From assembly GCF_009796805.1 (NCBI RefSeq), contig NZ_CP047029.1, positions 496,001 to 560,000 on the forward strand: a stretch of 64,000 nucleotides of DNA, in the 5' to 3' direction. Within the stretch, counting starts at the first letter, position 1; each line of letters starts with the position of its first letter. The position numbers were made by a program, and so were the translations under genes. This document shows positions 1-64,000 of the stretch, piece by piece. The notes below the pieces were generated by a model. That model worked only from the letters and a program-made list of their open reading frames with translations. It ran no database searches and was not told where the DNA came from. The DNA is from Algibacter sp. L1A34 (lineage in GTDB: Bacteria; Bacteroidota; Bacteroidia; Flavobacteriales; Flavobacteriaceae).

Positions 1-1
1 A

Positions 2-250
2 ATACATCTTAAATACAGTGATATTGTTAATTTTGATATCCCTGCTGAAAAACGACAAGATGAAGGACGGAAATTAGTAGTTTTTAATTCTGGTGGATTT
101 TTAGAGATTTCTATATTTAAGAGTAATCCAAAAACCAACGGAAGCGCTTCTAGCTTATTGGGTCTAGGCGTTATGGATGCGGTGAGCGTTAGTTTCAACC
201 CAACCTCTATTGTTGCTAAAAGCCAGATAGCTCTAGATGAGCGTATTTAA
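2..250 (+). CDS. SAM hydroxide adenosyltransferase/hydrolase family protein, C-terminal part (partial)
   Basis: The reading frame is open from the window edge to TAA at 248-250 and gives the last 82 residues of a protein. A VVFNSGGFLEISIFK stretch followed by LLGLGVMDAVSVSF fits the C-terminal beta domain of the DUF62 family (SAM-dependent chlorinase/fluorinase relatives, mostly SAM hydroxide adenosyltransferases that hydrolyse S-adenosylmethionine to adenosine and methionine). The catalytic N-terminal domain lies outside the window, so the activity cannot be judged here. The ABM-domain gene follows after 54 bases on the same strand and is probably co-transcribed. Confidence 0.7.
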   Translation: MHLKYSDIVNFDIPAEKRQDEGRKLVVFNSGGFLEISIFKSNPKTNGSASSLLGLGVMDAVSVSFNPTSIVAKSQIALDERI

Positions 251-304
251 TTATAAAAAAAACAGAAAGGTAGCCCTTTCGAGAAAAAACAAAAACAGTA
301 AAAT

Positions 305-601
305 ATGTTAGTTCGAATTGTTAAAATGGGTTTTTACAGACAGAATGTTGACGTCTTTTTGGAGAGTTTTGAAAACAACAAAACTAAAATTAGAAATTCT
401 AATGGTTGTACCTTTTTAGAATTGTATCGTGATAAAAACAACCCTACTATACTTTTCACGTATAGCTATTGGGAAAGTGATGCCCAGTTGCAAGAATATA
501 GACAATCTAAAGAATTTAAAACGCTTTGGAAAACTCTAAAACCGCTTTTTAGCATTCGTCCAGAGGCTTGGAGTTTCGATAAATTAGAAACTTTAGATTA
601 A
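305..601 (+). CDS. ABM-domain (antibiotic biosynthesis monooxygenase-like) small protein
   Basis: A 98-residue protein with the size and pattern of a single ferredoxin-like ABM domain: an N-terminal beta strand (MLVRIVKMGF), a helix, a GCTFLELYRD strand, a TYSYWESDAQLQEYRQS segment typical of the family, and a closing helix. Such proteins act as small cofactor-free monooxygenases or are of unknown function; the substrate cannot be told from sequence. It lies between the SAM hydroxide adenosyltransferase-like gene and the gliding ABC-transporter gene, about 50 bases from each. The family call is fairly sure, the function is not. Confidence 0.75.
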   Translation: MLVRIVKMGFYRQNVDVFLESFENNKTKIRNSNGCTFLELYRDKNNPTILFTYSYWESDAQLQEYRQSKEFKTLWKTLKPLFSIRPEAWSFDKLETLD

Positions 602-653
602 AATTTAATAAAAAAAGCAATAATATATAATTGCGCCTACATCTGTAAAATAT

Positions 654-3038
654 ATGCTTGCCATACTTAAAAAAGAAATAAACGCATTTTTCGCTTCACC
701 TATTGGTTATTTAGTAATTGGTATTTTCTTGTTACTAAACGGACTATTTCTATGGGTTTTTAAAGGTGATTTTAATATTCTAAATTATGGCTTTGCCGAT
801 TTATCACCTTTCTTTTTACTAGCGCCATGGATTTTAATTTTCTTGATTCCAGCGGTAACTATGCGGAGTTTTTCCGATGAAAAAAAACAAGGTACTTTAG
901 AGCTTTTACTAACAAAACCTATTTCGCACACACGTATTGTGTTGGGTAAATATTTTGGAGCACTTATTTTAATACTAATTGCGCTTACCCCAACAATACT
1001 ATATATTTACACAGTAATCCAATTAGGAAATCCTCAAGGAAATTTAGATGTTGGTAGTACACTTGGCTCCTATTTCGGGTTGTTTTTTCTAGTAGCTTCT
1101 TACACGGCAATCGGTATTTTTACGTCTACTTTTACAGATAACCAAATTGTGGCTTTTATAAGTTCTGTATTTATTTGTTTTCTTTTTTATATTGGTTTTG
1201 AAGGCATTGCCGATTTTGCTTCTAGCAATTTTATAGACCAACTCGGTATGAGTTTACATTATAAAAGTATGAGTCGCGGTATTCTTGATACACGAGATAT
1301 TTTATACTTTTTAAGTGTCACTGCTTTTTTTATTTTCATCACTGTAAAAGGAATCAAAAATGAAAAATTACAGAAAAAATCATGGATGCAAATTGTTGGT
1401 GTTTTTGCAACTTTATTTATCCTGAATATTGCCGTAAACGGAATACACAAACGTTTTGATCTTACAGAAGATTCGCGATACACTCTAAGCCCTGCTAGTT
1501 TAGATATTTTAAAAGATGTAGAATCTCCAATAATTATTGATGTGTTTTTGGATGGAGAAAATTTTCCTTCAGAATTTAGACGCCTACAAACTGAAACTAA
1601 ACAATTACTAGAAGAGTTTGCTTCCGAAAACCCGAATATTATTTTCAATTTTTTCAACCCTTTGGAAGATGACGCTAATCGCGATATTATTATAGAGCAA
1701 CTTACTCAACGTGGTTTAACCCCAATGCAAATGAGCATTCAAGAAAACGGATCCTCAACTCAAGCCATCATTTTTCCATGGGCTTTAGCAAGTTATAACA
1801 ACCAAACAGTAACCATCCCTTTAATTAAAAACAAAATAGGTTCTAATCAACAAGAATTAGTTAGCAACTCGGTACAGCATCTAGAGTACGCTTTCGCGGA
1901 TGGATTTAGCAAACTAACAAAACCTAAACGCCGAAAAATAGCTATTCTAAAAGGGAACCAACAATTAGAAGATAAATACATCGCAGATTTTGTTAAAAAA
2001 TTAGGCGAGTATTATTTAATAGCACCTTTTACTTTGGATAGTGTTGCTAAACAACCACAAAAAACGCTAGAAGAATTAAATAATTTCGATTTAATAATTT
2101 CAGCTAAACCAACCGAAGCTTTTACGGAAAGTGAAAAACTAGTACTCGACCAATATACCATGAATGGCGGAAAAAGTCTTTGGCTTATAGATGCCGTTGC
2201 TATCGAAAAAGATAGTTTATTCAATGCCTTAGGAACAAGTTACGCTGTACATCGCGATTTAAATCTAACCGATTTTTTCTTTAAATACGGTGCTCGAATT
2301 AATCCGGTATTGGTTGCATCAATATATTCTGCGCCAATTACATTAGCTATGGGAGAAGGCAGCCAATCCCAATTTCAAAATTTACGCTGGCCATATTCGC
2401 CTTTTGGAAGTTCTAACAGTAACCACCCTATAGTAAACAATTTAGATTTAATTAAATTCGATTTTGCAAACCAAATAGATACGCTTAAAAACAACATTAA
2501 AAAAACCATTCTTTTAGAAACAGCTCCTTTAACACGACTTGAAAGTACTCCGCAAAAAATTAGTTTAGAAGTCGTTACGCAAGAGCAAAAGCCAATAGAA
2601 TTTAACTCAGGAAAAGAAACTTTGGCAGTTTTATTAGAAGGTGAATTTACATCGGTTTACAGTAACCGAATGAAGCCTTTTAAACTCGCAAATAATAGAA
2701 ACAATAGCAAAGCCACAAAAATGGTTATTATAGCAGATGGAGACGTTATTGAGAACGATGTTATAAAGAATGTTCCTCAAGAATTAGGTTTTGACCGATG
2801 GACAGGGAAAAATTATGGTAATAAAGAATTCTTGCTGAATATTGTAAATTACTTACTCGATGATAATGGACTTATAAACATTAGATCCAAAGAAATTGCC
2901 GTTGCCTTTCTAAATCAACAAAAAATTGCTGCCGAAAAAACCAAGTGGCAACTTATTAACATTGCGCTACCATTGGTATTGTTAGCTATATTCGGGTTTA
3001 GCTTTAATTACTTTAGAAAGAAAAAATATAGCATTTAA
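654..3038 (+). CDS. gldF-gldG: GldF-GldG fusion: gliding motility ABC transporter permease plus GldG component
   Basis: One 794-residue frame holds two proteins that are usually separate. Residues 1 to about 240 are GldF, an ABC-2 type permease with about six membrane segments and the cytoplasmic motif MRSFSDEKKQGTLELLLTKP near residue 70. From about residue 243 the sequence becomes GldG: a membrane segment (about 246-262), the HKRFDLTEDSRYTLSP signature, a large soluble periplasmic region and a C-terminal membrane helix (about 770-790) before a basic tail. GldF and GldG work with the ATPase GldA, which is not in this window, and are needed for gliding in Flavobacterium johnsoniae. The junction near base 1380 has no start or stop; a 6-A run at about 1373-1378 lies beside it, so a sequencing indel joining two genes is possible, although both halves read cleanly. 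Confidence 0.88.
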   Translation: MLAILKKEINAFFASPIGYLVIGIFLLLNGLFLWVFKGDFNILNYGFADLSPFFLLAPWILIFLIPAVTMRSFSDEKKQGTLELLLTKPISHTRIVLGKYFGALILILIALTPTILYIYTVIQLGNPQGNLDVGSTLGSYFGLFFLVASYTAIGIFTSTFTDNQIVAFISSVFICFLFYIGFEGIADFASSNFIDQLGMSLHYKSMSRGILDTRDILYFLSVTAFFIFITVKGIKNEKLQKKSWMQIVGVFATLFILNIAVNGIHKRFDLTEDSRYTLSPASLDILKDVESPIIIDVFLDGENFPSEFRRLQTETKQLLEEFASENPNIIFNFFNPLEDDANRDIIIEQLTQRGLTPMQMSIQENGSSTQAIIFPWALASYNNQTVTIPLIKNKIGSNQQELVSNSVQHLEYAFADGFSKLTKPKRRKIAILKGNQQLEDKYIADFVKKLGEYYLIAPFTLDSVAKQPQKTLEELNNFDLIISAKPTEAFTESEKLVLDQYTMNGGKSLWLIDAVAIEKDSLFNALGTSYAVHRDLNLTDFFFKYGARINPVLVASIYSAPITLAMGEGSQSQFQNLRWPYSPFGSSNSNHPIVNNLDLIKFDFANQIDTLKNNIKKTILLETAPLTRLESTPQKISLEVVTQEQKPIEFNSGKETLAVLLEGEFTSVYSNRMKPFKLANNRNNSKATKMVIIADGDVIENDVIKNVPQELGFDRWTGKNYGNKEFLLNIVNYLLDDNGLINIRSKEIAVAFLNQQKIAAEKTKWQLINIALPLVLLAIFGFSFNYFRKKKYSI

Positions 3039-3077
3039 ATGTTAATAAGTTTGTTTCATAATATAAGCCATATAGAA

Positions 3078-3085
3078 TATATTTG
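3078..3085 (+). promoter_or_regulatory. possible -7 element upstream of dnaN
   Basis: TATATTTG matches the Bacteroidota -7 consensus TAnnTTTG and lies in the 174-base gap before dnaN. The nearest upstream TTG (3051-3053) is 24 bases away, longer than the usual 18 to 21, so the -33 part is weak. It would give a leader of about 120 bases. Confidence 0.35.
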
Positions 3086-3212
3086 TAAGTAGCATAATTA
3101 CAATTTAAACTAAGTTAATAGATAAAACATTTACGCCTAAACGCTGCTTTCTGTTGTTTAGAATTATAAAATAAATGTTATATTCTAACCTCTAAAAAAT
3201 ATAATTCAACAC

Positions 3213-4331
3213 ATGAAATTTATAGTATCGAGTACTTATTTATTAAAGCAACTACAGGTTTTAGGTGGTGTAATCAATAGTTCGAACACCTTACCTATTT
3301 TAGATAATTTTTTATTTGAATTAGACCACAATAAACTTACTGTTTCGGCTAGTGATTTAGAAACCACTATGGCTTCTTCTTTAGACGTTGAAAGTGATAG
3401 CGAAGGCAGTGTTGCTATTCCTGCACGTTTGTTGTTAGATACTTTAAAAACCTTTCCTGAGCAACCTTTAACTTTTGTTATTGAAGAAAACAACACTGTT
3501 GAAATTAGCTCTAACCACGGTAAATATGCTTTGGCTTATGCCGATGGTAACGAGTTTCCTAAAGCTGTAGCTTTAGAAGACCCAAGTAAAACAGTAATTG
3601 TTGGTGATATTTTAGCAACAGCAATTAGCAAAACCATTTTTGCCGCTGGAAATGATGATTTACGCCCAGTAATGAGTGGTGTATTTTTTCAATTTTCTAC
3701 AGAGGGTTTAACTTTTGTAGCTACCGATGCGCATAAATTAGTAAAATATACACGTGCCGATGTTCAAGCTAACCAAGTGGCAGAATTTATTATGCCTAAA
3801 AAACCTTTAAATTTATTAAAAGGAATTTTGGCTGGTAGCGAGAATGAAGTTACTATTGAATATAACGAAAGTAATGCTAAATTCACTTTTGAAAACTCAG
3901 AATTAATTTGTCGTTTAATCGATGGTAAATACCCAAATTACGAAGCGGTTATTCCTAAAGAGAATCCGAATAAATTAGCAATAGATAGAACACAATTTTT
4001 AAATTCTGTACGTCGTGTTAGTATTTTCTCTAACAAAACAACACACCAAATTCGTTTAAAAATTGCTGGTGCGGAATTAAATATTTCTGCTGAAGATGTA
4101 GATTATAGTAACAAAGCAGAAGAGCGTCTAACTTGTGATTACCAAGGTGACGATATGCAAATTGGCTTTAACTCTCGTTTTTTAACCGAAATGCTTAATA
4201 ATTTAGGCTCGGACGAAGTTCAACTTGAAATGAGTATGCCAAATAGAGCAGGTATTTTAACGCCTGTTGATGGTTTAGATGAAGGCGAACATATTACTAT
4301 GCTTGTTATGCCGGTTATGTTAAACGCGTAG
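3213..4331 (+). CDS. dnaN: DNA polymerase III beta subunit (sliding clamp)
   Basis: A 372-residue protein, full length for the family, with three repeated clamp domains. It starts MKFIVSSTYLLKQLQVLGGV and ends in a VMPVMLNA tail, the C-terminal region that helps form the protein-binding pocket of the clamp. The motif SGVFFQFSTEGLTFVATDAHKL in domain 2 is typical. The clamp encircles DNA and gives the replicative polymerase its processivity. The gene stands alone, with a 174-base upstream gap and a strong hairpin terminator just downstream, so it is probably monocistronic. It is not next to dnaA; in Flavobacteriaceae dnaN is commonly beside the gld genes, as here. Confidence 0.98.
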   Translation: MKFIVSSTYLLKQLQVLGGVINSSNTLPILDNFLFELDHNKLTVSASDLETTMASSLDVESDSEGSVAIPARLLLDTLKTFPEQPLTFVIEENNTVEISSNHGKYALAYADGNEFPKAVALEDPSKTVIVGDILATAISKTIFAAGNDDLRPVMSGVFFQFSTEGLTFVATDAHKLVKYTRADVQANQVAEFIMPKKPLNLLKGILAGSENEVTIEYNESNAKFTFENSELICRLIDGKYPNYEAVIPKENPNKLAIDRTQFLNSVRRVSIFSNKTTHQIRLKIAGAELNISAEDVDYSNKAEERLTCDYQGDDMQIGFNSRFLTEMLNNLGSDEVQLEMSMPNRAGILTPVDGLDEGEHITMLVMPVMLNA

Positions 4332-4363
4332 AAACAACATTGAGATAATAAAATTCTAACATA

Positions 4364-4403
4364 AAAAAGAGGCTATTCAATTTAAATTGAATAGCCTCTT
4401 TTT
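4364..4403. terminator. terminator after dnaN
   Basis: A perfect 20-base inverted repeat (4364-4383 against 4384-4403) with GAGGCTATTCAATTT as its core, starting with an A run and ending in a T run. It begins 32 bases after the dnaN stop and could work in both directions. Confidence 0.9.
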
Positions 4404-4470
4404 AGTTCGCGTAATTTTGATAGCACTTATATAACTTTATTCTATTTTAAAGGAAATACCTTGCTGTCTA

Positions 4471-4573
4471 GCTCGCGTTAAGGATTATAGAGAAAAGCCC
4501 ACAGCAGCCCTGATAAAATCGGGATGCGAGGACTTGTAACGAAAAGCCTGACCCTTTTCGGGTAACGCCCAAA
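4471..4573 (+). ncRNA. structured repeat-like element (copy 1), possibly a Flavo-1-type RNA
   Basis: GC-richer sequence in an AT-rich gap between dnaN and tRNA-Gly. It starts near GGATTATAG and ends with CGAAAAGCCTGACCC, TTTTCGGGT and AACGCCC. CTCGC (4472-4476) can pair with GCGAG (4526-4530), and CCCTGAT/ATCGGG forms an inner hairpin. The block CGAAAAGCC-(C/T)-GACCC...GG-TA-CGCC recurs at 25541-25637 on the other strand. The layout recalls the Flavo-1 RNA motif or a related intergenic repeat of Flavobacteria from memory; the covariance model was not run. Function unknown. Confidence 0.45.
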
Positions 4574-4675
4574 ATAAAAAAATCAAGAATTAATATTACA
4601 TGGATTTACTTCGACTTAATTCGAGTCGCTAATTTGTATTTCAAAAAATACACCTTTTATTAGAAGAAAGTACTA

Positions 4676-4710
4676 AAAACAAAAAAGCTTCATATTTCTA
4701 TGAAGCTTTT
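4676..4710 (-). terminator. terminator of tRNA-Gly
   Basis: Arms AAAAGCTTCATA (4683-4694) and its exact complement (4699-4710) with a four-base loop, followed on the - strand by a T-rich run. It lies directly 3' of the tRNA. Confidence 0.8.
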
Positions 4711-4712
4711 AG

Positions 4713-4785
4713 AGCGAGAGACCAGGTTCGAACTGGCGACATTCAGCTTGGAAGGCTGACGCTCTACCAACTGAGCTACTCTCGC
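4713..4785 (-). tRNA. tRNA-Gly (anticodon UCC)
   Basis: On the - strand the sequence folds as a 73-base cloverleaf. The acceptor stem is GCGAGAG with CTCTCGC, the D arm contains AGCTCAGTTGGTAGAGC, the anticodon loop is CTTCCAA (anticodon TCC), and the T arm contains GGTTCGAACC. The discriminator base is T and CCA is not encoded. Confidence 0.95.
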
Positions 4786-4835
4786 ATTTCCGGGTGCAAA
4801 CATACAACATATATACTTGTTTTTCAAAATAAATA

Positions 4836-5261
4836 TTACATTTTTTTCAAAAAATGATAACCTAAAATTTTAAATCCTTCGTTGAAATAAAATTTATGAG
4901 AGCCATGGTTTGATACATAGGTATTTAGCTCGATAGCTTCAAATCCTTTATTTTTTGTGTAATTATAAATCCACTCAAAAAATAGCTTTCCTAAACGCTG
5001 TCCTCGGTATTTTTCGTCGATAAAAACATGATCGACCTCCACACTTCTACCAGAATAATGACGTGTACAAAACCACAAGCCACAGACTCCAATAAGTTCC
5101 TCGTTTTTAAAAAGACCAGCACATTCATAGTTCTGTGAAAACATTTCGACAAAGCGTTGGCGCAAAATAGTATCTGAAACTTGATTATTGTTTAATTTTT
5201 GAATTAAAGGAAGAATAGAATCTATACTTTCTTCTTCAATAGTTTTAAATATAAATGGCAT
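4836..5261 (-). CDS. GNAT family N-acetyltransferase
   Basis: A 141-residue single-domain protein of the GCN5-related acetyltransferase fold. The acetyl-CoA binding motif A is visible as VFIDEKYRGQRLGKLFF (R/Q-x-x-G-x-G/A type) near residues 78-94, followed by a helix and ELNTYVSNHGSHKFYFNEGFKILG, the motif B region that ends most GNATs. It transfers an acetyl group from acetyl-CoA to an amine; the acceptor is unknown. It is divergent from the next GNAT gene, and the two starts are about 45 bases apart. Its 3' end lies 50 bases from the 5' end of tRNA-Gly. Confidence 0.88.
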   Translation of the reverse strand: MPFIFKTIEEESIDSILPLIQKLNNNQVSDTILRQRFVEMFSQNYECAGLFKNEELIGVCGLWFCTRHYSGRSVEVDHVFIDEKYRGQRLGKLFFEWIYNYTKNKGFEAIELNTYVSNHGSHKFYFNEGFKILGYHFLKKM

Positions 5262-5305
5262 ACTTTTTTTTAGTGAAGATAAATATTTTAACTAAGTTTG
5301 ATTTT

Positions 5306-5767
5306 ATGAAAAAGCAAAATTATTATATAAAACAGATATCGGCTATCGATACGTATGCCGTTAGACATCCTGTACTTCGTGCAGGAAAACCGATAACGTC
5401 TTGCATTTTTGAAGGTGACGACTTAGAAACAACTATGCATTTTGGCATTTATGATAATGATGAATTGGTTGGTGTATGTTCTTTTTTAAAAAATAACAAT
5501 CCTAAATTCCCTGAATTTAGACAATACCAATTACGCGGTATGGCTGTTCTTAAATCGCAACAAGGTTTAGGACTTGGGCAAGAATTACTAAAATATTGCG
5601 ATACCATTTTAAAACTAGAGAAAACGGAATTAATTTGGTGTAATGCTCGTGAAGTTGCTGTGAATTTTTACAAAAAAAATGGATATAGCCCGATTGGGGA
5701 ACCTTTTAATATAAAAGATATTGGACCGCATTTTGTTATGAAAAAACAACTTAATCCTGAAACTTAG
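5306..5767 (+). CDS. GNAT family N-acetyltransferase
   Basis: A 153-residue acetyltransferase from the ATG at 5306. A longer frame from 5255 would overlap the start of the divergent GNAT gene and has an atypical hydrophobic lead, so the shorter start (MKKQNYYIKQ) is preferred. Motif A reads RGMAVLKSQQGLGLGQELL (Q-x-x-G-x-G), and VNFYKKNGYSPIGEPF is the usual C-terminal motif. The substrate is unknown. The neighbouring divergent gene is also a GNAT, but the two sequences do not look like recent duplicates. Confidence 0.88.
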   Translation: MKKQNYYIKQISAIDTYAVRHPVLRAGKPITSCIFEGDDLETTMHFGIYDNDELVGVCSFLKNNNPKFPEFRQYQLRGMAVLKSQQGLGLGQELLKYCDTILKLEKTELIWCNAREVAVNFYKKNGYSPIGEPFNIKDIGPHFVMKKQLNPET

Positions 5768-5854
5768 TTTATGTGACGAAATGTCTAAAAAAGTGTCTAT
5801 TATATTATATAACCCATTTTTTTGTAATTTCATAAATACTAAACACCAACCACA

Positions 5855-6622
5855 ATGAGAGGAAAAAACCTAAAAGTAAGATTATTAATTGGTGCTGCAA
5901 TTGCATTATTTTTTGTTTTTAAAAGATGTAGCCAGCGTGAAGAGAATCCATATACAGGCAGAACGCAAACAATTTCTATGAATGCTAACGAGGAAATTGC
6001 AATTGGCTTGCAAAGTGCTCCGCAAATGGCACAACAGCATGGTGGTTTACACGAAAACAATCAATACCAAGCCTTGGTAGATAATGTTGGAAATAAGCTA
6101 GTAAACAATAGTATTGCTCAAGAAACTCCTTATAAATACGAATTTCACTTACTTGCAGACCCTAACACTATTAATGCTTTTGCTTTACCCGGTGGACAAA
6201 TATTTATTACTTATGCCTTGTTTTCAAAATTAGAGAACGAAGACCAATTAGCTGGTGTTTTAGGTCATGAAGTTGGACATGTCCTCGGCCGACATAGCGC
6301 CGAACGTATTGCTGAAAGTGAATATTGGCAAGGTTTAACCACCGCTGGCTCTGTAGGAGCAGATATGGGAAGTTTAGTAAATGGTATTGGACAAAACACC
6401 TTACTTACCAACGGACGCGATGATGAGCTTGAAAGTGATGAATTAGGTGTACGTTTCATGCTGAAAGCGGGTTACAATCCAGAAGAAATGATTGGTGTTA
6501 TGGAAATTTTAAAAGATGCCGCTGGACCAAATCGTGTTCCTGAATTTAAAAGCACGCATCCTGATCCTGATAATAGAATTGAAAAAATTAGAGAAGCTAT
6601 AGAAAAATATAAAGGCTTGTAA
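5855..6622 (+). CDS. M48 family zinc metallopeptidase
   Basis: A 255-residue protein with an N-terminal membrane segment (about 8-22) and a peptidase M48 domain. The zinc motif HEVGH is at residues 138-142 and the third-ligand region ELESDELG at about 191-198. FALPGGQIFITYALF upstream of the HExxH is typical of the BepA/LoiP/YcaL-like periplasmic M48 proteases, which degrade or help assemble envelope proteins. The short N-terminus ends in KRCS, which is a poor lipobox, so I expect a membrane anchor rather than a lipoprotein. The gene converges on porV, with a shared terminator between them. Confidence 0.92.
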   Translation: MRGKNLKVRLLIGAAIALFFVFKRCSQREENPYTGRTQTISMNANEEIAIGLQSAPQMAQQHGGLHENNQYQALVDNVGNKLVNNSIAQETPYKYEFHLLADPNTINAFALPGGQIFITYALFSKLENEDQLAGVLGHEVGHVLGRHSAERIAESEYWQGLTTAGSVGADMGSLVNGIGQNTLLTNGRDDELESDELGVRFMLKAGYNPEEMIGVMEILKDAAGPNRVPEFKSTHPDPDNRIEKIREAIEKYKGL

Positions 6623-6657
6623 AACTATTTAACTTTATAAAAGTTAGAATTAATTAG

Positions 6658-6695
6658 AAAAAAAAAAAGACTGCCTTTCGAGCAGTCTTTTTTTA
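6658..6695. terminator. bidirectional terminator between the M48 peptidase gene and porV
   Basis: GACTGC (6669-6674) and GCAGTC (6682-6687) pair around a seven-base loop, with an A run before and a T run after. It lies between two converging genes and could serve both. Confidence 0.85.
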
Positions 6696-6711
6696 TTGTT
6701 TTATTTATATT

Positions 6712-7968
6712 TTAGTACTCGCGGTATTCACCTGCACCAATATTAAATGTTAATGAGAAACGTAACGTATTTTCTAAAGGACTTTGAACTTTAGAAGCTG
6801 AGAATAAATATGATAAATCTATATTAACCACATTCGCTTTAAATCCTGCTCCCATAGCAAAAAACTTTCGCGCGCCTTTTTCTTCACTTTCATTGAAATA
6901 ACCTGCTCTGAATGCAAAAGAATCTTGATATACATATTCTGCTCCTAACGAATAAGTAAACTCTTTTATCTCTTCGCTAAAACCTCCTGGTGCATCTCCA
7001 AAAGATTGAAACATTCCTGCTAAAAAGCCTACATCGTTAGATTGACCTTTATAAATGACATTGTCTGTTTCACTAATTAAATCATCACCTTCATAATCAT
7101 CATCAGCTTCTTCATAAGTACCATTATCATTATTATCTGTAAAAACAATTTCCGTCCCTAATCTTGGAGGTGTTGGCACTAATAATTTAGCAACTTCTGC
7201 CGTTACTGCAATTTTATTATAATCATCGAATATAAAATCGAAACCTGCCCCTAAACGTAAATTAGTTGGCTGAAAATTTTCAACTCCACCTTCCTCGTAA
7301 GAGAATTTAGGTCCGATATTTTGAATAGCAAACCCCATTCTCCATCGTCCATTAAAATCAGCATAAGCTTCTTCTTCCCCTTGGTAATAACCAGAAATAT
7401 CTACACCAAATGTACTTGCTGCAGTAGCATCTCCACCTAAACCACTAAGTTTTAAATCGGATCTCATATAACGCATAGCAACCGACATGGCAAATTCTGG
7501 TGACAAACGTAGCGCATAAGAAGCATCTAGCGTAAACTCATTTGGTCTTTGTATTAAAGCATTAACAAATTCGTTTTCACGGAATTCAATATCTCCTAAA
7601 GAGAAATATTTTAAACTCGCCGCAAAAGCACTACGATCATCAATACGATTAAAATATGTTAAGTTTCCTAAAAAAATATCATTAACCAACTTGCTTAAGT
7701 ATGGTGTGTAACTAACACCAACTCCAGACTTCGTTTCCGAAAAAGCATATTTAGCAGGATTCCATTGTTGAGAAAAAGCATCTACAGAAGTTGCAACTCC
7801 CATATCCCCCATGGATGCCGCGCGGGCATCTGAAGTAATTAATAAAAAAGGAACACCTGTTGTAATAACTCTAGAATCATTTGTATTTGGTATAATTACC
7901 GTTGTTTCTTGAGCATTCATTTTTACAACAAAAACAAATGTTAATAATAGCAGTACTTTAGTTTTCAT
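6712..7968 (-). CDS. porV: type IX secretion outer membrane shuttle protein PorV (LptO)
   Basis: A 418-residue protein with a signal peptide (MKTKVLLLLTFVFVVKMNAQ) and a predicted beta-barrel of the FadL/PorV kind. The N-terminal ITTGVPFLLITSDARAASMGDMGVAT block, which is strongly conserved in PorV, and the QQWNPAKYAF motif are clear. PorV binds the C-terminal domain of T9SS cargo after translocation and carries it to the attachment complex with PorU. It lies 32 bases downstream of porU on the same strand, so the pair is probably an operon. A TATATTTG in the gap (7986-7993) could be a -7 box for porV alone, but no TTG lies at the right distance. Confidence 0.95.
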   Translation of the reverse strand: MKTKVLLLLTFVFVVKMNAQETTVIIPNTNDSRVITTGVPFLLITSDARAASMGDMGVATSVDAFSQQWNPAKYAFSETKSGVGVSYTPYLSKLVNDIFLGNLTYFNRIDDRSAFAASLKYFSLGDIEFRENEFVNALIQRPNEFTLDASYALRLSPEFAMSVAMRYMRSDLKLSGLGGDATAASTFGVDISGYYQGEEEAYADFNGRWRMGFAIQNIGPKFSYEEGGVENFQPTNLRLGAGFDFIFDDYNKIAVTAEVAKLLVPTPPRLGTEIVFTDNNDNGTYEEADDDYEGDDLISETDNVIYKGQSNDVGFLAGMFQSFGDAPGGFSEEIKEFTYSLGAEYVYQDSFAFRAGYFNESEEKGARKFFAMGAGFKANVVNIDLSYLFSASKVQSPLENTLRFSLTFNIGAGEYREY

Positions 7969-8000
7969 AAATTAGTAGTTAGTTGCAAATATATTTTATT

Positions 8001-11000
8001 TTATAAAATTACTAGTTTTTCAATTTTTTCTACTGTTTTGTTTAGCAGATTAGAATGCACTTTTAGTTTGTAAATATAAACACCTTTACCGATTTTATCA
8101 CCAAAATCGTCCCGACCATCCCAAACTATATCTCTTGAGAGCGAACTTGTAACATTAAAACCTGTTGTCGTTTGCCCGTTTAACGTTCTAACTAACTTCC
8201 CTGAAACAGTGAATACTTGTATAGAAACGTCTAAAGCGTCCGAACTATTGTGATTGAACCAAAATTCGGTGTAATTCACAAACGGATTAGGATAATTGAG
8301 TACATTATTAATAACCAATACTTGGTCTTTATCGTAAACTATAAATTGTATTTCCGAAATTGCCGAATTATTGTAAACATCCCAAGCTTTAAGTGTTAAC
8401 GTATGTAAACCTGGCTCTAAATCTCTAAATGGATAGCTTAAAACCCCTGTTTTATAATCGTCGACTCCTGTTTGGTAGTAATCGTTTAAAACTACTGGAT
8501 TCGTTTCATCTCCATCAAGTATAGCAACAATATCATGCCCTACACCACTAGCTGTGTTAATCCCATTTTCATCTTCCATGAGCGCCAATAGAGTTGGAGA
8601 TTCGTTGGTAATGCCGCCTGTTACAAAATTTTCATCATTCATATATAATGAAATTACTGGGCCGGTATTATCAACTGGTGCATCTTCATTTAGCCCTCCT
8701 ATTTTAACAGTTCCAACACTTGCACCTGCTTGGTTACTTTCTAATGTGTCATCTTTAGAGTAAAAACTAATTTTACCAACTCCTACCGGAATACCAACAT
8801 CTTTTGGTACAATAAAATCGAATTCAAATTCACCATTTTTAACGGAAGCTTGTCCTCTAAAAATAATTTCTCCTAATGTCGTAAAATTTAATTTCACAAG
8901 TTCCCCATTTAGTCTAGTTCCGTCGTTTGCTAAGGTTTCCCTTTCTATATTTTTATCATAAATTGTTGTAGATACTGTTCCGTTGTAACTACTTAATAAA
9001 TTCCCAGACAAATCGGTAACTTCACCGGCTAATTTCACATAACTTAAAGCTTTTAAAGTATCGGTCACTTCGTCTAATGGCACGTCGTTAACTTTTGTTA
9101 GTTTTATATTAGGTTCAGCAAAAGCAAGTTTCATTGCAGGATCTCCAATAAAAAATACCAAACGCCTTTGACTAGAGTTTGAAATTACTGAATTATTTTT
9201 TGTAAGCCTTAATGCTTCAGCCATTGTTGGATACTCATAATCCTCATAAGTATCGTCATCAGCATAAGAGAACAAATACTGACCTAAATTATTATTGAAA
9301 TTTATGGCAAACGAAACAAAGATTTGTCGGGTAGTAGAAATTAAGCCAATGGCTCCAGATTCTTCATTCCAATAGGTTACTTCGCCTGCAGTTTCTTTAT
9401 ATGGATTATCAAATTTAGTATACTCACAGGTTACTGTTACAAAACAATTTAATTTCCCAAAATTACGAAACTCCTTAATATCATTATGCGTTAGCAAGCG
9501 CTCTTGTGCTATTCCATCTTCTCCTCCGTGACCAAAATAATTAACAACCAAGGCTCCTTTATCAATAGCATCCACAATTTCAGTTGTAACTTTTGGATAT
9601 CTATTTCCTCCTGCCGTTGTTTCTTGTTTATAGGCATCAGAATGTATTTTTGTAACATTCAAAAAAGGTTTATCTTGAGTAATTAAATTCCCAACATTAT
9701 CTGTTGTTTCTTCCAATATACCTTCCCAATCTTGATCAACATCATCAGATATCACAACCACATTATTTCTCCAAGTACCGTAGGCTTCTTTTATGTAATA
9801 TGATTCTATTTTATCTATCATTTGCTGAGCTCTATCAGGAGTATCAGCAAGTATACGCCCCACGGCAATATCTAATTTATCACTAGTAGCCATTGTTCCT
9901 TCATTATCGTCCATCATACCATAGAAATCATCAGAAACAAACGAATTCGTAAGGTTTAGGCTTTCATAAGAATACCAAGATGGCATAACATTGGTGTTAT
10001 TTGGTATTCGGTCTTTATAATCAAAAGACCCATCTCCAATTAAACACAAGTACTTAATTCTATTTTCCGGAGAACTTGCGTTATCATAAACATATTTAAC
10101 TAAGTTTCTAATCGCTCCTATATCTTGGTTTCCGGTACTAAATTCATTATAAATTTCGGTTAACCCTAAAACCTTTACATTCAAGTTATATTGTTCTTTA
10201 TTAATTTGAGCAAGTCGATTGGCTTGACTCAACATATTATCTGGCGAGATAATTACATAATCAATATCTTGAAACTCGTTTTGGTCGTTCAAAAAGATAG
10301 TCCCTTTTATATTTTGATTACTTATCGTTGTTTTTCCATCAAATTTTGGTTCAAAATAATTTGATGATGTTAACGCCACATATGTTTTTAAAACACCTAA
10401 ATTAGACGTAAAAGTTAAACTCTCTTCATCTTCATCATTTTCAAAATTAGTTACATTATAAATATCGCTTATATCCCAAACTTCGGAAACTTTTGATGCA
10501 TTTGTAATTGTATATCGTCCAATTCCCGACGCAGATTCTACTTCCTTATTTCTAAATTGAAATTGCGAGTCTATAAACTTCAATGCTCTAGTAGCTTCTA
10601 GAGAAACATAATCTAAATACCCCAAAGCACTTGGATCTCCCTGATTATCATAACTTAATTCCACATCAACTTCCGCCGAGTTTACTGTAATATTACTAAT
10701 ATAAGAATTATGATTTCCTATTGTTGGCGTTTTAGCTCCTGCTATTTGTAAATCTCCAATCTTACTACTATTTACAGAAACCGACATTGTAGTGGAAGCC
10801 GATGAAATAGCAGCTACATAAACCTTTAAAGTTATTGGAACCGATGTTATAATATCCGGAAATTCGAATTTAAAATTCTTTACAGGTTCCACATCAAATC
10901 GATCACCAAACCAACGACGTCCAAGTAAAGCTATATTTTCATTATCCAACTCATGAAACTTATAATCTTGAAATGTATTTATTTCTAAATCTATAGGACC

Positions 11001-11879
11001 TTCCGGTTGTGTAAATGTCGATATCCGCTTTCCAAGACCCGACCCCGTATTTATATAATAATACGTTTTATCTGTATAACAGTTTATATTAGTATTACTT
11101 TCTACATTATACTGCTTAGGACCTTGCCCATAAAACAACATATAATCTGAATCGTTAAAAACACCATCTTCTTCACCAATAAATTTAACTGCATTTTCGG
11201 CAACATCAAAAGGATAATCTTCACTATTAGAAAAAGGAATCATGCGTCCTCCATTACCAAAAACCCTAATAGTTCTTGGATCTATATTATTAACATTTAC
11301 TCCTAAACGTTTTAAAAATGACTTTGACAACTTAAAAACGCCAGTTGTATCAACAAAAAAACGAAACCATTCCCCCTTTTCTAAAACTGAATTTGAAATA
11401 ACCTTCGTTCTTGAGACTTTATTAGAGGAGACCCCTCGTCTTGAAGCTCCGTTGCTATAATTAACTTGAAATTGAGTTACTTTTTTATAAACACCATTAT
11501 CATTAATAATAGGTGATAACTGAAGCATTGCATATTGCTTGCCTCTAGCTATAGAATTTTTTAAACTGTATACTAATTTATTAGGAATTTCATCTTTAGG
11601 CAAATCTTTTAACTCGGCTAAAGAAATATTGGCATAACTAATTTGAGATATAGATACTGATGATTCATTAACTGAAGAAGAAACACCCCATTGCGATACA
11701 AACTGAAGTCCGGAATCAAAATTGAAATCACAGAGATCATTATTAAAAAAAGGGATTTGAATAGAATAAGTACCTGCTGAAATTGTTTGAGACGCTTGCC
11801 AATCGAGAGAAAACTTCTTTTGCTGCGAGAATACAGTAATAGAAACCAATAATACAATAAGGAATAAATTCTTTTTCAT
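8001..11879 (-). CDS. porU: type IX secretion system sortase PorU
   Basis: A 1,292-residue protein with a signal peptide ending in FSQQ, a long beta-rich N-terminal region, a gingipain-like C25 peptidase domain (about residues 540-920) and a C-terminal T9SS sorting domain. The catalytic pair is visible: His784 in YFGHGGEDG and Cys818 in VTCEYTKF. The tail NYPNPFVNYTEFWF followed by a WDGRDDFGDKIGKGVYIYKL block is typical. PorU cuts the C-terminal signal from T9SS cargo and joins the cargo to surface lipopolysaccharide. It is followed by porV and faces gldJ across a 273-base divergent gap, an arrangement that is common in Flavobacteriaceae. Confidence 0.95.
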   Translation of the reverse strand: MKKNLFLIVLLVSITVFSQQKKFSLDWQASQTISAGTYSIQIPFFNNDLCDFNFDSGLQFVSQWGVSSSVNESSVSISQISYANISLAELKDLPKDEIPNKLVYSLKNSIARGKQYAMLQLSPIINDNGVYKKVTQFQVNYSNGASRRGVSSNKVSRTKVISNSVLEKGEWFRFFVDTTGVFKLSKSFLKRLGVNVNNIDPRTIRVFGNGGRMIPFSNSEDYPFDVAENAVKFIGEEDGVFNDSDYMLFYGQGPKQYNVESNTNINCYTDKTYYYINTGSGLGKRISTFTQPEGPIDLEINTFQDYKFHELDNENIALLGRRWFGDRFDVEPVKNFKFEFPDIITSVPITLKVYVAAISSASTTMSVSVNSSKIGDLQIAGAKTPTIGNHNSYISNITVNSAEVDVELSYDNQGDPSALGYLDYVSLEATRALKFIDSQFQFRNKEVESASGIGRYTITNASKVSEVWDISDIYNVTNFENDEDEESLTFTSNLGVLKTYVALTSSNYFEPKFDGKTTISNQNIKGTIFLNDQNEFQDIDYVIISPDNMLSQANRLAQINKEQYNLNVKVLGLTEIYNEFSTGNQDIGAIRNLVKYVYDNASSPENRIKYLCLIGDGSFDYKDRIPNNTNVMPSWYSYESLNLTNSFVSDDFYGMMDDNEGTMATSDKLDIAVGRILADTPDRAQQMIDKIESYYIKEAYGTWRNNVVVISDDVDQDWEGILEETTDNVGNLITQDKPFLNVTKIHSDAYKQETTAGGNRYPKVTTEIVDAIDKGALVVNYFGHGGEDGIAQERLLTHNDIKEFRNFGKLNCFVTVTCEYTKFDNPYKETAGEVTYWNEESGAIGLISTTRQIFVSFAINFNNNLGQYLFSYADDDTYEDYEYPTMAEALRLTKNNSVISNSSQRRLVFFIGDPAMKLAFAEPNIKLTKVNDVPLDEVTDTLKALSYVKLAGEVTDLSGNLLSSYNGTVSTTIYDKNIERETLANDGTRLNGELVKLNFTTLGEIIFRGQASVKNGEFEFDFIVPKDVGIPVGVGKISFYSKDDTLESNQAGASVGTVKIGGLNEDAPVDNTGPVISLYMNDENFVTGGITNESPTLLALMEDENGINTASGVGHDIVAILDGDETNPVVLNDYYQTGVDDYKTGVLSYPFRDLEPGLHTLTLKAWDVYNNSAISEIQFIVYDKDQVLVINNVLNYPNPFVNYTEFWFNHNSSDALDVSIQVFTVSGKLVRTLNGQTTTGFNVTSSLSRDIVWDGRDDFGDKIGKGVYIYKLKVHSNLLNKTVEKIEKLVIL

Positions 11880-11942
11880 CGTTAAATTAACGTGTTAAGC
11901 TTAAAGTTAGTATTAAAAATGTAATAATTTTTAAAACAACCC

Positions 11943-11950
11943 CAAAAATA
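11943..11950 (-). promoter_or_regulatory. possible -7 element of porU
   Basis: On the - strand TATTTTTG fits TAnnTTTG and would start a transcript about 57 bases before the porU ATG. No TTG lies 18 to 21 bases upstream, so the assignment is weak. Confidence 0.3.
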
Positions 11951-12089
11951 CAATAATAAATTAGCAAAACATCCGTTTATAGAACACAATCCATTGAAAA
12001 GAAGGGCAGAATTCACTCGAAAACATCGATGTAATGCATGAAAAACAGGATAAAACACCTCTTTTTTTGGTTAAAATGTAAAAAATAGC

Positions 12090-12118
12090 TTGGTGTGTAA
12101 GGTTTAATTCTTATATTG
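12090..12118 (+). promoter_or_regulatory. probable promoter of gldJ
   Basis: TTG (12090-12092), a 19-base spacer and TATATTG (12112-12118) resemble the Bacteroidota -33/-7 pair, one T short in the -7 box. The predicted start would leave a leader of about 30 bases before gldJ. Confidence 0.45.
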
Positions 12119-12152
12119 CAGCTCCAAAAATATTATTAGCTTACTTAAAAGT

Positions 12153-13817
12153 ATGAATATGAGAAAAGTAGTGACAATCAAGATTTTATTAATTTTGGCG
12201 CTAACCGTAGTGTCAACAAGTTGTAAAAAATCTTCGAGTTCTAAAAATAGCTCTAGAGCAACTGGATGGAACATTAACGATAGAGATGGTGGTTTTCAAT
12301 ATAATACAGATTTTAAAGAACAGGAAACATCTCCTGGACTTGTATTTGTTGAAGGTGGAACATTTACCAAAGGTCGTGTGCAAGACGATGTTATGCACGA
12401 CTGGAACAATAGCCCTAACCAACAGCACGTTATGTCTTTTTACATGGATGAAACAGAGGTTACGAATGCCATGTATTTAGAATACCTAGATTATTTAAAG
12501 CATCGTTACCCACCTTCTGAAGAAAATTTTAAAGCTATTTATAATGGTGCTTTGCCAGATACTTTAGTTTGGAGAAATCGTTTAGGATACAATGAAGTTA
12601 TGACAGAGAATTACCTCCGTCACCCAGCTTATGGTGAATATCCAGTAGTTGGTGTTAGCTGGATTCAAGCTGTTGAATTTTCAAACTGGAGAACGGATCG
12701 TGTTAACGAATTAAATTTAAGCAAAGCAGGATATCGCGAAATAGACTATACCGATAACGATCCCGATACTGCATTCAACACAAATAGATATACTATTGAT
12801 CCTAGTTCTATGGATACAGGTGAACCTGTTGACTCTAGAACAAATAGAAATATTACTGTAGATGCAGAAGGAAACGAATCTGGTATTTATGCAAGTAGAG
12901 AAACAGGTGTTTTAGTACCAAAATACAGACTACCAACTGAAACTGAGTGGGAATATGCTGCTTTAGGTTTAAGCGAAATTAGAAGTTACAACCTTTACAG
13001 AGGACGTAAAAAATACCCATGGGATGGACAATACACACGTTCAGGAAAACGAAAAATAAGAGGAGACCAAATGGCCAACTTTAAACAAGGTAAAGGTGAT
13101 TATGGTGGAATTGCAGGATGGTCAGACGATGGTGCCGATATTACAAACGCTGTTAAATCTTATGCGCCAAACGATTTTGGTTTATACGATATGGCTGGTA
13201 ATGTTGCTGAATGGGTTGCCGATGTTTACAGACCTATTATTGATGATGAGTTTAATGACTTTAACTACTATCGTGGTAACGTTTATACTAAAAACGCAAT
13301 TAACGAAGATGGTTCTGTAAAAGTTATTACTTCAGATGAAATTGTTTACGATACTTTATCTAACGGAAAAATTATTGCTAGAAACTTACCTGGTGAAATT
13401 TTACAAGTTCCTGTAGATGAAAATGAAACGTTCCAAAGAACTAATTTTGATAAAAGTAACGAGATTAACTTTAGAGATGGGGACAAGCGTTCATCAAGAA
13501 AGTTTGAAAGCTTCGGAGATGAAGATGAAGATTCTGGAAAATCTAGCGAAATGTATAACTCTCCTAAACATAATATCAGTAAAGATTCGTTAGGAAACAT
13601 TGTTAGAGAATACGATAAATCAAACACTAGAACATCTTTAATTAATGATGAAGTTCGTGTTTATAAAGGTGGTTCTTGGAAAGATAGAGAATACTGGTTA
13701 GATCCTGCGCAACGTCGCTACTTCCCACAAGATATGGCAACAGATTATATTGGATTTAGATGTGCAATGTCTCGTGTTGGTTCTAAAAGTAAAGGAGCAA
13801 ATAAAACGAAAAACTAA
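12153..13817 (+). CDS. gldJ: gliding motility lipoprotein GldJ
   Basis: A 554-residue lipoprotein with a signal peptide and lipobox ending at Cys24 (VSTSC). ATG codons at 12153 and 12159 are both possible; the second gives the more usual MRKVV start. The body is a formylglycine-generating-enzyme-like (SUMF1) fold: SPGLVFVEGGTFTKG, a YMDETEVTNAMYLEYL block, GVSWIQAVEFSNWR, LPTETEWEYAALG, and a closing VYKGGSWKDREYW and GFRCAMS. GldJ is a core gliding/T9SS component, and its loss destabilises GldK, GldL and GldM in F. johnsoniae. It faces porU and has its own terminator, so it is probably transcribed alone. The SUMF1 fold is structural here; no sulfatase gene is nearby. Confidence 0.95.
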   Translation: MNMRKVVTIKILLILALTVVSTSCKKSSSSKNSSRATGWNINDRDGGFQYNTDFKEQETSPGLVFVEGGTFTKGRVQDDVMHDWNNSPNQQHVMSFYMDETEVTNAMYLEYLDYLKHRYPPSEENFKAIYNGALPDTLVWRNRLGYNEVMTENYLRHPAYGEYPVVGVSWIQAVEFSNWRTDRVNELNLSKAGYREIDYTDNDPDTAFNTNRYTIDPSSMDTGEPVDSRTNRNITVDAEGNESGIYASRETGVLVPKYRLPTETEWEYAALGLSEIRSYNLYRGRKKYPWDGQYTRSGKRKIRGDQMANFKQGKGDYGGIAGWSDDGADITNAVKSYAPNDFGLYDMAGNVAEWVADVYRPIIDDEFNDFNYYRGNVYTKNAINEDGSVKVITSDEIVYDTLSNGKIIARNLPGEILQVPVDENETFQRTNFDKSNEINFRDGDKRSSRKFESFGDEDEDSGKSSEMYNSPKHNISKDSLGNIVREYDKSNTRTSLINDEVRVYKGGSWKDREYWLDPAQRRYFPQDMATDYIGFRCAMSRVGSKSKGANKTKN

Positions 13818-13843
13818 AACAGTTTAATCGTTAATAAATATAG

Positions 13844-13875
13844 AAAGTCCTAGCAATTTGTTAGGACTTTTTTTA
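13844..13875 (+). terminator. terminator after gldJ
   Basis: AAAGTCCTA (13844-13852) pairs with TAGGACTTT (13862-13870) around an eight-base loop, followed by a T run. Confidence 0.88.
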
Positions 13876-13900
13876 TACATTTATTTTAAAATTATAAGTT

Positions 13901-15181
13901 TTGAAAACAGAACAATTACACAAACTATTTTTAGAATGTGAAGCTGTATCAACAGATACTAGAAAAATTGAAAATAACGCCATGTTCTTTGCCTTAAAGG
14001 GCGAAAACTTTAATGGGAACATCTATGCTCAAAAAGCTATAGAAGCCGGGGCTAAATTAGCTATCATCGACGAAGTAGAATATCAAATTTCAGATAAAAC
14101 AATTTTAGTTGATAATGTTCTGGAAACTTTACAATCCCTAGCAACTTTCCACAGGGAATATTTAAAACTTCCTATTATAGCTTTAACAGGAAGTAACGGA
14201 AAAACGACTACTAAGGAACTTATAAATTCTGTATTGTCGAAAAAATTTAAAACCACCGCCACTATAGGGAATTTGAACAACCATATTGGTGTGCCACTTA
14301 CCCTACTATCAATGAACCAAAGTACAGAAATTGGTATCGTAGAAATGGGCGCAAATCATCAAAAGGAAATTGAATTTTTATGCAATATTGCAAAACCTGA
14401 CTTTGGATATATTACAAACTTTGGTAAAGCCCACTTAGAAGGCTTCGGAAGTGTTGAAGGCGTAATTAAAGGGAAAAGTGAAATGTACGATTTTCTAATT
14501 ACCAATAACAAAACGATTTTCGTTAACTCAAATGATAAAATACAAGTACAAAAAACAGAAAGCGCGATACGTTTTACCTTCGGAAATAAAAATTCAAACT
14601 CTAATGCTGAAATTAATTTTATTGAAGCCCAACCTTTTGTTTCTTGTGAATTTAAAGATAAAGAAATCAAAAGCCAATTAATTGGGGACTATAACTTTAA
14701 CAATATTGCAGCTGCTATTACTATAGGTCAGTACTTTAAAGTAAACGTAGCACATATTAAAACAGCTATAGAAAACTACACTCCTACTAATAATCGCTCA
14801 CAAATTATAGAAAAAGCAAGTAATAAAATAATTCTCGATGCTTACAATGCAAACCCAACGAGTATGCATGCTGCTCTTTTAAATTTTGAGAAACAGAGCG
14901 GAAACAAAATAGCGATTTTAGGTGATATGTTCGAACTTGGAAAAGAAGCCAAAACAGAGCATCAAAACATTGCAGATTTAGCTATTTCATTACAGATACA
15001 AAATATAATTCTTGTTGGAGAAAATTTTCATAAAACTAATACTCCGTCAGAAAAACTAAAAAAATATAAAAACTTTTCCGATTTAGAAGATGCTTTCAAT
15101 ATTTCAGAAATAGAAGATTCTATTTTATTAATAAAAGGATCGAGAGGTATGGCATTAGAACGGCTTTTAAATAAAGCATAA
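13901..15181 (+). CDS. murF: UDP-N-acetylmuramoyl-tripeptide--D-alanyl-D-alanine ligase
   Basis: A 426-residue Mur ligase. The ATP-binding P-loop GSNGKTTT is at residues 97-104, IVEMGANHQKEI and NFGKAHLEGFGS mark the central domain, and NAYNANPTSM with ILGDMFELG marks the C-terminal domain typical of MurF. The enzyme adds D-Ala-D-Ala to the UDP-MurNAc-tripeptide in the cytoplasm, the last soluble step of peptidoglycan precursor synthesis. The start codon is TTG (13901), only about 25 bases after the gldJ terminator; no in-frame ATG fits the conserved N-terminus. It is away from the mur/fts cluster, as is usual in this family. Confidence 0.96.
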   Translation: MKTEQLHKLFLECEAVSTDTRKIENNAMFFALKGENFNGNIYAQKAIEAGAKLAIIDEVEYQISDKTILVDNVLETLQSLATFHREYLKLPIIALTGSNGKTTTKELINSVLSKKFKTTATIGNLNNHIGVPLTLLSMNQSTEIGIVEMGANHQKEIEFLCNIAKPDFGYITNFGKAHLEGFGSVEGVIKGKSEMYDFLITNNKTIFVNSNDKIQVQKTESAIRFTFGNKNSNSNAEINFIEAQPFVSCEFKDKEIKSQLIGDYNFNNIAAAITIGQYFKVNVAHIKTAIENYTPTNNRSQIIEKASNKIILDAYNANPTSMHAALLNFEKQSGNKIAILGDMFELGKEAKTEHQNIADLAISLQIQNIILVGENFHKTNTPSEKLKKYKNFSDLEDAFNISEIEDSILLIKGSRGMALERLLNKA

Positions 15182-15210
15182 AAAAAGTGCCTAGTTAAAA
15201 AACTAAGCAC
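15182..15210. terminator. terminator between murF and the LuxR-type regulator
   Basis: GTGCCTAGTT (15187-15196) pairs with AACTAAGCAC (15201-15210) with one mismatch. The T run lies on the - strand side, so it suits the converging regulator gene best, but it may serve both. Confidence 0.7.
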
Positions 15211-15317
15211 CTCTGTTTAAATAATTCTCCCTAAGAACTAATTAATAGCACTGTAAAGATCTTATTTTTAAGAGGTTCCCACAATACTCAAATTGAGTAT
15301 TTTTAAAATTAAGTAAT

Positions 15318-16097
15318 TTAAAGTAAAGTTCTATTCATTTTAAGCATCCCTATTAACTCTCCTGTCGACGAGATGTTTAACTTCTTTAAGATGTTTCTTC
15401 GGTGTGTATCAACCGTATTAGAACTAATACTTAAGCTAGTTCCTATTTCTTTACTAGATTTATTTAACACTAAAAGTCGAATAATATCACGTTCTCGATT
15501 ACTAATACCTCCTTTCAATAATTTATGCGAAAAATTGCTAAAGTAAACAGTTTCATATTCATTCTTTTCATTTAACAACTTTGCAGAAGCACAAACATGC
15601 ATTTCCATTTGAGCCGGCAAAACCGTATAATGTGCTAAACCAATAATAGGCTTATTATCACTATCAAACTCTAAGGGTGTCGTATTTTGAATAACGTTTA
15701 CATATTCGTCCTTAGAATTTTTTAAACGATAATTCCAGGTATAACTCATTCGATTCCTATTTTCTAAAGAAATTTCAGCTAAGGTAAAACTCATTAATTC
15801 GTTTAAAGCTTGAAGCCACTGCTCTAAATCTAACGGATGCATTCTACTCCAAAAATTACGCATACCAAGCGCTTTTAATTCCGTTTTATCCAACCCTAAA
15901 CAAGCGGTCATATTTTTACTTATATACTCAAAAGCTAGATCTTGAGTATTGGTAACGCAAAAAAATGTTGAACTATAAGGCAAATAAGTATCCAACTCAA
16001 TAAATTTCTCGATATGCTTTTTGAGAGATGGATTATCGTGAGATTTGAATATTTCCTTATAAGTCTCTTTAATGTCAAGTCTAGTCATAAGAGCCAA
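15318..16097 (-). CDS. PAS domain-containing LuxR-type transcriptional regulator
   Basis: A 259-residue protein. Residues about 40-160 look like a PAS sensor domain (FEYISKNMTACLGLD, then FWSRMHPLDLEQW and YTWNYRLKNSKDEYVNV). Residues about 195-255 are a LuxR/GerE helix-turn-helix with SNRERDIIRLLVLNKSSKEI and SNTVDTHRRNILKKL. It therefore binds DNA and probably senses a small molecule or redox signal through the PAS domain. There is no phosphorylated receiver domain and no partner kinase nearby. An alternative start three codons in (16088) is possible. The target genes cannot be told; nothing is in operon with it. Confidence 0.88.
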   Translation of the reverse strand: MALMTRLDIKETYKEIFKSHDNPSLKKHIEKFIELDTYLPYSSTFFCVTNTQDLAFEYISKNMTACLGLDKTELKALGMRNFWSRMHPLDLEQWLQALNELMSFTLAEISLENRNRMSYTWNYRLKNSKDEYVNVIQNTTPLEFDSDNKPIIGLAHYTVLPAQMEMHVCASAKLLNEKNEYETVYFSNFSHKLLKGGISNRERDIIRLLVLNKSSKEIGTSLSISSNTVDTHRRNILKKLNISSTGELIGMLKMNRTLL

Positions 16098-16159
16098 TTA
16101 GTTATCCTAAAATAGTAAAAATATTATAGCTTTTAAAAAATTTGATAATTTTTTGACAT

Positions 16160-16190
16160 AAAAAAACCCAAGACTTTCATCTTAGGTTAA
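16160..16190 (-). terminator. terminator of the downstream tRNA-Val
   Basis: On the - strand AACCTAAGA and TCTTGGGTT pair (one G-T) around a short loop and run into a T tract. It lies just 3' of the tRNA at 16198. Confidence 0.75.
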
Positions 16191-16197
16191 AATTCTG

Positions 16198-16272
16198 TGG
16201 GCGCGAAGGGATTCGAACCCCTGACCCCTTGGGTGTAAACCAAGTGCTCTGAACCAACTGAGCTACGCGCCC
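16198..16272 (-). tRNA. tRNA-Val (anticodon UAC), copy 2
   Basis: A 75-base cloverleaf on the - strand: acceptor GGGCGCG with CGCGCCC, D arm AGCTCAGTTGGTTCAGAGC, anticodon loop TTTACAC (anticodon TAC), T arm GGGGTTCGAATCCC, discriminator A. It is identical to the copy at 16345-16419. Confidence 0.96.
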
Positions 16273-16307
16273 CAATAATTTTAAAGAGTATTACAACTCC
16301 TTTTTTT

Positions 16308-16341
16308 GTACAAAAAAAGTCTAAGATGAAATCTTAAACTT
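16308..16341 (-). terminator. hairpin between the two tRNA-Val genes
   Basis: AAGTCTAAGAT (16317-16327) pairs with ATCTTAAACTT (16331-16341) with one G-T pair. The T tract lies on the - strand side, so it may end the first tRNA or act as a processing site if the two tRNAs are read together. Confidence 0.65.
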
Positions 16342-16344
16342 TTG

Positions 16345-16419
16345 TGGGCGCGAAGGGATTCGAACCCCTGACCCCTTGGGTGTAAACCAAGTGCTCTGAA
16401 CCAACTGAGCTACGCGCCC
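16345..16419 (-). tRNA. tRNA-Val (anticodon UAC), copy 1
   Basis: The same 75-base sequence and fold as the tRNA at 16198-16272, 72 bases upstream of it on the - strand. It lies 63 bases after the folC stop and could be read from the folC side. Confidence 0.96.
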
Positions 16420-16482
16420 TAATTATTAGGAGGTGCAAAGATACACGACTTTTTGACTTTACAAAGACTTTTTTTGAAAAAT

Positions 16483-17700
16483 TTAAATTATTTCTGCAAC
16501 AACAAAAGTACTCCCTCCTATAAATATAAAATCATCAGCATTAGCTTTTTCAAGTGCTATATTATAAGCTTCATTTACAGAATTATAGCTCTCACCTTTT
16601 AAATTATGTGCATTAAACACCTCTTTTAATTCGTCCGCAGCTAATCCTCGAGAAATATTTGGTTTACAGAAGTAATATTCGGCCTTTTTGGGTAACAAAT
16701 CAATTATTGAAGATAAATCCTTATCATTTACAACACCAAAAACAATATGAAGATTATTGTAAACTTCATTTGAAAGCTGTTTCATTACATAAATCAATCC
16801 TTCTCGGTTATGGCCCGTATCGCAAACTACCTTCGGGTTTTCATTTAAAACTTGCCAGCGTCCTAATAAACCCGTATTCCTTATAACATTCAACAATCCT
16901 TTTTTTATATCTCTTGATGAAATACTATAACTTTTCTTTTGAAGAATTTTTATTGCAGTAACAACGGTTTGAATATTTTTAGCTTGATAATCACCTTTTA
17001 AATCAGATTCATAAACATTTAAATCTTGCTGATCGGCAAAAATAATTTCAGAATTATTCTTAGTTGCTAAATCAACAAATACTGGTTTGGTTTCCTTTTG
17101 GGTTTCTCCAATCACAACGGGAATCTTAGTCTTTATAATTCCTCCTTTTTCAAAAGCAATTAATTCTAAAGTATTACCTAAAAACTGAGTATGATCTAAA
17201 CCTATATTTGTTATTACAGAAACTTCGGGTGAAATAATATTTGTAGAATCTAATCGACCTCCTAAACCAACTTCAATAACTGCAATATCAACTTTTTCTT
17301 GAGAGAAATACTCGAAAGCCATACCAACAGTCATTTCAAAAAATGATAATTGATTTGCTTCAAAAAACAACTTATTTCGTTCTATAAAACCAGTTACAAA
17401 TTGTTTACTAACTTCTTCACCATTAATCTTAATACGCTCTCTAAAGTCTTTTAAATGTGGGGAAGTATATAATCCTACTTTATAGCCAGCTTCTTGTAAA
17501 ATAGATGCTAACATGTGGCTAGAAGAACCTTTTCCATTCGTTCCGGCAACATGAATAGTTTTAAAATGTTTATGCGGGTTATCTAAATGATTTATAAGTA
17601 AAGCTGTATTACTTAAATCTACTTTATAAGCCGATTTACCCTGCCTTTGATACATTGGCAGTTGCGAAAACATCCAATCTAAAGTATCGTTATACCTCAT
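16483..17700 (-). CDS. folC: bifunctional folylpolyglutamate synthase/dihydrofolate synthase
   Basis: A 405-residue Mur-ligase-superfamily enzyme. The P-loop is VAGTNGKGSSSHMLASIL near residues 50-67, and LYTSPHLKDFRERIKING, EVGLGGRLDSTNI and ITNIGLDHTQFLG are the folate-ligase signatures. It adds glutamate to dihydropteroate or to folates in the cytoplasm. The ATG is 3 bases after the tonB stop, so it is the last gene of the exbB-exbD-tonB-folC operon. Functionally it is unrelated to the others; the coupling is a common flavobacterial arrangement. Confidence 0.95.
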   Translation of the reverse strand: MRYNDTLDWMFSQLPMYQRQGKSAYKVDLSNTALLINHLDNPHKHFKTIHVAGTNGKGSSSHMLASILQEAGYKVGLYTSPHLKDFRERIKINGEEVSKQFVTGFIERNKLFFEANQLSFFEMTVGMAFEYFSQEKVDIAVIEVGLGGRLDSTNIISPEVSVITNIGLDHTQFLGNTLELIAFEKGGIIKTKIPVVIGETQKETKPVFVDLATKNNSEIIFADQQDLNVYESDLKGDYQAKNIQTVVTAIKILQKKSYSISSRDIKKGLLNVIRNTGLLGRWQVLNENPKVVCDTGHNREGLIYVMKQLSNEVYNNLHIVFGVVNDKDLSSIIDLLPKKAEYYFCKPNISRGLAADELKEVFNAHNLKGESYNSVNEAYNIALEKANADDFIFIGGSTFVVAEII

Positions 17701-17703
17701 ATG

Positions 17704-18594
17704 TTATTGCCCCAATTTGAAGTTTACTTTTACAAAACCAATTTGTTTTGCGGGTGCTTTAGAATCTGCTGGCCACTTATGAGAAAGTGCTATTTTTTTT
17801 GCTGGCTCTAACAAGCATTGCGACGTATTTGTTGTTCCTTTCACTCCAGGCTCAGCTTCCACTACGTTCCCACTTTGGTTTACAACAATTTTAACAATCA
17901 CTAATCCCGATTCGTTACAATCTTGTTTTACTGTATTAAATGATGCACGCCCACGACCATTAAGCCCATAACCAACACCACCACTTCCAGAGCCCGAACC
18001 AAAATAACTTGGCGCATATGGGTTACCATCTAATTGCCCCTTATCTCCCGCTTTATTGTCGTTGCCTTCTCCTCCAGATTCTGTTCCTTCAGATTTACTA
18101 ACACCTCCAATTAAAGCATCTAATTTTCTTTTCTTTTCTTCTTGCTCGCGTTTTTCTTTAGCGACTTTCTCTACTTCCGCTTTAGCTTTTGCTTCGGCTT
18201 TAGCCTTAGCATCTGCCTTTACTTTCGCTTCTGCTTTAGATTTAGCCTCTTCGATTGCTTTTTGCTTTTTTATCGCAATTTCTTCAGCATTATCTGCTGT
18301 TAAAACCTCTTCTTTTGTTTCTGTAGGTTTTGCCGCCTCAGCTTCTTTTTGTATCGTTTCTTCTACTGGCTGAGGAATCTCTTCTACCTCACGAGGTTCA
18401 GATTTTATAGGTGCTTTAGGTTGTACATCTCCTTTACCAAAATCTGTAGTTCCAAAATTTACAGCAACACCGTATTCCTCTGGAGGATCCATATAAGGCG
18501 GACCAACAACAAAAAGCAACAACAAAAGAATAACCATAATTAAAGTGGTTATTTTTGCTGAATCTTTTTCGTGTTTGGTTTTGAAGTATCTCAT
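17704..18594 (-). CDS. tonB: energy transducer TonB
   Basis: A 296-residue protein. One N-terminal membrane helix (about 16-32) is followed by a proline- and acid-rich stretch, a long Ala/Lys/Glu helix rich in EAKAKAEAKAKAE-like repeats (about 110-160), a glycine-rich linker and a C-terminal TonB-like domain with CLLEPAKKIALSHKWPA and QIGFVKVNFKLGQ. With ExbB and ExbD it passes proton-motive energy to TonB-dependent receptors, of which two SusC-type examples lie in this window. It is preceded by exbD (37 bases) and exbB. The long helical spacer should span the periplasm. Confidence 0.88.
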   Translation of the reverse strand: MRYFKTKHEKDSAKITTLIMVILLLLLFVVGPPYMDPPEEYGVAVNFGTTDFGKGDVQPKAPIKSEPREVEEIPQPVEETIQKEAEAAKPTETKEEVLTADNAEEIAIKKQKAIEEAKSKAEAKVKADAKAKAEAKAKAEVEKVAKEKREQEEKKRKLDALIGGVSKSEGTESGGEGNDNKAGDKGQLDGNPYAPSYFGSGSGSGGVGYGLNGRGRASFNTVKQDCNESGLVIVKIVVNQSGNVVEAEPGVKGTTNTSQCLLEPAKKIALSHKWPADSKAPAKQIGFVKVNFKLGQ

Positions 18595-18631
18595 AACAAG
18601 CTCAGTACTTTAAGCCTAGAAGGGTTTCCTA

Positions 18632-19024
18632 TCAATTAGGCTGAACCGCTAAAATGACTTTGAATTTATTTCTATTGGCAATATCCATAACCTTTACAAC
18701 ATTTTCTACAGGAACAGACTTCTCGGCTCTAAGTACAATTGTAGGTTTCTCTTTGTTTGATAAAGAAGTTATCAATTCATTTTCTAATACGCTTTCTCCA
18801 ACCCTTTTTTGATCTATATAGTAGGTCAAATCTTTTTTAATACTAACTGCTATAGACTTTTTATTCTCGGTTTTCCCACTAGCTTTTGGTAATAAAATAT
18901 CAATAGCACTTGTAGTAACCAAGGTAGAAGCAATCATAAAAAAGATAAGTAGCAGAAACACAATATCCGTCATCGACGACATATTGAATTCTGGCGAAAC
19001 TTTATTTCTTCCTCTAAAATTCAT
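18632..19024 (-). CDS. exbD: biopolymer transporter ExbD
   Basis: A 130-residue ExbD/TolR protein: a short cytoplasmic N-terminus, one membrane helix (SSMTDIVFLLLIFFMIASTLV, about 17-37) and a periplasmic domain. The conserved aspartate needed for proton coupling is in the MTDIVFLLLIFF motif (about residue 20). It forms the TonB-energising motor with the ExbB gene just upstream (one base between the stop and this start). Confidence 0.93.
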   Translation of the reverse strand: MNFRGRNKVSPEFNMSSMTDIVFLLLIFFMIASTLVTTSAIDILLPKASGKTENKKSIAVSIKKDLTYYIDQKRVGESVLENELITSLSNKEKPTIVLRAEKSVPVENVVKVMDIANRNKFKVILAVQPN

Positions 19025-19025
19025 A

Positions 19026-19727
19026 TTAAGAAGGTTCGTTTAAGTGGTCTAAAAACTCTAAAGAAGTCGCCTCCATTTGATATACCACTTTATCTGTACG
19101 AACCACTAAATGATTGTACGTTACGTAAGCCACAATACCAACAATTAAACCTGCAACAGTAGTTGTCATAGCTGTGTAGAGTCCGCTTGCCAATACATCC
19201 ATTTGGATACTTCCTCCAGCATTTGCTAGTTCAAAAATTGCCAAAATCATCCCAACAACCGTTCCTAAAAAACCAATCATTGGTGCTGCTCCAGAAATAG
19301 TAGCTAAAACACTTACGTTTTTTTCGAGTCCGTAAATTTCTAAACGTCCTGCATTTTCTATAGCGGTATTAATATCGGCTAATGGCTTCCCTATTCTAGA
19401 TATTCCTTTTCCTATTAAACGAGAAACTGGAGAGTTTAATTGAGTACAAAGCGCTTGTGCCGATTCTATTTTACCATTACTTACATGATCTTTTATTTGA
19501 TTCATAAAGTTAGCATCTACTTGCGATGCCGCCTTAATAGCAAACAAACGTTCGAAATAAATGTAAATGGCAGCTACCAATAATAAAAATAGAATAGCGA
19601 TAATAATTTGTCCTGCGAGCCCTCCACTACTAATTAATTCTATTATGGAGAGTGTTTTTTCAACTGGTTCTCCTTCTGATAATACTTCTGCACCTTCTTG
19701 TGCATTTTGTAATAATATATTTAGCAT
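19026..19727 (-). CDS. exbB: MotA/TolQ/ExbB proton channel family protein
   Basis: A 233-residue inner-membrane protein with three predicted membrane segments (about 35-55, 135-160 and 180-205). The second and third carry the family motif, seen as LATISGAAPMIGFLGTVVGM and TTTVAGLIVGIVAYVTYN. It is the first gene of the exbB-exbD-tonB-folC operon and forms the channel of the TonB motor. The 176-base gap upstream should hold the operon promoter, but I could not place a convincing one. Confidence 0.93.
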   Translation of the reverse strand: MLNILLQNAQEGAEVLSEGEPVEKTLSIIELISSGGLAGQIIIAILFLLLVAAIYIYFERLFAIKAASQVDANFMNQIKDHVSNGKIESAQALCTQLNSPVSRLIGKGISRIGKPLADINTAIENAGRLEIYGLEKNVSVLATISGAAPMIGFLGTVVGMILAIFELANAGGSIQMDVLASGLYTAMTTTVAGLIVGIVAYVTYNHLVVRTDKVVYQMEATSLEFLDHLNEPS

Positions 19728-19903
19728 ATAATCTTAATTTATTGCAACACTATAACGTCAATATTTATATTAAATTATGGTTCTATTCATACTATTTTAA
19801 ATAAAATATAAAAACCTTCAATATCCGCTTTATTCTTTATTCTAGAAATGACATTATTATCAATATATATGCCACTATTCAGCGAAAGCGAAATAAATAT
19901 ATT

Positions 19904-21340
19904 TTAAAATAAAGTTCTTGTAAACATAAAGGCTCCAGCACCAACTAAGAAACCAATTAACGCTAACCAAGCGATTTTTTTAAGGTACCAAAAGAAATCA
20001 ATTTTCTCCATTCCCATAGCCACAACACCTGCAGCAGAACCAATAATTAACATACTACCACCTGTTCCTGCAGAATAAGCTATAAAGTGCCAAAGCTCAT
20101 TATCTAAAGGCTCATGGAACATACCTAAACTAGCCGCTACTAAAGGTACATTGTCTATTACTGCCGATCCAACACCTAATAGCAACACTACTAAATCGGA
20201 AACACCTTCGTGACCTCCTACATGAATTTCAGTTCCTAACATTGGCATGGATTCCTGTAAAGATCCAGCAAAGTTGAATAAGATACCTAAAGACTCTAAA
20301 GCTGCAACTGCCATTAAAATCCCTAAGAAAAATAAAATACTTGGCAACTCAATTTTAGATAATGATTGATGTACTGGGCTATGGTGTGCAGCTGCATCAC
20401 TTTCTTCAGAATCATGATCCGTCATGCTAAATTTAGCATTACTATAAACTTCTGCAAAAATTGCAACAACAGCTAAAGATAACATCATACCAACATAAGG
20501 AGGTAAATGTGTAATCATTTTAAAGATTGGTACAAAAACAATAGCACCTAAACCTAGGTACAGCATTTTACCACTAAATTTAGATTTTGGTTTCTCTTCC
20601 ACTTGTTCTACTTCTAAATCACCTTTAAATGCTGGTAAAAATGAAGCGATAAACGTTGGAACGGCCATACATAAAAATGATGGTAATAATAGGTAACCAA
20701 CTAAATGACCTGTTGTTACTTTTTTACCAATCCAAAGCATAGTAGTTGTTACATCTCCAATTGGAGACCAAGCACCACCAGCATTTGCAGCGATAATAAT
20801 TAAACCTGCATACCAAATACGTACACTTCTATCTTTTACAATTTTCTGAAGTATTGAAATTAATACGATTGTAGCAGTTAAGTTATCAATGATTGCAGAT
20901 AAAATGAAAGCTAGGATAGCAAATATCCAAAGTATTTTACTTTTCTTTTTTGTTTTAATAAAATCTTTAATAGTTGAAAATCCATCGAAATAATCTATAA
21001 TTTCAACGATAGTCATTGCTCCCAAAAGAAACACTAATATCTCACAAGTTTTACCTAAGTGATGCAATAATGTATCTTCCATTAAGCTCATTTTCCCAGA
21101 AGTTACAACATGCCCACTTGCATCTAATACATCATGCAAAGGCAACCCGCCAAAATTTTCCATTAATGTATGGTTTGCAGAATCGAACCATTGAGAAAAG
21201 TCATCTAGACCTAAAGCTATTAAAGCCCAACAAATAGCCATCATGACTAGCGCGGGTATTAATTTATCGATTTTTATACTATGCTCCATTGTTATGGCTA
21301 AATAGCCAAAAACAAATACTAAAATAATTGCTGCTTCCAT
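19904..21340 (-). CDS. nhaD: Na+/H+ antiporter NhaD
   Basis: A 478-residue membrane protein with about 11 to 13 helices. Family marks include IDNLTATIVLISILQKI near residue 155, NAGGAWSPIGDVTTTMLW, and SAVIDNVPLVAASLGMF in the second half, the paired NLT/NVP helices of the ion-transporter superfamily. A His-rich soluble loop (DHDSEESDAAAHHSPVHQ) lies near residue 310. It exports Na+ or Li+ in exchange for protons at alkaline pH, fitting a marine habitat. It follows the amino-acid dehydrogenase gene by 23 bases, suggesting one transcript. Confidence 0.93.
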   Translation of the reverse strand: MEAAIILVFVFGYLAITMEHSIKIDKLIPALVMMAICWALIALGLDDFSQWFDSANHTLMENFGGLPLHDVLDASGHVVTSGKMSLMEDTLLHHLGKTCEILVFLLGAMTIVEIIDYFDGFSTIKDFIKTKKKSKILWIFAILAFILSAIIDNLTATIVLISILQKIVKDRSVRIWYAGLIIIAANAGGAWSPIGDVTTTMLWIGKKVTTGHLVGYLLLPSFLCMAVPTFIASFLPAFKGDLEVEQVEEKPKSKFSGKMLYLGLGAIVFVPIFKMITHLPPYVGMMLSLAVVAIFAEVYSNAKFSMTDHDSEESDAAAHHSPVHQSLSKIELPSILFFLGILMAVAALESLGILFNFAGSLQESMPMLGTEIHVGGHEGVSDLVVLLLGVGSAVIDNVPLVAASLGMFHEPLDNELWHFIAYSAGTGGSMLIIGSAAGVVAMGMEKIDFFWYLKKIAWLALIGFLVGAGAFMFTRTLF

Positions 21341-21363
21341 ATTAAATGTTAAATTTATTTTTT

Positions 21364-22593
21364 TTAGATTAGTTGACTCAGCGCGAGCTCGAAAGCCGTA
21401 GCGCTTATTTCGGTTTTAGATTTATTTTTTAAATATACTTTTTCTAATGCTTCTCTAATTTTATTGGAGGTATCATTAAAAATAGCTTCATCTGTCATTT
21501 GTACTTTACGCTCCATAAAATAAGCGAAAACTCTTGCCATACCACAGTTTGAAATAAAATCTGGTATTAAACTCACACGGCTATCGGTGTGCTCCATAAT
21601 AGAACCAAAAAATATTTCCTTATCAGCAAATGGCACATTAGCACCACAAGAGATAACTTCCAAACCACTATTTATCATCTCATCAATTTGATTTTGAGTG
21701 ATAAGTCGCGATGCTGCACATGGTGCAAAAATCTCAGTTTGCAACTTCCAAATGTCTTGATTTATTGTTTCAAATGGTATTAAATTATCGGCTTCTAAAG
21801 TATTACCTTTTTTAGCTAAAAACAATTTTGTAATCTCTTCAAAAGAAAAACCATCTTCATTAATTAAACCACCTGCAATATCGATAATTCCAACCACTTT
21901 TGCACCCATTTGGGACAAATAAAATGCAGCAGCAGCTCCAACATTTCCAAAACCCTGAATTACAGCTCGTTTTCCTTTTACCGAGCCTCCATAAATATTG
22001 TAATATTGTTTTACAGCTTCGGCAACACCAAAACCAGTAATCATATCGGCAATGGTATATTTTCTCGATACACTTGGCGAAAAATCTGGATTTTCAATAA
22101 CCTTAATAACACCTTGTCTTAACTGTCCAATTCTATTTATTTTATCTGCTTCTGTTGGTTTAAAATGCCCATTAAAAACACCTTCTTGCGGATGCCAAAC
22201 ACCACTTTGCTCCGTAATAGGAATCACTTCGTGAATTTCATCAACATTTAAATCGCCGCCAGTTCCATAATAACTTTTAAGTAACGGAGAAACAACGGCA
22301 TACCACCGTTCTAGAACACCTTTTTTTCTTGGATCTTTTGGATCAAAATTAATCCCCGATTTAGCGCCACCAATAGCAGGACCAGAAACCGTAAACTTGA
22401 TTTCCATTGTTTTTGCTAAAGATAACACCTCATTCATATCCAATCCTTTTCGCATACGGGTTCCTCCGCCTGCAGCACCACCTCTTAAAGAGTTTATTAC
22501 AACCCAACCTTCTGCTTCGGTTTCAGAGTCTCTCCAATTAAATACTATTTCGGGTGCTTTATCTTCGTACTTTTTTAATAATGCTTTTATCAT
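21364..22593 (-). CDS. Glu/Leu/Phe/Val dehydrogenase family protein
   Basis: A 409-residue NAD(P)-dependent amino-acid dehydrogenase. The N-terminal domain has GGAAGGGTRMRKGL and the catalytic-lysine region GPAIGGAKSGINFDP (about residues 70-85), with TGGDLNVDE next. The Rossmann motif GFGNVGAAAAFYL sits near residue 215. It deaminates glutamate or a branched-chain amino acid, or runs in reverse; the sequence does not tell which. It shares a strand and a 23-base gap with nhaD. A TATATTTG at 22716-22723 on the - strand could be its -7 box, without a clear TTG partner. Confidence 0.9.
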   Translation of the reverse strand: MIKALLKKYEDKAPEIVFNWRDSETEAEGWVVINSLRGGAAGGGTRMRKGLDMNEVLSLAKTMEIKFTVSGPAIGGAKSGINFDPKDPRKKGVLERWYAVVSPLLKSYYGTGGDLNVDEIHEVIPITEQSGVWHPQEGVFNGHFKPTEADKINRIGQLRQGVIKVIENPDFSPSVSRKYTIADMITGFGVAEAVKQYYNIYGGSVKGKRAVIQGFGNVGAAAAFYLSQMGAKVVGIIDIAGGLINEDGFSFEEITKLFLAKKGNTLEADNLIPFETINQDIWKLQTEIFAPCAASRLITQNQIDEMINSGLEVISCGANVPFADKEIFFGSIMEHTDSRVSLIPDFISNCGMARVFAYFMERKVQMTDEAIFNDTSNKIREALEKVYLKNKSKTEISATAFELALSQLI

Positions 22594-22762
22594 TTGTATA
22601 ATTCAAAATTTTAATAAATAGATTTTTTTAGCTAAAGCTTTACGAGTAATTTTCGATTTCTACAGCTAAAGTTGATTCATTTTATATAAAATTTTAAATT
22701 ATTAATAGTAAGTAACAAATATAAAAAACTAAAAACCTTGTAAGATTAAATTTCCGTTATTT

Positions 22763-23818
22763 TTAAGAATAAATTCTACCAGAACTATGATTTTTTGACG
22801 CTCCCGTAACCGATTGTAAGCAATTCACTTCATTTCGCAATTTCAAGATACCTAAAAAGGCAAAAATTAAAGCTTCTTTAAATTCTACTAAGTCATGATT
22901 TGGAATAATAATTTCCGTTTGAATATTCGATTTAATTCTTGAAATTATATAATCGTTATAAGCACCTCCACCAGTAACCAAGACTTTAGCCTTTGGTTTT
23001 ATAACCCTAGATATTTGTTTTGCAATATGATCGGAGAATGTTCTTAAAACATCTTTATCACTTGCGTGAGAAGATTCAATTAAAGGGAAAATATTTTTAT
23101 TCACCCATTCTAATCCTAACGATTTTGGTGGTTGTTCTTCATAAAAATCCAACTTATTGAGTTGATTCCCTAAATGAATTAAGTACGCTCCCGATGCGGC
23201 AATTTGTCCTCCATCGTCATAATTCAAACCTAAATTTCGAGCGTATTTATTCAAAACAATGTTTACAGGACAAATATCATAAGCTATGCGTTCATTTTTT
23301 ATTTGGGTAGAAATATTTGCAAAACCACCTAAGTTCAAGCAAAAATCGTATTCCGAAAACAATAACTGATCGCCAATAGGTACCAGTGGAGCACCTTGCC
23401 CGCCAAGCTCAACATCCTCAACTCTAAAATCGCAAACCACGGTTTCATTTATAAGTTTAGCTAAAATGGGTTGATTCCCTATTTGATAGGTTAATTTATT
23501 TTCTGGTCGATGCAGCGCGGTATGCCCATGAGAACAAACCGCATCGATATTTTTAATATTATTTTTTATGATAAACGTTTTAATAACCTCAGCTAAAAAA
23601 ACCGTATAATCTTCATCAATCTTTTTTAATTCATCTAAAGAGCGTAATACTAAACCCTTTAGTTCTTCATGCCAAACATCAGGATAACCAACCGTTTCGG
23701 CACAAATAATTTCAAAACGCCAAGTTTCATCTAAAACAAATTTGGCTTCAACTAGATCTATTCCATCTAAAGATGTGCCGGACATCACTCCAACAACATG
23801 ATATTCTTTTTTTTCCAT
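22763..23818 (-). CDS. anmK: anhydro-N-acetylmuramic acid kinase
   Basis: A 351-residue kinase from the ATG at 23818. An in-frame ATG at 23836 is too far from the family start and would reach closer to the divergent promoter. The signature GVMSGTSLDGID is at residues about 10-21, CSHGHTALHRP near 100 and NLGGFANIS near 165, with the sugar-kinase GGGAYNDYI loop near 285. It phosphorylates and hydrolyses 1,6-anhydro-MurNAc from recycled cell wall to MurNAc-6-phosphate. It is divergent from the acyl-CoA dehydrogenase gene. Confidence 0.95.
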   Translation of the reverse strand: MEKKEYHVVGVMSGTSLDGIDLVEAKFVLDETWRFEIICAETVGYPDVWHEELKGLVLRSLDELKKIDEDYTVFLAEVIKTFIIKNNIKNIDAVCSHGHTALHRPENKLTYQIGNQPILAKLINETVVCDFRVEDVELGGQGAPLVPIGDQLLFSEYDFCLNLGGFANISTQIKNERIAYDICPVNIVLNKYARNLGLNYDDGGQIAASGAYLIHLGNQLNKLDFYEEQPPKSLGLEWVNKNIFPLIESSHASDKDVLRTFSDHIAKQISRVIKPKAKVLVTGGGAYNDYIISRIKSNIQTEIIIPNHDLVEFKEALIFAFLGILKLRNEVNCLQSVTGASKNHSSGRIYS

Positions 23819-23842
23819 CGGATGTAAAAATAACAATACCCA

Positions 23843-23873
23843 TTGAAATATTCACACTAAAAACCTATATTTG
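23843..23873 (+). promoter_or_regulatory. promoter of the acyl-CoA dehydrogenase gene
   Basis: TTG (23843-23845), a 20-base spacer and a perfect TATATTTG (23866-23873) match the Bacteroidota housekeeping promoter. The start would be near 23880, giving a leader of about 35 bases. Confidence 0.75.
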
Positions 23874-23914
23874 AAAACATTTTTTACATTATTAACACCC
23901 TTTAATTACGAATT

Positions 23915-25057
23915 ATGGATTTTAAACTCTCAGAAGAACATATTATGATACGCGATGCCGCTCGCGATTTTGCTCAAACCGAATTACTTCCTGGCGTAAT
24001 TGAACGCGATAACAAACAAGAATTCCCAAACACCTTAGTTAAAAAAATGGGTGATTTAGGCTTTTTAGGTGTTATGGTCGATCCTAAATACGGCGGAAGC
24101 GGTATGGATGCCATTTCGTATGTTCTAATCATGGAAGAGCTATCTAAAGTAGACGCCTCGGCATCTGTAATAGTTTCGGTAAACAATTCCTTAGTTTGTT
24201 ACGGACTAGAAGCTTATGGTAACGACGAACAAAAAGAAAAATATCTTACAAAATTAGCAACAGGCGAATTTGTTGGTGCATTTTGTTTAAGCGAACCCGA
24301 AGCTGGTAGCGATGCCACATCACAAAGCACGACAGCCATAGACCATGGCGACCACTATATTATTAACGGTACAAAAAACTGGATTACAAACGGTGGCCGT
24401 GCCGATGTTTACATTGTAATAGCACAAACCGATCGCGATAAAGGTTCTCATGGTATTAATGCTTTTATATTAGAAAAAGGCATGGATGGTTTCCATATTG
24501 GCCCAAAAGAAGATAAACTTGGTATCCGCGGAAGCGACACGCATACTCTACAATTTAACGACGTAAAAGTCCCGAAAGAAAACCGCATTGGCACTAACGG
24601 ATCTGGTTTCCGCTTTGCAATGAAAACACTTTCTGGAGGTAGAATTGGGATTGCTGCACAAGCTTTAGGTATTGCATCTGGCGCTTTCGAACTTGCATTA
24701 AAATATTCTAAACAGCGTAAAGCTTTTGGAACCGAGATTTGCAACCACCAAGCCATAGCCTTCAAACTTGCCGATATGTACACCGATATTGAAGCCGCTC
24801 GCATGCTTGTAATGAAAGCCGCTTGGGATAAAGACCAAGGTAATAATTACGATAAATCGAGTGCTATGGCAAAATTATACGCCAGTAAAGTTGCCATGGA
24901 GCACACCGTAGAAGCCGTACAAATACATGGCGGTAACGGTTTTGTAAAAGATTATCATGTAGAACGCTTAATGCGAGATGCCAAAATAACACAGATTTAC
25001 GAAGGCACATCCGAAATACAAAAAATCGTTATTTCCAGAAGTTTAATTAAGGAATAA
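23915..25057 (+). CDS. short-chain acyl-CoA dehydrogenase
   Basis: A 380-residue FAD enzyme, standard length. GAFCLSEPEAGSDATSQST and NGTKNWITNGGRAD form the flavin and substrate site. The catalytic base is Glu363 in QIYEGTSEIQ, in the position used by short- and medium-chain enzymes. AVQIHGGNGFVKDYHVERLMRD is the usual flavin-contact block. It oxidises acyl-CoA to enoyl-CoA in fatty-acid or branched-chain amino-acid breakdown. It has its own promoter and is followed by a hairpin terminator, so it is probably separate from the ArsS-type cluster that begins 140 bases later. Confidence 0.95.
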   Translation: MDFKLSEEHIMIRDAARDFAQTELLPGVIERDNKQEFPNTLVKKMGDLGFLGVMVDPKYGGSGMDAISYVLIMEELSKVDASASVIVSVNNSLVCYGLEAYGNDEQKEKYLTKLATGEFVGAFCLSEPEAGSDATSQSTTAIDHGDHYIINGTKNWITNGGRADVYIVIAQTDRDKGSHGINAFILEKGMDGFHIGPKEDKLGIRGSDTHTLQFNDVKVPKENRIGTNGSGFRFAMKTLSGGRIGIAAQALGIASGAFELALKYSKQRKAFGTEICNHQAIAFKLADMYTDIEAARMLVMKAAWDKDQGNNYDKSSAMAKLYASKVAMEHTVEAVQIHGGNGFVKDYHVERLMRDAKITQIYEGTSEIQKIVISRSLIKE

Positions 25058-25101
25058 ATGCCTAGAAATATTATATTTCGTAAAATAAAAATCATGAATT
25101 C

Positions 25102-25134
25102 AAAAAAAAGGCTCAAATATTCGAGTCTTTTTTT
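25102..25134 (+). terminator. terminator after the acyl-CoA dehydrogenase gene
   Basis: An A run, GGCTC (25110-25114), an 8-base loop, GAGTC (25123-25127) and a T run form a typical intrinsic terminator, with one G-T pair. Confidence 0.8.
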
Positions 25135-25199
25135 GTTAAGAATCACCAAAGTACTCGACAATTACAAATAGATTTCATTATTTCGTAAAAAATAAAATC

Positions 25200-25535
25200 A
25201 TGCAAAAAACATATTACGACCCAGCCGATTTAAGAAAATTTGGAAAAATCACCGAATGGAGCAAAGATTTAGGCGAAAAATTCTTTGAATATTACGGAAA
25301 AGTTTTCGAGGAAGGCGCACTAACAGCACGCGAGAAATCGCTAATAGCACTTGCTGTAGCACACACAGAACAATGCCCATATTGTATAGACGCTTACACA
25401 AAAGATGGTTTGCAACGTGGCGTAACTAAAGAAGAAATGATGGAAGCCATACATGTAGGAGCTGCAATAAAAAGTGGAGCAACCCTAGCACATGGTGTTC
25501 AAATGATGAATAAAGTAAACAAATTAGACGGGTAA
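25200..25535 (+). CDS. AhpD-like/carboxymuconolactone decarboxylase family protein, arsenosugar-cluster peroxidase-like type
   Basis: A 111-residue single-domain protein of the CMD/AhpD fold. The redox pair is Cys59 and Cys62 in HTEQCPYCIDAYTKDG; the His that follows the CxxC in AhpD (Cys+4) is a Tyr here. The family form with the PADLRKFG opening and EQCPYCIDAY is usually annotated as the arsenosugar biosynthesis-associated (formerly SeCys-associated) peroxidase-like protein, and it is typically next to the ArsS radical SAM gene, as here. Its actual reaction is unknown. The next gene starts 168 bases on, with a structured element on the opposite strand in between. Confidence 0.85.
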   Translation: MQKTYYDPADLRKFGKITEWSKDLGEKFFEYYGKVFEEGALTAREKSLIALAVAHTEQCPYCIDAYTKDGLQRGVTKEEMMEAIHVGAAIKSGATLAHGVQMMNKVNKLDG

Positions 25536-25540
25536 TATTT

Positions 25541-25637
25541 TTGGCGCTACCACAAGGGTCGGGCTTTTCGCAGTCGCTTTTTTGTGTTGCATAGGTGCAA
25601 CAACACAAAAAGAGCTCCAACAATGCTCCAATCCCTA
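25541..25637 (-). ncRNA. structured repeat-like element (copy 2), possibly a Flavo-1-type RNA
   Basis: On the - strand it reads GGGATTGGAGCATTG, then a long hairpin around TTGCACCTATGCAA, then CGAAAAGCCCGACCC and ends GGTAGCGCC. The 3' half matches the copy at 4471-4573 nearly base for base, and both begin with GGATT. The hairpin arms (about 25579-25592 and 25597-25610) are almost perfect. It fills the gap between the AhpD-like gene and arsS, on the opposite strand to both. Confidence 0.45.
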
Positions 25638-25702
25638 GCGCAGTTATCTGCCAAGTGCTGTTTTCAAAATAGAAACAGTATCTTAATTTTAAAAAACTAT
25701 TA

Positions 25703-26758
25703 ATGGCAACAAAGTCCCTACAAAAACGCGAAAGCGACTTAGCAAATAGCAACAGGCAACTCGACATTTTATCGAACGGCATTTTCAAAAATGGAGAATT
25801 ACCAACTTTTAAAAATAAAATTTCCGAAACTGGCCATTTTCCGCTTAAAGCGAAAAAACTCGAAATCCTGCAAATAAATGTAGGCTACATGTGTAACCAA
25901 GTTTGCGACCATTGCCATGTTGATGCTGGTCCAGACCGTAAAGAAATCATGACGCGCGATACCATGCGCGAATGTTTAGAGGTTATAAAAAACACAGGTG
26001 CTCACACTTTAGATTTAACAGGTGGCGCACCAGAAATGAACCCTGATTTCCGTTGGTTTGTAGAAGAAGCCGCAAAAGCAGGTATCAAAGATTTTATTGT
26101 TCGTTCTAATCTAACCATAATTAGAGCCAACAAAAAATACTACGATTTACCAGAATTCTTTAAAAAACACAATGTGCATGTTGTGAGCTCTATGCCACAC
26201 TGGACACGTGGAAAAACCGATAAACAACGTGGAGACGGTGTTTTTGATAAATCTATTAGAGCGCTACAAGATTTAAATGCTATTGGCTACGGTATACCGG
26301 GTAGCGATTTACGTTTAGATTTGGTTTACAATCCCTCGGGAGCCTTTTTACCTGGCGATCAAGTTGCTATGGAAAAAGATTTCAAAAAAGCCTTGAAGGA
26401 CGATTTCGATATCCAATTTCATAATTTATTTGCTATTACAAATTTACCTATCGCAAGGTTTTTAGATTTCCTTATTGCTTCAGAAAATTACGAAGACTAT
26501 ATGTACTCTTTAGTAGAAGCTTATAATCCAACTGCAGTTGAAAACGTAATGTGCACAAATACGCTATCCATAAGTTGGGATGGTTATTTGTTTGATTGCG
26601 ATTTTAATCAAATGCTTAATTTACCAGTAAATAGCAAATCAAAACACATTAGCGAATACAATGAAGAATTACTGGAAGGTAGAAACATTGTGATTTCTCA
26701 ACATTGTTACGGTTGTACCGCTGGTGCAGGTAGTAGCTGTCAAGGTGTAGTTGCTTAA
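25703..26758 (+). CDS. arsS: arsenosugar biosynthesis-type radical SAM protein ArsS
   Basis: A 351-residue radical SAM protein. The [4Fe-4S] cluster motif is Cys64-x3-Cys68-x2-Cys71 (CNQVCDHC), followed by HVDAGPDRKEIM and LTGGAPEMNPDF, both characteristic of this family. The C-terminal domain (DUF3641 type) ends in a Cys-rich HCYGCTAGAGSSCQG with Cys335, Cys338 and Cys346. Related cyanobacterial ArsS joins the 5'-deoxyadenosyl group of SAM to dimethylarsinous acid, giving 5'-deoxy-5'-dimethylarsinoyl-adenosine. All cluster residues are present, so activity is expected; that the substrate is arsenic is inferred from the family. No UGA/selenocysteine codon is involved here. The next gene starts 3 bases after the stop. 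Confidence 0.88.
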   Translation: MATKSLQKRESDLANSNRQLDILSNGIFKNGELPTFKNKISETGHFPLKAKKLEILQINVGYMCNQVCDHCHVDAGPDRKEIMTRDTMRECLEVIKNTGAHTLDLTGGAPEMNPDFRWFVEEAAKAGIKDFIVRSNLTIIRANKKYYDLPEFFKKHNVHVVSSMPHWTRGKTDKQRGDGVFDKSIRALQDLNAIGYGIPGSDLRLDLVYNPSGAFLPGDQVAMEKDFKKALKDDFDIQFHNLFAITNLPIARFLDFLIASENYEDYMYSLVEAYNPTAVENVMCTNTLSISWDGYLFDCDFNQMLNLPVNSKSKHISEYNEELLEGRNIVISQHCYGCTAGAGSSCQGVVA

Positions 26759-26761
26759 AAG

Positions 26762-27451
26762 ATGAAGAAAAATAAAATAGCCATATTAATTTTTGCTAAC
26801 TCTGCCGAGAAGGAGATGGTTTCAAAACCATTACCCTCGCCCAGCAGTTTGTTTGAAGCGTTAAACCTTCAAACTATAAACATTGCAAAAAAAACAGGCT
26901 TACCTTATTTTCATCTTAGCGAAAACCAACAAATTGGAGTAAATTTTGGAGAACGTTTTACAAACGCCATTCAATCTGTTTACAATAAAGGTTATGATAC
27001 CGTTATTACCATCGGGAATGACACACCACATTTAACAGCAAAACATATTTTAAAAACTGCAGAGAAACTAAAACATCACCATGTTGTTCTAGGCCCTTCG
27101 ACAGATGGTGGTTTTTATTTAATGGGTTTAAAAAAGGATCTATTTAATCCTGATGTTTTCTTAAAATTACCTTGGCAAACTACCAATTTAAATAGGAATA
27201 TTTCTAAAGTATTAGCTTCTGAAACTACCCAAATTCATTATTTAGAAGTATTAACCGATATTGATAATGCTTCGGATATAGAACGTGTTTTAAATAGTTT
27301 CAAAAGCATCTCGGCTGCTATTAAATCTATTCTACTTCAATCTATTTCAATTTCAACTAAAATAATAGCTTACCATATTACAGCCTTTCACAACTTCGTA
27401 TTAAAAAGGCAACACAATAAGGGCTCTCCTGCTCTACTTCATTTACAATAG
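26762..27451 (+). CDS. TIGR04282/DUF2064 family transferase, divergent copy
   Basis: A 229-residue protein of the rSAM/selenodomain (arsenosugar)-associated transferase 1 family, a GT-A-like fold. VITIGNDTPHLT near residue 80 and LGPSTDGGFYLMGL near 120 match the family. The N-terminal GKVKTRLA loop found in the second copy (34866-35495) is missing; the equivalent region reads ANSAEKEMVSKPL. A C-terminal tail of about 50 residues is extra. It may act on a different substrate or have lost nucleotide binding. It sits 3 bases after arsS, so it is almost certainly co-transcribed. Confidence 0.8.
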   Translation: MKKNKIAILIFANSAEKEMVSKPLPSPSSLFEALNLQTINIAKKTGLPYFHLSENQQIGVNFGERFTNAIQSVYNKGYDTVITIGNDTPHLTAKHILKTAEKLKHHHVVLGPSTDGGFYLMGLKKDLFNPDVFLKLPWQTTNLNRNISKVLASETTQIHYLEVLTDIDNASDIERVLNSFKSISAAIKSILLQSISISTKIIAYHITAFHNFVLKRQHNKGSPALLHLQ

Positions 27452-27463
27452 TTTTACGACATC

Positions 27464-27485
27464 AATCTTCACGAAGATTTTACTA
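27464..27485 (+). terminator. small hairpin before the SusC gene, weak terminator or attenuator
   Basis: AATCTTC (27464-27470) and GAAGATT (27473-27479) form a perfect seven-pair stem with a two-base loop, followed by a broken T run. It lies in the 50-base gap between the transferase and SusC genes and may reduce read-through. Confidence 0.4.
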
Positions 27486-27501
27486 ACTTTTATTTAACTA
27501 A

Positions 27502-30500
27502 ATGAAGCATATTTTACTATGCATAACGTTTGCCTTATTTGGCATTACGCATGCACAAACAACTATAACTGGTCGTGTTACAGATACGGAGAGCAACGCC
27601 CCTTTACCTTTTGTTAATATCTCAAGTAATAAAACAGGAACTATTAGCGATGAAAACGGAAACTATACTATTGAAGTAATATCTCAATCTAGCGTAATAC
27701 AATTTTCTTTTCTCGGCTATAAAACGGAAACTATTAGCGTTGGAAACAAAACGGTTGTAAATGTGAGTTTATCGGAAGATGCCGCAGCACTAAATGAAAT
27801 TGTTATTACAGCCTTAGGTATAAAACGAGATTCTAAAGCTTTAGGATATTCTGTACAAGCTATTAAATCGGAAAGCCTAACCAAAGTAAAAACGGTGAAT
27901 TTCCTGGATAACCTCCAAGGAAAACTAGCCGGAGTTACCGTAACGCAAGGCGCAACAGGAGTTGGTTCTACGTCTAAAATCACCATTCGTGGTGAAGCCT
28001 CTTTCTCTAATAACAATCCGCTTTTTATTGTCGATGGCACACCTATTAACAACGAAACCGTTTTTAATTTTACAAATCAAGCTGCGGCAGGTTTTCAAGA
28101 AATAGATTTTGGTAATGGAGCCATGGAAGTCAATCCAGACGATATAGAATCGGTTACCGTTTTAAAAGGTGCAAATGCTGCTGCTCTTTACGGCACGCGC
28201 GCTGCGAACGGCGTTATTGTTATAAAAACTAAAGACGGCAACAAGCAAAAAGGGTTTCGTGTTAGTTTAAACACATCCATAACTGTGGATTCTGCTTTTA
28301 AACTTCCTGAATTTCAAAACGAGTACGGCCAAGGACAATCTGGCCAGTTTGAATATGTTGATGGTTTAGGAGGAGGAACAAGTGATAATATCACCTATTC
28401 TTGGGGCCCGAGATTAGATACAGGTATTTTAGTACCACAGTTTGATAGCCCTGTACAACTTACCAACGGTAATTTTGTTCGTGGTGGAGACACATCATTA
28501 TATAACGATTTACCAATTACGGCAACACCCTTTACATCAAACCCAAACAACTTAAAAGATTTTTACAAAACAGGCTTAACAACCTCCAATAATATTGCTA
28601 TTTCTAATGGTTTTGAGACTGGAAGTTACAGATTATCTTTTACCGATTTAAGAAGTGAATCTATTATTCCGGGTGTAAATTTGGATAGACAAACGGTAGC
28701 AACAAAACTTAACTTTAACCCTTCGGAAAGAACCGAAATAAACACCTCTATAAGCTACGTTAATTCCAGCAGTGACAATAGGCCTGCAAATGGCTACGGA
28801 AGTGAAAACGCAAATTATTCATTAGTTGCATGGGGACCGCGTTCTTTAGATATTAATAATTTAAAAAACTACTGGCAACCTGGTTTAGAAGGTGTACAAC
28901 AATATTCTTTTAACTATACATTTTTTGATAATCCTTATTTTATTTTATCAGAAAACAGAAACGGGTTTGAACGTGATAGAATATTTGGAAACATTGCTAT
29001 AAAACAAGAACTAGCTAATCATTTAAGGGTAACGCTTAGAACAGGAATGGACTACAGTAGTGAAACGCGTCAATTTATTAGAAATTTTAGCAGCAATCGT
29101 TTTCAAAATGGCGCTTATGCCGAGCACGATGTAAAATACAGAGAAATAAATACCGATTTTTTAATTAACTATAATAACACGTTCGGGAATTTATCTTTTG
29201 ATATTTCTGTTGGTGGCAACCGTTTAAATCAAACAGCTTCTACAAAACAATCGCAAACGGTAAACTTAGCACAACCTGGTATTTTCAGCTTAAACAATGC
29301 TGCATCGCCTATTGAAGTTTTTCAATTTGAAAGTGAAAAACGTATAAACTCCCTTTATAGCGTTGCTAAATTAGGGTATAAAAACTATTTATTTTTAGAT
29401 ATTACTGGTAGAAATGATTGGTCGAGTGCCTTAGCTACTCCTTTTTCTGTAGACGGAACATCTTTTTTCTACCCATCGGTTTCTACAAGTTTTGTTTTAT
29501 CCAACGTTGCGAAACTACCTCGTTTTGTTTCATTTGCAAAATTACGCACTAGTCTGGCTCAAGTAGGTAACGATACGAGTCCTTACCAAACCTCTGGAAC
29601 ATTTGTTTCGCAAACTACATTTAATGGAGATGCTACTTTTAGTAATCAAGATTTTATACCAAATGCCAACTTAAAACCAGAACAAACTACAAGTTTTGAA
29701 ATTGGTGCAGACCTTCGTTTTTTTAAAGATCGCCTAAATTTCGATTTCACTTATTACAATGCAGACACTAAAGACCAAATTATTTCTTTACCAATTGCTA
29801 CCTCTTCTGGATACAACCAACAAGTTGTAAATGGAGGAACAGTAAACACACAAGGTGTTGAAATTGTACTTGGCATAACACCTATTAAAACTAAAAACTT
29901 TAATTGGGATTCTACATTTAACTTTGCAACCAACCGTTCTACAGTTAAAGATTTACCGCAAAATGATGGCAGATTAACCTTAGCCTTTAGTAGAATTTAT
30001 GACAGTGCAGACCAAACCGTTTGGTTTCAGGTTGAAGAAGGCGGACGCCTTGGTGATTTCTACGGTACTGGATATTCTAAAAATGGCAACGGTGAATTTA
30101 TTATAGATGATAACGGACGTTTTATTGCAGATAATACTTTAAAAAAACTAGGTAATTCTAATCCCGATTTCACTTTAGGATGGAATAATAATTTCACCTT
30201 AAAAAACTGGAATTTAAACTTCCTTTTCGATTGGAGACAAGGTGGCGAAATTGTATCAAGAACGCGCGCTTTAGGTAATGTTGGCGGACAATTAGTAGAA
30301 ACAGCCTATAGACCAGATGCCGGTATTATTGCCCAAGGTGTTAACCAAAACACAGGCTTAGCGAATACAACAGCCGTTACTGCAGAAAGCTATTACAGAC
30401 AATTTTACGACAGAAATCACGAAGAAAACAATGTATATGATGCTTCCTTTTTAAAGCTTCGTCAGTTTGCTTTAGGTTATAACTTTAAACTTAACGAAGG

Positions 30501-30693
30501 CTTTCTAGGCCTTACTAACCAAGCAGAATTAACGATTTCTTTTACAGGAAATAATCTATTCGCTATTACTGAAAACCCACATTTCGATCCAGAACAAATA
30601 GCCGTTCAAGGAAATGGTTTTGTTAGTGGTGTTGAAGACTTAAGCTATGCTACAACACGAAGTTTTGGTTTTAAAGTAGGCATTGATTTTTAA
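27502..30693 (+). CDS. SusC/RagA family TonB-linked outer membrane receptor
   Basis: A 1,063-residue TonB-dependent transporter. It has a signal peptide (MKHILLCITFALFGITHAQ), a carboxypeptidase-regulatory-like beta domain (TITGRVTDTESNAPLPFVNI, about 20-105), a plug (KRDSKALGYSVQAI; KLAGVTV; NNPLFIVDGTPI) and a long 22-strand barrel ending FGFKVGIDF. It imports a ligand captured by the SusD-like lipoprotein encoded 39 bases downstream, driven by TonB. Its ligand is unknown. Being inside the ArsS-type cluster suggests a link to that pathway, but it could also be a separate nutrient-uptake unit embedded in it. Confidence 0.95.
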   Translation: MKHILLCITFALFGITHAQTTITGRVTDTESNAPLPFVNISSNKTGTISDENGNYTIEVISQSSVIQFSFLGYKTETISVGNKTVVNVSLSEDAAALNEIVITALGIKRDSKALGYSVQAIKSESLTKVKTVNFLDNLQGKLAGVTVTQGATGVGSTSKITIRGEASFSNNNPLFIVDGTPINNETVFNFTNQAAAGFQEIDFGNGAMEVNPDDIESVTVLKGANAAALYGTRAANGVIVIKTKDGNKQKGFRVSLNTSITVDSAFKLPEFQNEYGQGQSGQFEYVDGLGGGTSDNITYSWGPRLDTGILVPQFDSPVQLTNGNFVRGGDTSLYNDLPITATPFTSNPNNLKDFYKTGLTTSNNIAISNGFETGSYRLSFTDLRSESIIPGVNLDRQTVATKLNFNPSERTEINTSISYVNSSSDNRPANGYGSENANYSLVAWGPRSLDINNLKNYWQPGLEGVQQYSFNYTFFDNPYFILSENRNGFERDRIFGNIAIKQELANHLRVTLRTGMDYSSETRQFIRNFSSNRFQNGAYAEHDVKYREINTDFLINYNNTFGNLSFDISVGGNRLNQTASTKQSQTVNLAQPGIFSLNNAASPIEVFQFESEKRINSLYSVAKLGYKNYLFLDITGRNDWSSALATPFSVDGTSFFYPSVSTSFVLSNVAKLPRFVSFAKLRTSLAQVGNDTSPYQTSGTFVSQTTFNGDATFSNQDFIPNANLKPEQTTSFEIGADLRFFKDRLNFDFTYYNADTKDQIISLPIATSSGYNQQVVNGGTVNTQGVEIVLGITPIKTKNFNWDSTFNFATNRSTVKDLPQNDGRLTLAFSRIYDSADQTVWFQVEEGGRLGDFYGTGYSKNGNGEFIIDDNGRFIADNTLKKLGNSNPDFTLGWNNNFTLKNWNLNFLFDWRQGGEIVSRTRALGNVGGQLVETAYRPDAGIIAQGVNQNTGLANTTAVTAESYYRQFYDRNHEENNVYDASFLKLRQFALGYNFKLNEGFLGLTNQAELTISFTGNNLFAITENPHFDPEQIAVQGNGFVSGVEDLSYATTRSFGFKVGIDF

Positions 30694-30732
30694 AACATTT
30701 TTCCGTTTTAACGGAAATGAAAATATTAATTT

Positions 30733-32175
30733 ATGAAAAACATTATATATATATTATCCTTTTTGATTCTATTGATTACAGTAAGCTGCACCAATGATTT
30801 TCAAAATATAAACACAAACCCAAACGCTCCGGTTTCTGTACAACCTAGTTTATTACTACGCCAAGTTATTTATAATTTCGGAGAAGAAATGAGTTATGAA
30901 GGTTTTGTTGCTGGTGATTTATTATCGCAACATCGTACAGCTTTAGATTTTAATTTATTTGATAGACATGCACTTAAATCACCACAATTAGGCGGAAACC
31001 CTTGGCCTGTATTCTACACAAATTTACGAGATAACGAAATTATTTTAAATCAGTCGAGAACTTCCGAAGCCTTTAAAGTTTACGAAGGACCTGCATTAAT
31101 TTTAAAAGCTTATATGGCTGCTGGACTAACCGACTTATTTGGAGATGTTCCTTATTTTGAAGCTTTTAATGGCTCTACAATTACAGTTACCCCAAGTTAT
31201 GATAATCAAGAAGATATTTATCTAATGGAAGGAGGTATTCTCGACAACCTTAACAAAGGTATCATCGCAATTCAGAACTACAAAGATGCTATTCCTCTAG
31301 AAGGCGACATTTTATTTAATGGAGATTTAGAAGCTTGGATACGTTTTGCTAATTCATTAAAAATAAAGCACCTTATCAGAATTTCTAACAAAGAAGATGT
31401 GGCTGCAGAATTACAATCACTTTTTGATGATGACAACTATATAAAAGATAATTTACAGAATGCTGTTTTCGACTTTACGAATTCTGACCCAAATAGTTTT
31501 AGACTAGCACAATTAAGGGTTGGTGATTTTAACAACTTTGTACTTTCTGAAACTATGGAAGATATTTTAACCGACTTAAACGATACGCGAATAAATACGC
31601 TATTCAAGCCTTTTTCAAACTCAACAACGAATGAATTTAACGGTTTACTTAACGGTATCGACGCTACCTCAACAGCTATATCTTTAGCTAATTACTCATT
31701 AGCAGGAACTATTTTTAGAGAAGACACCTCTACTCTGGATGCTAATTTTATAACTGCTTGGGAAGTGCATTTCGCTTTCGCGGAAGCTGCTTCAAAAAAC
31801 TTAATCACAGCTGATGCACAGCAACTCTATGAAACCGGTGTTACATTGGCTTTTGAGTATTGGCACACAGAATTACCTCTAGACTACTTAACAAATAATG
31901 CTGCTTTTAACGCTGTTGGCAAAACGCCTTTAGAGCAAATTATAACCCAAAAATGGATTGCAAATACTATAAACGGTTATGAAGGTTGGATTGAATATAA
32001 CCGAACAGGTTTCCCCGAATTACAAACTATTTCGGCAAGTTTAAATAATGATTTAATACCTCTTAGAATGCCCTACCCTGCCGAAGAAGAAACGCTTAAC
32101 GCAGAAAACTATTTGGAAGCTGCTCTAAAAACAGATAATAACAGCATTAATATACCAGTATGGTGGAATGAATAA
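30733..32175 (+). CDS. SusD/RagB family nutrient-binding outer membrane lipoprotein
   Basis: A 480-residue lipoprotein with a signal peptide and lipobox at about Cys19 (LLITVSC). The opening NDFQNINTNPNAPVSVQPSLLLRQVI is the SusD-like_2 pattern. It should bind the ligand at the cell surface as the lid of the SusC receptor. Its last eight bases overlap the start of the symporter gene (ATGAATAA), so the two are translationally coupled. Confidence 0.92.
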   Translation: MKNIIYILSFLILLITVSCTNDFQNINTNPNAPVSVQPSLLLRQVIYNFGEEMSYEGFVAGDLLSQHRTALDFNLFDRHALKSPQLGGNPWPVFYTNLRDNEIILNQSRTSEAFKVYEGPALILKAYMAAGLTDLFGDVPYFEAFNGSTITVTPSYDNQEDIYLMEGGILDNLNKGIIAIQNYKDAIPLEGDILFNGDLEAWIRFANSLKIKHLIRISNKEDVAAELQSLFDDDNYIKDNLQNAVFDFTNSDPNSFRLAQLRVGDFNNFVLSETMEDILTDLNDTRINTLFKPFSNSTTNEFNGLLNGIDATSTAISLANYSLAGTIFREDTSTLDANFITAWEVHFAFAEAASKNLITADAQQLYETGVTLAFEYWHTELPLDYLTNNAAFNAVGKTPLEQIITQKWIANTINGYEGWIEYNRTGFPELQTISASLNNDLIPLRMPYPAEEETLNAENYLEAALKTDNNSINIPVWWNE

Positions 32176-33511
32176 CCTAGACACAACAACATTGCAATGG
32201 CTATTAATTATAACATCTAGTTTGATTTTATTTTTTATATCGCCGTTCGCTAAAACGAAAGATCAGTTTTTTAAAGCCACTAAAAGGTTAAAAAAGCCGA
32301 ACACCTTAGTTTTAACGGGTAGCTTAATAATTTCTTGGATTTTTGCCAAAAGCATTACCAATGCGGCGAACCTCGGTTTAAGTTTTGGTATTGTTGGCGG
32401 CGTGGCTTATGCTGGTTATTATTTATCATTTGCCGTTGCAGGCATATTGCTTTATCAGCTTAGAGTTAAAGGTGGTTTTGAAAGTATTCATGAATTTTTA
32501 ACAACAAAGTTTGGTAAAGGTGCCATGGCCATTTTTTCAATTTTAATTGCTTTTAGGTTGTTTAATGAAGTTTGGAGTAACACCATGGTTATTGGTAGTT
32601 ATTTTGGAGGACCGGGAAGCACGCCATATTATTGGTCTATAATTCTGTTCACGTTACTAACTTTAGCTTACGCTCTAAAAGGAGGATTAAGTAGTTCTAT
32701 TTTTACAGATGTTATTCAAATGGGGTTATTTTCAGTTTTACTAATCATTATTTTATACAATATTTTTTCAATTGAAAACTTTTCAACTCAAGATATTGCA
32801 TCTTCTGGCACGTGGAGTTTCGAATTAGGTTTAAACTTATTTTTCGCAGCTATTATTCAATCTTTTAGCTACCCATTTCATGACCCCGTTTTAACAGATA
32901 GAGCGTTTATAAGTTCTCCAAAAGTAACACGCAGAAGTTTTTTAATTGCGAGTATTTTAGGTGCTTTCTGTATAATTTCATTTAGTGTAATTGGTGTTTA
33001 TGCACAAACCCACAATATGCAAGGGCAAGCTGCTGTTGAAGTAGGTAAAGCCTTTGGTGTATTCATTTTACTTATTATAAATTTTATCATGATTACGTCG
33101 GCTGCATCTACCCTAGATTCAACATTTTCATCCTTTTCAAAACTATTATCAATAGATTTAAACCTAGGTAAGAATGTAACCTTTGGTCGTGTATCCATGG
33201 TACTTATTGCTATTTTAGGCACAATTCCTATTTTTTTAAATGCTGAAATATTATCGGCTACAACCATATCGGGAACTATGGTTATAGGTTTAACACCTGT
33301 GTTTTTATTCTGGAATATAAAAGTTCCTAAAATAAGTTATTACCTCAGCGTGACATGCGGATTAATTTTCGGCATCATATTAGTATTAGAAATATTCCCC
33401 GAATCACTCATTTTTACACAAGGAAAATATGCCGATTTACTATGGATTAATTTCTGGGGCGTTTTAAGTTGTATCACATTATATATTATTCCAAAATGGA
33501 TAAAAAAATAG
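32168..33511 (+). CDS. sodium:solute symporter (SSS) family protein
   Basis: A 447-residue inner-membrane protein with about 12 to 13 helices. SLIISWIFAKSITNAANLGLSFG in TM2 and LAYALKGGLSSSIFTDVIQMG are typical of the solute:sodium symporter family. It probably carries the compound brought in by SusC/SusD from the periplasm to the cytoplasm with Na+. It overlaps SusD by 8 bases and the phosphoesterase start by 16 bases. The substrate is unknown; SSS proteins carry sugars, amino acids, vitamins and similar small molecules. Confidence 0.9.
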   Translation: MNNLDTTTLQWLLIITSSLILFFISPFAKTKDQFFKATKRLKKPNTLVLTGSLIISWIFAKSITNAANLGLSFGIVGGVAYAGYYLSFAVAGILLYQLRVKGGFESIHEFLTTKFGKGAMAIFSILIAFRLFNEVWSNTMVIGSYFGGPGSTPYYWSIILFTLLTLAYALKGGLSSSIFTDVIQMGLFSVLLIIILYNIFSIENFSTQDIASSGTWSFELGLNLFFAAIIQSFSYPFHDPVLTDRAFISSPKVTRRSFLIASILGAFCIISFSVIGVYAQTHNMQGQAAVEVGKAFGVFILLIINFIMITSAASTLDSTFSSFSKLLSIDLNLGKNVTFGRVSMVLIAILGTIPIFLNAEILSATTISGTMVIGLTPVFLFWNIKVPKISYYLSVTCGLIFGIILVLEIFPESLIFTQGKYADLLWINFWGVLSCITLYIIPKWIKK

Positions 33512-34326
33512 AAAATTTAGGTCAAATTTCTGGCAAAGTATTACTTTTTGGTGGCGTCTATAGCAACCTTCAAGCTTTAGAAGCAATAAAACAAATTGCT
33601 GAAAAAGAAAATATTCTTCCAGAAAATTGTATTTGTACTGGTGATATTGTGGGCTATTGTGCACAACCTGAAGAAACCGTGCAATTGTTCAAAATATGGA
33701 ATGCAAAAAGCATTGCGGGTAATGTTGAAATACAACTTAGCGAAGGTGCTACAGATTGCGGTTGCGAATTTAAAAAAGGTTCGCGCTGCGATGGGTTTTC
33801 TCAGCAATGGTATCCTTATGCACAAAGTAAACTTTCAAAAGATTCTTTAAATTTTATAGACAGTTTACCAGATCATATTACCTTTAATTACGCTGGCAAA
33901 GAAGTGATAGTTGTTCATGGCTCTTATGAAAATACTTCAGAATTTATTTTTAAATCTTCGCCTTGGAAAACGAAAGCGCCAAACTTTCTAGAAAACAAAT
34001 ACGATGTTGTTATTGGCGGTCATTGTGGTTTACCATTTCAAGATGAACATGAAGATAAATTATGGATAAACCCAGGTGTAATTGGGATGCCAGCAAACGA
34101 CGGAAACCCTAGTGTGTGGTATGCTATTTTAGACGATTCGCAAAACACATTCAGCTTTAAACATCACAGTTTATCCTATAATTATAGATTAACAAATAAA
34201 CTCATGCAAAACGGGCTTTTACCAAAAGAATACGCAAGAACTATTATTACTGGTATCTGGGATAACACCGAGATTTTACCGGCTATAGAAAGTGGTTTGC
34301 AAGGCTTTGGCGTTAATATAAATTAA
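33496..34326 (+). CDS. metallophosphoesterase family protein
   Basis: A 276-residue protein from the ATG at 33496 (MDKKIENLGQ). A longer frame from 33469 adds an unlikely lead inside the symporter gene. Metal-site motifs are partly unusual: LLFGGVYSNLQALEAI replaces the standard GDxHG, while CTGDIVGYC, IAGNVE, VVHGSYEN and VIGGHCGLP match the other blocks, so the protein belongs to the YfcE/ApaH-like superfamily but has lost or changed the first metal ligand. A Cys-rich insert (DCGCEFKKGSRCDG) near residue 85 is distinctive. It may remove phosphate from a pathway intermediate. Confidence 0.8.
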   Translation: MDKKIENLGQISGKVLLFGGVYSNLQALEAIKQIAEKENILPENCICTGDIVGYCAQPEETVQLFKIWNAKSIAGNVEIQLSEGATDCGCEFKKGSRCDGFSQQWYPYAQSKLSKDSLNFIDSLPDHITFNYAGKEVIVVHGSYENTSEFIFKSSPWKTKAPNFLENKYDVVIGGHCGLPFQDEHEDKLWINPGVIGMPANDGNPSVWYAILDDSQNTFSFKHHSLSYNYRLTNKLMQNGLLPKEYARTIITGIWDNTEILPAIESGLQGFGVNIN

Positions 34327-34378
34327 CACCAAATCACCATCAATTGTAATTTTATTAAATTTGAGAGACTAAATCGAT

Positions 34379-34873
34379 ATGAAAAACAGCTTATTTTTAT
34401 TAATACTTCTTCAAGGGGTTTCTTTGTTTGCTCAAAAATCTATTGACAAATTATTAAAACAATATAACGATAATAGTGTGCCTTATATAAGCGTACAAGA
34501 ACTAGCTATGCCAAACACTAACGCCACTATTCTCGATTCCAGAGAACTCAAGGAATACGAAACTAGCCATTTAAAAAATGCCATTCATGTTGGTTACGAT
34601 CATTTTAAAATAGATAGTGTTTATAAAAAAGTACCGAATAAAGAATCTAAAATAGTAGTGTATTGCTCCGTTGGTATTCGTTCAGAATCAATAGCCGATA
34701 GTCTTAAAAAAGCAGGATACACACATGTAGAGAATTTATATGGTGGAATTTTTGAATGGAAAAGCAATGATTTCCCTGTATATAATAGAGAAGAGAAAGA
34801 AACAGATAGTATTCATACATTTAATAAAGTATGGAGTAAATGGCTAAAAAAAGGAATAAAAGTATATGAATAA
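34379..34873 (+). CDS. exported rhodanese-like domain protein
   Basis: A 164-residue protein with a signal peptide (MKNSLFLLILLQGVSLFAQ) and one rhodanese domain. The active-site cysteine is Cys96 in VVYCSVGIRSE, and DSRELKEYETSHLKNAIHVGYD is the N-terminal block. Rhodanese-like proteins move sulfur, or in related cases bind arsenate; the loop CSVGIRS is the Cys-x5 form seen in both rhodaneses and Cdc25/arsenate-reductase-like proteins. It would act in the periplasm. It overlaps the next transferase gene by 8 bases. A TAAATTTG at 34356-34363 could be a -7 box. Confidence 0.88.
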   Translation: MKNSLFLLILLQGVSLFAQKSIDKLLKQYNDNSVPYISVQELAMPNTNATILDSRELKEYETSHLKNAIHVGYDHFKIDSVYKKVPNKESKIVVYCSVGIRSESIADSLKKAGYTHVENLYGGIFEWKSNDFPVYNREEKETDSIHTFNKVWSKWLKKGIKVYE

Positions 34874-35495
34874 AGAACTCGTTATTGTTTTTGTGAAAAA
34901 CATAAAACTAGGAAAAGTAAAAACTAGACTAGCCAAAACGATTGGAAATCAAGGGGCATTTGATGTTTATACCGAATTGGTAGAAGTTACAGAAAAAGCT
35001 ACTAAAAACCTTAAAGCAGACAAACGTATTTATTTTTCTGAAACCATAGTGGAATCTATGTGGAAAAACGATTATAAAACAGTCCAAAATGGCCCTGATC
35101 TAGGAGAACGTATGAGTAATGCTTTCCAACAAGGTTTTAAAGATGGTTATGAGCGTATTGTGTTAATCGGTTCCGATTTACCAGATATCACAGCCACACA
35201 AATAAACTCAGGATTAGAAGCTCTTAACAAAAGTGATGTGGTATTTGGACCTGCTGAAGATGGCGGCTATTACTTAGTTGGTTTTTCTAAATTTTATAAT
35301 TTTGTCTTCCAAAACAAACCTTGGAGTCAAGACAATTTATTAAAAGAAACGTTAAGCCAATTAAAAGAAAATCGAGTAACTTTTAGTACTTTAGAGACCT
35401 TAAATGATATTGATACTTTTGAAGATTTAATAGCTTCAAAATTTTATCAATCTAACTTAGAGTTACAAAAAAAACTAAAACAATTACATGATTAA
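34866..35495 (+). CDS. TIGR04282 family (arsenosugar-associated) transferase, canonical copy
   Basis: A 209-residue protein with the full family pattern: VFVKNIKLGKVKTRLA near the N-terminus (nucleotide-binding loop), VLIGSDLPDIT, VFGPAEDGGYYLVGF and TLETLNDIDTFEDL. It is a GT-A-fold nucleotidyl- or glycosyltransferase, named rSAM/selenodomain-associated transferase 1 in older annotation. It overlaps the rhodanese gene by 8 bases upstream and the purine nucleoside phosphorylase gene by 8 bases downstream. It is the better candidate for the active enzyme of the two TIGR04282 copies. Confidence 0.88.
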   Translation: MNKELVIVFVKNIKLGKVKTRLAKTIGNQGAFDVYTELVEVTEKATKNLKADKRIYFSETIVESMWKNDYKTVQNGPDLGERMSNAFQQGFKDGYERIVLIGSDLPDITATQINSGLEALNKSDVVFGPAEDGGYYLVGFSKFYNFVFQNKPWSQDNLLKETLSQLKENRVTFSTLETLNDIDTFEDLIASKFYQSNLELQKKLKQLHD

Positions 35496-36300
35496 ATTTA
35501 TAGAAGAAACAGTAGATTACTTAAAAGAAAAAGGATTTGAAAGCCCAGAAATAGGTATCATTTTAGGTACAGGGTTAGGCAAACTTGTAGATGAAATAAA
35601 TATTATAAAAGAAGTAAGCTACAACCACATCCCTAACTTCCCGACAGCCACTGTAGAATTTCATAAAGGAAAACTTATCTATGGCGAACTAGAAGGCAAA
35701 AAGGTAATTATAATGCAAGGACGTTTTCATATATATGAAGGCTATAGCTTGCAAGATGTTACGTATCCTGTTCGTATTATGGAAAAACTAGGAATAAAAA
35801 CGTTATTGGTTTCTAATGCTTCTGGAGCTATAAATCTAGACTATAAAAAAGGTGAGCTTATGCTTATCGACGATCATATAAATTTACAAGGCAGTTCGCC
35901 TTTAGCTTTTAAAGGTGTTGAACAATTAGGAGAACGTTTCGCAGATATGAGCCTGCCTTATGATACCGAAATTAACGCTAAATTCAAAAGTATTGCTAAA
36001 TCAAACAACATAAAACTTCACGAAGGTGTTTACGCCAGTGTAGTTGGCCCACAACTAGAAACCCGTGCAGAATACCGCATGCTAAAAATTATTGGTGCAG
36101 ATGCCGTTGGTATGAGTACTGTTCCAGAAATTATTGTTGCTAACCATTTAGGATTAAAAGTAGCAGCCATTTCTGTATTAACAGATGAGTGCGACCCAGA
36201 AAACTTAAAACCAGTAGATATTAGCGAAATAATTGCTATCGCTTCTAAAGCAGAACCAAACATGATTACGCTTTTTAAAGAATTGATAAAAACAATCTAA
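35488..36300 (+). CDS. purine nucleoside phosphorylase
   Basis: A 270-residue trimeric-type PNP. The phosphate-binding region GIILGTGLGKLVDEI, QGRFHIYEGYSLQDVTYPVR, VSNASGAINLDY and VVGPQLETRAEYRMLKIIGADAVGMST are all present; the purine-site glutamate is in the ETRAEYRM block. It splits purine nucleosides with phosphate into the base and ribose-1-phosphate. Its place in this operon suggests it may remove adenine from an ArsS-made adenosyl product or recycle adenosine; that is inference. It overlaps the upstream transferase gene, and the next gene starts 2 bases after its stop. Confidence 0.94.
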   Translation: MIKFIEETVDYLKEKGFESPEIGIILGTGLGKLVDEINIIKEVSYNHIPNFPTATVEFHKGKLIYGELEGKKVIIMQGRFHIYEGYSLQDVTYPVRIMEKLGIKTLLVSNASGAINLDYKKGELMLIDDHINLQGSSPLAFKGVEQLGERFADMSLPYDTEINAKFKSIAKSNNIKLHEGVYASVVGPQLETRAEYRMLKIIGADAVGMSTVPEIIVANHLGLKVAAISVLTDECDPENLKPVDISEIIAIASKAEPNMITLFKELIKTI

Positions 36301-36301
36301 T

Positions 36302-36505
36302 TTGAAAATATTACTATCCTTTATTATACTAGCATTATCAATATACAAAGTGTTAACTAGTTTTATGTTAAACGAAAAATACGGTATACTTTTCGATATG
36401 AAAATAAATATTTGGATTTACAGAGCTATATGGGCTATAGCAGGTTTATCATTTGCATACAACCTTTTTAAAATATACAAAGACAAAAAGCGATTTGGTA
36501 TATAA
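36302..36505 (+). CDS. small two-helix membrane protein of unknown function
   Basis: A 67-residue protein that I do not recognise. It starts with TTG at 36302, 2 bases after the PNP stop, and has two hydrophobic segments (about 3-22 and 40-58) with a basic tail (KIYKDKKRFGI). The tight junction and length suggest a real co-translated gene. A role as a membrane partner of the sterol-desaturase-like enzyme encoded next is possible but unproved. Confidence 0.6.
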   Translation: MKILLSFIILALSIYKVLTSFMLNEKYGILFDMKINIWIYRAIWAIAGLSFAYNLFKIYKDKKRFGI

Positions 36506-36576
36506 TTGTGCTTAAGATTCCGCTTTACACTAGTTTGATTTACCTTAATAATCAGGATTAGATTATTTAGTTTTAT

Positions 36577-37458
36577 ATGAATAAATACCTAGACATAATA
36601 AAAAATGCTTATTCCGGTTATTGGAATTACCTTAAAAACGAGATACTTTTTCCAAACCAATGGGATAACTATTTTTATGGATTAATAGCCATTTCTCTAA
36701 TAGTTTGGGGATTGGAGATTGTATTTCCATGGCGTAAAAATCAATCTATTTTTCGAAAAGATTTTTGGTTAGATACCTTTTACATGTTTTTCAATTTCTT
36801 TTTATTAAACCTTATTATATTAATTGCACTTTCTAATACAGCCGCAGAATTTTTTAATGATCTTTTAAAAACAATTGGGTTATCTCTAAATGATTTTCAA
36901 CTCTTTAATGCTAACGATTTACCAAAATGGCTCGGTTTAATCATTTTCTTTTTGGTATCCGATTTTGTTCAATGGAACACGCATAGATTACTGCACCGTT
37001 TTGAGTTCTTTTGGAATTTCCATAAAGTACATCACTCGGTAAAAGAAATGGGGTTCGCAGCTCACTTACGCTATCACTGGATGGAGCCCATAGTTTATAA
37101 ATCACTTCTATATATTCCGCTAGCATTAATTGCAAATTACAGTGCGCAAGATGTTGCTATTGTTTATTTTTTCAGTATTGCTATAGGTCATTTAAATCAC
37201 GCCAACTTAGGTTGGGATTATGGCCTTTTAAAATATGTATTTAATAATCCTAAAATGCATATTTGGCACCATGTAAAAAGTCTACCAAAAGATGTTAGGT
37301 TTGGCGTAAACTACGGACTAACATTAAGTATTTGGGACTACATTTTTAAAACCGATTACGTGCCTCACGATGGTAGAGACATTGAATTAGGGTTTGATGA
37401 TGATGAAAAATTTCCAAAAAATTTTATTAGTCAAGAACTTTACCCTTTGAAAAAATGA
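36577..37458 (+). CDS. sterol desaturase/fatty acid hydroxylase family protein
   Basis: A 293-residue membrane protein of the FA-hydroxylase superfamily. The eight-histidine di-iron site is visible: H136-x3-H140 (NTHRLLHR), H149-x2-HH (FHKVHH), H205-x2-H208 (GHLNH) and H228-x2-HH (HIWHH). About four helices surround it. Members hydroxylate or desaturate lipids, sterols or carotenoids with O2. In this cluster it might modify a lipid carrying the pathway product, but no substrate can be read from sequence. The last 4 bases overlap the DUF547 gene (ATGA). Confidence 0.9.
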   Translation: MNKYLDIIKNAYSGYWNYLKNEILFPNQWDNYFYGLIAISLIVWGLEIVFPWRKNQSIFRKDFWLDTFYMFFNFFLLNLIILIALSNTAAEFFNDLLKTIGLSLNDFQLFNANDLPKWLGLIIFFLVSDFVQWNTHRLLHRFEFFWNFHKVHHSVKEMGFAAHLRYHWMEPIVYKSLLYIPLALIANYSAQDVAIVYFFSIAIGHLNHANLGWDYGLLKYVFNNPKMHIWHHVKSLPKDVRFGVNYGLTLSIWDYIFKTDYVPHDGRDIELGFDDDEKFPKNFISQELYPLKK

Positions 37459-38351
37459 AAAATTTAATTTACTTCAGTTTTAGTTTTTTTTTGCTCGCTT
37501 GTAGTGCCAATAAAACAGTTACACAATTACCTCAACAAAACATGCCTTCTACCCTACCAGCAGTAACCGTTGAACCAGAAAAAATAGAAAAAACCGAGTC
37601 AATAAAAGAAAGTAGCGAAACAGAAATCAATACTATTAATATTACCAAAGAACCAGTAAGCGAAACTAATAGCACTGAAGAAACTGTTAATAAAGATATT
37701 GCAGCACCGCATAAATTATGGAATGAGTTATTACAAAAACACGTTTCGGATGCTGGACATGTAAATTACAAAACCTTTAAAACGGAGAGATCAAAACTAC
37801 TAAGCTACATACAGGATTTAAACCTCATCTATTCTGATGATAGTTTTAAATCGCTTTCTAAAGAAGAAGCTCTCGCCTTTTGGATTAATGCCTACAACGC
37901 CATGACGGTAGATTTAATTCTTCGAAACTACCCGATAAAAAGCATAAAAGACATCGATAAACCTTGGGATCAACGTTATTGGAAATTAGGTGAAAAATGG
38001 TTTAATTTAAATGATATTGAACATGAAATTTTACGCAAAATGGACGAACCAAGAATTCATTTCGCCATTGTTTGTGCTTCGGTTTCTTGCCCTAAATTAC
38101 AAAACACAGCTTTTACAGCTTCTAATATTGAAACACAACTAACCTATGCTACTAAGGAATTTTTAAGTGATCCGGAACGTAATGAAATTTCAGAAAACAG
38201 TATCAAGATTTCAAAAATATTTCAATGGTTCTCTAAAGATTTTAAGAAAAACGGCGATTTAATTGACTTTTTAAATCAATATTCAGATGTTGAAATTTCA
38301 GCGAAAGCGAAAAAAAGTTTTAAGGATTACAACTGGAATTTGAATGAATAA
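37455..38351 (+). CDS. DUF547 domain lipoprotein
   Basis: A 298-residue protein with a lipobox at Cys16 (FFLLAC), a low-complexity Glu/Thr/Ser-rich linker (about 20-85) and a DUF547 domain with WNELLQKHVSDAGHVNYKTF, LAFWINAYNAMTVDLILRNYP and FAIVCASVSCPKL. The Cys pair in the last motif is conserved. The function of DUF547 is unknown, but it often accompanies TIGR04282/04283 transferases and ArsS. It overlaps the TIGR04283 gene by 8 bases. A second DUF547 gene lies at 49744-50460. Confidence 0.9.
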   Translation: MKNLIYFSFSFFLLACSANKTVTQLPQQNMPSTLPAVTVEPEKIEKTESIKESSETEINTINITKEPVSETNSTEETVNKDIAAPHKLWNELLQKHVSDAGHVNYKTFKTERSKLLSYIQDLNLIYSDDSFKSLSKEEALAFWINAYNAMTVDLILRNYPIKSIKDIDKPWDQRYWKLGEKWFNLNDIEHEILRKMDEPRIHFAIVCASVSCPKLQNTAFTASNIETQLTYATKEFLSDPERNEISENSIKISKIFQWFSKDFKKNGDLIDFLNQYSDVEISAKAKKSFKDYNWNLNE

Positions 38352-39045
38352 AATATCCATCATAATTCCTGTTTTAAATGAAGCTGAAACTATTGAAAAT
38401 TTACTTTTCTACCTGATAGATTGTTCTTCATTAAATAATATCTCGGAAATTATTGTTGTTGATGGTGGCAGTACAGATGGTACGATACCGATAATTAAAA
38501 ACTTAGGCCTAAATATTAAAGTTTTAAACTCTGAAAAAGGTCGTGCCAAACAAATGAATCTTGGAGCAAGTGAGGCTAACGGTAATATTCTATACTTTCT
38601 ACATGCCGATTCTTTACCGCCAAATAGATACGATCAACTGATATTATCGGCTATAGAAAACGGCAACGCTGCAGGTTGTTTTAAAATGAAATTCGACTCT
38701 AACCATTGGTGGCTAAAACTAGCGAGTTGGTTTACGCAGTTTAATTGGCAAGTGTGTCGTGGCGGTGACCAAAGCTTATTTATTACTCACTCCCTTTTTA
38801 AAGATATTGGTGGCTTTGATGAAAACTTCACCATTTACGAAGACAACGATTTTATTGCCAAATTATACCAACGTAAGCAATTTGTGGTAATACAAGAATG
38901 GCTAACAACCTCTGCTAGAAAATATAATAGTCATGGTATTTGGAAACTTCAATTTCATTTTTGGGCTATTCATTTAAAAAAACGATTTGGGGCTACACCA
39001 GAAAAACTACACCAATACTACCTAAAACACATCGCGACTAATTAA
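38344..39045 (+). CDS. TIGR04283 family (arsenosugar-associated) glycosyltransferase
   Basis: A 233-residue GT2 enzyme. SIIIPVLNEAETIENLL, VVDGGSTDGT, SEKGRAKQMNLGA and LHADSLPP form the GT-A nucleotide-sugar site, and CRGGDQSLFITHSLFKDIGGF is the acceptor-side block. It is named rSAM/selenodomain-associated transferase 2 or arsenosugar biosynthesis glycosyltransferase. It is the last gene of the packed operon and is followed by a hairpin. Its sugar donor is not known. Confidence 0.9.
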   Translation: MNKISIIIPVLNEAETIENLLFYLIDCSSLNNISEIIVVDGGSTDGTIPIIKNLGLNIKVLNSEKGRAKQMNLGASEANGNILYFLHADSLPPNRYDQLILSAIENGNAAGCFKMKFDSNHWWLKLASWFTQFNWQVCRGGDQSLFITHSLFKDIGGFDENFTIYEDNDFIAKLYQRKQFVVIQEWLTTSARKYNSHGIWKLQFHFWAIHLKKRFGATPEKLHQYYLKHIATN

Positions 39046-39083
39046 CTAAAAAACAGTTAATTAAAACAAACCTATGCTTTTTT

Positions 39084-39126
39084 ATCAATGTTTTAACATC
39101 CATTTCGTTTTATGTTAAAAACTGAT
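39084..39126 (+). terminator. hairpin after the ArsS-type operon, weak terminator
   Basis: ATCAATGTTTTAACAT (39084-39099) pairs imperfectly with ATGTTAAAAACTGAT (39112-39126). It lacks a T run on the + side, so it may be an inefficient terminator or a 3' stabilising stem. Confidence 0.4.
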
Positions 39127-39203
39127 AAAATTCACTTAAATAAAAATTAAATGTTACAAATGGTTCGGTAATTCGTCTACTTTTATAAGAAACAACAATA
39201 TAC

Positions 39204-40727
39204 ATGAAACATTTCTACATTTTTATTGCCACCGGTTTATTATCAATTTACGGCCACTCACAAGAATCTCTTAGTGCCAAAATTTTAGATTCTCTTACGC
39301 AAGAACCTATTCCGTATGCCACTATTTCTATTAATAACAATTCGGGTGTTATTAGTAACGCCAATGGAGATTTTCTTATTTATTTAAATAAAAAAACGGC
39401 CAGTCAAGATTCTTTAAAAATTAGATGTTTGGGTTACGAAACCAAACAATTTCTAGCTAAAAACTTTAAAGACAGTATTGTTTTTCTAAGCACAAAGGCC
39501 ATGGAATTGGATGAAGTTTTAGTTTCTAATAAAAACTATACGCCCGAGGAAATTATTGAAAAAATACAGGAAAACCTAGAAAACAATTACGATCATAATT
39601 TTACAAAAAGCAAACTATTTTACCGAGCCTCATCGTTTCAAAACTTAATAAAAAATGATGTTGAAGTCAACGAATCGACTATTCCGGAATTTAACCAACA
39701 ATTTATAGATAGCTTAGTTGCTGCTATTCCTAAAAATGCTGACGATTACACTGAAATTCTAGCCAACTTATATGGTAAACCTGGTAAAGGTGATGATCAA
39801 AAAATAGATATTATTAAAGCTTCGCATTTATACGACAAAAGCGCAGAAATGAGTTTTGAGAGTTACGAAGAAAAGCTAAATACAATTCTAAAAAAACACG
39901 TAAAACGCGATTCATATTTCAAAATTAAATCAGGTTTCTTTGGTGTAAAAACAGATATAGACTCTACTGCTTTTGATTATGGTGAGCAAAAGGAAGACGT
40001 TAAAAAAACGGAAGCCATGCTTGCAGAAGAACAAAAGAAAGAAGCAGAGCGTAAAAAAGATTTTTCTAATTACCGTAAATCGGCCATTGCAAGACTTGAA
40101 CATGGTAGCTTTATTTTTGAAGACAGCGATTTAAACTTTTTAGAAAAACAAAATCGTTTTGAATTCAAAGTTGAAGATTATAGTTTTTTAAATGATGAAT
40201 TTGTTTATAAAATAAGCTTTACTCCAAAACGAAAAGAAGATTTTAAAGGAACAATTTATGTGAATACAGATGATTTCGCGATTGTTAGAATAGATTATGA
40301 AAACGTAAAAGTCCTTAAAAACTTTAAATTACTAGGCTTATCTCACACAAGAAACTTAAAAAAAGGAACCCTTATTTATTCTAAAAACGAAGCCGAAAAA
40401 TACACTTTAAAATATGCTGAGTTAGAAGAAGGTAGTCAATTTGGTATTAAACGTCCGTTAACCATTATTGAAAAAAATAAGCACGTTAAAGGCAGACGCA
40501 AACAAAACGAATTAGATACCGATATTCATTTTGTAATGGCGATTAAAGAAAAAAGTGAATTAGTAGTTTTTGAAAACGAACAAATAACGGAAGTTACCTT
40601 TAACGACTTTACAGAAAAACCAAAAGTAGAACCGGTGTATTTACCAAAATACGATCCGGAATTTTGGAAAGGTTATAACGTCATTGAGCCAAACCAAGCT
40701 ATTAAAGATTTTAAGAGTTTGGAATAA
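39204..40727 (+). CDS. carboxypeptidase-like regulatory domain-containing protein
   Basis: A 507-residue exported protein (signal peptide MKHFYIFIATGLLSIYGHSQ). Residues about 20-105 are a CarboxypepD-reg-like domain with LDSLTQEPIPYATISINNNSG. The rest resembles the DUF5686-type architecture, with FKGTIYVNTDDFAIVRIDYENVKV near residue 350 and a charged helix (about 268-300). Such proteins are surface or periplasmic and of unknown function. A hairpin and a 158-base gap separate it from the ArsS-type operon, so it may not belong to it. Confidence 0.75.
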   Translation: MKHFYIFIATGLLSIYGHSQESLSAKILDSLTQEPIPYATISINNNSGVISNANGDFLIYLNKKTASQDSLKIRCLGYETKQFLAKNFKDSIVFLSTKAMELDEVLVSNKNYTPEEIIEKIQENLENNYDHNFTKSKLFYRASSFQNLIKNDVEVNESTIPEFNQQFIDSLVAAIPKNADDYTEILANLYGKPGKGDDQKIDIIKASHLYDKSAEMSFESYEEKLNTILKKHVKRDSYFKIKSGFFGVKTDIDSTAFDYGEQKEDVKKTEAMLAEEQKKEAERKKDFSNYRKSAIARLEHGSFIFEDSDLNFLEKQNRFEFKVEDYSFLNDEFVYKISFTPKRKEDFKGTIYVNTDDFAIVRIDYENVKVLKNFKLLGLSHTRNLKKGTLIYSKNEAEKYTLKYAELEEGSQFGIKRPLTIIEKNKHVKGRRKQNELDTDIHFVMAIKEKSELVVFENEQITEVTFNDFTEKPKVEPVYLPKYDPEFWKGYNVIEPNQAIKDFKSLE

Positions 40728-40757
40728 ACAATCAAACACTTATTATCATTATTTTTT

Positions 40758-40832
40758 TGTGATGTAGACAAAGTAGAGACCACACATGGAACTAGATATT
40801 CGTTATGTGATGTTTACTTTGTCTACATGACA
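40758..40832. repeat. long imperfect palindrome between converging genes
   Basis: TGTGATGTAGACAAAGTA (40758-40775) is repeated in inverted form at 40815-40832 with one mismatch, 39 bases apart. The inner part can pair further (CACAT with ATGTG). A T run precedes the left arm, but no T run follows the right arm. It lies between two genes that converge and could act as a bidirectional terminator or be a palindromic repeat. Confidence 0.75.
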
Positions 40833-40859
40833 TTACTGTTATTGATGACACGATGAAAA

Positions 40860-41591
40860 CTAATCTTTATTACGCCCTTTTTCATTTGGATACAAGATGT
40901 AAACAGGATCACTTTGTAAAAACGTTTTAGTTTCAATATCCATACCAGAAATCCTACCTTTAAATGCAGCACCTGTATCTACATTCCAGATATTAACGGC
41001 ATTCATAGGTATATCACATTTAAAATTAGTTGTTGGTGTGTGCCCAATATAAATTTCGTGATAATGTTTTAATCTATTTGGATAGAAATAAGAATCAATC
41101 TTTAAATTATTATCTATCGCCAAAGCCATCTCCCAAAGTGTTCTATCAAAATACAAGGTTGGCTTATGTACTTCTTTTTCAACGCCGTGCATAGATGTAA
41201 ACCCTGCATGAAGAAACAATCGGTTTTGGTTATCTAAATAGTAAAACTTTAAGTTTTCAAAAAAAGCAATCTGTTCCTCTTTTTCTTCTTTTGTAAAACC
41301 ATTATAACTCGCCATAGTTTCTTTTCCGCCGTGCACATACCACGTTTGGTTTACTTCTCCCGTTTTTAGCCATTCTTCGCACCAAACATCATGGTTACCT
41401 CTTATAAACACACAGTTTATCTTTTTGGATAAATCCATTAAAAGCTGAACAACTTGAGCAGATTCACTCCAACCATCTACATAATCACCCATAAAAATAA
41501 GGTTATCATCATCTTTAACTTCTAACTTATTTAAAAGTTGAACTAATGCTTTTAACCCACCGTGAATATCTCCAATTACAATTGTTCGCAT
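40860..41591 (-). CDS. serine/threonine protein phosphatase-like metallophosphoesterase
   Basis: A 243-residue PPP-type enzyme from the ATG at 41591 (MRTIVIGDIHGG). An upstream ATG at 41612 would place the start inside the likely -7 box. The motifs GDIHGG, GDYVDGWSES, RGNHDVW, LHAGF and IGHTPTTN are all present in order and give a complete two-metal site. It may be a protein phosphatase or, like ApaH/PrpA relatives, act on nucleotides; substrate unknown. It is divergent from pyruvate carboxylase. Confidence 0.9.
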   Translation of the reverse strand: MRTIVIGDIHGGLKALVQLLNKLEVKDDDNLIFMGDYVDGWSESAQVVQLLMDLSKKINCVFIRGNHDVWCEEWLKTGEVNQTWYVHGGKETMASYNGFTKEEKEEQIAFFENLKFYYLDNQNRLFLHAGFTSMHGVEKEVHKPTLYFDRTLWEMALAIDNNLKIDSYFYPNRLKHYHEIYIGHTPTTNFKCDIPMNAVNIWNVDTGAAFKGRISGMDIETKTFLQSDPVYILYPNEKGRNKD

Positions 41592-41609
41592 GTGTACTTT
41601 CTTTTTCCG

Positions 41610-41617
41610 CAAAGCTA
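41610..41617 (-). promoter_or_regulatory. possible -7 element of the phosphatase gene
   Basis: TAGCTTTG on the - strand matches TAnnTTTG and would start a transcript about 12 bases before the ATG at 41591. The -33 region has TTT but no clear TTG. Confidence 0.4.
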
Positions 41618-41797
41618 ATTGAATATAAATAATTTAAAAAATTGTAATATTAAATTTAAATTAAAAATCATTTTACAGATTCTTTATTAAAATGCTGTCT
41701 ATTCAATAATTAAAAGACCTGATAATCAAATATGTTATAAATAATTTAATTATATTTAATACCAAATTAAACTTTAGCAAACTAAACACCACACACC

Positions 41798-44700
41798 TTG
41801 AAAATAGAAAAAATACTTGTAGCCAATAGAGGCGAAATTGCCATTAGAATTTTTAGAGCTTGTACAGAAATCAACATAAAAACAATCGGCATTTACACTT
41901 TTGAAGACCGCTATTCCTTACACCGATATAAAGCTGACGAATCTTACCAAATTGGAGAAGATAATGAACCTTTAAAGCCCTATTTAAATATTGATGCAAT
42001 TATAAAAATCGCATTAAAAAATGGTGCGGATGCTATACACCCTGGTTATGGTTTTTTATCTGAAAATGCAGACTTTGCACAAGCTTGTGAAGACAATAAT
42101 ATTATTTTTATTGGCCCAAAAGTATCTGTTTTAAAAGCTTTAGGTGACAAAATTATGGCCAAAACAGTGGCCGTTGAAAATAACATTCCTATTATTCAAA
42201 GTAACGAAAAGCCGTTAACTGATATTAACGTAGCCATTTCCGAAGCTAAAAAAATTGGTTACCCTATTATGCTAAAAGCAGCTTCTGGCGGTGGCGGACG
42301 AGGAATGCGAGTAATTAGGAAAGAAGACGATCTTAAAAGTGCCTTTAACGAAAGTAAACGCGAGGCTTTAAATGCTTTTGGTGACGATACCGTTTTTCTT
42401 GAAAAATTTGTAGAAAACCCAAAACATATAGAAATTCAAGTTGTTGCTGATAGTTTTGGTAATACCGTCCATTTATATGAACGTGATTGCTCTGTACAAA
42501 GACGTTATCAAAAAGTGATTGAGTTTGCCCCTTCTTACGGTTTAAAAGATGAAACAAAGCAAGCACTTTATAACTATGCTATTAAAATTTGTAAAGCAGT
42601 AAATTACAATAATATTGGTACGGTTGAGTTTTTAGTGGACGATGATGATTCTATTTACTTTATTGAAGTAAACCCACGTGTACAAGTAGAACATACCGTT
42701 ACCGAGGTTATCACGAATATCGATTTAATAAAAACTCAAATTTTTATTGCTGGTGGTTATAAGTTATCGGACGAGCAAATTAAAATTCCGAATCAAGAAT
42801 CTATTCATATAAACGGTTACGCGCTGCAATGCAGAATTACAACCGAAGACCCACAAAACGATTTTAAACCCGATTACGGCACTGTTTCGGCATATAGAAG
42901 TGCGTCTGGTTTTGGTATTCGGTTAGATGCGGGAAGTATATATCAAGGCGCTACTATTTCGCCTTTTTTCGATTCTATGCTGGTAAAAGTCACCGCAAAT
43001 AGTAGAACGCTTGATGGTGCTAGTAGAAAAATTCGTCGAGCTTTAGCAGAATTCAGAATTCGAGGTGTAAAAACCAATATGCCTTTTCTAGATAACATTT
43101 TAAAACATGACACCTTTAGACAAGGAAAAGTTACGGTTAATTTCATTAAAGCGAATCCAGATTTATTCATATTTAAAGCGCCTAGAAATAGAGCGACAAA
43201 ACTGATTACTTATTTAGGCGATGTTATTGTAAACGGAAATGCAGATGTTAAAAAAATAGATCATTCTAAAACCTTTATAAAACCAAAAGTTCCAAAATTT
43301 GATGCCGATGCCAGATTCCCTGAAGGCACCAAAGATTTACTAACCAAATTAGGTCCAGAAAAGTTCTCGCAGTGGTTAATGAATGAAAAGAAGGTTCATT
43401 TTACAGATACCACCATGCGTGATGCACACCAAAGTTTATTGGCCACACGTATGCGAACTTTCGATATGATGAAGGTTGCCGAAGGTTACGCCAAAAACCA
43501 TCCAGATATTTTTAGCATGGAAGTTTGGGGCGGTGCTACTTTTGATGTTTGCTTGCGCTTTCTTCAAGAAAACCCATGGGAACGTTTACGCATGCTACGC
43601 AAAGCAATGCCCAATTTATTATTACAAATGCTTATTCGTGGATCTAATGGTGTTGGCTACAAAGCTTATTCCGATAATTTAATTGGCGAATTTGTAGAGC
43701 AATCTTGGGAAAATGGTGTTGATGTTTTTAGAATTTTTGATTCTCTAAACTGGATGAAATCTCTTGGCCCATGCATAGAACATGTGCGCACAAGAACTGG
43801 CGGTCTAGCCGAAGGTTCTATTTGCTATACCAACGATATTTTAAATCCAGAAAACACAAAGTATAACTTAAAATATTATGTTAATCTAGCCAAAGAAATA
43901 GAAAATGCAGGTGCGCATATTTTAGGCGTAAAAGATATGGCAGGTTTACTAAAACCTTATGCAGCTTACGAATTAATTTCAGCATTAAAATCGGAACTTA
44001 AAATCCCAATTCACTTGCATACACATGATACTTCATCTATACAATCGGCAACGTATTTAAAAGCTATTGAAGCAGGTGTAGATGTTGTAGATGTTGCTCT
44101 CGGTGGCTTATCTGGATTAACCTCGCAACCAAACTTTAACTCCGTAGTTGAAATGATGAAATTTCAAGACCGAGCAAGTCGTATTAATATCGATTCTTTA
44201 AATGAATATTCTAATTACTGGGAAACCGTAAGAGAATATTATTATCCATTTGAATCGGGTTTAAAGGCAGGATCGGGAGAAGTCTTTAAACATGAAATTC
44301 CTGGCGGACAATATAGTAACCTAAAACCGCAAGCTAGAGCATTAGGCTTGGAAGATCGTTTTCATGAAATCACCAAAATGTATGGTGAAGTGAACACGCT
44401 TTTTGGAGATATTATAAAAGTAACGCCTAGTTCTAAAGTAGTTGGAGATATGGCGCAATATTTAGTGAGTAACAATTTAACCATTCAAGATGTGATAGAA
44501 CGCGGCGATACGATTTCGTTTCCGCAGTCGGTTGTAGATTTATTTAAAGGCGAATTAGGTCAACCGGTAGGTGGATTTCCTAAGGCGCTCCAAAAGCTGA
44601 TTTTAAAAGGTCAAGAACCTTATACCGACAGACCAAATGCGCATATTCCGCCGTTAGATATTGATAAAGAATTTAAAGCCTTCAAAAAAACATTTGAACA

Positions 44701-45250
44701 TGATTTAAGTAGAACCATTGATTATACAGATTTCCTATCCTATCAGCTCTATCCAAAAGTATTTACAGATGCTTTCAATAAGCATTTAAAGTATGATAAC
44801 CTCATGAATTTACCAACCAAGAATTTTTTCTACGGTATGGAAATTGGAGAGGAAACTATTGTAGAATTAGATAAAGGAAAAACACTACTTATCACTTTAG
44901 ATTCCATAGGAAAAGCTAATGAAGATGGTATTGTAACCGTTTATTTTAAAGTGAATGGCCAAGGCCGAAGTGTTAAAATTAAAGACACATCAATAAAAGT
45001 TAATAAAGTTGAAAACATAAAAGCAGACAAAGCTGATGCCAATGAAATTGGAGCACCTTTACAAGGTATGCTATCTACTATTCTCGTTAAAAAAGGCGAA
45101 AAAGTAAATAAAAATCAACCCTTATTTATTATTGAAGCCATGAAAATGGAAACAACCATTACAGCAACTACAGATAGTACGGTTAAGAAAATTATTTTAA
45201 AAACTGGCTTTATGGTGAATTCTGAAGATTTGGTTGTTGTTTTGGAATAA
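41798..45250 (+). CDS. pyc: pyruvate carboxylase
   Basis: A 1,150-residue, full-length single-chain enzyme. The start codon is TTG (41798), giving KIEKILVANRGEIAIRIFRA. Biotin carboxylase covers about residues 1-455, with KAASGGGGRGMRVI and EVNPRVQVEHTVTE. The carboxyltransferase covers about 525-800 with FTDTTMRDAHQSLLATRMRT, the metal-site block HLHTHDTSS and KAGSGEVFKHEIPGGQYSN. The biotinyl domain is at the C-terminus with biotin on Lys1116 in EAMKMET. It makes oxaloacetate from pyruvate and bicarbonate, refilling the TCA cycle. It stands alone and ends in a strong hairpin. Confidence 0.97.
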   Translation: MKIEKILVANRGEIAIRIFRACTEINIKTIGIYTFEDRYSLHRYKADESYQIGEDNEPLKPYLNIDAIIKIALKNGADAIHPGYGFLSENADFAQACEDNNIIFIGPKVSVLKALGDKIMAKTVAVENNIPIIQSNEKPLTDINVAISEAKKIGYPIMLKAASGGGGRGMRVIRKEDDLKSAFNESKREALNAFGDDTVFLEKFVENPKHIEIQVVADSFGNTVHLYERDCSVQRRYQKVIEFAPSYGLKDETKQALYNYAIKICKAVNYNNIGTVEFLVDDDDSIYFIEVNPRVQVEHTVTEVITNIDLIKTQIFIAGGYKLSDEQIKIPNQESIHINGYALQCRITTEDPQNDFKPDYGTVSAYRSASGFGIRLDAGSIYQGATISPFFDSMLVKVTANSRTLDGASRKIRRALAEFRIRGVKTNMPFLDNILKHDTFRQGKVTVNFIKANPDLFIFKAPRNRATKLITYLGDVIVNGNADVKKIDHSKTFIKPKVPKFDADARFPEGTKDLLTKLGPEKFSQWLMNEKKVHFTDTTMRDAHQSLLATRMRTFDMMKVAEGYAKNHPDIFSMEVWGGATFDVCLRFLQENPWERLRMLRKAMPNLLLQMLIRGSNGVGYKAYSDNLIGEFVEQSWENGVDVFRIFDSLNWMKSLGPCIEHVRTRTGGLAEGSICYTNDILNPENTKYNLKYYVNLAKEIENAGAHILGVKDMAGLLKPYAAYELISALKSELKIPIHLHTHDTSSIQSATYLKAIEAGVDVVDVALGGLSGLTSQPNFNSVVEMMKFQDRASRINIDSLNEYSNYWETVREYYYPFESGLKAGSGEVFKHEIPGGQYSNLKPQARALGLEDRFHEITKMYGEVNTLFGDIIKVTPSSKVVGDMAQYLVSNNLTIQDVIERGDTISFPQSVVDLFKGELGQPVGGFPKALQKLILKGQEPYTDRPNAHIPPLDIDKEFKAFKKTFEHDLSRTIDYTDFLSYQLYPKVFTDAFNKHLKYDNLMNLPTKNFFYGMEIGEETIVELDKGKTLLITLDSIGKANEDGIVTVYFKVNGQGRSVKIKDTSIKVNKVENIKADKADANEIGAPLQGMLSTILVKKGEKVNKNQPLFIIEAMKMETTITATTDSTVKKIILKTGFMVNSEDLVVVLE

Positions 45251-45272
45251 ACACAACATTATTTAATAAAAA

Positions 45273-45321
45273 AATGCCCAAATTAAACTGTATTTCACAC
45301 TTACAGTTTAATTTGGGCATT
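45273..45321. terminator. bidirectional terminator between pyc and a small gene
   Basis: AATGCCCAAATTAAACTGTA (45273-45292) is a perfect 20-base inverted repeat with 45302-45321 around a nine-base loop. The T run lies on the - strand side (A run at 45268-45274), so it suits the small - strand gene as well as pyc. Confidence 0.9.
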
Positions 45322-45338
45322 ATATATTATACTATTTA

Positions 45339-45491
45339 TTACGATTGAAATACACGCTTTTTAACATTGAAAACCTGTTTCAATTTTTGAAAAAAACTAG
45401 CCTCCGTATTTGTTTGTTTGCTCATTTTTGAGACTGAACTCTTTTCTTCGTGTAATACTTGATAACAGTGGTAAGCTTGGGATATAAACAT
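45339..45491 (-). CDS. small protein of unknown function
   Basis: A 50-residue ORF in the 552-base gap after pyc. The product starts MFISQAYHCYQVLHEEK, is rich in Lys, Gln and Phe, and ends in SFFQKLKQVFNVKKRVFQS, an amphipathic basic helix. A second ATG at residue 23 (MSKQTN) is an alternative start. Support comes from context: a TTG-N18-TATCTTTG promoter lies about 90 bases upstream, and a strong terminator with a - strand T run starts 17 bases after the stop, forming a complete unit. I do not recognise the family; it could also be a small RNA. Confidence 0.5.
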   Translation of the reverse strand: MFISQAYHCYQVLHEEKSSVSKMSKQTNTEASFFQKLKQVFNVKKRVFQS

Positions 45492-45582
45492 AATTTTAGG
45501 TTTTATAAAAAACTGAACATTTTAAATGTCCCATTTTATTATTAATTAAGATTTGGACTTGTTTTTGTAATAATTTACACTG

Positions 45583-45611
45583 CAAAGATATAGTCATCAT
45601 CCATTTTTCAA
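45583..45611 (-). promoter_or_regulatory. promoter of the small - strand gene
   Basis: On the - strand TTG (45609-45611), an 18-base spacer and TATCTTTG (45583-45590) match the Bacteroidota promoter. It points at the small ORF with a leader of about 85 bases. I see nothing else in 45612-45802. Confidence 0.55.
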
Positions 45612-45802
45612 AACACTGAAATTAATATATTTGTATGCTTATTTATCTGTTAATTTTGCATCATTTTGGGGTAAAATCAATGTATTGTAAGTAAACTAAA
45701 AAAAAAATCACTAATTAAATAGAAAGAATTTTCTTCCGAATAAAATATTTTTTTTTCGTAAAAACGCTTTAGCAATTAAAAAAATGGCAAAGCATCGATA
45801 AA

Positions 45803-47062
45803 CTAAAAGTACTGACCAATACCAAACACTAAACCTTGTGTAGCGTTTTTAGAAACACCATAGCCATAATCTATTCTAAAAACAGCATTATAGATCTTCT
45901 TATGAAAAAAACGTAACCCAATGCCTGGATAAAGTTTCATATTTTTACTTCTACTAAAATCGGATAGTTCACCACCGGGATTTCGCCAAGAACCAGCATC
46001 TACAAAGGCATTACCTTGCAGAACAAACCAATCTTTTTCAAAAAGTGTGTGGCGGTATTCTGTATTAACGACTATTACACCCGTACCTCTATCTATGGTA
46101 TTCCCTACGCCACGTATATTAACATTGTTATCTACAGAAAACGGTGCAAAAGGGGTATCGTTATTAGATGCTAAACCCAACCGAATTCTATTTGCCCAAT
46201 TGCCTTTTTCCCCAACTCTTTTGAAGAGAAAAAAATCGTTCCAACCAATAAAAAAATCTTCGACACCTTCGCGTCTAGATGTTACAAACTGAAAATTAAA
46301 CTGACTTCTAAATCCCGATATATACTGATAAGAATAATCTAAATTATTAAACTCGTAAATCCCTTTTAAAAGCCATTTAGGTATATTTAGTTCTAATGGA
46401 ACCTCTGGACTTGTTTCCCCGCTTTCGTATTTATAATCTTCAACAAAAGTATTTATCCCAAGTTCTAGTTTGTTGCTAAAATTAAACTCGTACAAGCCAG
46501 AAAGCCCTATAGACTTATTATTATACCGATAATAAGCCGATGTATTATTAAAAAACACCGGTTCTAACGTTGTTAAACTCTGCAAATTAAAAGCCAAACC
46601 TAATTGTTTGGAAAACAAATAAGGTGCTCTAAAATTTAAAGCATAACTATGGAAAACATCTTTTTGATAAAATGCACCAACGGTAATATTTCTTCCTAAG
46701 GCATTAAATTCGGTTAACCCTAATCGATATGCAAATTCATCATTATCGGTTGTATAAATATTTAATGAAGGAATGAGTGTGAAGTTTTCTTCAATACCAT
46801 AAAACACATTATAGCTGCCTTCTTCCGTAGGAAATACTTGATAATACGCATGAGCTACCGAAGGCAAACGTTTTAGGCGCTTAATATCTTGTTCAATAAC
46901 CGTAGAATCTAAAACACTACCACTTTTTATGGAGGCCAAACTTTTTAAAAAAGACGTTTTTAGTTTTTTATTTCCTTGAATTTTTAAATCGGCAATAATA
47001 TGGTTTTGTGAAACACCACTAAAACAGATTAGTAATAAAATAAAGAGTAGTTTTTTTTTCAT
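45803..47062 (-). CDS. BamA/TamA-like outer membrane protein with one POTRA domain
   Basis: A 419-residue protein with a signal peptide (MKKKLLFILLLICFSGVSQ), one POTRA-like domain (IIADLKIQGNKKLKTSFLKSLA, about 20-95) and a 16-strand barrel. NVNIRGVGNTIDRGTGVIVVN corresponds to the (V/I)RG loop that marks the Omp85 superfamily. True BamA has five POTRA domains, so this is a short Omp85 variant, perhaps a patatin-free or TamA-like protein of unknown client. It is the last gene of the - strand operon, and its ATG overlaps the end of the lipoprotein gene. Confidence 0.8.
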   Translation of the reverse strand: MKKKLLFILLLICFSGVSQNHIIADLKIQGNKKLKTSFLKSLASIKSGSVLDSTVIEQDIKRLKRLPSVAHAYYQVFPTEEGSYNVFYGIEENFTLIPSLNIYTTDNDEFAYRLGLTEFNALGRNITVGAFYQKDVFHSYALNFRAPYLFSKQLGLAFNLQSLTTLEPVFFNNTSAYYRYNNKSIGLSGLYEFNFSNKLELGINTFVEDYKYESGETSPEVPLELNIPKWLLKGIYEFNNLDYSYQYISGFRSQFNFQFVTSRREGVEDFFIGWNDFFLFKRVGEKGNWANRIRLGLASNNDTPFAPFSVDNNVNIRGVGNTIDRGTGVIVVNTEYRHTLFEKDWFVLQGNAFVDAGSWRNPGGELSDFSRSKNMKLYPGIGLRFFHKKIYNAVFRIDYGYGVSKNATQGLVFGIGQYF

Positions 47063-47811
47063 TATTTAGCAGCAAATGGCGTCATGATTACTTGGTTTAC
47101 CCAATTATCTAAGCTCACGTCCATTACTGTAAATATATAATTATTTCCTGATATTAAATTTGGTGGTGTATTTGGAGTAATATTTAGCACCACATTATCT
47201 AGTTTATAATATTGAAATTGATTGTTGAATGTATATGTTCCGGAAATTAAATCTGAATCTTCAGTTGACAAAACTTCAAAGAAAATAGCGTTGTTTTCTT
47301 CGGAAATAATATCCCAAGTAAATAAAGGCATTAATGCTTGTTGTTGATTAATACTAACCTCATCGGTCCATAAAGAAGGCTGTTCGTTTTTTTTATTCCG
47401 AATTGGAGTTGCTATCTTTATAGCTTCATCTACATTGTAAACCACAGTAAACCAAGCGCCATTAGACTTGGTTTCAAAAAAACGTAAAGCACCATTAAAA
47501 AGTGGCTGGGTATCTAAATCAATGAATTTATATTCCGAAAAATCTTTGCTATCCACTTCAGATTCATCTGTTTCATATAATTTAAAATTGCTAGCACCTT
47601 CTTCTGGATAAAAATAAACGTAAACAACATTTACATCATTTTCACTACTGGCGGCACACGCAATAACGGTATCTTCTTCGTAAGTTTTATTGTTTAAGAA
47701 TAGAGATAAAATAGTAGCATCATTTATAATTAAATCGCCGACATCATCAGTTGCACAAGAACCAAGAAATAGACATGCAATTACATATTTAAATTTACTT
47801 ATGATCGCCAT
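47062..47811 (-). CDS. putative lipoprotein of unknown function
   Basis: A 249-residue protein that I do not recognise. It has a lipoprotein signal with lipobox LGSC at Cys19 and a beta-rich body with several Trp/Tyr strands. It overlaps the BamA/TamA-like gene by 1 base and the GH113-like gene by 17 bases, so it is tightly coupled to both. A role as an accessory to the barrel protein is possible. Confidence 0.75.
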   Translation of the reverse strand: MAIISKFKYVIACLFLGSCATDDVGDLIINDATILSLFLNNKTYEEDTVIACAASSENDVNVVYVYFYPEEGASNFKLYETDESEVDSKDFSEYKFIDLDTQPLFNGALRFFETKSNGAWFTVVYNVDEAIKIATPIRNKKNEQPSLWTDEVSINQQQALMPLFTWDIISEENNAIFFEVLSTEDSDLISGTYTFNNQFQYYKLDNVVLNITPNTPPNLISGNNYIFTVMDVSLDNWVNQVIMTPFAAK

Positions 47812-48802
47812 AATAAGATTGTATCAACTTTTCTACGGGTTTATTTTGAGGGGTAAATCTAGAATTATTTACGCCGCCCGCTGTTTCGTGATTATGAAAC
47901 CATTTCCAAATAAAACCACCAGCAAACCACTCTTCTTTCCAGAATGTTTTAAATAAAGCTTGAGAGGTATTTGTTTGAGCCTGCAAGTTTACAGAATTCA
48001 TACCCCTATCGCTTCGCCATGGTTCTTTACCAGAATAATCAACACTTCTATAACCAAACTCGGTAAATAATATAGGCTTCTTAAATACTTCTGATGTGCT
48101 TTTAATAACCGCTTTATGCACTTTCCAATTAGACATGCACTCTTCTAAAGTTGGTGTTTTAGTTTCACTAACCGGAAAATAGGCGTCTATACCAATATAA
48201 TCTAACTCATCCCAAAAAGGTGTTCTTTTAAACTCATCCCAATTAGCTGCATAGGTAAGTTTACCTTTATAAATATCTTTAATTTTCGCAATTAAACCTA
48301 CCCAATACTCAGGTCTTTGAGCTATAAATTTTTCTAATTCTGTACCTATGCAAAAAATCTCGGCATGTAATTCTTCTGCTAACTTGGCATATTCTAAAAT
48401 AAACTTAGAGTACGATTGTTCGAAAACTTGCCAATTCTCTTCATTTGCCATTTCAATATGGCCAGTATATATCCCATGACTCACCCAAATTTGAGGCTTC
48501 AGCATTATTTTGATGTCTTGTTTTCGTAATTCAAGAGCATATTGCTTAGAGCCATTTCTAGTTTCTCCAAGCCATTGCCTTTGGGTATTAAACTTAATTT
48601 CCGGATGCGCAATATCCCTAATAAAGCCAAAAGGCATAATCGCAGCAAAATTGGCGTTTACTTTTACAACAGGCATAACATTAACCTGAGAAATAGCTTC
48701 TCTGGATGCCACAAAGCTTACGCCGTTAATTTTTTGTGGTTGGGCGTTGCAAGACTGTAGAAGCATTACTGCAACTAGAATTAAGAGTATTTCTCTTTTC
48801 AT
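47795..48802 (-). CDS. glycoside hydrolase TIM-barrel lipoprotein, GH113-like
   Basis: A 335-residue lipoprotein (lipobox LQSC, Cys18) with a TIM barrel of clan GH-A type. QWLGETRNGSKQYALELRKQ, then FCIGTELEKF gives the candidate acid/base Glu155 and KPILFTEFGYRSVD the candidate nucleophile Glu248. GH113 proteins cleave beta-mannans; relatives of unknown specificity are common in Flavobacteriia and are often called GTA TIM-barrel-like. FIWKWFHNHETAGG closes the barrel. It is in operon with the lipoprotein and barrel genes rather than with a SusC/D pair. Confidence 0.82.
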   Translation of the reverse strand: MKREILLILVAVMLLQSCNAQPQKINGVSFVASREAISQVNVMPVVKVNANFAAIMPFGFIRDIAHPEIKFNTQRQWLGETRNGSKQYALELRKQDIKIMLKPQIWVSHGIYTGHIEMANEENWQVFEQSYSKFILEYAKLAEELHAEIFCIGTELEKFIAQRPEYWVGLIAKIKDIYKGKLTYAANWDEFKRTPFWDELDYIGIDAYFPVSETKTPTLEECMSNWKVHKAVIKSTSEVFKKPILFTEFGYRSVDYSGKEPWRSDRGMNSVNLQAQTNTSQALFKTFWKEEWFAGGFIWKWFHNHETAGGVNNSRFTPQNKPVEKLIQSYYGDHK

Positions 48803-48838
48803 TTAAAAAGTTTTTTTAACTTCTAAAATAACTAATCA

Positions 48839-49723
48839 TTAAAACAATGCTCTTAAACCTATGTTAAATGATTGTCCTAAGCCCGTATCATTACCTCTTA
48901 CAAAGCCTGTATAAAGGGTTTCTACATTAAGAACATCTGTTAATTGATATTTTAAACCACCACCAAGTGCTGTAAAATCTTGAGAGAAATCATTTCCAGC
49001 ATCAATTAATTGTGAGTGTTGTATCAACCCTAAAACAGTAAACTTAGAACTTGGGAAATAACTTAAAAACACGCCAGGTGTTAAACGTACGCTATTGTTT
49101 GCAAAACTATCTTCTTTTTTTCCGAAGTTATATTCCGAATTAAGTTCTGAAAACAATTGCCATTTTCCACCAGAAAAACTGTAATCATAGAAAAAACGAT
49201 TCTGGAATATGAATCCTTTTTGATCTAGATACACACCGTTTTCAGTTTCATTATCTATTAAAGGAATATGAAAAGCCGTTTGAATGGTAAAATTACCAAC
49301 ACCCTTAATAGGATTAAATTTTATTGCTGGTGCGAAAGACGTTAAACCAGAACGTGCAGAGTTTGTTTCTCCATCAAATTTAAAAACATCTAAAGCGTCT
49401 CTACCTCCAACAACATTGGAACGAAACTCTAATAACAAACCAACATTTAATTTACTGTTAGCTGAAATACCTGTAAAAACATCTAGAGTGGAGGTGAAAA
49501 AAGTATTTCTTGGTATATCTTGTTTTTTACCATTCGGACCAAATAAATCTTTAGTTTCGGTATATAAATTATTAAACCACTTAATATCCCATTGCCCACT
49601 ACTTAATAGTTTTGATGGTGTATAGGTTTGTATATTACTTCTTTTATTTTCAGTTGTATCTTCCTGGGCAAACCCCACTAAAGACATAGTTAATAGTAAA
49701 GTTGTTAGTATTTTTTTCATCAT
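48839..49723 (-). CDS. predicted outer membrane beta-barrel protein
   Basis: A 294-residue protein with a signal peptide (MMKKILTTLLLTMSLVGFAQ) and a series of alternating beta strands ending RALF with a terminal Phe, as in outer membrane barrels. GQWDIKWFNNLYTETKD and RLTPGVFLSYFPSSKFTVLG are its best-conserved-looking parts. I cannot assign a family with certainty. It lies 36 bases upstream of the GH113-like gene and 20 bases downstream of the DUF547 gene. Confidence 0.75.
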   Translation of the reverse strand: MMKKILTTLLLTMSLVGFAQEDTTENKRSNIQTYTPSKLLSSGQWDIKWFNNLYTETKDLFGPNGKKQDIPRNTFFTSTLDVFTGISANSKLNVGLLLEFRSNVVGGRDALDVFKFDGETNSARSGLTSFAPAIKFNPIKGVGNFTIQTAFHIPLIDNETENGVYLDQKGFIFQNRFFYDYSFSGGKWQLFSELNSEYNFGKKEDSFANNSVRLTPGVFLSYFPSSKFTVLGLIQHSQLIDAGNDFSQDFTALGGGLKYQLTDVLNVETLYTGFVRGNDTGLGQSFNIGLRALF

Positions 49724-49743
49724 TATGTGTTTTATAATTAGTA

Positions 49744-50460
49744 TTAAAGCGCGTTAGTTTTCCAGTTGTAAGGAAAGTAACTCAGTTTATAATCGGCAGG
49801 GATTTTTTCGGTTCTATAAAGGTTAATAAAGTCTATTTCATTTTTTCCATTCATGGTAAAATCACCTTTATACCATTCCATAATTTGAGAAGCTTCTACA
49901 CGAAGCTTTTTAACATTTACCTTTAAAAAGCTTCCATTTATAGCTAATTTAGTTTGCTTCGTCATTTGGTTATTTAACGTTTTTGGTAAATACGCTTTAC
50001 TAATTAATGGTGGGCAACCTATAGCACCACAAACTAATACAAAATGAAATCTAGCATCCTTGAAAGCCTCTCGTAAAAGTTTATTTTCAATATCATTCAA
50101 TGTGATATTTTTACCTCCTAAAGCATGTGTTGTTTTATCAAAAAAACCTTTTTTATCTAAAGGAGAATTTAAAGGATAGTTATCCATTATTCCTTTTATT
50201 ACGGACAAGTTATAGGCATTTATCCAGAATGCTTGGTATACATTAGCATCATTTTTAGAAACTGTAATACCTTCAGCTAAGCTTAAAACCTCATCTAATT
50301 GAGCTTGATCGGCATTTATTTTAGAATAATCAACTTTTCCGTTAACCACGTATTCTTTAAAAAAAGAATCGGCCTTTAAAAAGAAATCATTCGTGTTTTG
50401 AGCAAAACTTGCAAACGACAATAAACATATGGTTGCAGTAATAATAATTTTATTTTTCAT
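49744..50460 (-). CDS. DUF547 domain exported protein
   Basis: A 238-residue protein with a signal peptide (MKNKIIITATICLLSFASFAQ) and a DUF547 domain: YVVNGKVDYSKINA, VYQAFWINAYNLSVIKGIMDNYP and FHFVLVCGAIGCPPL with the conserved Cys pair. It is the first gene of the - strand operon running to 45803. The related protein at 37455-38351 is a lipoprotein; this one is not. It lies 203 bases from the divergent FAD-oxidoreductase operon. Confidence 0.9.
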   Translation of the reverse strand: MKNKIIITATICLLSFASFAQNTNDFFLKADSFFKEYVVNGKVDYSKINADQAQLDEVLSLAEGITVSKNDANVYQAFWINAYNLSVIKGIMDNYPLNSPLDKKGFFDKTTHALGGKNITLNDIENKLLREAFKDARFHFVLVCGAIGCPPLISKAYLPKTLNNQMTKQTKLAINGSFLKVNVKKLRVEASQIMEWYKGDFTMNGKNEIDFINLYRTEKIPADYKLSYFPYNWKTNAL

Positions 50461-50663
50461 ACTATAAATTTTAATAATTCAAAATAACAACTCTTTTTTT
50501 TATTGAATTGTTAGCCATCTTACATTTTACAAAAGCTTCTATCAAAGTCCATTAAACTTAAAGCTCCTTACATCTAGATACCTATTTAAAATGATTATAA
50601 ACTAATACTTCAAGTTAAGTTCCTATCTTTAAAACGACCTAAAGAAACACAATTCTAAAAATT

Positions 50664-52007
50664 ATGGAACATATTGTTATAATCGGGAATGGAATTTCGG
50701 GTGTTACCGCAGCGCGACACATTAGAAAACTTTCTGATAAAAAAATCACTATTATATCGGCTGAAACCGAATATTTTTTCTCTCGAACAGCTCTTATGTA
50801 TGTATACATGGGACACATGACGTTTGAACACACACAACCCTATGAAAATTGGTTTTGGGAAAAGAATAGAATAGAACTAAAAAAAGCTTTTGTTAAAACA
50901 GTTGAGACTGAAAACAAAACGCTTCATTTTGAAGATGGTGGTTCTTTAACTTACGATAAGCTCATTATAGCTACAGGAAGTAAACCTAACAAATTTGGTT
51001 GGCCTGGTCAAGATCTAGATGGCGTTATGGGCATGTACCATAAGCAAGATTTAGAAAATCTAGAAAAATATGCACCAGATAATAAGGTTTGTAAACGAGC
51101 CGTAATTGTTGGAGGTGGATTAATTGGCATTGAAATGGCCGAAATGTTGCACTCGCGGTATATTCCAGTAACATTTTTAGTAAGAGAAGATAGCTTTTGG
51201 AATGGTGTGTTACCTGAAGGTGAAAGCAAAATGATAAACCGTGAAATTTTAAGTAGCGGAATAGATTTACGTCTTTCTACAAACTTAAAAGAAATAGTTG
51301 CCGATGAAAACGGTAATGTTAAATCGGTTATTATTGATGAAACAGGAGAAGAACTTTCTTGTAACGTTGTTGGTTTAACCGCTGGAGTTGCTCCAAATAT
51401 AGACTTTATAAGAGATTCTGGTATTGAAATAGGACGCGGTATAAAAGTGAATCGTTACCTAGAAACTAATGTAGAAGGTGTTTACGCTATTGGTGATTGT
51501 GCCGAGCAACATGAAGGTATTGATCAACGTCGCCCTATTGAAGCTGTTTGGTATACTGGCCGTATGATGGGAGAAACCTTAGCACAAACTATTTGCGATA
51601 ATAAAACACAATATAAACCTGGCCATTGGTTTAACTCTGCCAAGTTTATCGATATAGAGTACCAAACCTATGGTTGGGTTTGGGCGCAAGCCAAAGACCA
51701 TGAATCTCGTTTTTATTGGGAACATGAAGATGGAAAAAAATGTATTCATATTAATTACGATAAAACCACTCGAGAATTTATTGGTATTAACAATTTCGGA
51801 ATACGAATGCGTCACGAATTTTTCGACAAGATTTTAAATGAAAAGCACACGGTAGATTATGTTTTAGAACATTTAGCCGATGCTAATTTCGATCCTGAAT
51901 TTTATAAACTTCACGAAAAGGAAATCGTTGCGAAATTCAACCAAGAAAACAATACTAACATTCAATTAAAAAAGAAAAGCTGGAAACGTATTTTTAGCAA
52001 AGCATAA
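50664..52007 (+). CDS. NAD(P)/FAD-dependent oxidoreductase
   Basis: A 447-residue flavoprotein of the pyridine-nucleotide-disulfide type without the redox disulfide. The FAD motif VIIGNGISGVTAARHIRK is at the N-terminus, the second Rossmann motif VIVGGGLIGIEMAEML near residue 150, and the FAD-ribityl block YAIGDCAEQHE near 275. It resembles the reductase part of nitrite reductase NirB and rubredoxin reductases. It probably takes electrons from NAD(P)H and passes them to the membrane iron-sulfur protein whose gene starts 4 bases later. Confidence 0.88.
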   Translation: MEHIVIIGNGISGVTAARHIRKLSDKKITIISAETEYFFSRTALMYVYMGHMTFEHTQPYENWFWEKNRIELKKAFVKTVETENKTLHFEDGGSLTYDKLIIATGSKPNKFGWPGQDLDGVMGMYHKQDLENLEKYAPDNKVCKRAVIVGGGLIGIEMAEMLHSRYIPVTFLVREDSFWNGVLPEGESKMINREILSSGIDLRLSTNLKEIVADENGNVKSVIIDETGEELSCNVVGLTAGVAPNIDFIRDSGIEIGRGIKVNRYLETNVEGVYAIGDCAEQHEGIDQRRPIEAVWYTGRMMGETLAQTICDNKTQYKPGHWFNSAKFIDIEYQTYGWVWAQAKDHESRFYWEHEDGKKCIHINYDKTTREFIGINNFGIRMRHEFFDKILNEKHTVDYVLEHLADANFDPEFYKLHEKEIVAKFNQENNTNIQLKKKSWKRIFSKA

Positions 52008-52010
52008 GAT

Positions 52011-53633
52011 ATGAAAGCAATAAAACAAACCGGTTTAGTCCTTTTTCTATTAGGACTTGCCATATTTATAGGATCTATTTTCACAGGTTCTTTCAGTTTA
52101 AAACAAGCTGAGCTGGATACTTTTTTAAAGGAGAAAAACTATAAAAGCAGCATTATTGGGCCAGAATTACAAAAAGCACTTGTAACCTCCGAGGGTTTAA
52201 ATATTTTTCAATTTTCTAGTCGTGTTATAAATGCATACAAGGTTTCTAATGCTCATTATGATGATCTTATTAAAAAATATGATGCTGAAAAAAATTGGGA
52301 CGAAAAAGGAAAACAATTTCAATATAAAATTTCGGGTAAACCGCATAGCTTAAGTTTTTCTCTCGCAAAAACAGCAGGTAAAGGCCCTGCTCCAGATAGC
52401 ACAGGACTTATGTGGTTTTTAACGTTTGGGTTAGCCATTTTTGGAGCTCTTATGTTTATGCTTCCTGATATTATTTTATTAGGAAAACCAGGCATTAAAA
52501 ACAACGGTATCTTTTTAAACGCGGCTACAAACCGCGGCTGGATTGGTTGGTTTGCTTTTATCTTTTTAGTTACTTTTTATATTCTACTTTATTTCTTTCC
52601 AGATTTTATAGTAAACTGGGTCTATTTAGTAGACCCAATTAGTAAATCTATAAGTGGAAACCCTGCAAGTCAATGGTTTTTATATGGCTTTTTATACTGT
52701 ACAGTAATGTCGGTAATGGCTGTTAGAATGTACATAAAATACCGCCATAACAAATATCAAATATTAAGAACGACTTCGGTTTTATTCTTCCAAATTGTAT
52801 TTGCTTTCTTAATTCCAGAAATTTTAGTTCGTTTCGAGAAACCTTGGTACGATTTTAAAAATGCTTTCCCTTTAGATTACGATTTTTTCTTCAGATGGAA
52901 TTTAGACGAACTTCTTGCTAGTGGTGCCTTTGGTTTATTCATTTTAGTTTGGGGTGTTGTTTTAACTATTGTTGTTGTACCAGTTATGGTTTATTTCTTC
53001 GGAAAAAGATGGTATTGTTCTTGGGTTTGTGGTTGCGGTGGTTTGGCTGAAACTTTAGGAGATCCATACAGACAACTTTCTAGTAAAACATTACTTTCAT
53101 GGAGAATGGAGCGTATTATAATTCACTCTGTACTTGTTTTTGTTCTCGTGATGACAGGTTTTGCTTTATACACTTTCTTTTCAGGCTCTGGAGAAGTGCT
53201 AGGTATTAAAACACAAACTATACAAGATATTTATGGCTTTTTAATAGGCTCTATTTTTGCCGGTGTTATTGGTACAGGCTTCTACCCTATTTTCGGTAAC
53301 CGTGTTTGGTGTCGTTTTGGATGTCCGTTAGCTGCATATTTAGGTTTTGTACAACGTTTTAAATCTAGATTTCGAATTACTACAAATGGAGGACAATGTA
53401 TTTCTTGTGGAAACTGTTCTACTTATTGCGAGCAAGGTATTGATGTTAGAGCTTATGCTCAAAAAGGAGAAAATATTGTACGCTCTAGTTGTGTAGGTTG
53501 TGGAGTTTGTTCTGCTGTTTGCCCAAGAGGTGTTTTAAAATTAGAAAACGGACCAGAAGAAGGACGTATTAATCCAACAGATGTTTTACTTGGTAACGAT
53601 GTTGACTTAATGGATTTAGTAAATAAAAAATAA
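52011..53633 (+). CDS. NosR/NapH-like membrane 4Fe-4S protein
   Basis: A 540-residue membrane protein with about six helices. Cysteine motifs of NosR/NapH/CcoG type are seen: WYCSWVCGCGGLAETLGDPY (about residue 340), WCRFGCPLAAYLG (about 440), then two clusters CISCGNCSTYCEQG and CVGCGVCSAVCPRG near the C-terminus. It should carry electrons between a quinone or flavoprotein partner and an outside acceptor. No nitrous-oxide or nitrate reductase gene is nearby. Its stop overlaps the start of the YwqK-repeat gene (TAATGA). Confidence 0.88.
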   Translation: MKAIKQTGLVLFLLGLAIFIGSIFTGSFSLKQAELDTFLKEKNYKSSIIGPELQKALVTSEGLNIFQFSSRVINAYKVSNAHYDDLIKKYDAEKNWDEKGKQFQYKISGKPHSLSFSLAKTAGKGPAPDSTGLMWFLTFGLAIFGALMFMLPDIILLGKPGIKNNGIFLNAATNRGWIGWFAFIFLVTFYILLYFFPDFIVNWVYLVDPISKSISGNPASQWFLYGFLYCTVMSVMAVRMYIKYRHNKYQILRTTSVLFFQIVFAFLIPEILVRFEKPWYDFKNAFPLDYDFFFRWNLDELLASGAFGLFILVWGVVLTIVVVPVMVYFFGKRWYCSWVCGCGGLAETLGDPYRQLSSKTLLSWRMERIIIHSVLVFVLVMTGFALYTFFSGSGEVLGIKTQTIQDIYGFLIGSIFAGVIGTGFYPIFGNRVWCRFGCPLAAYLGFVQRFKSRFRITTNGGQCISCGNCSTYCEQGIDVRAYAQKGENIVRSSCVGCGVCSAVCPRGVLKLENGPEEGRINPTDVLLGNDVDLMDLVNKK

Positions 53634-54109
53634 TGAAATATATCTGCTACCTGCTTTTAGTTTCTATGTCTTTCAATAAGTCTGACAATGAAGCTTATGT
53701 AAAAACATTTTACGAAAACGGAAGTTTAGAATCTGAAGGCTGGGTTAAGCAAGATAAAAAAGAAGATTATTGGAAGTTTTACTACGATAATGGTCAAATT
53801 AAAAAAGAAGGTCATTTTTCAAACAGTAATCCTATAGAATATTGGTATTTTTACGCCCCAAATGGATTAAAAGAAAGCGAAGGCCACTTTGTTAACGGAA
53901 AAAAAACAAATTGGTGGGTGTTTTATGACCATTCAGGACAGGTTAACCACAAGTGTCAACTTAAATTTAATCAGAAAAATGGGTATTGCTTAAAGTATAA
54001 AAACGGCGATATTATTTCTGCTAGCAAATACAATGCTGGTAAAAAAATTAAAGAATGGTACAACCTAAAAGATTTTAAAAAAGAAAACAACCTACTTAAT
54101 TTAAGATGA
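53633..54109 (+). CDS. YwqK/MORN-type repeat protein
   Basis: A 158-residue protein with an N-terminal hydrophobic segment (probable weak signal) and about four repeats of the pattern FYENGSLESEGxV / YYDNGQIKKEGHF / YAPNGLKESEGHF / YDHSGQVNHK. Such repeats form a beta-sheet ribbon. They are often annotated as toxin-antitoxin YwqK antitoxin, but there is no toxin gene here. Its ATG overlaps the stop of the 4Fe-4S gene, and it overlaps the next GT2 gene by 4 bases. Confidence 0.85.
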   Translation: MKYICYLLLVSMSFNKSDNEAYVKTFYENGSLESEGWVKQDKKEDYWKFYYDNGQIKKEGHFSNSNPIEYWYFYAPNGLKESEGHFVNGKKTNWWVFYDHSGQVNHKCQLKFNQKNGYCLKYKNGDIISASKYNAGKKIKEWYNLKDFKKENNLLNLR

Positions 54110-54798
54110 CCCAAATAAAAGTCATAATTCCTGCATACAACGAAGCAGATTCTATTACACACGTTATTAAAGCCATTCCTCAAATTGTTGACGAAGTTAT
54201 TGTGGTAAGCAATAACTCTACCGATGATACAGAAATTAATGCAAAAAATGCAGGTGCCACCGTTTTAAAAGAAACAAACAAAGGCTATGGATATGCTTGT
54301 TTAAAAGGCATGACGTATATTGCGAACCAAACTAATAAACCAGACATTATTGTGTTTTTAGATGGTGATTATAGTGATTACCCCGAAGAACTCACTAAAA
54401 TAGTTACACCTATAATTAATGATAATTTAGATTTTGTTATTGGAGCACGTGTAAAAGAATTAAGAGAAGTTGGGTCTATGACTATGCCACAAGTTTTCGG
54501 AAATTGGCTCGCAACAACCTTAATGAGTTTGTTTTTCAATGCAAAATTTACTGACCTTGGTCCATTTAGAGCCATTAAATATGATAAGCTACTGACACTT
54601 AACATGGAAGACAAAACCTATGGCTGGACAGTAGAGATGCAATTAAAGGTTTTAAAGCAAAAACTATCATACATTGAAATACCTGTTAATTATAGAAACA
54701 GAATAGGCGTTTCAAAAGTGTCTGGCACGGTAAAAGGTGCTATATTTGCAGGCGTAAAAATCTTGGGATGGATTTTTAAATACAGTATAAAAAAATGA
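54106..54798 (+). CDS. GT2 glycosyltransferase, dolichyl/polyprenyl-phosphate mannosyltransferase-like
   Basis: A 230-residue GT-A enzyme with KVIIPAYNEADSITHVI, EVIVVSNNSTDDT, GYGYACLKGM, FLDGDYSDYPEEL (metal-binding DGD) and DLGPFRAIKYDKLL. This is the DPM1/GtrB-like subgroup; members transfer a sugar to polyprenyl phosphate or to a lipid. The C-terminus has one weak hydrophobic segment only. It overlaps both neighbours by 4 bases. Confidence 0.88.
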   Translation: MTQIKVIIPAYNEADSITHVIKAIPQIVDEVIVVSNNSTDDTEINAKNAGATVLKETNKGYGYACLKGMTYIANQTNKPDIIVFLDGDYSDYPEELTKIVTPIINDNLDFVIGARVKELREVGSMTMPQVFGNWLATTLMSLFFNAKFTDLGPFRAIKYDKLLTLNMEDKTYGWTVEMQLKVLKQKLSYIEIPVNYRNRIGVSKVSGTVKGAIFAGVKILGWIFKYSIKK

Positions 54799-56285
54799 TT
54801 TTAGAGAGCATAATAATTACAATTTACACCATTGCATTACTTCTTATTTTAATGTATGCATTGGCACAACTCAACCTACTGTTCAATTACTTATCGGCGA
54901 AAAGAAAAACCGATACTTCTGTGAAATTCGATTTATCTAATCCAGATGAAATTCCGTTTGTTACCATACAACTTCCTGTTTACAATGAAATGTATGTTAT
55001 GCAGCGCCTACTGGATAATATAGCAAAAATTGACTATCCAAATAATAAATTAGAAATTCAGGTTTTAGACGATTCTACAGATGAAACCATAGAAACCACT
55101 AGAGCACAAGTAGAAGCACTTAAAATAACAGGATTAGATATTAAGCACATTACCAGAACTAATAGAGTTGGGTTTAAGGCAGGTGCTTTAAAGGAAGGTC
55201 TAGAAATTGCTAAAGGTGAATTTATTGCCATTTTCGATTCTGATTTTCTTCCTAAAAAAGACTGGTTAAAACAAACTGTTCCTTATTTTAAAGACTCTGA
55301 AATTGGTGTTGTTCAAACCCGTTGGGGACATATCAACAGGAATTACTCTATACTTACAAAAATTCAAGCCTTTGCTCTAGATGCACATTTTACTCTAGAA
55401 CAAGTTGGACGAAACAGTAAAGGACATTTTATAAATTTTAACGGTACTGCAGGTTTATGGCGTAAAGCTTGTATTCTCGATGCTGGAAACTGGGAAGGCG
55501 ATACTCTAACCGAAGATCTAGATTTAAGCTACCGTGCGCAACTTAAAAACTGGAAATTTAAGTATTTAGAAGATGTAGAAACTCCTGCAGAACTTCCGGT
55601 TGTTATTAGTGCCGCACGTTCGCAACAATTTAGATGGAATAAAGGTGGTGCGGAAAATTTCAAAAAAATGAAATGGCGCGTTCTTAAAAACAAAAACATT
55701 TCAACTAAAACAAAAATACACGGCTTGTTGCATTTACTAAACAGCACCATGTTTTTAAATATTTTATTGGTTGCTATTTTAAGTATTCCAATGCTTTACA
55801 TAAAGAATGAATACGCACACTTAAAAACGTATTTTATTGTAATGAGTTTCTTTGTAATAAGCACATTAATATTTTTTATCTGCTACTGGGTAATGTATAA
55901 AAACATCTATGGTGGTGGCGTAAAAAATTTCGTTAATTATATCGGGATGTTCTTTGTGTTTTTCTCAATAGCTATGGGCTTTTCGCTACATAATACTATT
56001 GCTGTAATTGAGGGACACATAGGTAAGAAAAGTGAATTTGTACGCACACCAAAATTCAACATTAGTAAGTTTAAAGATAACTTAAAAACAAACCAATACA
56101 TCAAGAAAACAGTATCTATAAACGTGATTTTTGAAGGTTTACTGATGGCTTATTTCGCTTTTGGTATGTATAGCGCCTTTATTGTTGGAGACCAAGGTGG
56201 CGATTTCGGGCTCTTCCCGTTTCACCTTATGTTATTTTTAGGCTTCGGATTTGTATTTATAAAATCGTTAGTATCAAAAGTTTAA
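54795..56285 (+). CDS. membrane GT2 glycosyltransferase, cellulose/mannan synthase-like
   Basis: A 496-residue processive-type glycosyltransferase. It has one N-terminal helix, a catalytic domain (about 50-300) and four or five C-terminal helices. The motifs are VLDDST (residues 91-95), FDSD (147-150), TEDLD (239-243) and QQFRW (277-281), so the full D, DxD, TEDxD and QxxRW set is present. Members make beta-glycans or glycolipids; the plant-like CslA/mannan-synthase layout is closest, but no BcsB, BcsC or export gene is nearby. It is the last gene of the operon. Confidence 0.9.
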   Translation: MILESIIITIYTIALLLILMYALAQLNLLFNYLSAKRKTDTSVKFDLSNPDEIPFVTIQLPVYNEMYVMQRLLDNIAKIDYPNNKLEIQVLDDSTDETIETTRAQVEALKITGLDIKHITRTNRVGFKAGALKEGLEIAKGEFIAIFDSDFLPKKDWLKQTVPYFKDSEIGVVQTRWGHINRNYSILTKIQAFALDAHFTLEQVGRNSKGHFINFNGTAGLWRKACILDAGNWEGDTLTEDLDLSYRAQLKNWKFKYLEDVETPAELPVVISAARSQQFRWNKGGAENFKKMKWRVLKNKNISTKTKIHGLLHLLNSTMFLNILLVAILSIPMLYIKNEYAHLKTYFIVMSFFVISTLIFFICYWVMYKNIYGGGVKNFVNYIGMFFVFFSIAMGFSLHNTIAVIEGHIGKKSEFVRTPKFNISKFKDNLKTNQYIKKTVSINVIFEGLLMAYFAFGMYSAFIVGDQGGDFGLFPFHLMLFLGFGFVFIKSLVSKV

Positions 56286-56325
56286 TTTGAAGCTTTAGTT
56301 GAAATTTTATAGCAATAAACCTTTC

Positions 56326-58302
56326 CTATAAAAAGAAATTCCAAACTACACCAAAACGTATTGAGAAATCACGATACGGATAATTAGGTGCCGAATAATA
56401 ATTGTATCCGGTAAAGGCTGCATTAAAATGCTCTGCTTTTAAGAAGATTCGAGTTTGACGTATTTTGGCATTCAAGAAGAAATCTAACCTAGGAAACTCC
56501 CCTATCTGTTGGTCGTTTTGGACATAAAATTCTGCTAAAACAGGATCGTAAGCATTCATGTTATACTTTGTGAAATAATTTAAAGTAATACCTGTTTGCA
56601 AATACATAGCCTTTTTAAACAAATGACTAGAATAATACAATGTGTTACGCATATTTAGTTCTGGTACATTTAAAACACCTTCTCCATTTGTTACGTTTTG
56701 ATACATAAAAGTATTATTCAGTGCAAATTTCCCTACTCTAATTTCTTTATCAAGTTTAACTCTTAAATAGTTTATAGTCCCGCCGTATTGTGTTGGAGCA
56801 ACTAGCTGAGATGTTTCATCTAAATGAAAATAAGCATAATCTGTAATTGTAGAATAATCGATACTTAGGTTTAATATTTTATCGGATTTTAATTCGAAGG
56901 CCAACTGTTGAGTTTCAGTATTATTAAAGTTATTCCTCCAATTGTAATTTAAATAATCACTTTGATACAGTAAGAAGTTAAAATTAGGTGCTTTTGAACT
57001 GTGATTAAGAGAAGCGATGGCTTGGATATCATCATTTAATTTGAAGCTAGCCTGTCCTTTTAAAAAGTTACCGTCGAAATCACCTGAAACATTAAGTCCA
57101 AATTCACCAAGTAAATCGAAACCTCTGTATTGTTTATGATACTTTCCGCCAGCTGAAAGAACATCTCCTTTAATTCTGTTGGTAATAGTAGTTCCTTCTA
57201 AAATTACAATTTTATCATAACCATAATTAAAATTATCGTATCCTAAATTAAACTGCAAATCACCAATAATATTATTACTGTAATTTAATTGAAATTGATT
57301 ATAAAAATGCTCTAATGTAGCACGATCTTTTAAACTAGAACTTTTAAAAGCATCTCCAAAAATTTCTGTTTCCGCACTAGTTTGGCTGTATTCAAAATAC
57401 TTATCTTCAAAAGAAATAACCTGACCTAAACTTAAATTATTTCGAGATAAAGAATCTTTTTGATTAATAAAAGCATAATTATGTTCCAAATGAAAACGTT
57501 TTGCTTTTAGAATACTTTCAGCATTTTCAAAATTTACATCTAGAATAGAGCGATCTATAAACTCTTCGTCACCAGACTCAAAAAACTCAACACTTTCATC
57601 TTCAAGTCCACCATTTTCTTCATTAAACAAATCTTGAGTTACAATATGGCCTCGTGCATGATATCTATTATTTTCTGAAGTATAGTTTGATGTAAGCCTA
57701 AAGTTTCCCGTACTCGTCACTATATGTTGATATTTACCAATAGAACGCATGCCTTTATAAGCAATTGATAAATTAAAACGCGGACTTGTATTTACAGTAA
57801 AAAAGGCATCGAGAAGTTGTCCTTGCTCAAAGGCCGTTTTGTACATTAACTCGGTTAACGGTGTTGGTACGCGGTAGTAATTAATATCTTCAATTTCCAT
57901 GAAATTAAAATGCCTAGCACGTGCGCCTAAATTTGGCACTAAATCGGTGTTTTTAAAATTATAAGTTAAGCTATTATAGGTTTGACCTAAATTTGAAAAG
58001 GCTATTAAACCGAAATTATCTTTTCGTAAATAATTGAATTTATATTCTTTTTTTATAGATAGCGTTGTATCTACGAATGTTGTATCGTTTTCGTGAGAGA
58101 TGATAAGGTAGTCCTGAATTTTCGGTTTCTCTTCTTTTTCATCTTTTCCTTTTGTACGCTTTGTGTTTTTACCTTCAGAATTTAAACTGTCTTGTTTTTT
58201 TAAATTAACAGTTTGACCTTTCGGTAATTCACGTGGTGAATCTTGAGCGCTTACCATGTTAAACACGAGCAAAAAAAGGAATGACAGAATTATTTTATTC
58301 AT
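56326..58302 (-). CDS. putative porin, Bacteroidota type
   Basis: A 658-residue protein with a signal peptide (MNKIILSFLFLLVFNMVSAQ), a charged Lys/Glu linker (about 30-65) and a long beta-barrel starting with YNSLTYNFKN and ending FRLGVVWNFFL-like (IRFGVVWNFFL). The pattern fits the putative-porin family common in Flavobacteriia. The cargo is unknown. It converges on the GT2 operon and has its own promoter upstream. Confidence 0.82.
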   Translation of the reverse strand: MNKIILSFLFLLVFNMVSAQDSPRELPKGQTVNLKKQDSLNSEGKNTKRTKGKDEKEEKPKIQDYLIISHENDTTFVDTTLSIKKEYKFNYLRKDNFGLIAFSNLGQTYNSLTYNFKNTDLVPNLGARARHFNFMEIEDINYYRVPTPLTELMYKTAFEQGQLLDAFFTVNTSPRFNLSIAYKGMRSIGKYQHIVTSTGNFRLTSNYTSENNRYHARGHIVTQDLFNEENGGLEDESVEFFESGDEEFIDRSILDVNFENAESILKAKRFHLEHNYAFINQKDSLSRNNLSLGQVISFEDKYFEYSQTSAETEIFGDAFKSSSLKDRATLEHFYNQFQLNYSNNIIGDLQFNLGYDNFNYGYDKIVILEGTTITNRIKGDVLSAGGKYHKQYRGFDLLGEFGLNVSGDFDGNFLKGQASFKLNDDIQAIASLNHSSKAPNFNFLLYQSDYLNYNWRNNFNNTETQQLAFELKSDKILNLSIDYSTITDYAYFHLDETSQLVAPTQYGGTINYLRVKLDKEIRVGKFALNNTFMYQNVTNGEGVLNVPELNMRNTLYYSSHLFKKAMYLQTGITLNYFTKYNMNAYDPVLAEFYVQNDQQIGEFPRLDFFLNAKIRQTRIFLKAEHFNAAFTGYNYYSAPNYPYRDFSIRFGVVWNFFL

Positions 58303-58335
58303 AAATACAAAAATCTTGCTTTGGTTTTACTTTTA

Positions 58336-58365
58336 CAAATATTACCGTTGCAAATGTAAAGACAA
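58336..58365 (-). promoter_or_regulatory. probable promoter of the putative porin gene
   Basis: On the - strand TTG (58363-58365) is followed after 18 bases by TAATATTTG (58336-58344), close to the TTG/TAnnTTTG pair with one extra base in the -7 box. The leader would be about 30 bases. Confidence 0.45.
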
Positions 58366-58430
58366 AATATGATAACGCTGAAAAATGCTGAGAATTATTT
58401 ATTACTTCTTTTTTATTGGGTTTAGGCAAA

Positions 58431-58467
58431 AAAAAACTCTAAGCTAAAATTTAGCTTAGAGTTTTTT
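58431..58467 (-). terminator. terminator of the DUF4302/SusCD operon
   Basis: AAAAAACTCTAAGCTAAA (58431-58448) and its exact complement (58450-58467) form a long stem with a T run on the - strand side. It begins about 20 bases after the DUF4302 stop. Confidence 0.9.
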
Positions 58468-58488
58468 GATTTGAAATTATATGGCTAA

Positions 58489-59832
58489 TTAAAACGTCCA
58501 ATAATCAATTTTGTAGGCAGGATTATCAGCATTTATTAAACCAAACGTTCTATTAGAAAAGTTTTGATAAGTTCCTGAATTAACGGTGTAATAACCTTTT
58601 TCAGAACCTACCATAACATCTAATAGCGGTTGGAGAATAGCGGTAAAGAAATCAGGGGCATTGGTATCTCCTGTAAAAGCAAACTTCACGATACCAGTGC
58701 TTTCATCATAAGTAAATGATAAATCATAAAAAACATTACCGTAATTAGTTCTAACATCAATGTATGGAATTCCTCCGGTATTCAGTTCCCATAATATAAT
58801 GTTAGTAATTTCAAGCCCAGGCAAAGCACTATTAGCAATATCATTTGAAAAATTCTCATAAAAAGTATTAAATGGAGAACTATGCTTAAACATTTCGGCC
58901 AAATTAAATACACCAGCCTCATCTCGAATACCAAAAGCATAAGAATCTAATGGAGTAACAGGCTCATTTCCATAACCTATTTTTGCTGTAATCCCATTGC
59001 TTGTAGAAACATACTCGAAACCAGAAGTTTCGTCTAAAACAAAGGTTTCGAAAACAGCCCCATCAACTTCTAATGCAGGACTTATAATTAAACCTTCCTC
59101 TGTAAATGCAATCCCAAAATTTTCATCAGAAATAGAACCATCCTCATTTATTATTGTAGGATTAGCAAAAAGTGTAACGCTGTCATAGTTTAAAGCGTAT
59201 TCTTTTAAAGTAGTTCCGTCTATACTCATAAACGGGAATGATGTTACAGCATTACCATTTACAAAAGCCTCTCTACTAGCTAAAGATTTTTCAACACTAG
59301 CTGTACTTTCTGGTTCAAAATCAGAAAAACCAGTTGGAGTAAACACTAAATAACCAGTGTCTCTATTTCTAACATCTCTAAAAGAGAGTACGCCATCTTC
59401 ATTACCGAAATATTGAAACACAGAGGTTCCTTTAAAACCTGTCCCAATGGCTCCTTCAAGCTCAGGATTACTTACTTTTTGAATATGATTACGCGTTGTA
59501 AATACCAATTCATTTGTTGTGCCATAACGTACATCATAGGACGAAGATTCTATAGCTGTATCAGAATCAAAATCTGAAGTCATATCTACGCTTCCATCTG
59601 CATTAAACTTCATGTAAAATGTAAATCCTCCAAACTCATCATTTTTGGTAAAATAAGTTCCTTTATAGCCGTTCTGTTCTGATGTTAACAAGTTTAACAA
59701 CTCACTATTTTGTCCCGCAATTCTTTCAGCTGGCGATTCTGAAAACAATTCTCCTTCATCATCATTATTACATGAAACAATCGAGAAAAACACTAAACAG
59801 ATTAGCCAATAATTTTTAAATATTTTTTTCAT
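58489..59832 (-). CDS. DUF4302 domain lipoprotein
   Basis: A 447-residue lipoprotein (lipobox SIVSC, Cys21) that opens SPAERIAGQNSELLNLLTSE and GYKGTYFTKNDEFGGFTFYM, the DUF4302 pattern. DUF4302 proteins occur with SusC/SusD and HExxH lipoproteins in Bacteroidota and are of unknown function; surface exposure is likely. It is the last gene of a - strand unit that includes the zinc-metallohydrolase, SusD and SusC genes. Confidence 0.85.
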   Translation of the reverse strand: MKKIFKNYWLICLVFFSIVSCNNDDEGELFSESPAERIAGQNSELLNLLTSEQNGYKGTYFTKNDEFGGFTFYMKFNADGSVDMTSDFDSDTAIESSSYDVRYGTTNELVFTTRNHIQKVSNPELEGAIGTGFKGTSVFQYFGNEDGVLSFRDVRNRDTGYLVFTPTGFSDFEPESTASVEKSLASREAFVNGNAVTSFPFMSIDGTTLKEYALNYDSVTLFANPTIINEDGSISDENFGIAFTEEGLIISPALEVDGAVFETFVLDETSGFEYVSTSNGITAKIGYGNEPVTPLDSYAFGIRDEAGVFNLAEMFKHSSPFNTFYENFSNDIANSALPGLEITNIILWELNTGGIPYIDVRTNYGNVFYDLSFTYDESTGIVKFAFTGDTNAPDFFTAILQPLLDVMVGSEKGYYTVNSGTYQNFSNRTFGLINADNPAYKIDYWTF

Positions 59833-59838
59833 AATTTT

Positions 59839-60693
59839 TTAATTTACTAATTCTTGAGTTGCTGTATCCATTATAGCTTGTAATTCATAAATATCTATAT
59901 CAAAATTAGTTTGATAATAATCTACAACCATAGCTTCCTTTTGTCTAATTATTGCTTTGGATTCCTCATTGGAAATACTTTCTACAATAGCATCAAAATC
60001 TTCCTTTGAGTTTGTTAACATTTCAGAAACCATTTCCACAAAATCTTCTCCCTCTTGACTTGAACCGTAGGCCGTAATATAACCTAACTCTCTAGCTTCA
60101 GCATCTGTTCTATTAAACCATTGCGCTGTGTAATCTGCAGGGTTTATTTGACCATAAGCTACATCAAACGGAATATTTTGATTTAAAATATGCCCGTATT
60201 CATGTTGTACTGTTTTTAGAGGTTGTTTAATGCTATTAATATCTGTGAAATCTAAAAAGTCGATATTAAACAATGTTATTTTTGTTCCAGCCTCTGCAAC
60301 ACCTAAGGTAATTGTTGGACTGTTAGGATTATAATTAAAACTACCTACCAAAGTAAACTGACGAGGTGCAATTTTCTTAATAAAATTTGTTCCTCCAACT
60401 TGTGTATAAGGCTCAATCCATGCTTTTTGCAAAGCTTCTGCAACTGGCCTAACACTAGCATCTAAAGGAGGGTGTAAATACCTATCAATATCAGTATCAT
60501 TAATATCCCATTTATAAAGCACCTCTATATTATAAGGCGTTACAAAACTACTTCTAAGCCACACGTCTAAATCGTTTAAAATAGGCATACTTGTATCTAT
60601 TTGACTTGCTCCAACACCATCTGAACTCTCTGCACATGACGTTAAAAAAGTCAAACCTACAGATGCTAATGCTATATATATATATTTTTTCAT
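59839..60693 (-). CDS. substrate import-associated zinc metallohydrolase lipoprotein
   Basis: A 284-residue lipoprotein (lipobox FLTSC, Cys20). The zinc-peptidase motif HEYGH is at residues 164-168 in TVQHEYGHILNQ, and a downstream EGEDFVEMVSEML could supply the third ligand. The family is defined by co-occurrence with SusC/SusD pairs, as here. It probably cleaves a peptide or protein before uptake; its true substrate is unknown. It lies 29 bases after the SusD stop and 6 bases before the DUF4302 start. Confidence 0.9.
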   Translation of the reverse strand: MKKYIYIALASVGLTFLTSCAESSDGVGASQIDTSMPILNDLDVWLRSSFVTPYNIEVLYKWDINDTDIDRYLHPPLDASVRPVAEALQKAWIEPYTQVGGTNFIKKIAPRQFTLVGSFNYNPNSPTITLGVAEAGTKITLFNIDFLDFTDINSIKQPLKTVQHEYGHILNQNIPFDVAYGQINPADYTAQWFNRTDAEARELGYITAYGSSQEGEDFVEMVSEMLTNSKEDFDAIVESISNEESKAIIRQKEAMVVDYYQTNFDIDIYELQAIMDTATQELVN

Positions 60694-60722
60694 TTCCGTA
60701 TTATTATTTATAATTTATATAA

Positions 60723-62228
60723 TTACCTTGGATTTTGTTGTATACCAAAAGATTGCGCCGCTTCTGGAATTTGTACAACTCTTCTATTATCTCCTTTTGG
60801 TAAAGTGTATACATTCCCAAATATATCTTCATGATCTACAACCATATTAAGTCTTTTTATATCAAACCAACGTAAACCTTCGTTATAAAAAACAGTTCTT
60901 TTAATACTTAATACACAGTTTACAAAGGCTAATGCATCTGTTGGTATGGTGTAAAACGGTGTAAATAAATCTGCATCGGTAACTTCAAATCGTTCTTGCA
61001 CATTATCAACACTTAATTCATCAAAATCAGCTAAATAACCTGCTGTTTTTACTGAGTAAGACATATTTATATCTTCAGTAGCTTTTTCCAAATTACCCAA
61101 CATAGCGTAAGCTTCTGCTCTATTTAACAATGCCTCGTCTGTAGATAATAAAACATACGCAACATAAGTATCTCCAGTTCCTGCCGCTTGATTTATAACT
61201 TTAAAATATTCTTGAAACTTTGGTATATTATAAAATAAATCACCACTTCCAAAAACACTATATGACCAAGGTTGTCCCGTACCATTCGTGCCAGGAAAAA
61301 CCTCATCTCGCTTATCACTATTTAATTGATATCTAGCAGAAAAATGATACCTATTATAAAGTGATTCTGCAGAAACTAATAAAAGATTAGCTGGCTCGAA
61401 GTTTGAAGACGTGTATAATGCCGTTTGTTCCGAATAGGTTGCAGGTCTGTAATTATTTGGCCAATCTCTTAAGGCTCCTACTCCTCCAGAGCCAATAGCT
61501 ATGGTACTTTGAGTAATTACTTTTTCCCATTCTCCTATTTGCAAATAAAATCTAGAAGCAAAAGCACTTGCTGCTTTTGTTGTAAAATGATATGCTGATA
61601 TAGTATAATTATCCTCTATTAAAGGTAAACCTTCTTCAAGATCTTTCTTTATATTATCATATACGCTCTCAACCGTACCTCTTTCATATTCTCCTAAAAG
61701 TACATTTTCTGGTTCGGTAACATACGGAATACCTATACTAGAAGCCGCCGTTGTTGGATCATACGCTTTCGAAAATATATTAACTAACATATAATGCGCA
61801 TAAGCTCTACAAACTAAAGCTTCTCCTTTTAAATAATTTAATTCGGCTCCACCACCAAGTTCTTCTATGGATAGTAAAGCTTGGTTTGCTTGCGCAATAG
61901 CTTTGTAAGCACTATTCCAATAATTAGTAGGCGAATCTATATCCGTATTATTTACATCATCCCAAAAGAACATACGTTCATTAAGTGTTGTAGCAAAATC
62001 GATACCAGTATCTGCACTTGGGCCTTTATCTCCAGCGTTATCAGACATAGGTTCTAAAAAAGGGACATATGCACCTTCAGGATAAGCTCCTACTAACAAT
62101 TCCGAAATTTTCTCTGCAGAATTTATTGTTGTTCTATTGTCTGGCGATTCATCTAGAATATCACTACATGAAGTTACCATTAAAAGCGTCACAAAAACAA
62201 CGCCTATATTATATTTTATATTTCTCAT
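60723..62228 (-). CDS. RagB/SusD family lipoprotein
   Basis: A 501-residue lipoprotein (lipobox MVTSC, Cys21) with the SusD_RagB fold: SDILDESPDNRTTINSAEKI at the start, AYAHYMLVNIFSKAYDP in the TPR part and LRWFDIKRLNM near the end. It captures the ligand for the SusC gene encoded 12 bases upstream. The ligand class is unknown, but the neighbouring metallohydrolase hints at a peptide or glycopeptide. Confidence 0.93.
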   Translation of the reverse strand: MRNIKYNIGVVFVTLLMVTSCSDILDESPDNRTTINSAEKISELLVGAYPEGAYVPFLEPMSDNAGDKGPSADTGIDFATTLNERMFFWDDVNNTDIDSPTNYWNSAYKAIAQANQALLSIEELGGGAELNYLKGEALVCRAYAHYMLVNIFSKAYDPTTAASSIGIPYVTEPENVLLGEYERGTVESVYDNIKKDLEEGLPLIEDNYTISAYHFTTKAASAFASRFYLQIGEWEKVITQSTIAIGSGGVGALRDWPNNYRPATYSEQTALYTSSNFEPANLLLVSAESLYNRYHFSARYQLNSDKRDEVFPGTNGTGQPWSYSVFGSGDLFYNIPKFQEYFKVINQAAGTGDTYVAYVLLSTDEALLNRAEAYAMLGNLEKATEDINMSYSVKTAGYLADFDELSVDNVQERFEVTDADLFTPFYTIPTDALAFVNCVLSIKRTVFYNEGLRWFDIKRLNMVVDHEDIFGNVYTLPKGDNRRVVQIPEAAQSFGIQQNPR

Positions 62229-62240
62229 AGTATATTATTA

Positions 62241-64000
62241 TTAAAATCCAACGTTAAGTGAAAAAGTAAACATTTTAGAAATTGGGTAAGCAACACCACC
62301 TGATCTAAAGAACTCAGGATCTTGACCCCCTAATTTTGAATCTGAATAAATTAAAAATGGATTTGTGCTTTGTAAACTCATTCTAACATTAGAAAGGCCT
62401 AAACGTTCTGTTACTGGTTTATCCAAAGTATATCCCAATGATATATTTTTCATTCTAATAAAACCACCATCTGCAACTCGTTCCGTAGAATAGTTATAAG
62501 CATTATATGCTCTTTCTAATTCATTACTACCGTAAGATTGTATTAAACTAGAAGACGCTATTGTTGGAACATTAGTAATATTCTCATCTCCAGGAGCAAT
62601 CCATCTATTAACAAACTCTCTTGGAAATACATCTAAATCATCGTACTCTGAGTCATAAGCTGCGTTTAGTCTAACTTTATTACCGTCAGAAAAAGATACA
62701 AAGAAACTAAAATCCCAATTCTTATAAGTGAAGTTATTTGCTAAACCACCTGAAAGGTTTGGTTCTGTTCCACCTTCATATTGCAAATAATCTAAAACGT
62801 TATCAGTGTCTTGAAAGTCTATTAAATCGTAAGGTTTAGAAGGATCAAAATCTGGATCTTCCGTTAAAAATGTTGGCAACCCCCATTCGTTTAAACCTTC
62901 AAATTTAAAAGAAAACAATGAACCTTTTGGATATCCAACAGCATTCCCTCGTCCTGTTCCTGTTACTAAATCGAATACATTTGCTTCTTGTTTTAAAGAA
63001 GTAACTTCTTGATTAAATTTAGAGATATTAAACCCTGTTTTCCATCTAAAATTATCCGTATCAACATTCACCGTATTCAACTGAAATTCAACACCGTTGG
63101 TTGTCATTTCTGAATTATTCCCTAACTTTATCGACTCTCCACCAATACCTGTTGTTCTAATTAAATCTATTAAATCTTTACCTTTTCTAAAATAGGCATC
63201 AAAATTCATCATGATTCTATTATTAAAGAAACCAATATCTAAACCTAAGTTTAGCTCTAAAGTTTTTTCCCAAGTTAACTCCGTATTTTGTAAATCTTCT
63301 ATATTAATATAGTTTTCACGATCATCATTATAATTCCTATCTGTAATCTGATTTCTAAAAACAGCTAAATTATTGGTAGCATTATTAGCCAACAGAGCTA
63401 CTAGACCATAACTAGGTCTAAACGCTAAACTAGAAATAACATCAGATTTTTTAATAAAATCTTCTTTATCAACATTCCATTTACCACCTATTGTATATGT
63501 TGGTAACCATCTAGAATCTGAAGATTTCCCTGCTCTATTAGACCCTTCGTAATTCCCGGTAAGATTTAATACATATTTTTTTTCAAAATCGTATGTTACA
63601 TTAGCAAAAAATGAAACCTCACGCTGTCTTGTTTCTGAAGAAGAAAAGTATGGATTACCTTCTAAAATTGCTTTTTTCAAAATATCTGGATCTGTAAAAA
63701 CAGTACCACCTCTATCAAACTGATAACCGTAACCTGTATTTTTACTTTCACTTCTATCTGCATAGCGATACTCTTGACCTCCATAAACTCTTAAACCATG
63801 AGCATCATCTTTAAATCTTTTTGTCCAATCCAAAGTATTTCTAAAAGTATAAGTAACTAAGGTGTTTTTTGAGGTTATTAAAAGCCCCCCAACCGGAAGA
63901 ACAACTCTTGCTGGTTCATTTGGTGTGTCTGGATCTGAAAACAAGAATGTATTTTGATCTCGAACAATAGTAGTTTCGTCTGATCTATATGCTGCAGCAA
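62241..64000 (-). CDS. SusC/RagA family TonB-linked receptor, C-terminal part (partial)
   Basis: The frame is open through the window edge: upstream of the TTG at 63942-63944 it continues as AAAYRSDETTIVRDQNTF without a stop, so the true start is outside. About 586 residues are present and are the barrel C-terminal half: the block VGLLANNATNNLAVF-like, GYPKGSLFSFKFEGLNEWG, GGLANNFTYKNWDFSFFVSFSDG and a closing FTFSLNVGF. The signal peptide, plug and TonB box are missing from the window, not from the gene. It pairs with the SusD gene just downstream. Confidence 0.93.
   Translation of the reverse strand, partial: AAAYRSDETTIVRDQNTFLFSDPDTPNEPARVVLPVGGLLITSKNTLVTYTFRNTLDWTKRFKDDAHGLRVYGGQEYRYADRSESKNTGYGYQFDRGGTVFTDPDILKKAILEGNPYFSSSETRQREVSFFANVTYDFEKKYVLNLTGNYEGSNRAGKSSDSRWLPTYTIGGKWNVDKEDFIKKSDVISSLAFRPSYGLVALLANNATNNLAVFRNQITDRNYNDDRENYINIEDLQNTELTWEKTLELNLGLDIGFFNNRIMMNFDAYFRKGKDLIDLIRTTGIGGESIKLGNNSEMTTNGVEFQLNTVNVDTDNFRWKTGFNISKFNQEVTSLKQEANVFDLVTGTGRGNAVGYPKGSLFSFKFEGLNEWGLPTFLTEDPDFDPSKPYDLIDFQDTDNVLDYLQYEGGTEPNLSGGLANNFTYKNWDFSFFVSFSDGNKVRLNAAYDSEYDDLDVFPREFVNRWIAPGDENITNVPTIASSSLIQSYGSNELERAYNAYNYSTERVADGGFIRMKNISLGYTLDKPVTERLGLSNVRMSLQSTNPFLIYSDSKLGGQDPEFFRSGGVAYPISKMFTFSLNVGF

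Follow-up and report, generated by a model that had tools for sequence, protein, structure and literature searches.

An inserted uptake cassette in an Algibacter arsenosugar gene cluster is associated with loss of ArsM

Results

The window, a 64,000-nucleotide stretch of the Algibacter sp. L1A34 genome, contains at positions 25200-39045 two modules: a core of arsenosugar-associated genes and a separable cassette inserted in it. The core, ordered ahpD-arsS-rhodanese-cofC2-pnp-[arsM]-hydroxylase-DUF547-GT2, is widespread in Flavobacteriaceae, and the cassette comprises cofC1-susC-susD-SSS-phosphoesterase. Sequence comparison establishes which families make up the core, that the cassette forms a unit, that this genome has no ArsM, that ArsM loss is associated with the cassette, and that ArsS is under purifying selection. 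We give close to an even chance to the reading that this is an arsenosugar (perhaps arsenosugar-lipid) biosynthesis cluster in which import has taken the place of the ArsM-catalyzed methylation of arsenite that would otherwise open the pathway. All of the named genes lie on the forward strand, where they were originally placed:

25200..25535, +, ahpD, arsenosugar-associated AhpD-like peroxidase family (TIGR04169, 190.2 bits, cut-off 120)
25703..26758, +, arsS, radical SAM ArsS with DUF3641 C-terminal domain (TIGR04167, 437.5 bits, cut-off 300; PF12345)
26762..27451, +, cofC1, degenerate TIGR04282-like protein, first cassette gene (109.3 bits, below the cut-off of 134)
27502..30693, +, susC, TonB-linked outer-membrane transporter, cassette (TIGR04056, 624.2 bits, cut-off 368)
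30733..32175, +, susD-like outer-membrane lipoprotein, cassette (PF12771, 283.3 bits, cut-off 27)
32168..33511, +, divergent SSS-like inner-membrane carrier, cassette (TIGR00813, 36.6 bits, below the cut-off of 184)
33496..34326, +, mpe, phosphoesterase-fold protein with Cys-rich loop, cassette (ATG at 33496)
34379..34873, +, rhodanese-like protein (NF045521, 209.5 bits, cut-off 145)
34866..35495, +, cofC2, arsenosugar-associated transferase (TIGR04282, 193 bits, cut-off 134)
35488..36300, +, pnp, purine nucleoside phosphorylase (NF006054, 349.7 bits, cut-off 218)
36301..36576, no strand, slot of arsM (NF038099) in relatives, empty here, no arsM remnant
36577..37458, +, fatty-acid-hydroxylase/sterol-desaturase-like protein (PF04116, 88.9 bits)
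37455..38351, +, DUF547 protein (PF04784, 103.7 bits)
38344..39045, +, gt2, arsenosugar-associated glycosyltransferase (TIGR04283, 249.1 bits, cut-off 182)

The curated arsenosugar families present are the AhpD-like TIGR04169, ArsS TIGR04167, TIGR04283 and one true TIGR04282; the rhodanese, PNP, hydroxylase-like and DUF547 proteins accompany them. What the original prediction had observed is confirmed, including the overlaps of 4 to 16 bases, which measure 8 bases at rhodanese/cofC2, cofC2/pnp and DUF547/GT2 and 4 at hydroxylase/DUF547 in the core, and 8 at susD/SSS and 16 at SSS/phosphoesterase in the cassette. Promoter-like sites are at background level, and terminator-like sites number 12 against 9.2 expected. 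The grouping of all these genes into one cluster stands for the core: of 80 named loci collected for ArsS, 79 also have ahpD, 78 have cofC2 and 76 have pnp. The two cofC genes cross-match, which in one count put cofC1 at 78 loci and cofC2 at 79; a non-overlapping assignment was used instead. The grouping does not extend to SusC, SusD and SSS, which belong to a separate cassette carried by 33 of 184 ArsS-positive genomes.

ArsS has both the predicted C-x3-C-x2-C motif and the Cys-rich C-terminal tail, and these cysteines do not vary across an alignment of 120 ArsS sequences, some genomes being entered twice, as a named locus and as a genome stretch. Between two ArsM-less genomes arsS is under purifying selection, with an approximate dN/dS of 0.020 (Nei-Gojobori, dS 0.78). 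The rhodanese, cofC2, pnp, DUF547 and GT2 genes are likewise all kept in the 11 ArsM-less cassette genomes whose cluster is in one piece.

As predicted, there is no ArsM in the window. In relatives the NF038099 arsenosugar ArsM directly follows pnp; between pnp and the hydroxylase gene here, no remnant of it was found. The genome is a single contig, and a search of the whole of it with two models detected no ArsM either: the best NF008823 score was 40.2 bits against a cut-off of 263, and the cluster-type model had no match at E 1e-40. The earlier suggestion that the substrate is made elsewhere is therefore not supported. It is very improbable that another methyltransferase stands in for ArsM and that the association with the cassette reflects common descent or a common lifestyle. 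Other methyltransferases of the genome do score weakly on the ArsM profile, the best at 40 bits, but at a permissive threshold such matches appear in every one of 14 control genomes, one of them with a score above the cut-off, so these scores carry little weight, and each of the two ArsS trees has numerous clades with the cassette and no ArsM.

Among 249 genomes surveyed, 184 are ArsS-positive, 33 with the cassette and 151 without. An ArsM of either type is lacking in 15 of the 33 but in only 8 of the 151 (Fisher p = 5e-8); under a filter of 90% or higher completeness and 5% or lower contamination the corresponding figures are 14/32 and 4/131. These counts score as ArsM-positive a genome, G121, whose canonical ArsM frame has one internal stop, which the tree and clade tests treat as ArsM-negative. 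Every cassette genome in the survey has arsS (33/33); in G317, which belongs to another family, the contig that carries the cassette is 17 kb long and has no arsS. Of 34 phosphoesterase matches, the one in G113 was excluded, being 31% identical and having two stops. The cluster ArsM is retained in 17 of the 33 cassette genomes, and close relatives carry cassettes both with and without ArsM. Among the 22 cassette-less genomes lacking the cluster ArsM, 14 have a canonical ArsM instead. On each of the two ArsS gene trees the rate at which ArsM is lost is cassette-dependent (p = 2e-8 and 9e-6), and of the ArsM-less clades 14 of 19 (nucleotide tree) and 11 of 16 (protein tree) carry the cassette, these being trees with many weak branches that omit 39 cassette-less genomes. 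A comparison of loci alone, with 10-kb flanks, had given near-total exclusion between cassette and arsM. This was rejected, as the cassette displaces the arsM slot to the locus edge: the Flavivirga aquatica locus L016 has no arsM in view, and genome G072 has ArsM. Whole genomes were accordingly used, and named loci only where the slot was visible.

SusC and SusD, encoded by adjacent genes, both match their families as predicted, whereas the SSS assignment is reduced to a putative, divergent relationship with the sodium/solute symporters of TIGR00813, a match below the cut-off, and no Pfam family matched at E 0.001. Of the two predicted TIGR04282 transferases, cofC2 holds, but cofC1 falls below the cut-off: it aligns only to profile positions 71-189 and is missing the N-terminal loop G-x-x-K-x-R-L-A of cofC2, which is not conserved in 54 aligned sequences, some genomes again being entered twice. 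The predicted phosphoesterase has the metallophosphoesterase fold without the complete metal site. Taking the full ligand set to be D-x-H, GD, GNH, H and GHxH, mpe retains D50, N76, H141 and H176, but D-x-H has become FGGxYSN, GNH has become GNV and the last H is G178. Its Cys loop (residues 91-98) has pLDDT < 50 in the structure model, and for this reason we claim no geometry for it.

Discussion

What might explain why genomes with the cassette so often lack ArsM and still keep ArsS? The link between cassette and ArsM loss favors the import option of the original prediction, whose interpretation is, overall, partly supported. In the import reading, a pre-methylated arsenical would be brought in by the cassette and join the pathway between ArsM and ArsS. 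SusC/SusD would pass this cargo, perhaps dimethylarsinate itself or a bigger algal organoarsenical from which it is derived, through the outer membrane, the SSS-like carrier would take it through the inner membrane, and the phosphoesterase-fold protein, whose gene overlaps that of the carrier, may process or bind it. ArsS adenosylates arsenic (Cheng et al. 2021, as cited in PMC12159101), and from what is known of its family the window enzyme would be expected to adenosylate dimethylarsenite. PNP could then release adenine, and completion of the product might fall to the transferases, the hydroxylase and the DUF547 protein. Counted against import are the cluster ArsM retained in about half of the cassette genomes, the weak SSS match, the usual cargo size of SusC/SusD, the G317 contig, the weak tree branches, and four genomes of 90% completeness or more (G046, G063, G098 and G216) with ArsS and neither ArsM nor the main cassette, which are unexplained apart from an importer in G063.

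The usual cargo of SusC/SusD is glycan-like and much larger than dimethylarsinate. This, together with the 17 cassette genomes that keep their cluster ArsM, would fit a cassette that takes up a different pathway component, namely a sugar, glycerol-phosphate or lipid head group that becomes attached to the arsenoriboside. In that case ArsM would have been lost because dissolved dimethylarsinate enters by other means in the same habitats. We consider this unlikely; by itself it leaves unexplained why ArsM, and not a later gene, goes with the cassette. Somewhat less likely still is the scavenging of finished algal arsenosugars or arsenolipids, remodeled or degraded by the cluster, with ArsS in another or a salvage role. 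The marine flavobacterial setting is consistent with it, as is the mpe fold, which is nearest to phosphodiesterases such as SapH, but part of the usual metal ligands is gone, and a finished arsenosugar would make needless the ArsS that every surveyed cassette genome has and that selection maintains.

Could the pathway in cassette genomes have ceased to act on arsenic? The prediction had allowed for this, and ArsS might adenosylate some other imported nucleophile, as it is kept in ArsM-less genomes that have no known source of methylated arsenic. A phosphoesterase homolog is moreover linked to a phosphonate-type importer, in a Roseomonas haemaphysalidis plasmid operon (L187) with no ArsS annotated in its 16.8-kb stretch. 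We regard this as improbable: the curated arsenosugar ArsM occurs in 146 of the 184 ArsS-positive genomes, and 49 of 80 named loci have it within the fetched stretch, which makes a role off arsenic less likely, and the cassettes of close relatives occur both with and without ArsM.

In a wider proposal, which we hold a little more tentatively than the import reading itself, marine Bacteroidota would possess a dedicated outer- and inner-membrane importer of methylated arsenic, whose owners repeatedly lose ArsM and come to depend on methylated arsenic released by algae or other microbes. This would amount to cross-feeding of arsenic, much as in vitamin auxotrophy. Arsenosugars and arsenolipids rank among the main forms of arsenic in marine life. 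If methylated arsenic is what the cassette imports, the uptake of organoarsenic becomes accessible to genetics, and one could predict which bacteria are consumers and which are producers of methylated arsenic. It would also imply a value of arsenosugars beyond that of a waste form, since the product is kept where detoxifying methylation has been given up. The idea can be tested in close relatives that differ in having ArsM. A search of titles and abstracts, with most subscription literature outside it, found no paper on the cassette or on bacteroidete arsenosugar clusters.

Cassette-less Flavobacteriaceae clusters (e.g., L024, L031 and L089) have the core order of the window but carry the NF038099 ArsM after pnp and have no cofC1-susC-susD-SSS-mpe. 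In the cyanobacterial ArsM and ArsS pathway, represented by a Pseudanabaena galeata plasmid locus (L186), ArsS is 47% identical to that of the window, and an arsenosugar-type ArsM is annotated two genes upstream of it, in contrast to the ArsM-less window genome; no SusC/SusD is annotated in the 19 kb shown, unlike the window cluster with its inserted uptake cassette. An Acinetobacter portensis plasmid cluster (L184) shares arsS, DUF547, TIGR04283 and TIGR04282 with the window set, and also a nucleoside phosphorylase (mtnP) and a sterol-desaturase-like gene, which there lie on the opposite strand. It differs in having an in-cluster methyltransferase gene and a phosphate transporter, and no annotated SusC/SusD or phosphoesterase. 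The Roseomonas operon encodes a phosphoesterase 37% identical to mpe with the same Cys loop, as the last gene after the importer, and has TIGR04282 and DUF547 upstream; it differs in its phosphonate-type ABC importer and two other radical SAM genes.

The slot of the ArsM-less G063, which lacks the main cassette, is occupied by cofC1, a TonB receptor, an ABC importer that we take to be YnjB-type, and a radical SAM gene that is not a close relative of those in the Roseomonas operon. We considered this second cassette as support for an arsenic cargo and rejected it, because its binding protein occurs in 6 of the 249 genomes with arsS only in G063, and the unit stands alone in both of the other carriers examined, two of five.

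The cluster PNP has an Asp in its TDECD motif where human PNP has Asn243. Such an Asp would suit adenine nucleosides, but an arsenic-specific enzyme was discarded as an interpretation since solved PNPs such as 4lna and 8swt likewise have Asp; as the window genome also has two other, unclassified PF01048 members, the cluster PNP may be a housekeeping enzyme.

Results and Discussion

How does a cluster built around the radical SAM enzyme ArsS operate in a genome that lacks ArsM? The genome carrying the window is a single contig of 4.64 Mb; its ArsS, which shares 97% identity with the A. pacificus protein, places the flavobacterium near Algibacter. The predicted cluster genes (25200-39045) do indeed all share the + strand, and in places they overlap slightly. 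Curated NCBIfam models already assign TIGR04169, ArsS (TIGR04167), the TIGR04282 transferase at 34866-35495 (cofC2) and TIGR04283 to arsenosugar biosynthesis, so the core belongs to an established type of cluster. Across 100 Flavobacteriaceae genomes, each from a different genus, 73 encode an ArsS that scores over its cut-off. A calcineurin-like phosphatase gene (40860-41612, - strand; TIGR04075, NF001204 weakly) follows the cluster on the opposite strand in many relatives.

We compared 80 named loci, chosen because they encode ArsS. Their genes typically run ahpD-arsS-rhodanese-cofC2-pnp-(arsM)-(hydroxylase)-DUF547-GT2; with each locus cut 10 kb either side, 79 contain ahpD, 78 cofC2, 76 pnp and 69 the rhodanese. 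The gene-order comparison across Flavobacteriaceae that was originally proposed thus keeps the core together, whereas the SusC/SusD/SSS genes form a separate unit. This cassette, comprising a degenerate TIGR04282-like gene (cofC1, 26762-27451), susC, susD, a divergent symporter-like carrier gene (SSS) and a phosphoesterase-fold gene (mpe), is complete in 22 of the 80. Two loci (L040, L049) have SSS-mpe without the other three genes, and L034 and L067 have only cofC1; apart from a short susD remnant in L061, neither susC nor susD occurred in the 80 loci without the rest of the cassette. In loci from Algibacter, Winogradskyella and Olleya the cassette separates arsS from the rhodanese gene; in L083, from Maribacter, it lies upstream of ahpD. 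Among 33 cassette-bearing whole genomes, window included, the cassette is complete in 29, comprises just SSS-mpe in three (G002, G121, G168) and lacks cofC1 in G111; arsS lies on the same fetched stretch in 32, and in G087 the cassette is an intact stand-alone unit. In G002, a divergent ArsS (L143, 6009-6977; 57% identity) is followed by SSS-mpe, with SusC/SusD absent and ArsM kept.

Directly after pnp, relatives encode a protein of 322-323 residues, identified by the curated model NF038099 as the arsenosugar ArsM (573.8 bits, cut-off 400), and 49 of the 80 loci have this type somewhere. In the window the pnp-to-hydroxylase gap is 276 bases, and a search of it for an arsM remnant found none. 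The predicted absence of ArsM from the window extends to its whole genome, which gave no match to the cluster ArsM at E 1e-40 and at best 40 bits (cut-off 263) to the general model NF008823. The arsM slot is occupied by a hydrophobic-rich, TTG-start ORF of 67 residues (36302-36505, + strand). A. pacificus (L010) has DNA 81% identical to it along 203 bases; L146, L151 and L024 show no clear counterpart.

We surveyed 249 Flavobacteriaceae genomes, sampled evenly across 235 genera, with cluster ArsM, the phosphoesterase (as cassette marker), ArsS and canonical ArsM as queries. ArsS was found in 184, and all 146 genomes with cluster ArsM and all 33 with the cassette were ArsS-positive. Among ArsS genomes, ArsM of either type is absent from 15/33 with the cassette vs 8/151 without (p 5e-8), or 14/32 vs 4/131 in genomes with completeness of 90% or more and contamination of 5% or less (p 1.5e-8). 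Cluster ArsM is absent from 16/33 vs 22/151 (p 6e-5), and 14 of those 22 cassette-less genomes have canonical ArsM instead. The named loci agree: arsM is absent from 15 of 18 with the cassette vs 4 of 50 without, among the 68 with a visible slot (12 of 80 were dropped, seven for too little sequence after pnp, five of these being cassette loci). ArsS gene trees covered 145 of the 184 genomes, namely all 33 with the cassette and 112 of 151 without. A model in which ArsM loss rate depends on the cassette outperforms an independent one (p 2.2e-8 on the nucleotide tree, 9e-6 on the protein tree; better genomes only, 2.5e-8 and 1.8e-6). The cassette is present in 14 of 19 maximal ArsM-less clades on the nucleotide tree and 11 of 16 on the protein tree (better genomes, 13 of 15 and 10 of 12), these being gene trees with many weak branches and unequal clade counts; against a cassette share of 33/145 tips, 14/19 gives a binomial p of 3.5e-6.

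SusC/SusD pairs are generally importers. New here are the uptake cassette bound to arsS and its link with repeated ArsM loss; import of the substrate, one of three guesses in the original prediction, therefore becomes the best-supported reading. Eleven ArsM-less cassette genomes have a one-piece cluster (G000, G153, G045, G074, G076, G091, G111, G121, G140, G173, G190); all retain rhodanese, cofC2, pnp, DUF547 and GT2, and seven the hydroxylase. In the other five (G050, G075, G152, G176, G215) the cassette lies beside ahpD-arsS, the remainder falling outside the 20 kb fetched. Because these later genes are retained, and arsS dN/dS is 0.020 between the window and G153, both ArsM-less, import would be expected between the ArsM and ArsS steps. 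The imported substance would then be a methylated arsenical, a cargo for and against which we see the case as evenly balanced. Cluster ArsM is kept in 17 cassette genomes, which fits a supplement that sometimes turned replacement and fits other cargo equally.

A phosphoesterase search at E 1e-20 of 296 genomes across the phylum gave eight matches. Two are weak, at 26-28% identity; three come from Flavobacteriaceae, one being the window itself, and another three, with 49-52% identity, from other families (G317, G418, G429). In G418 and G429 susC-susD-SSS-mpe adjoins arsS and ahpD; in G317 the cassette is on a 17-kb contig, the only one inspected for arsS, which it lacks. NF038099 scores are 26 bits (a background match) in G418, 116 in G317 and 91 in G429, all below the cut-off of 400.

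A second cofC1-led cassette encodes a TonB receptor, a YnjB-type binding protein (NF008633, 384.8 bits), permeases, an ATPase and a radical SAM protein of 314 residues:
L176, 9463-17730, second cofC1-led cassette
L191, 3994-13176, second cofC1-led cassette
L192, 4586-13181, second cofC1-led cassette
It is stand-alone in G199 and G242, where ArsS is absent at E 1e-50, and inside the arsS cluster of G063.

On an Acinetobacter plasmid most of the core functions are encoded close to arsS, but an MTA phosphorylase takes the place of the PNP; this would fit a phosphorolysis step after ArsS, though it is not proof. The same Acinetobacter cluster also has an annotated inorganic phosphate transporter (L184, 15298-16410), and a flavobacterial ArsS cluster has a gene that appears phosphate-transporter-like by sequence (L015, 16578-17687). 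A Roseomonas haemaphysalidis plasmid operon (L187, 1877-8837) combines TIGR04282, DUF547 and two radical SAM genes with a phosphonate-type ABC importer, and its phosphoesterase shares the Cys loop seen in the window's.
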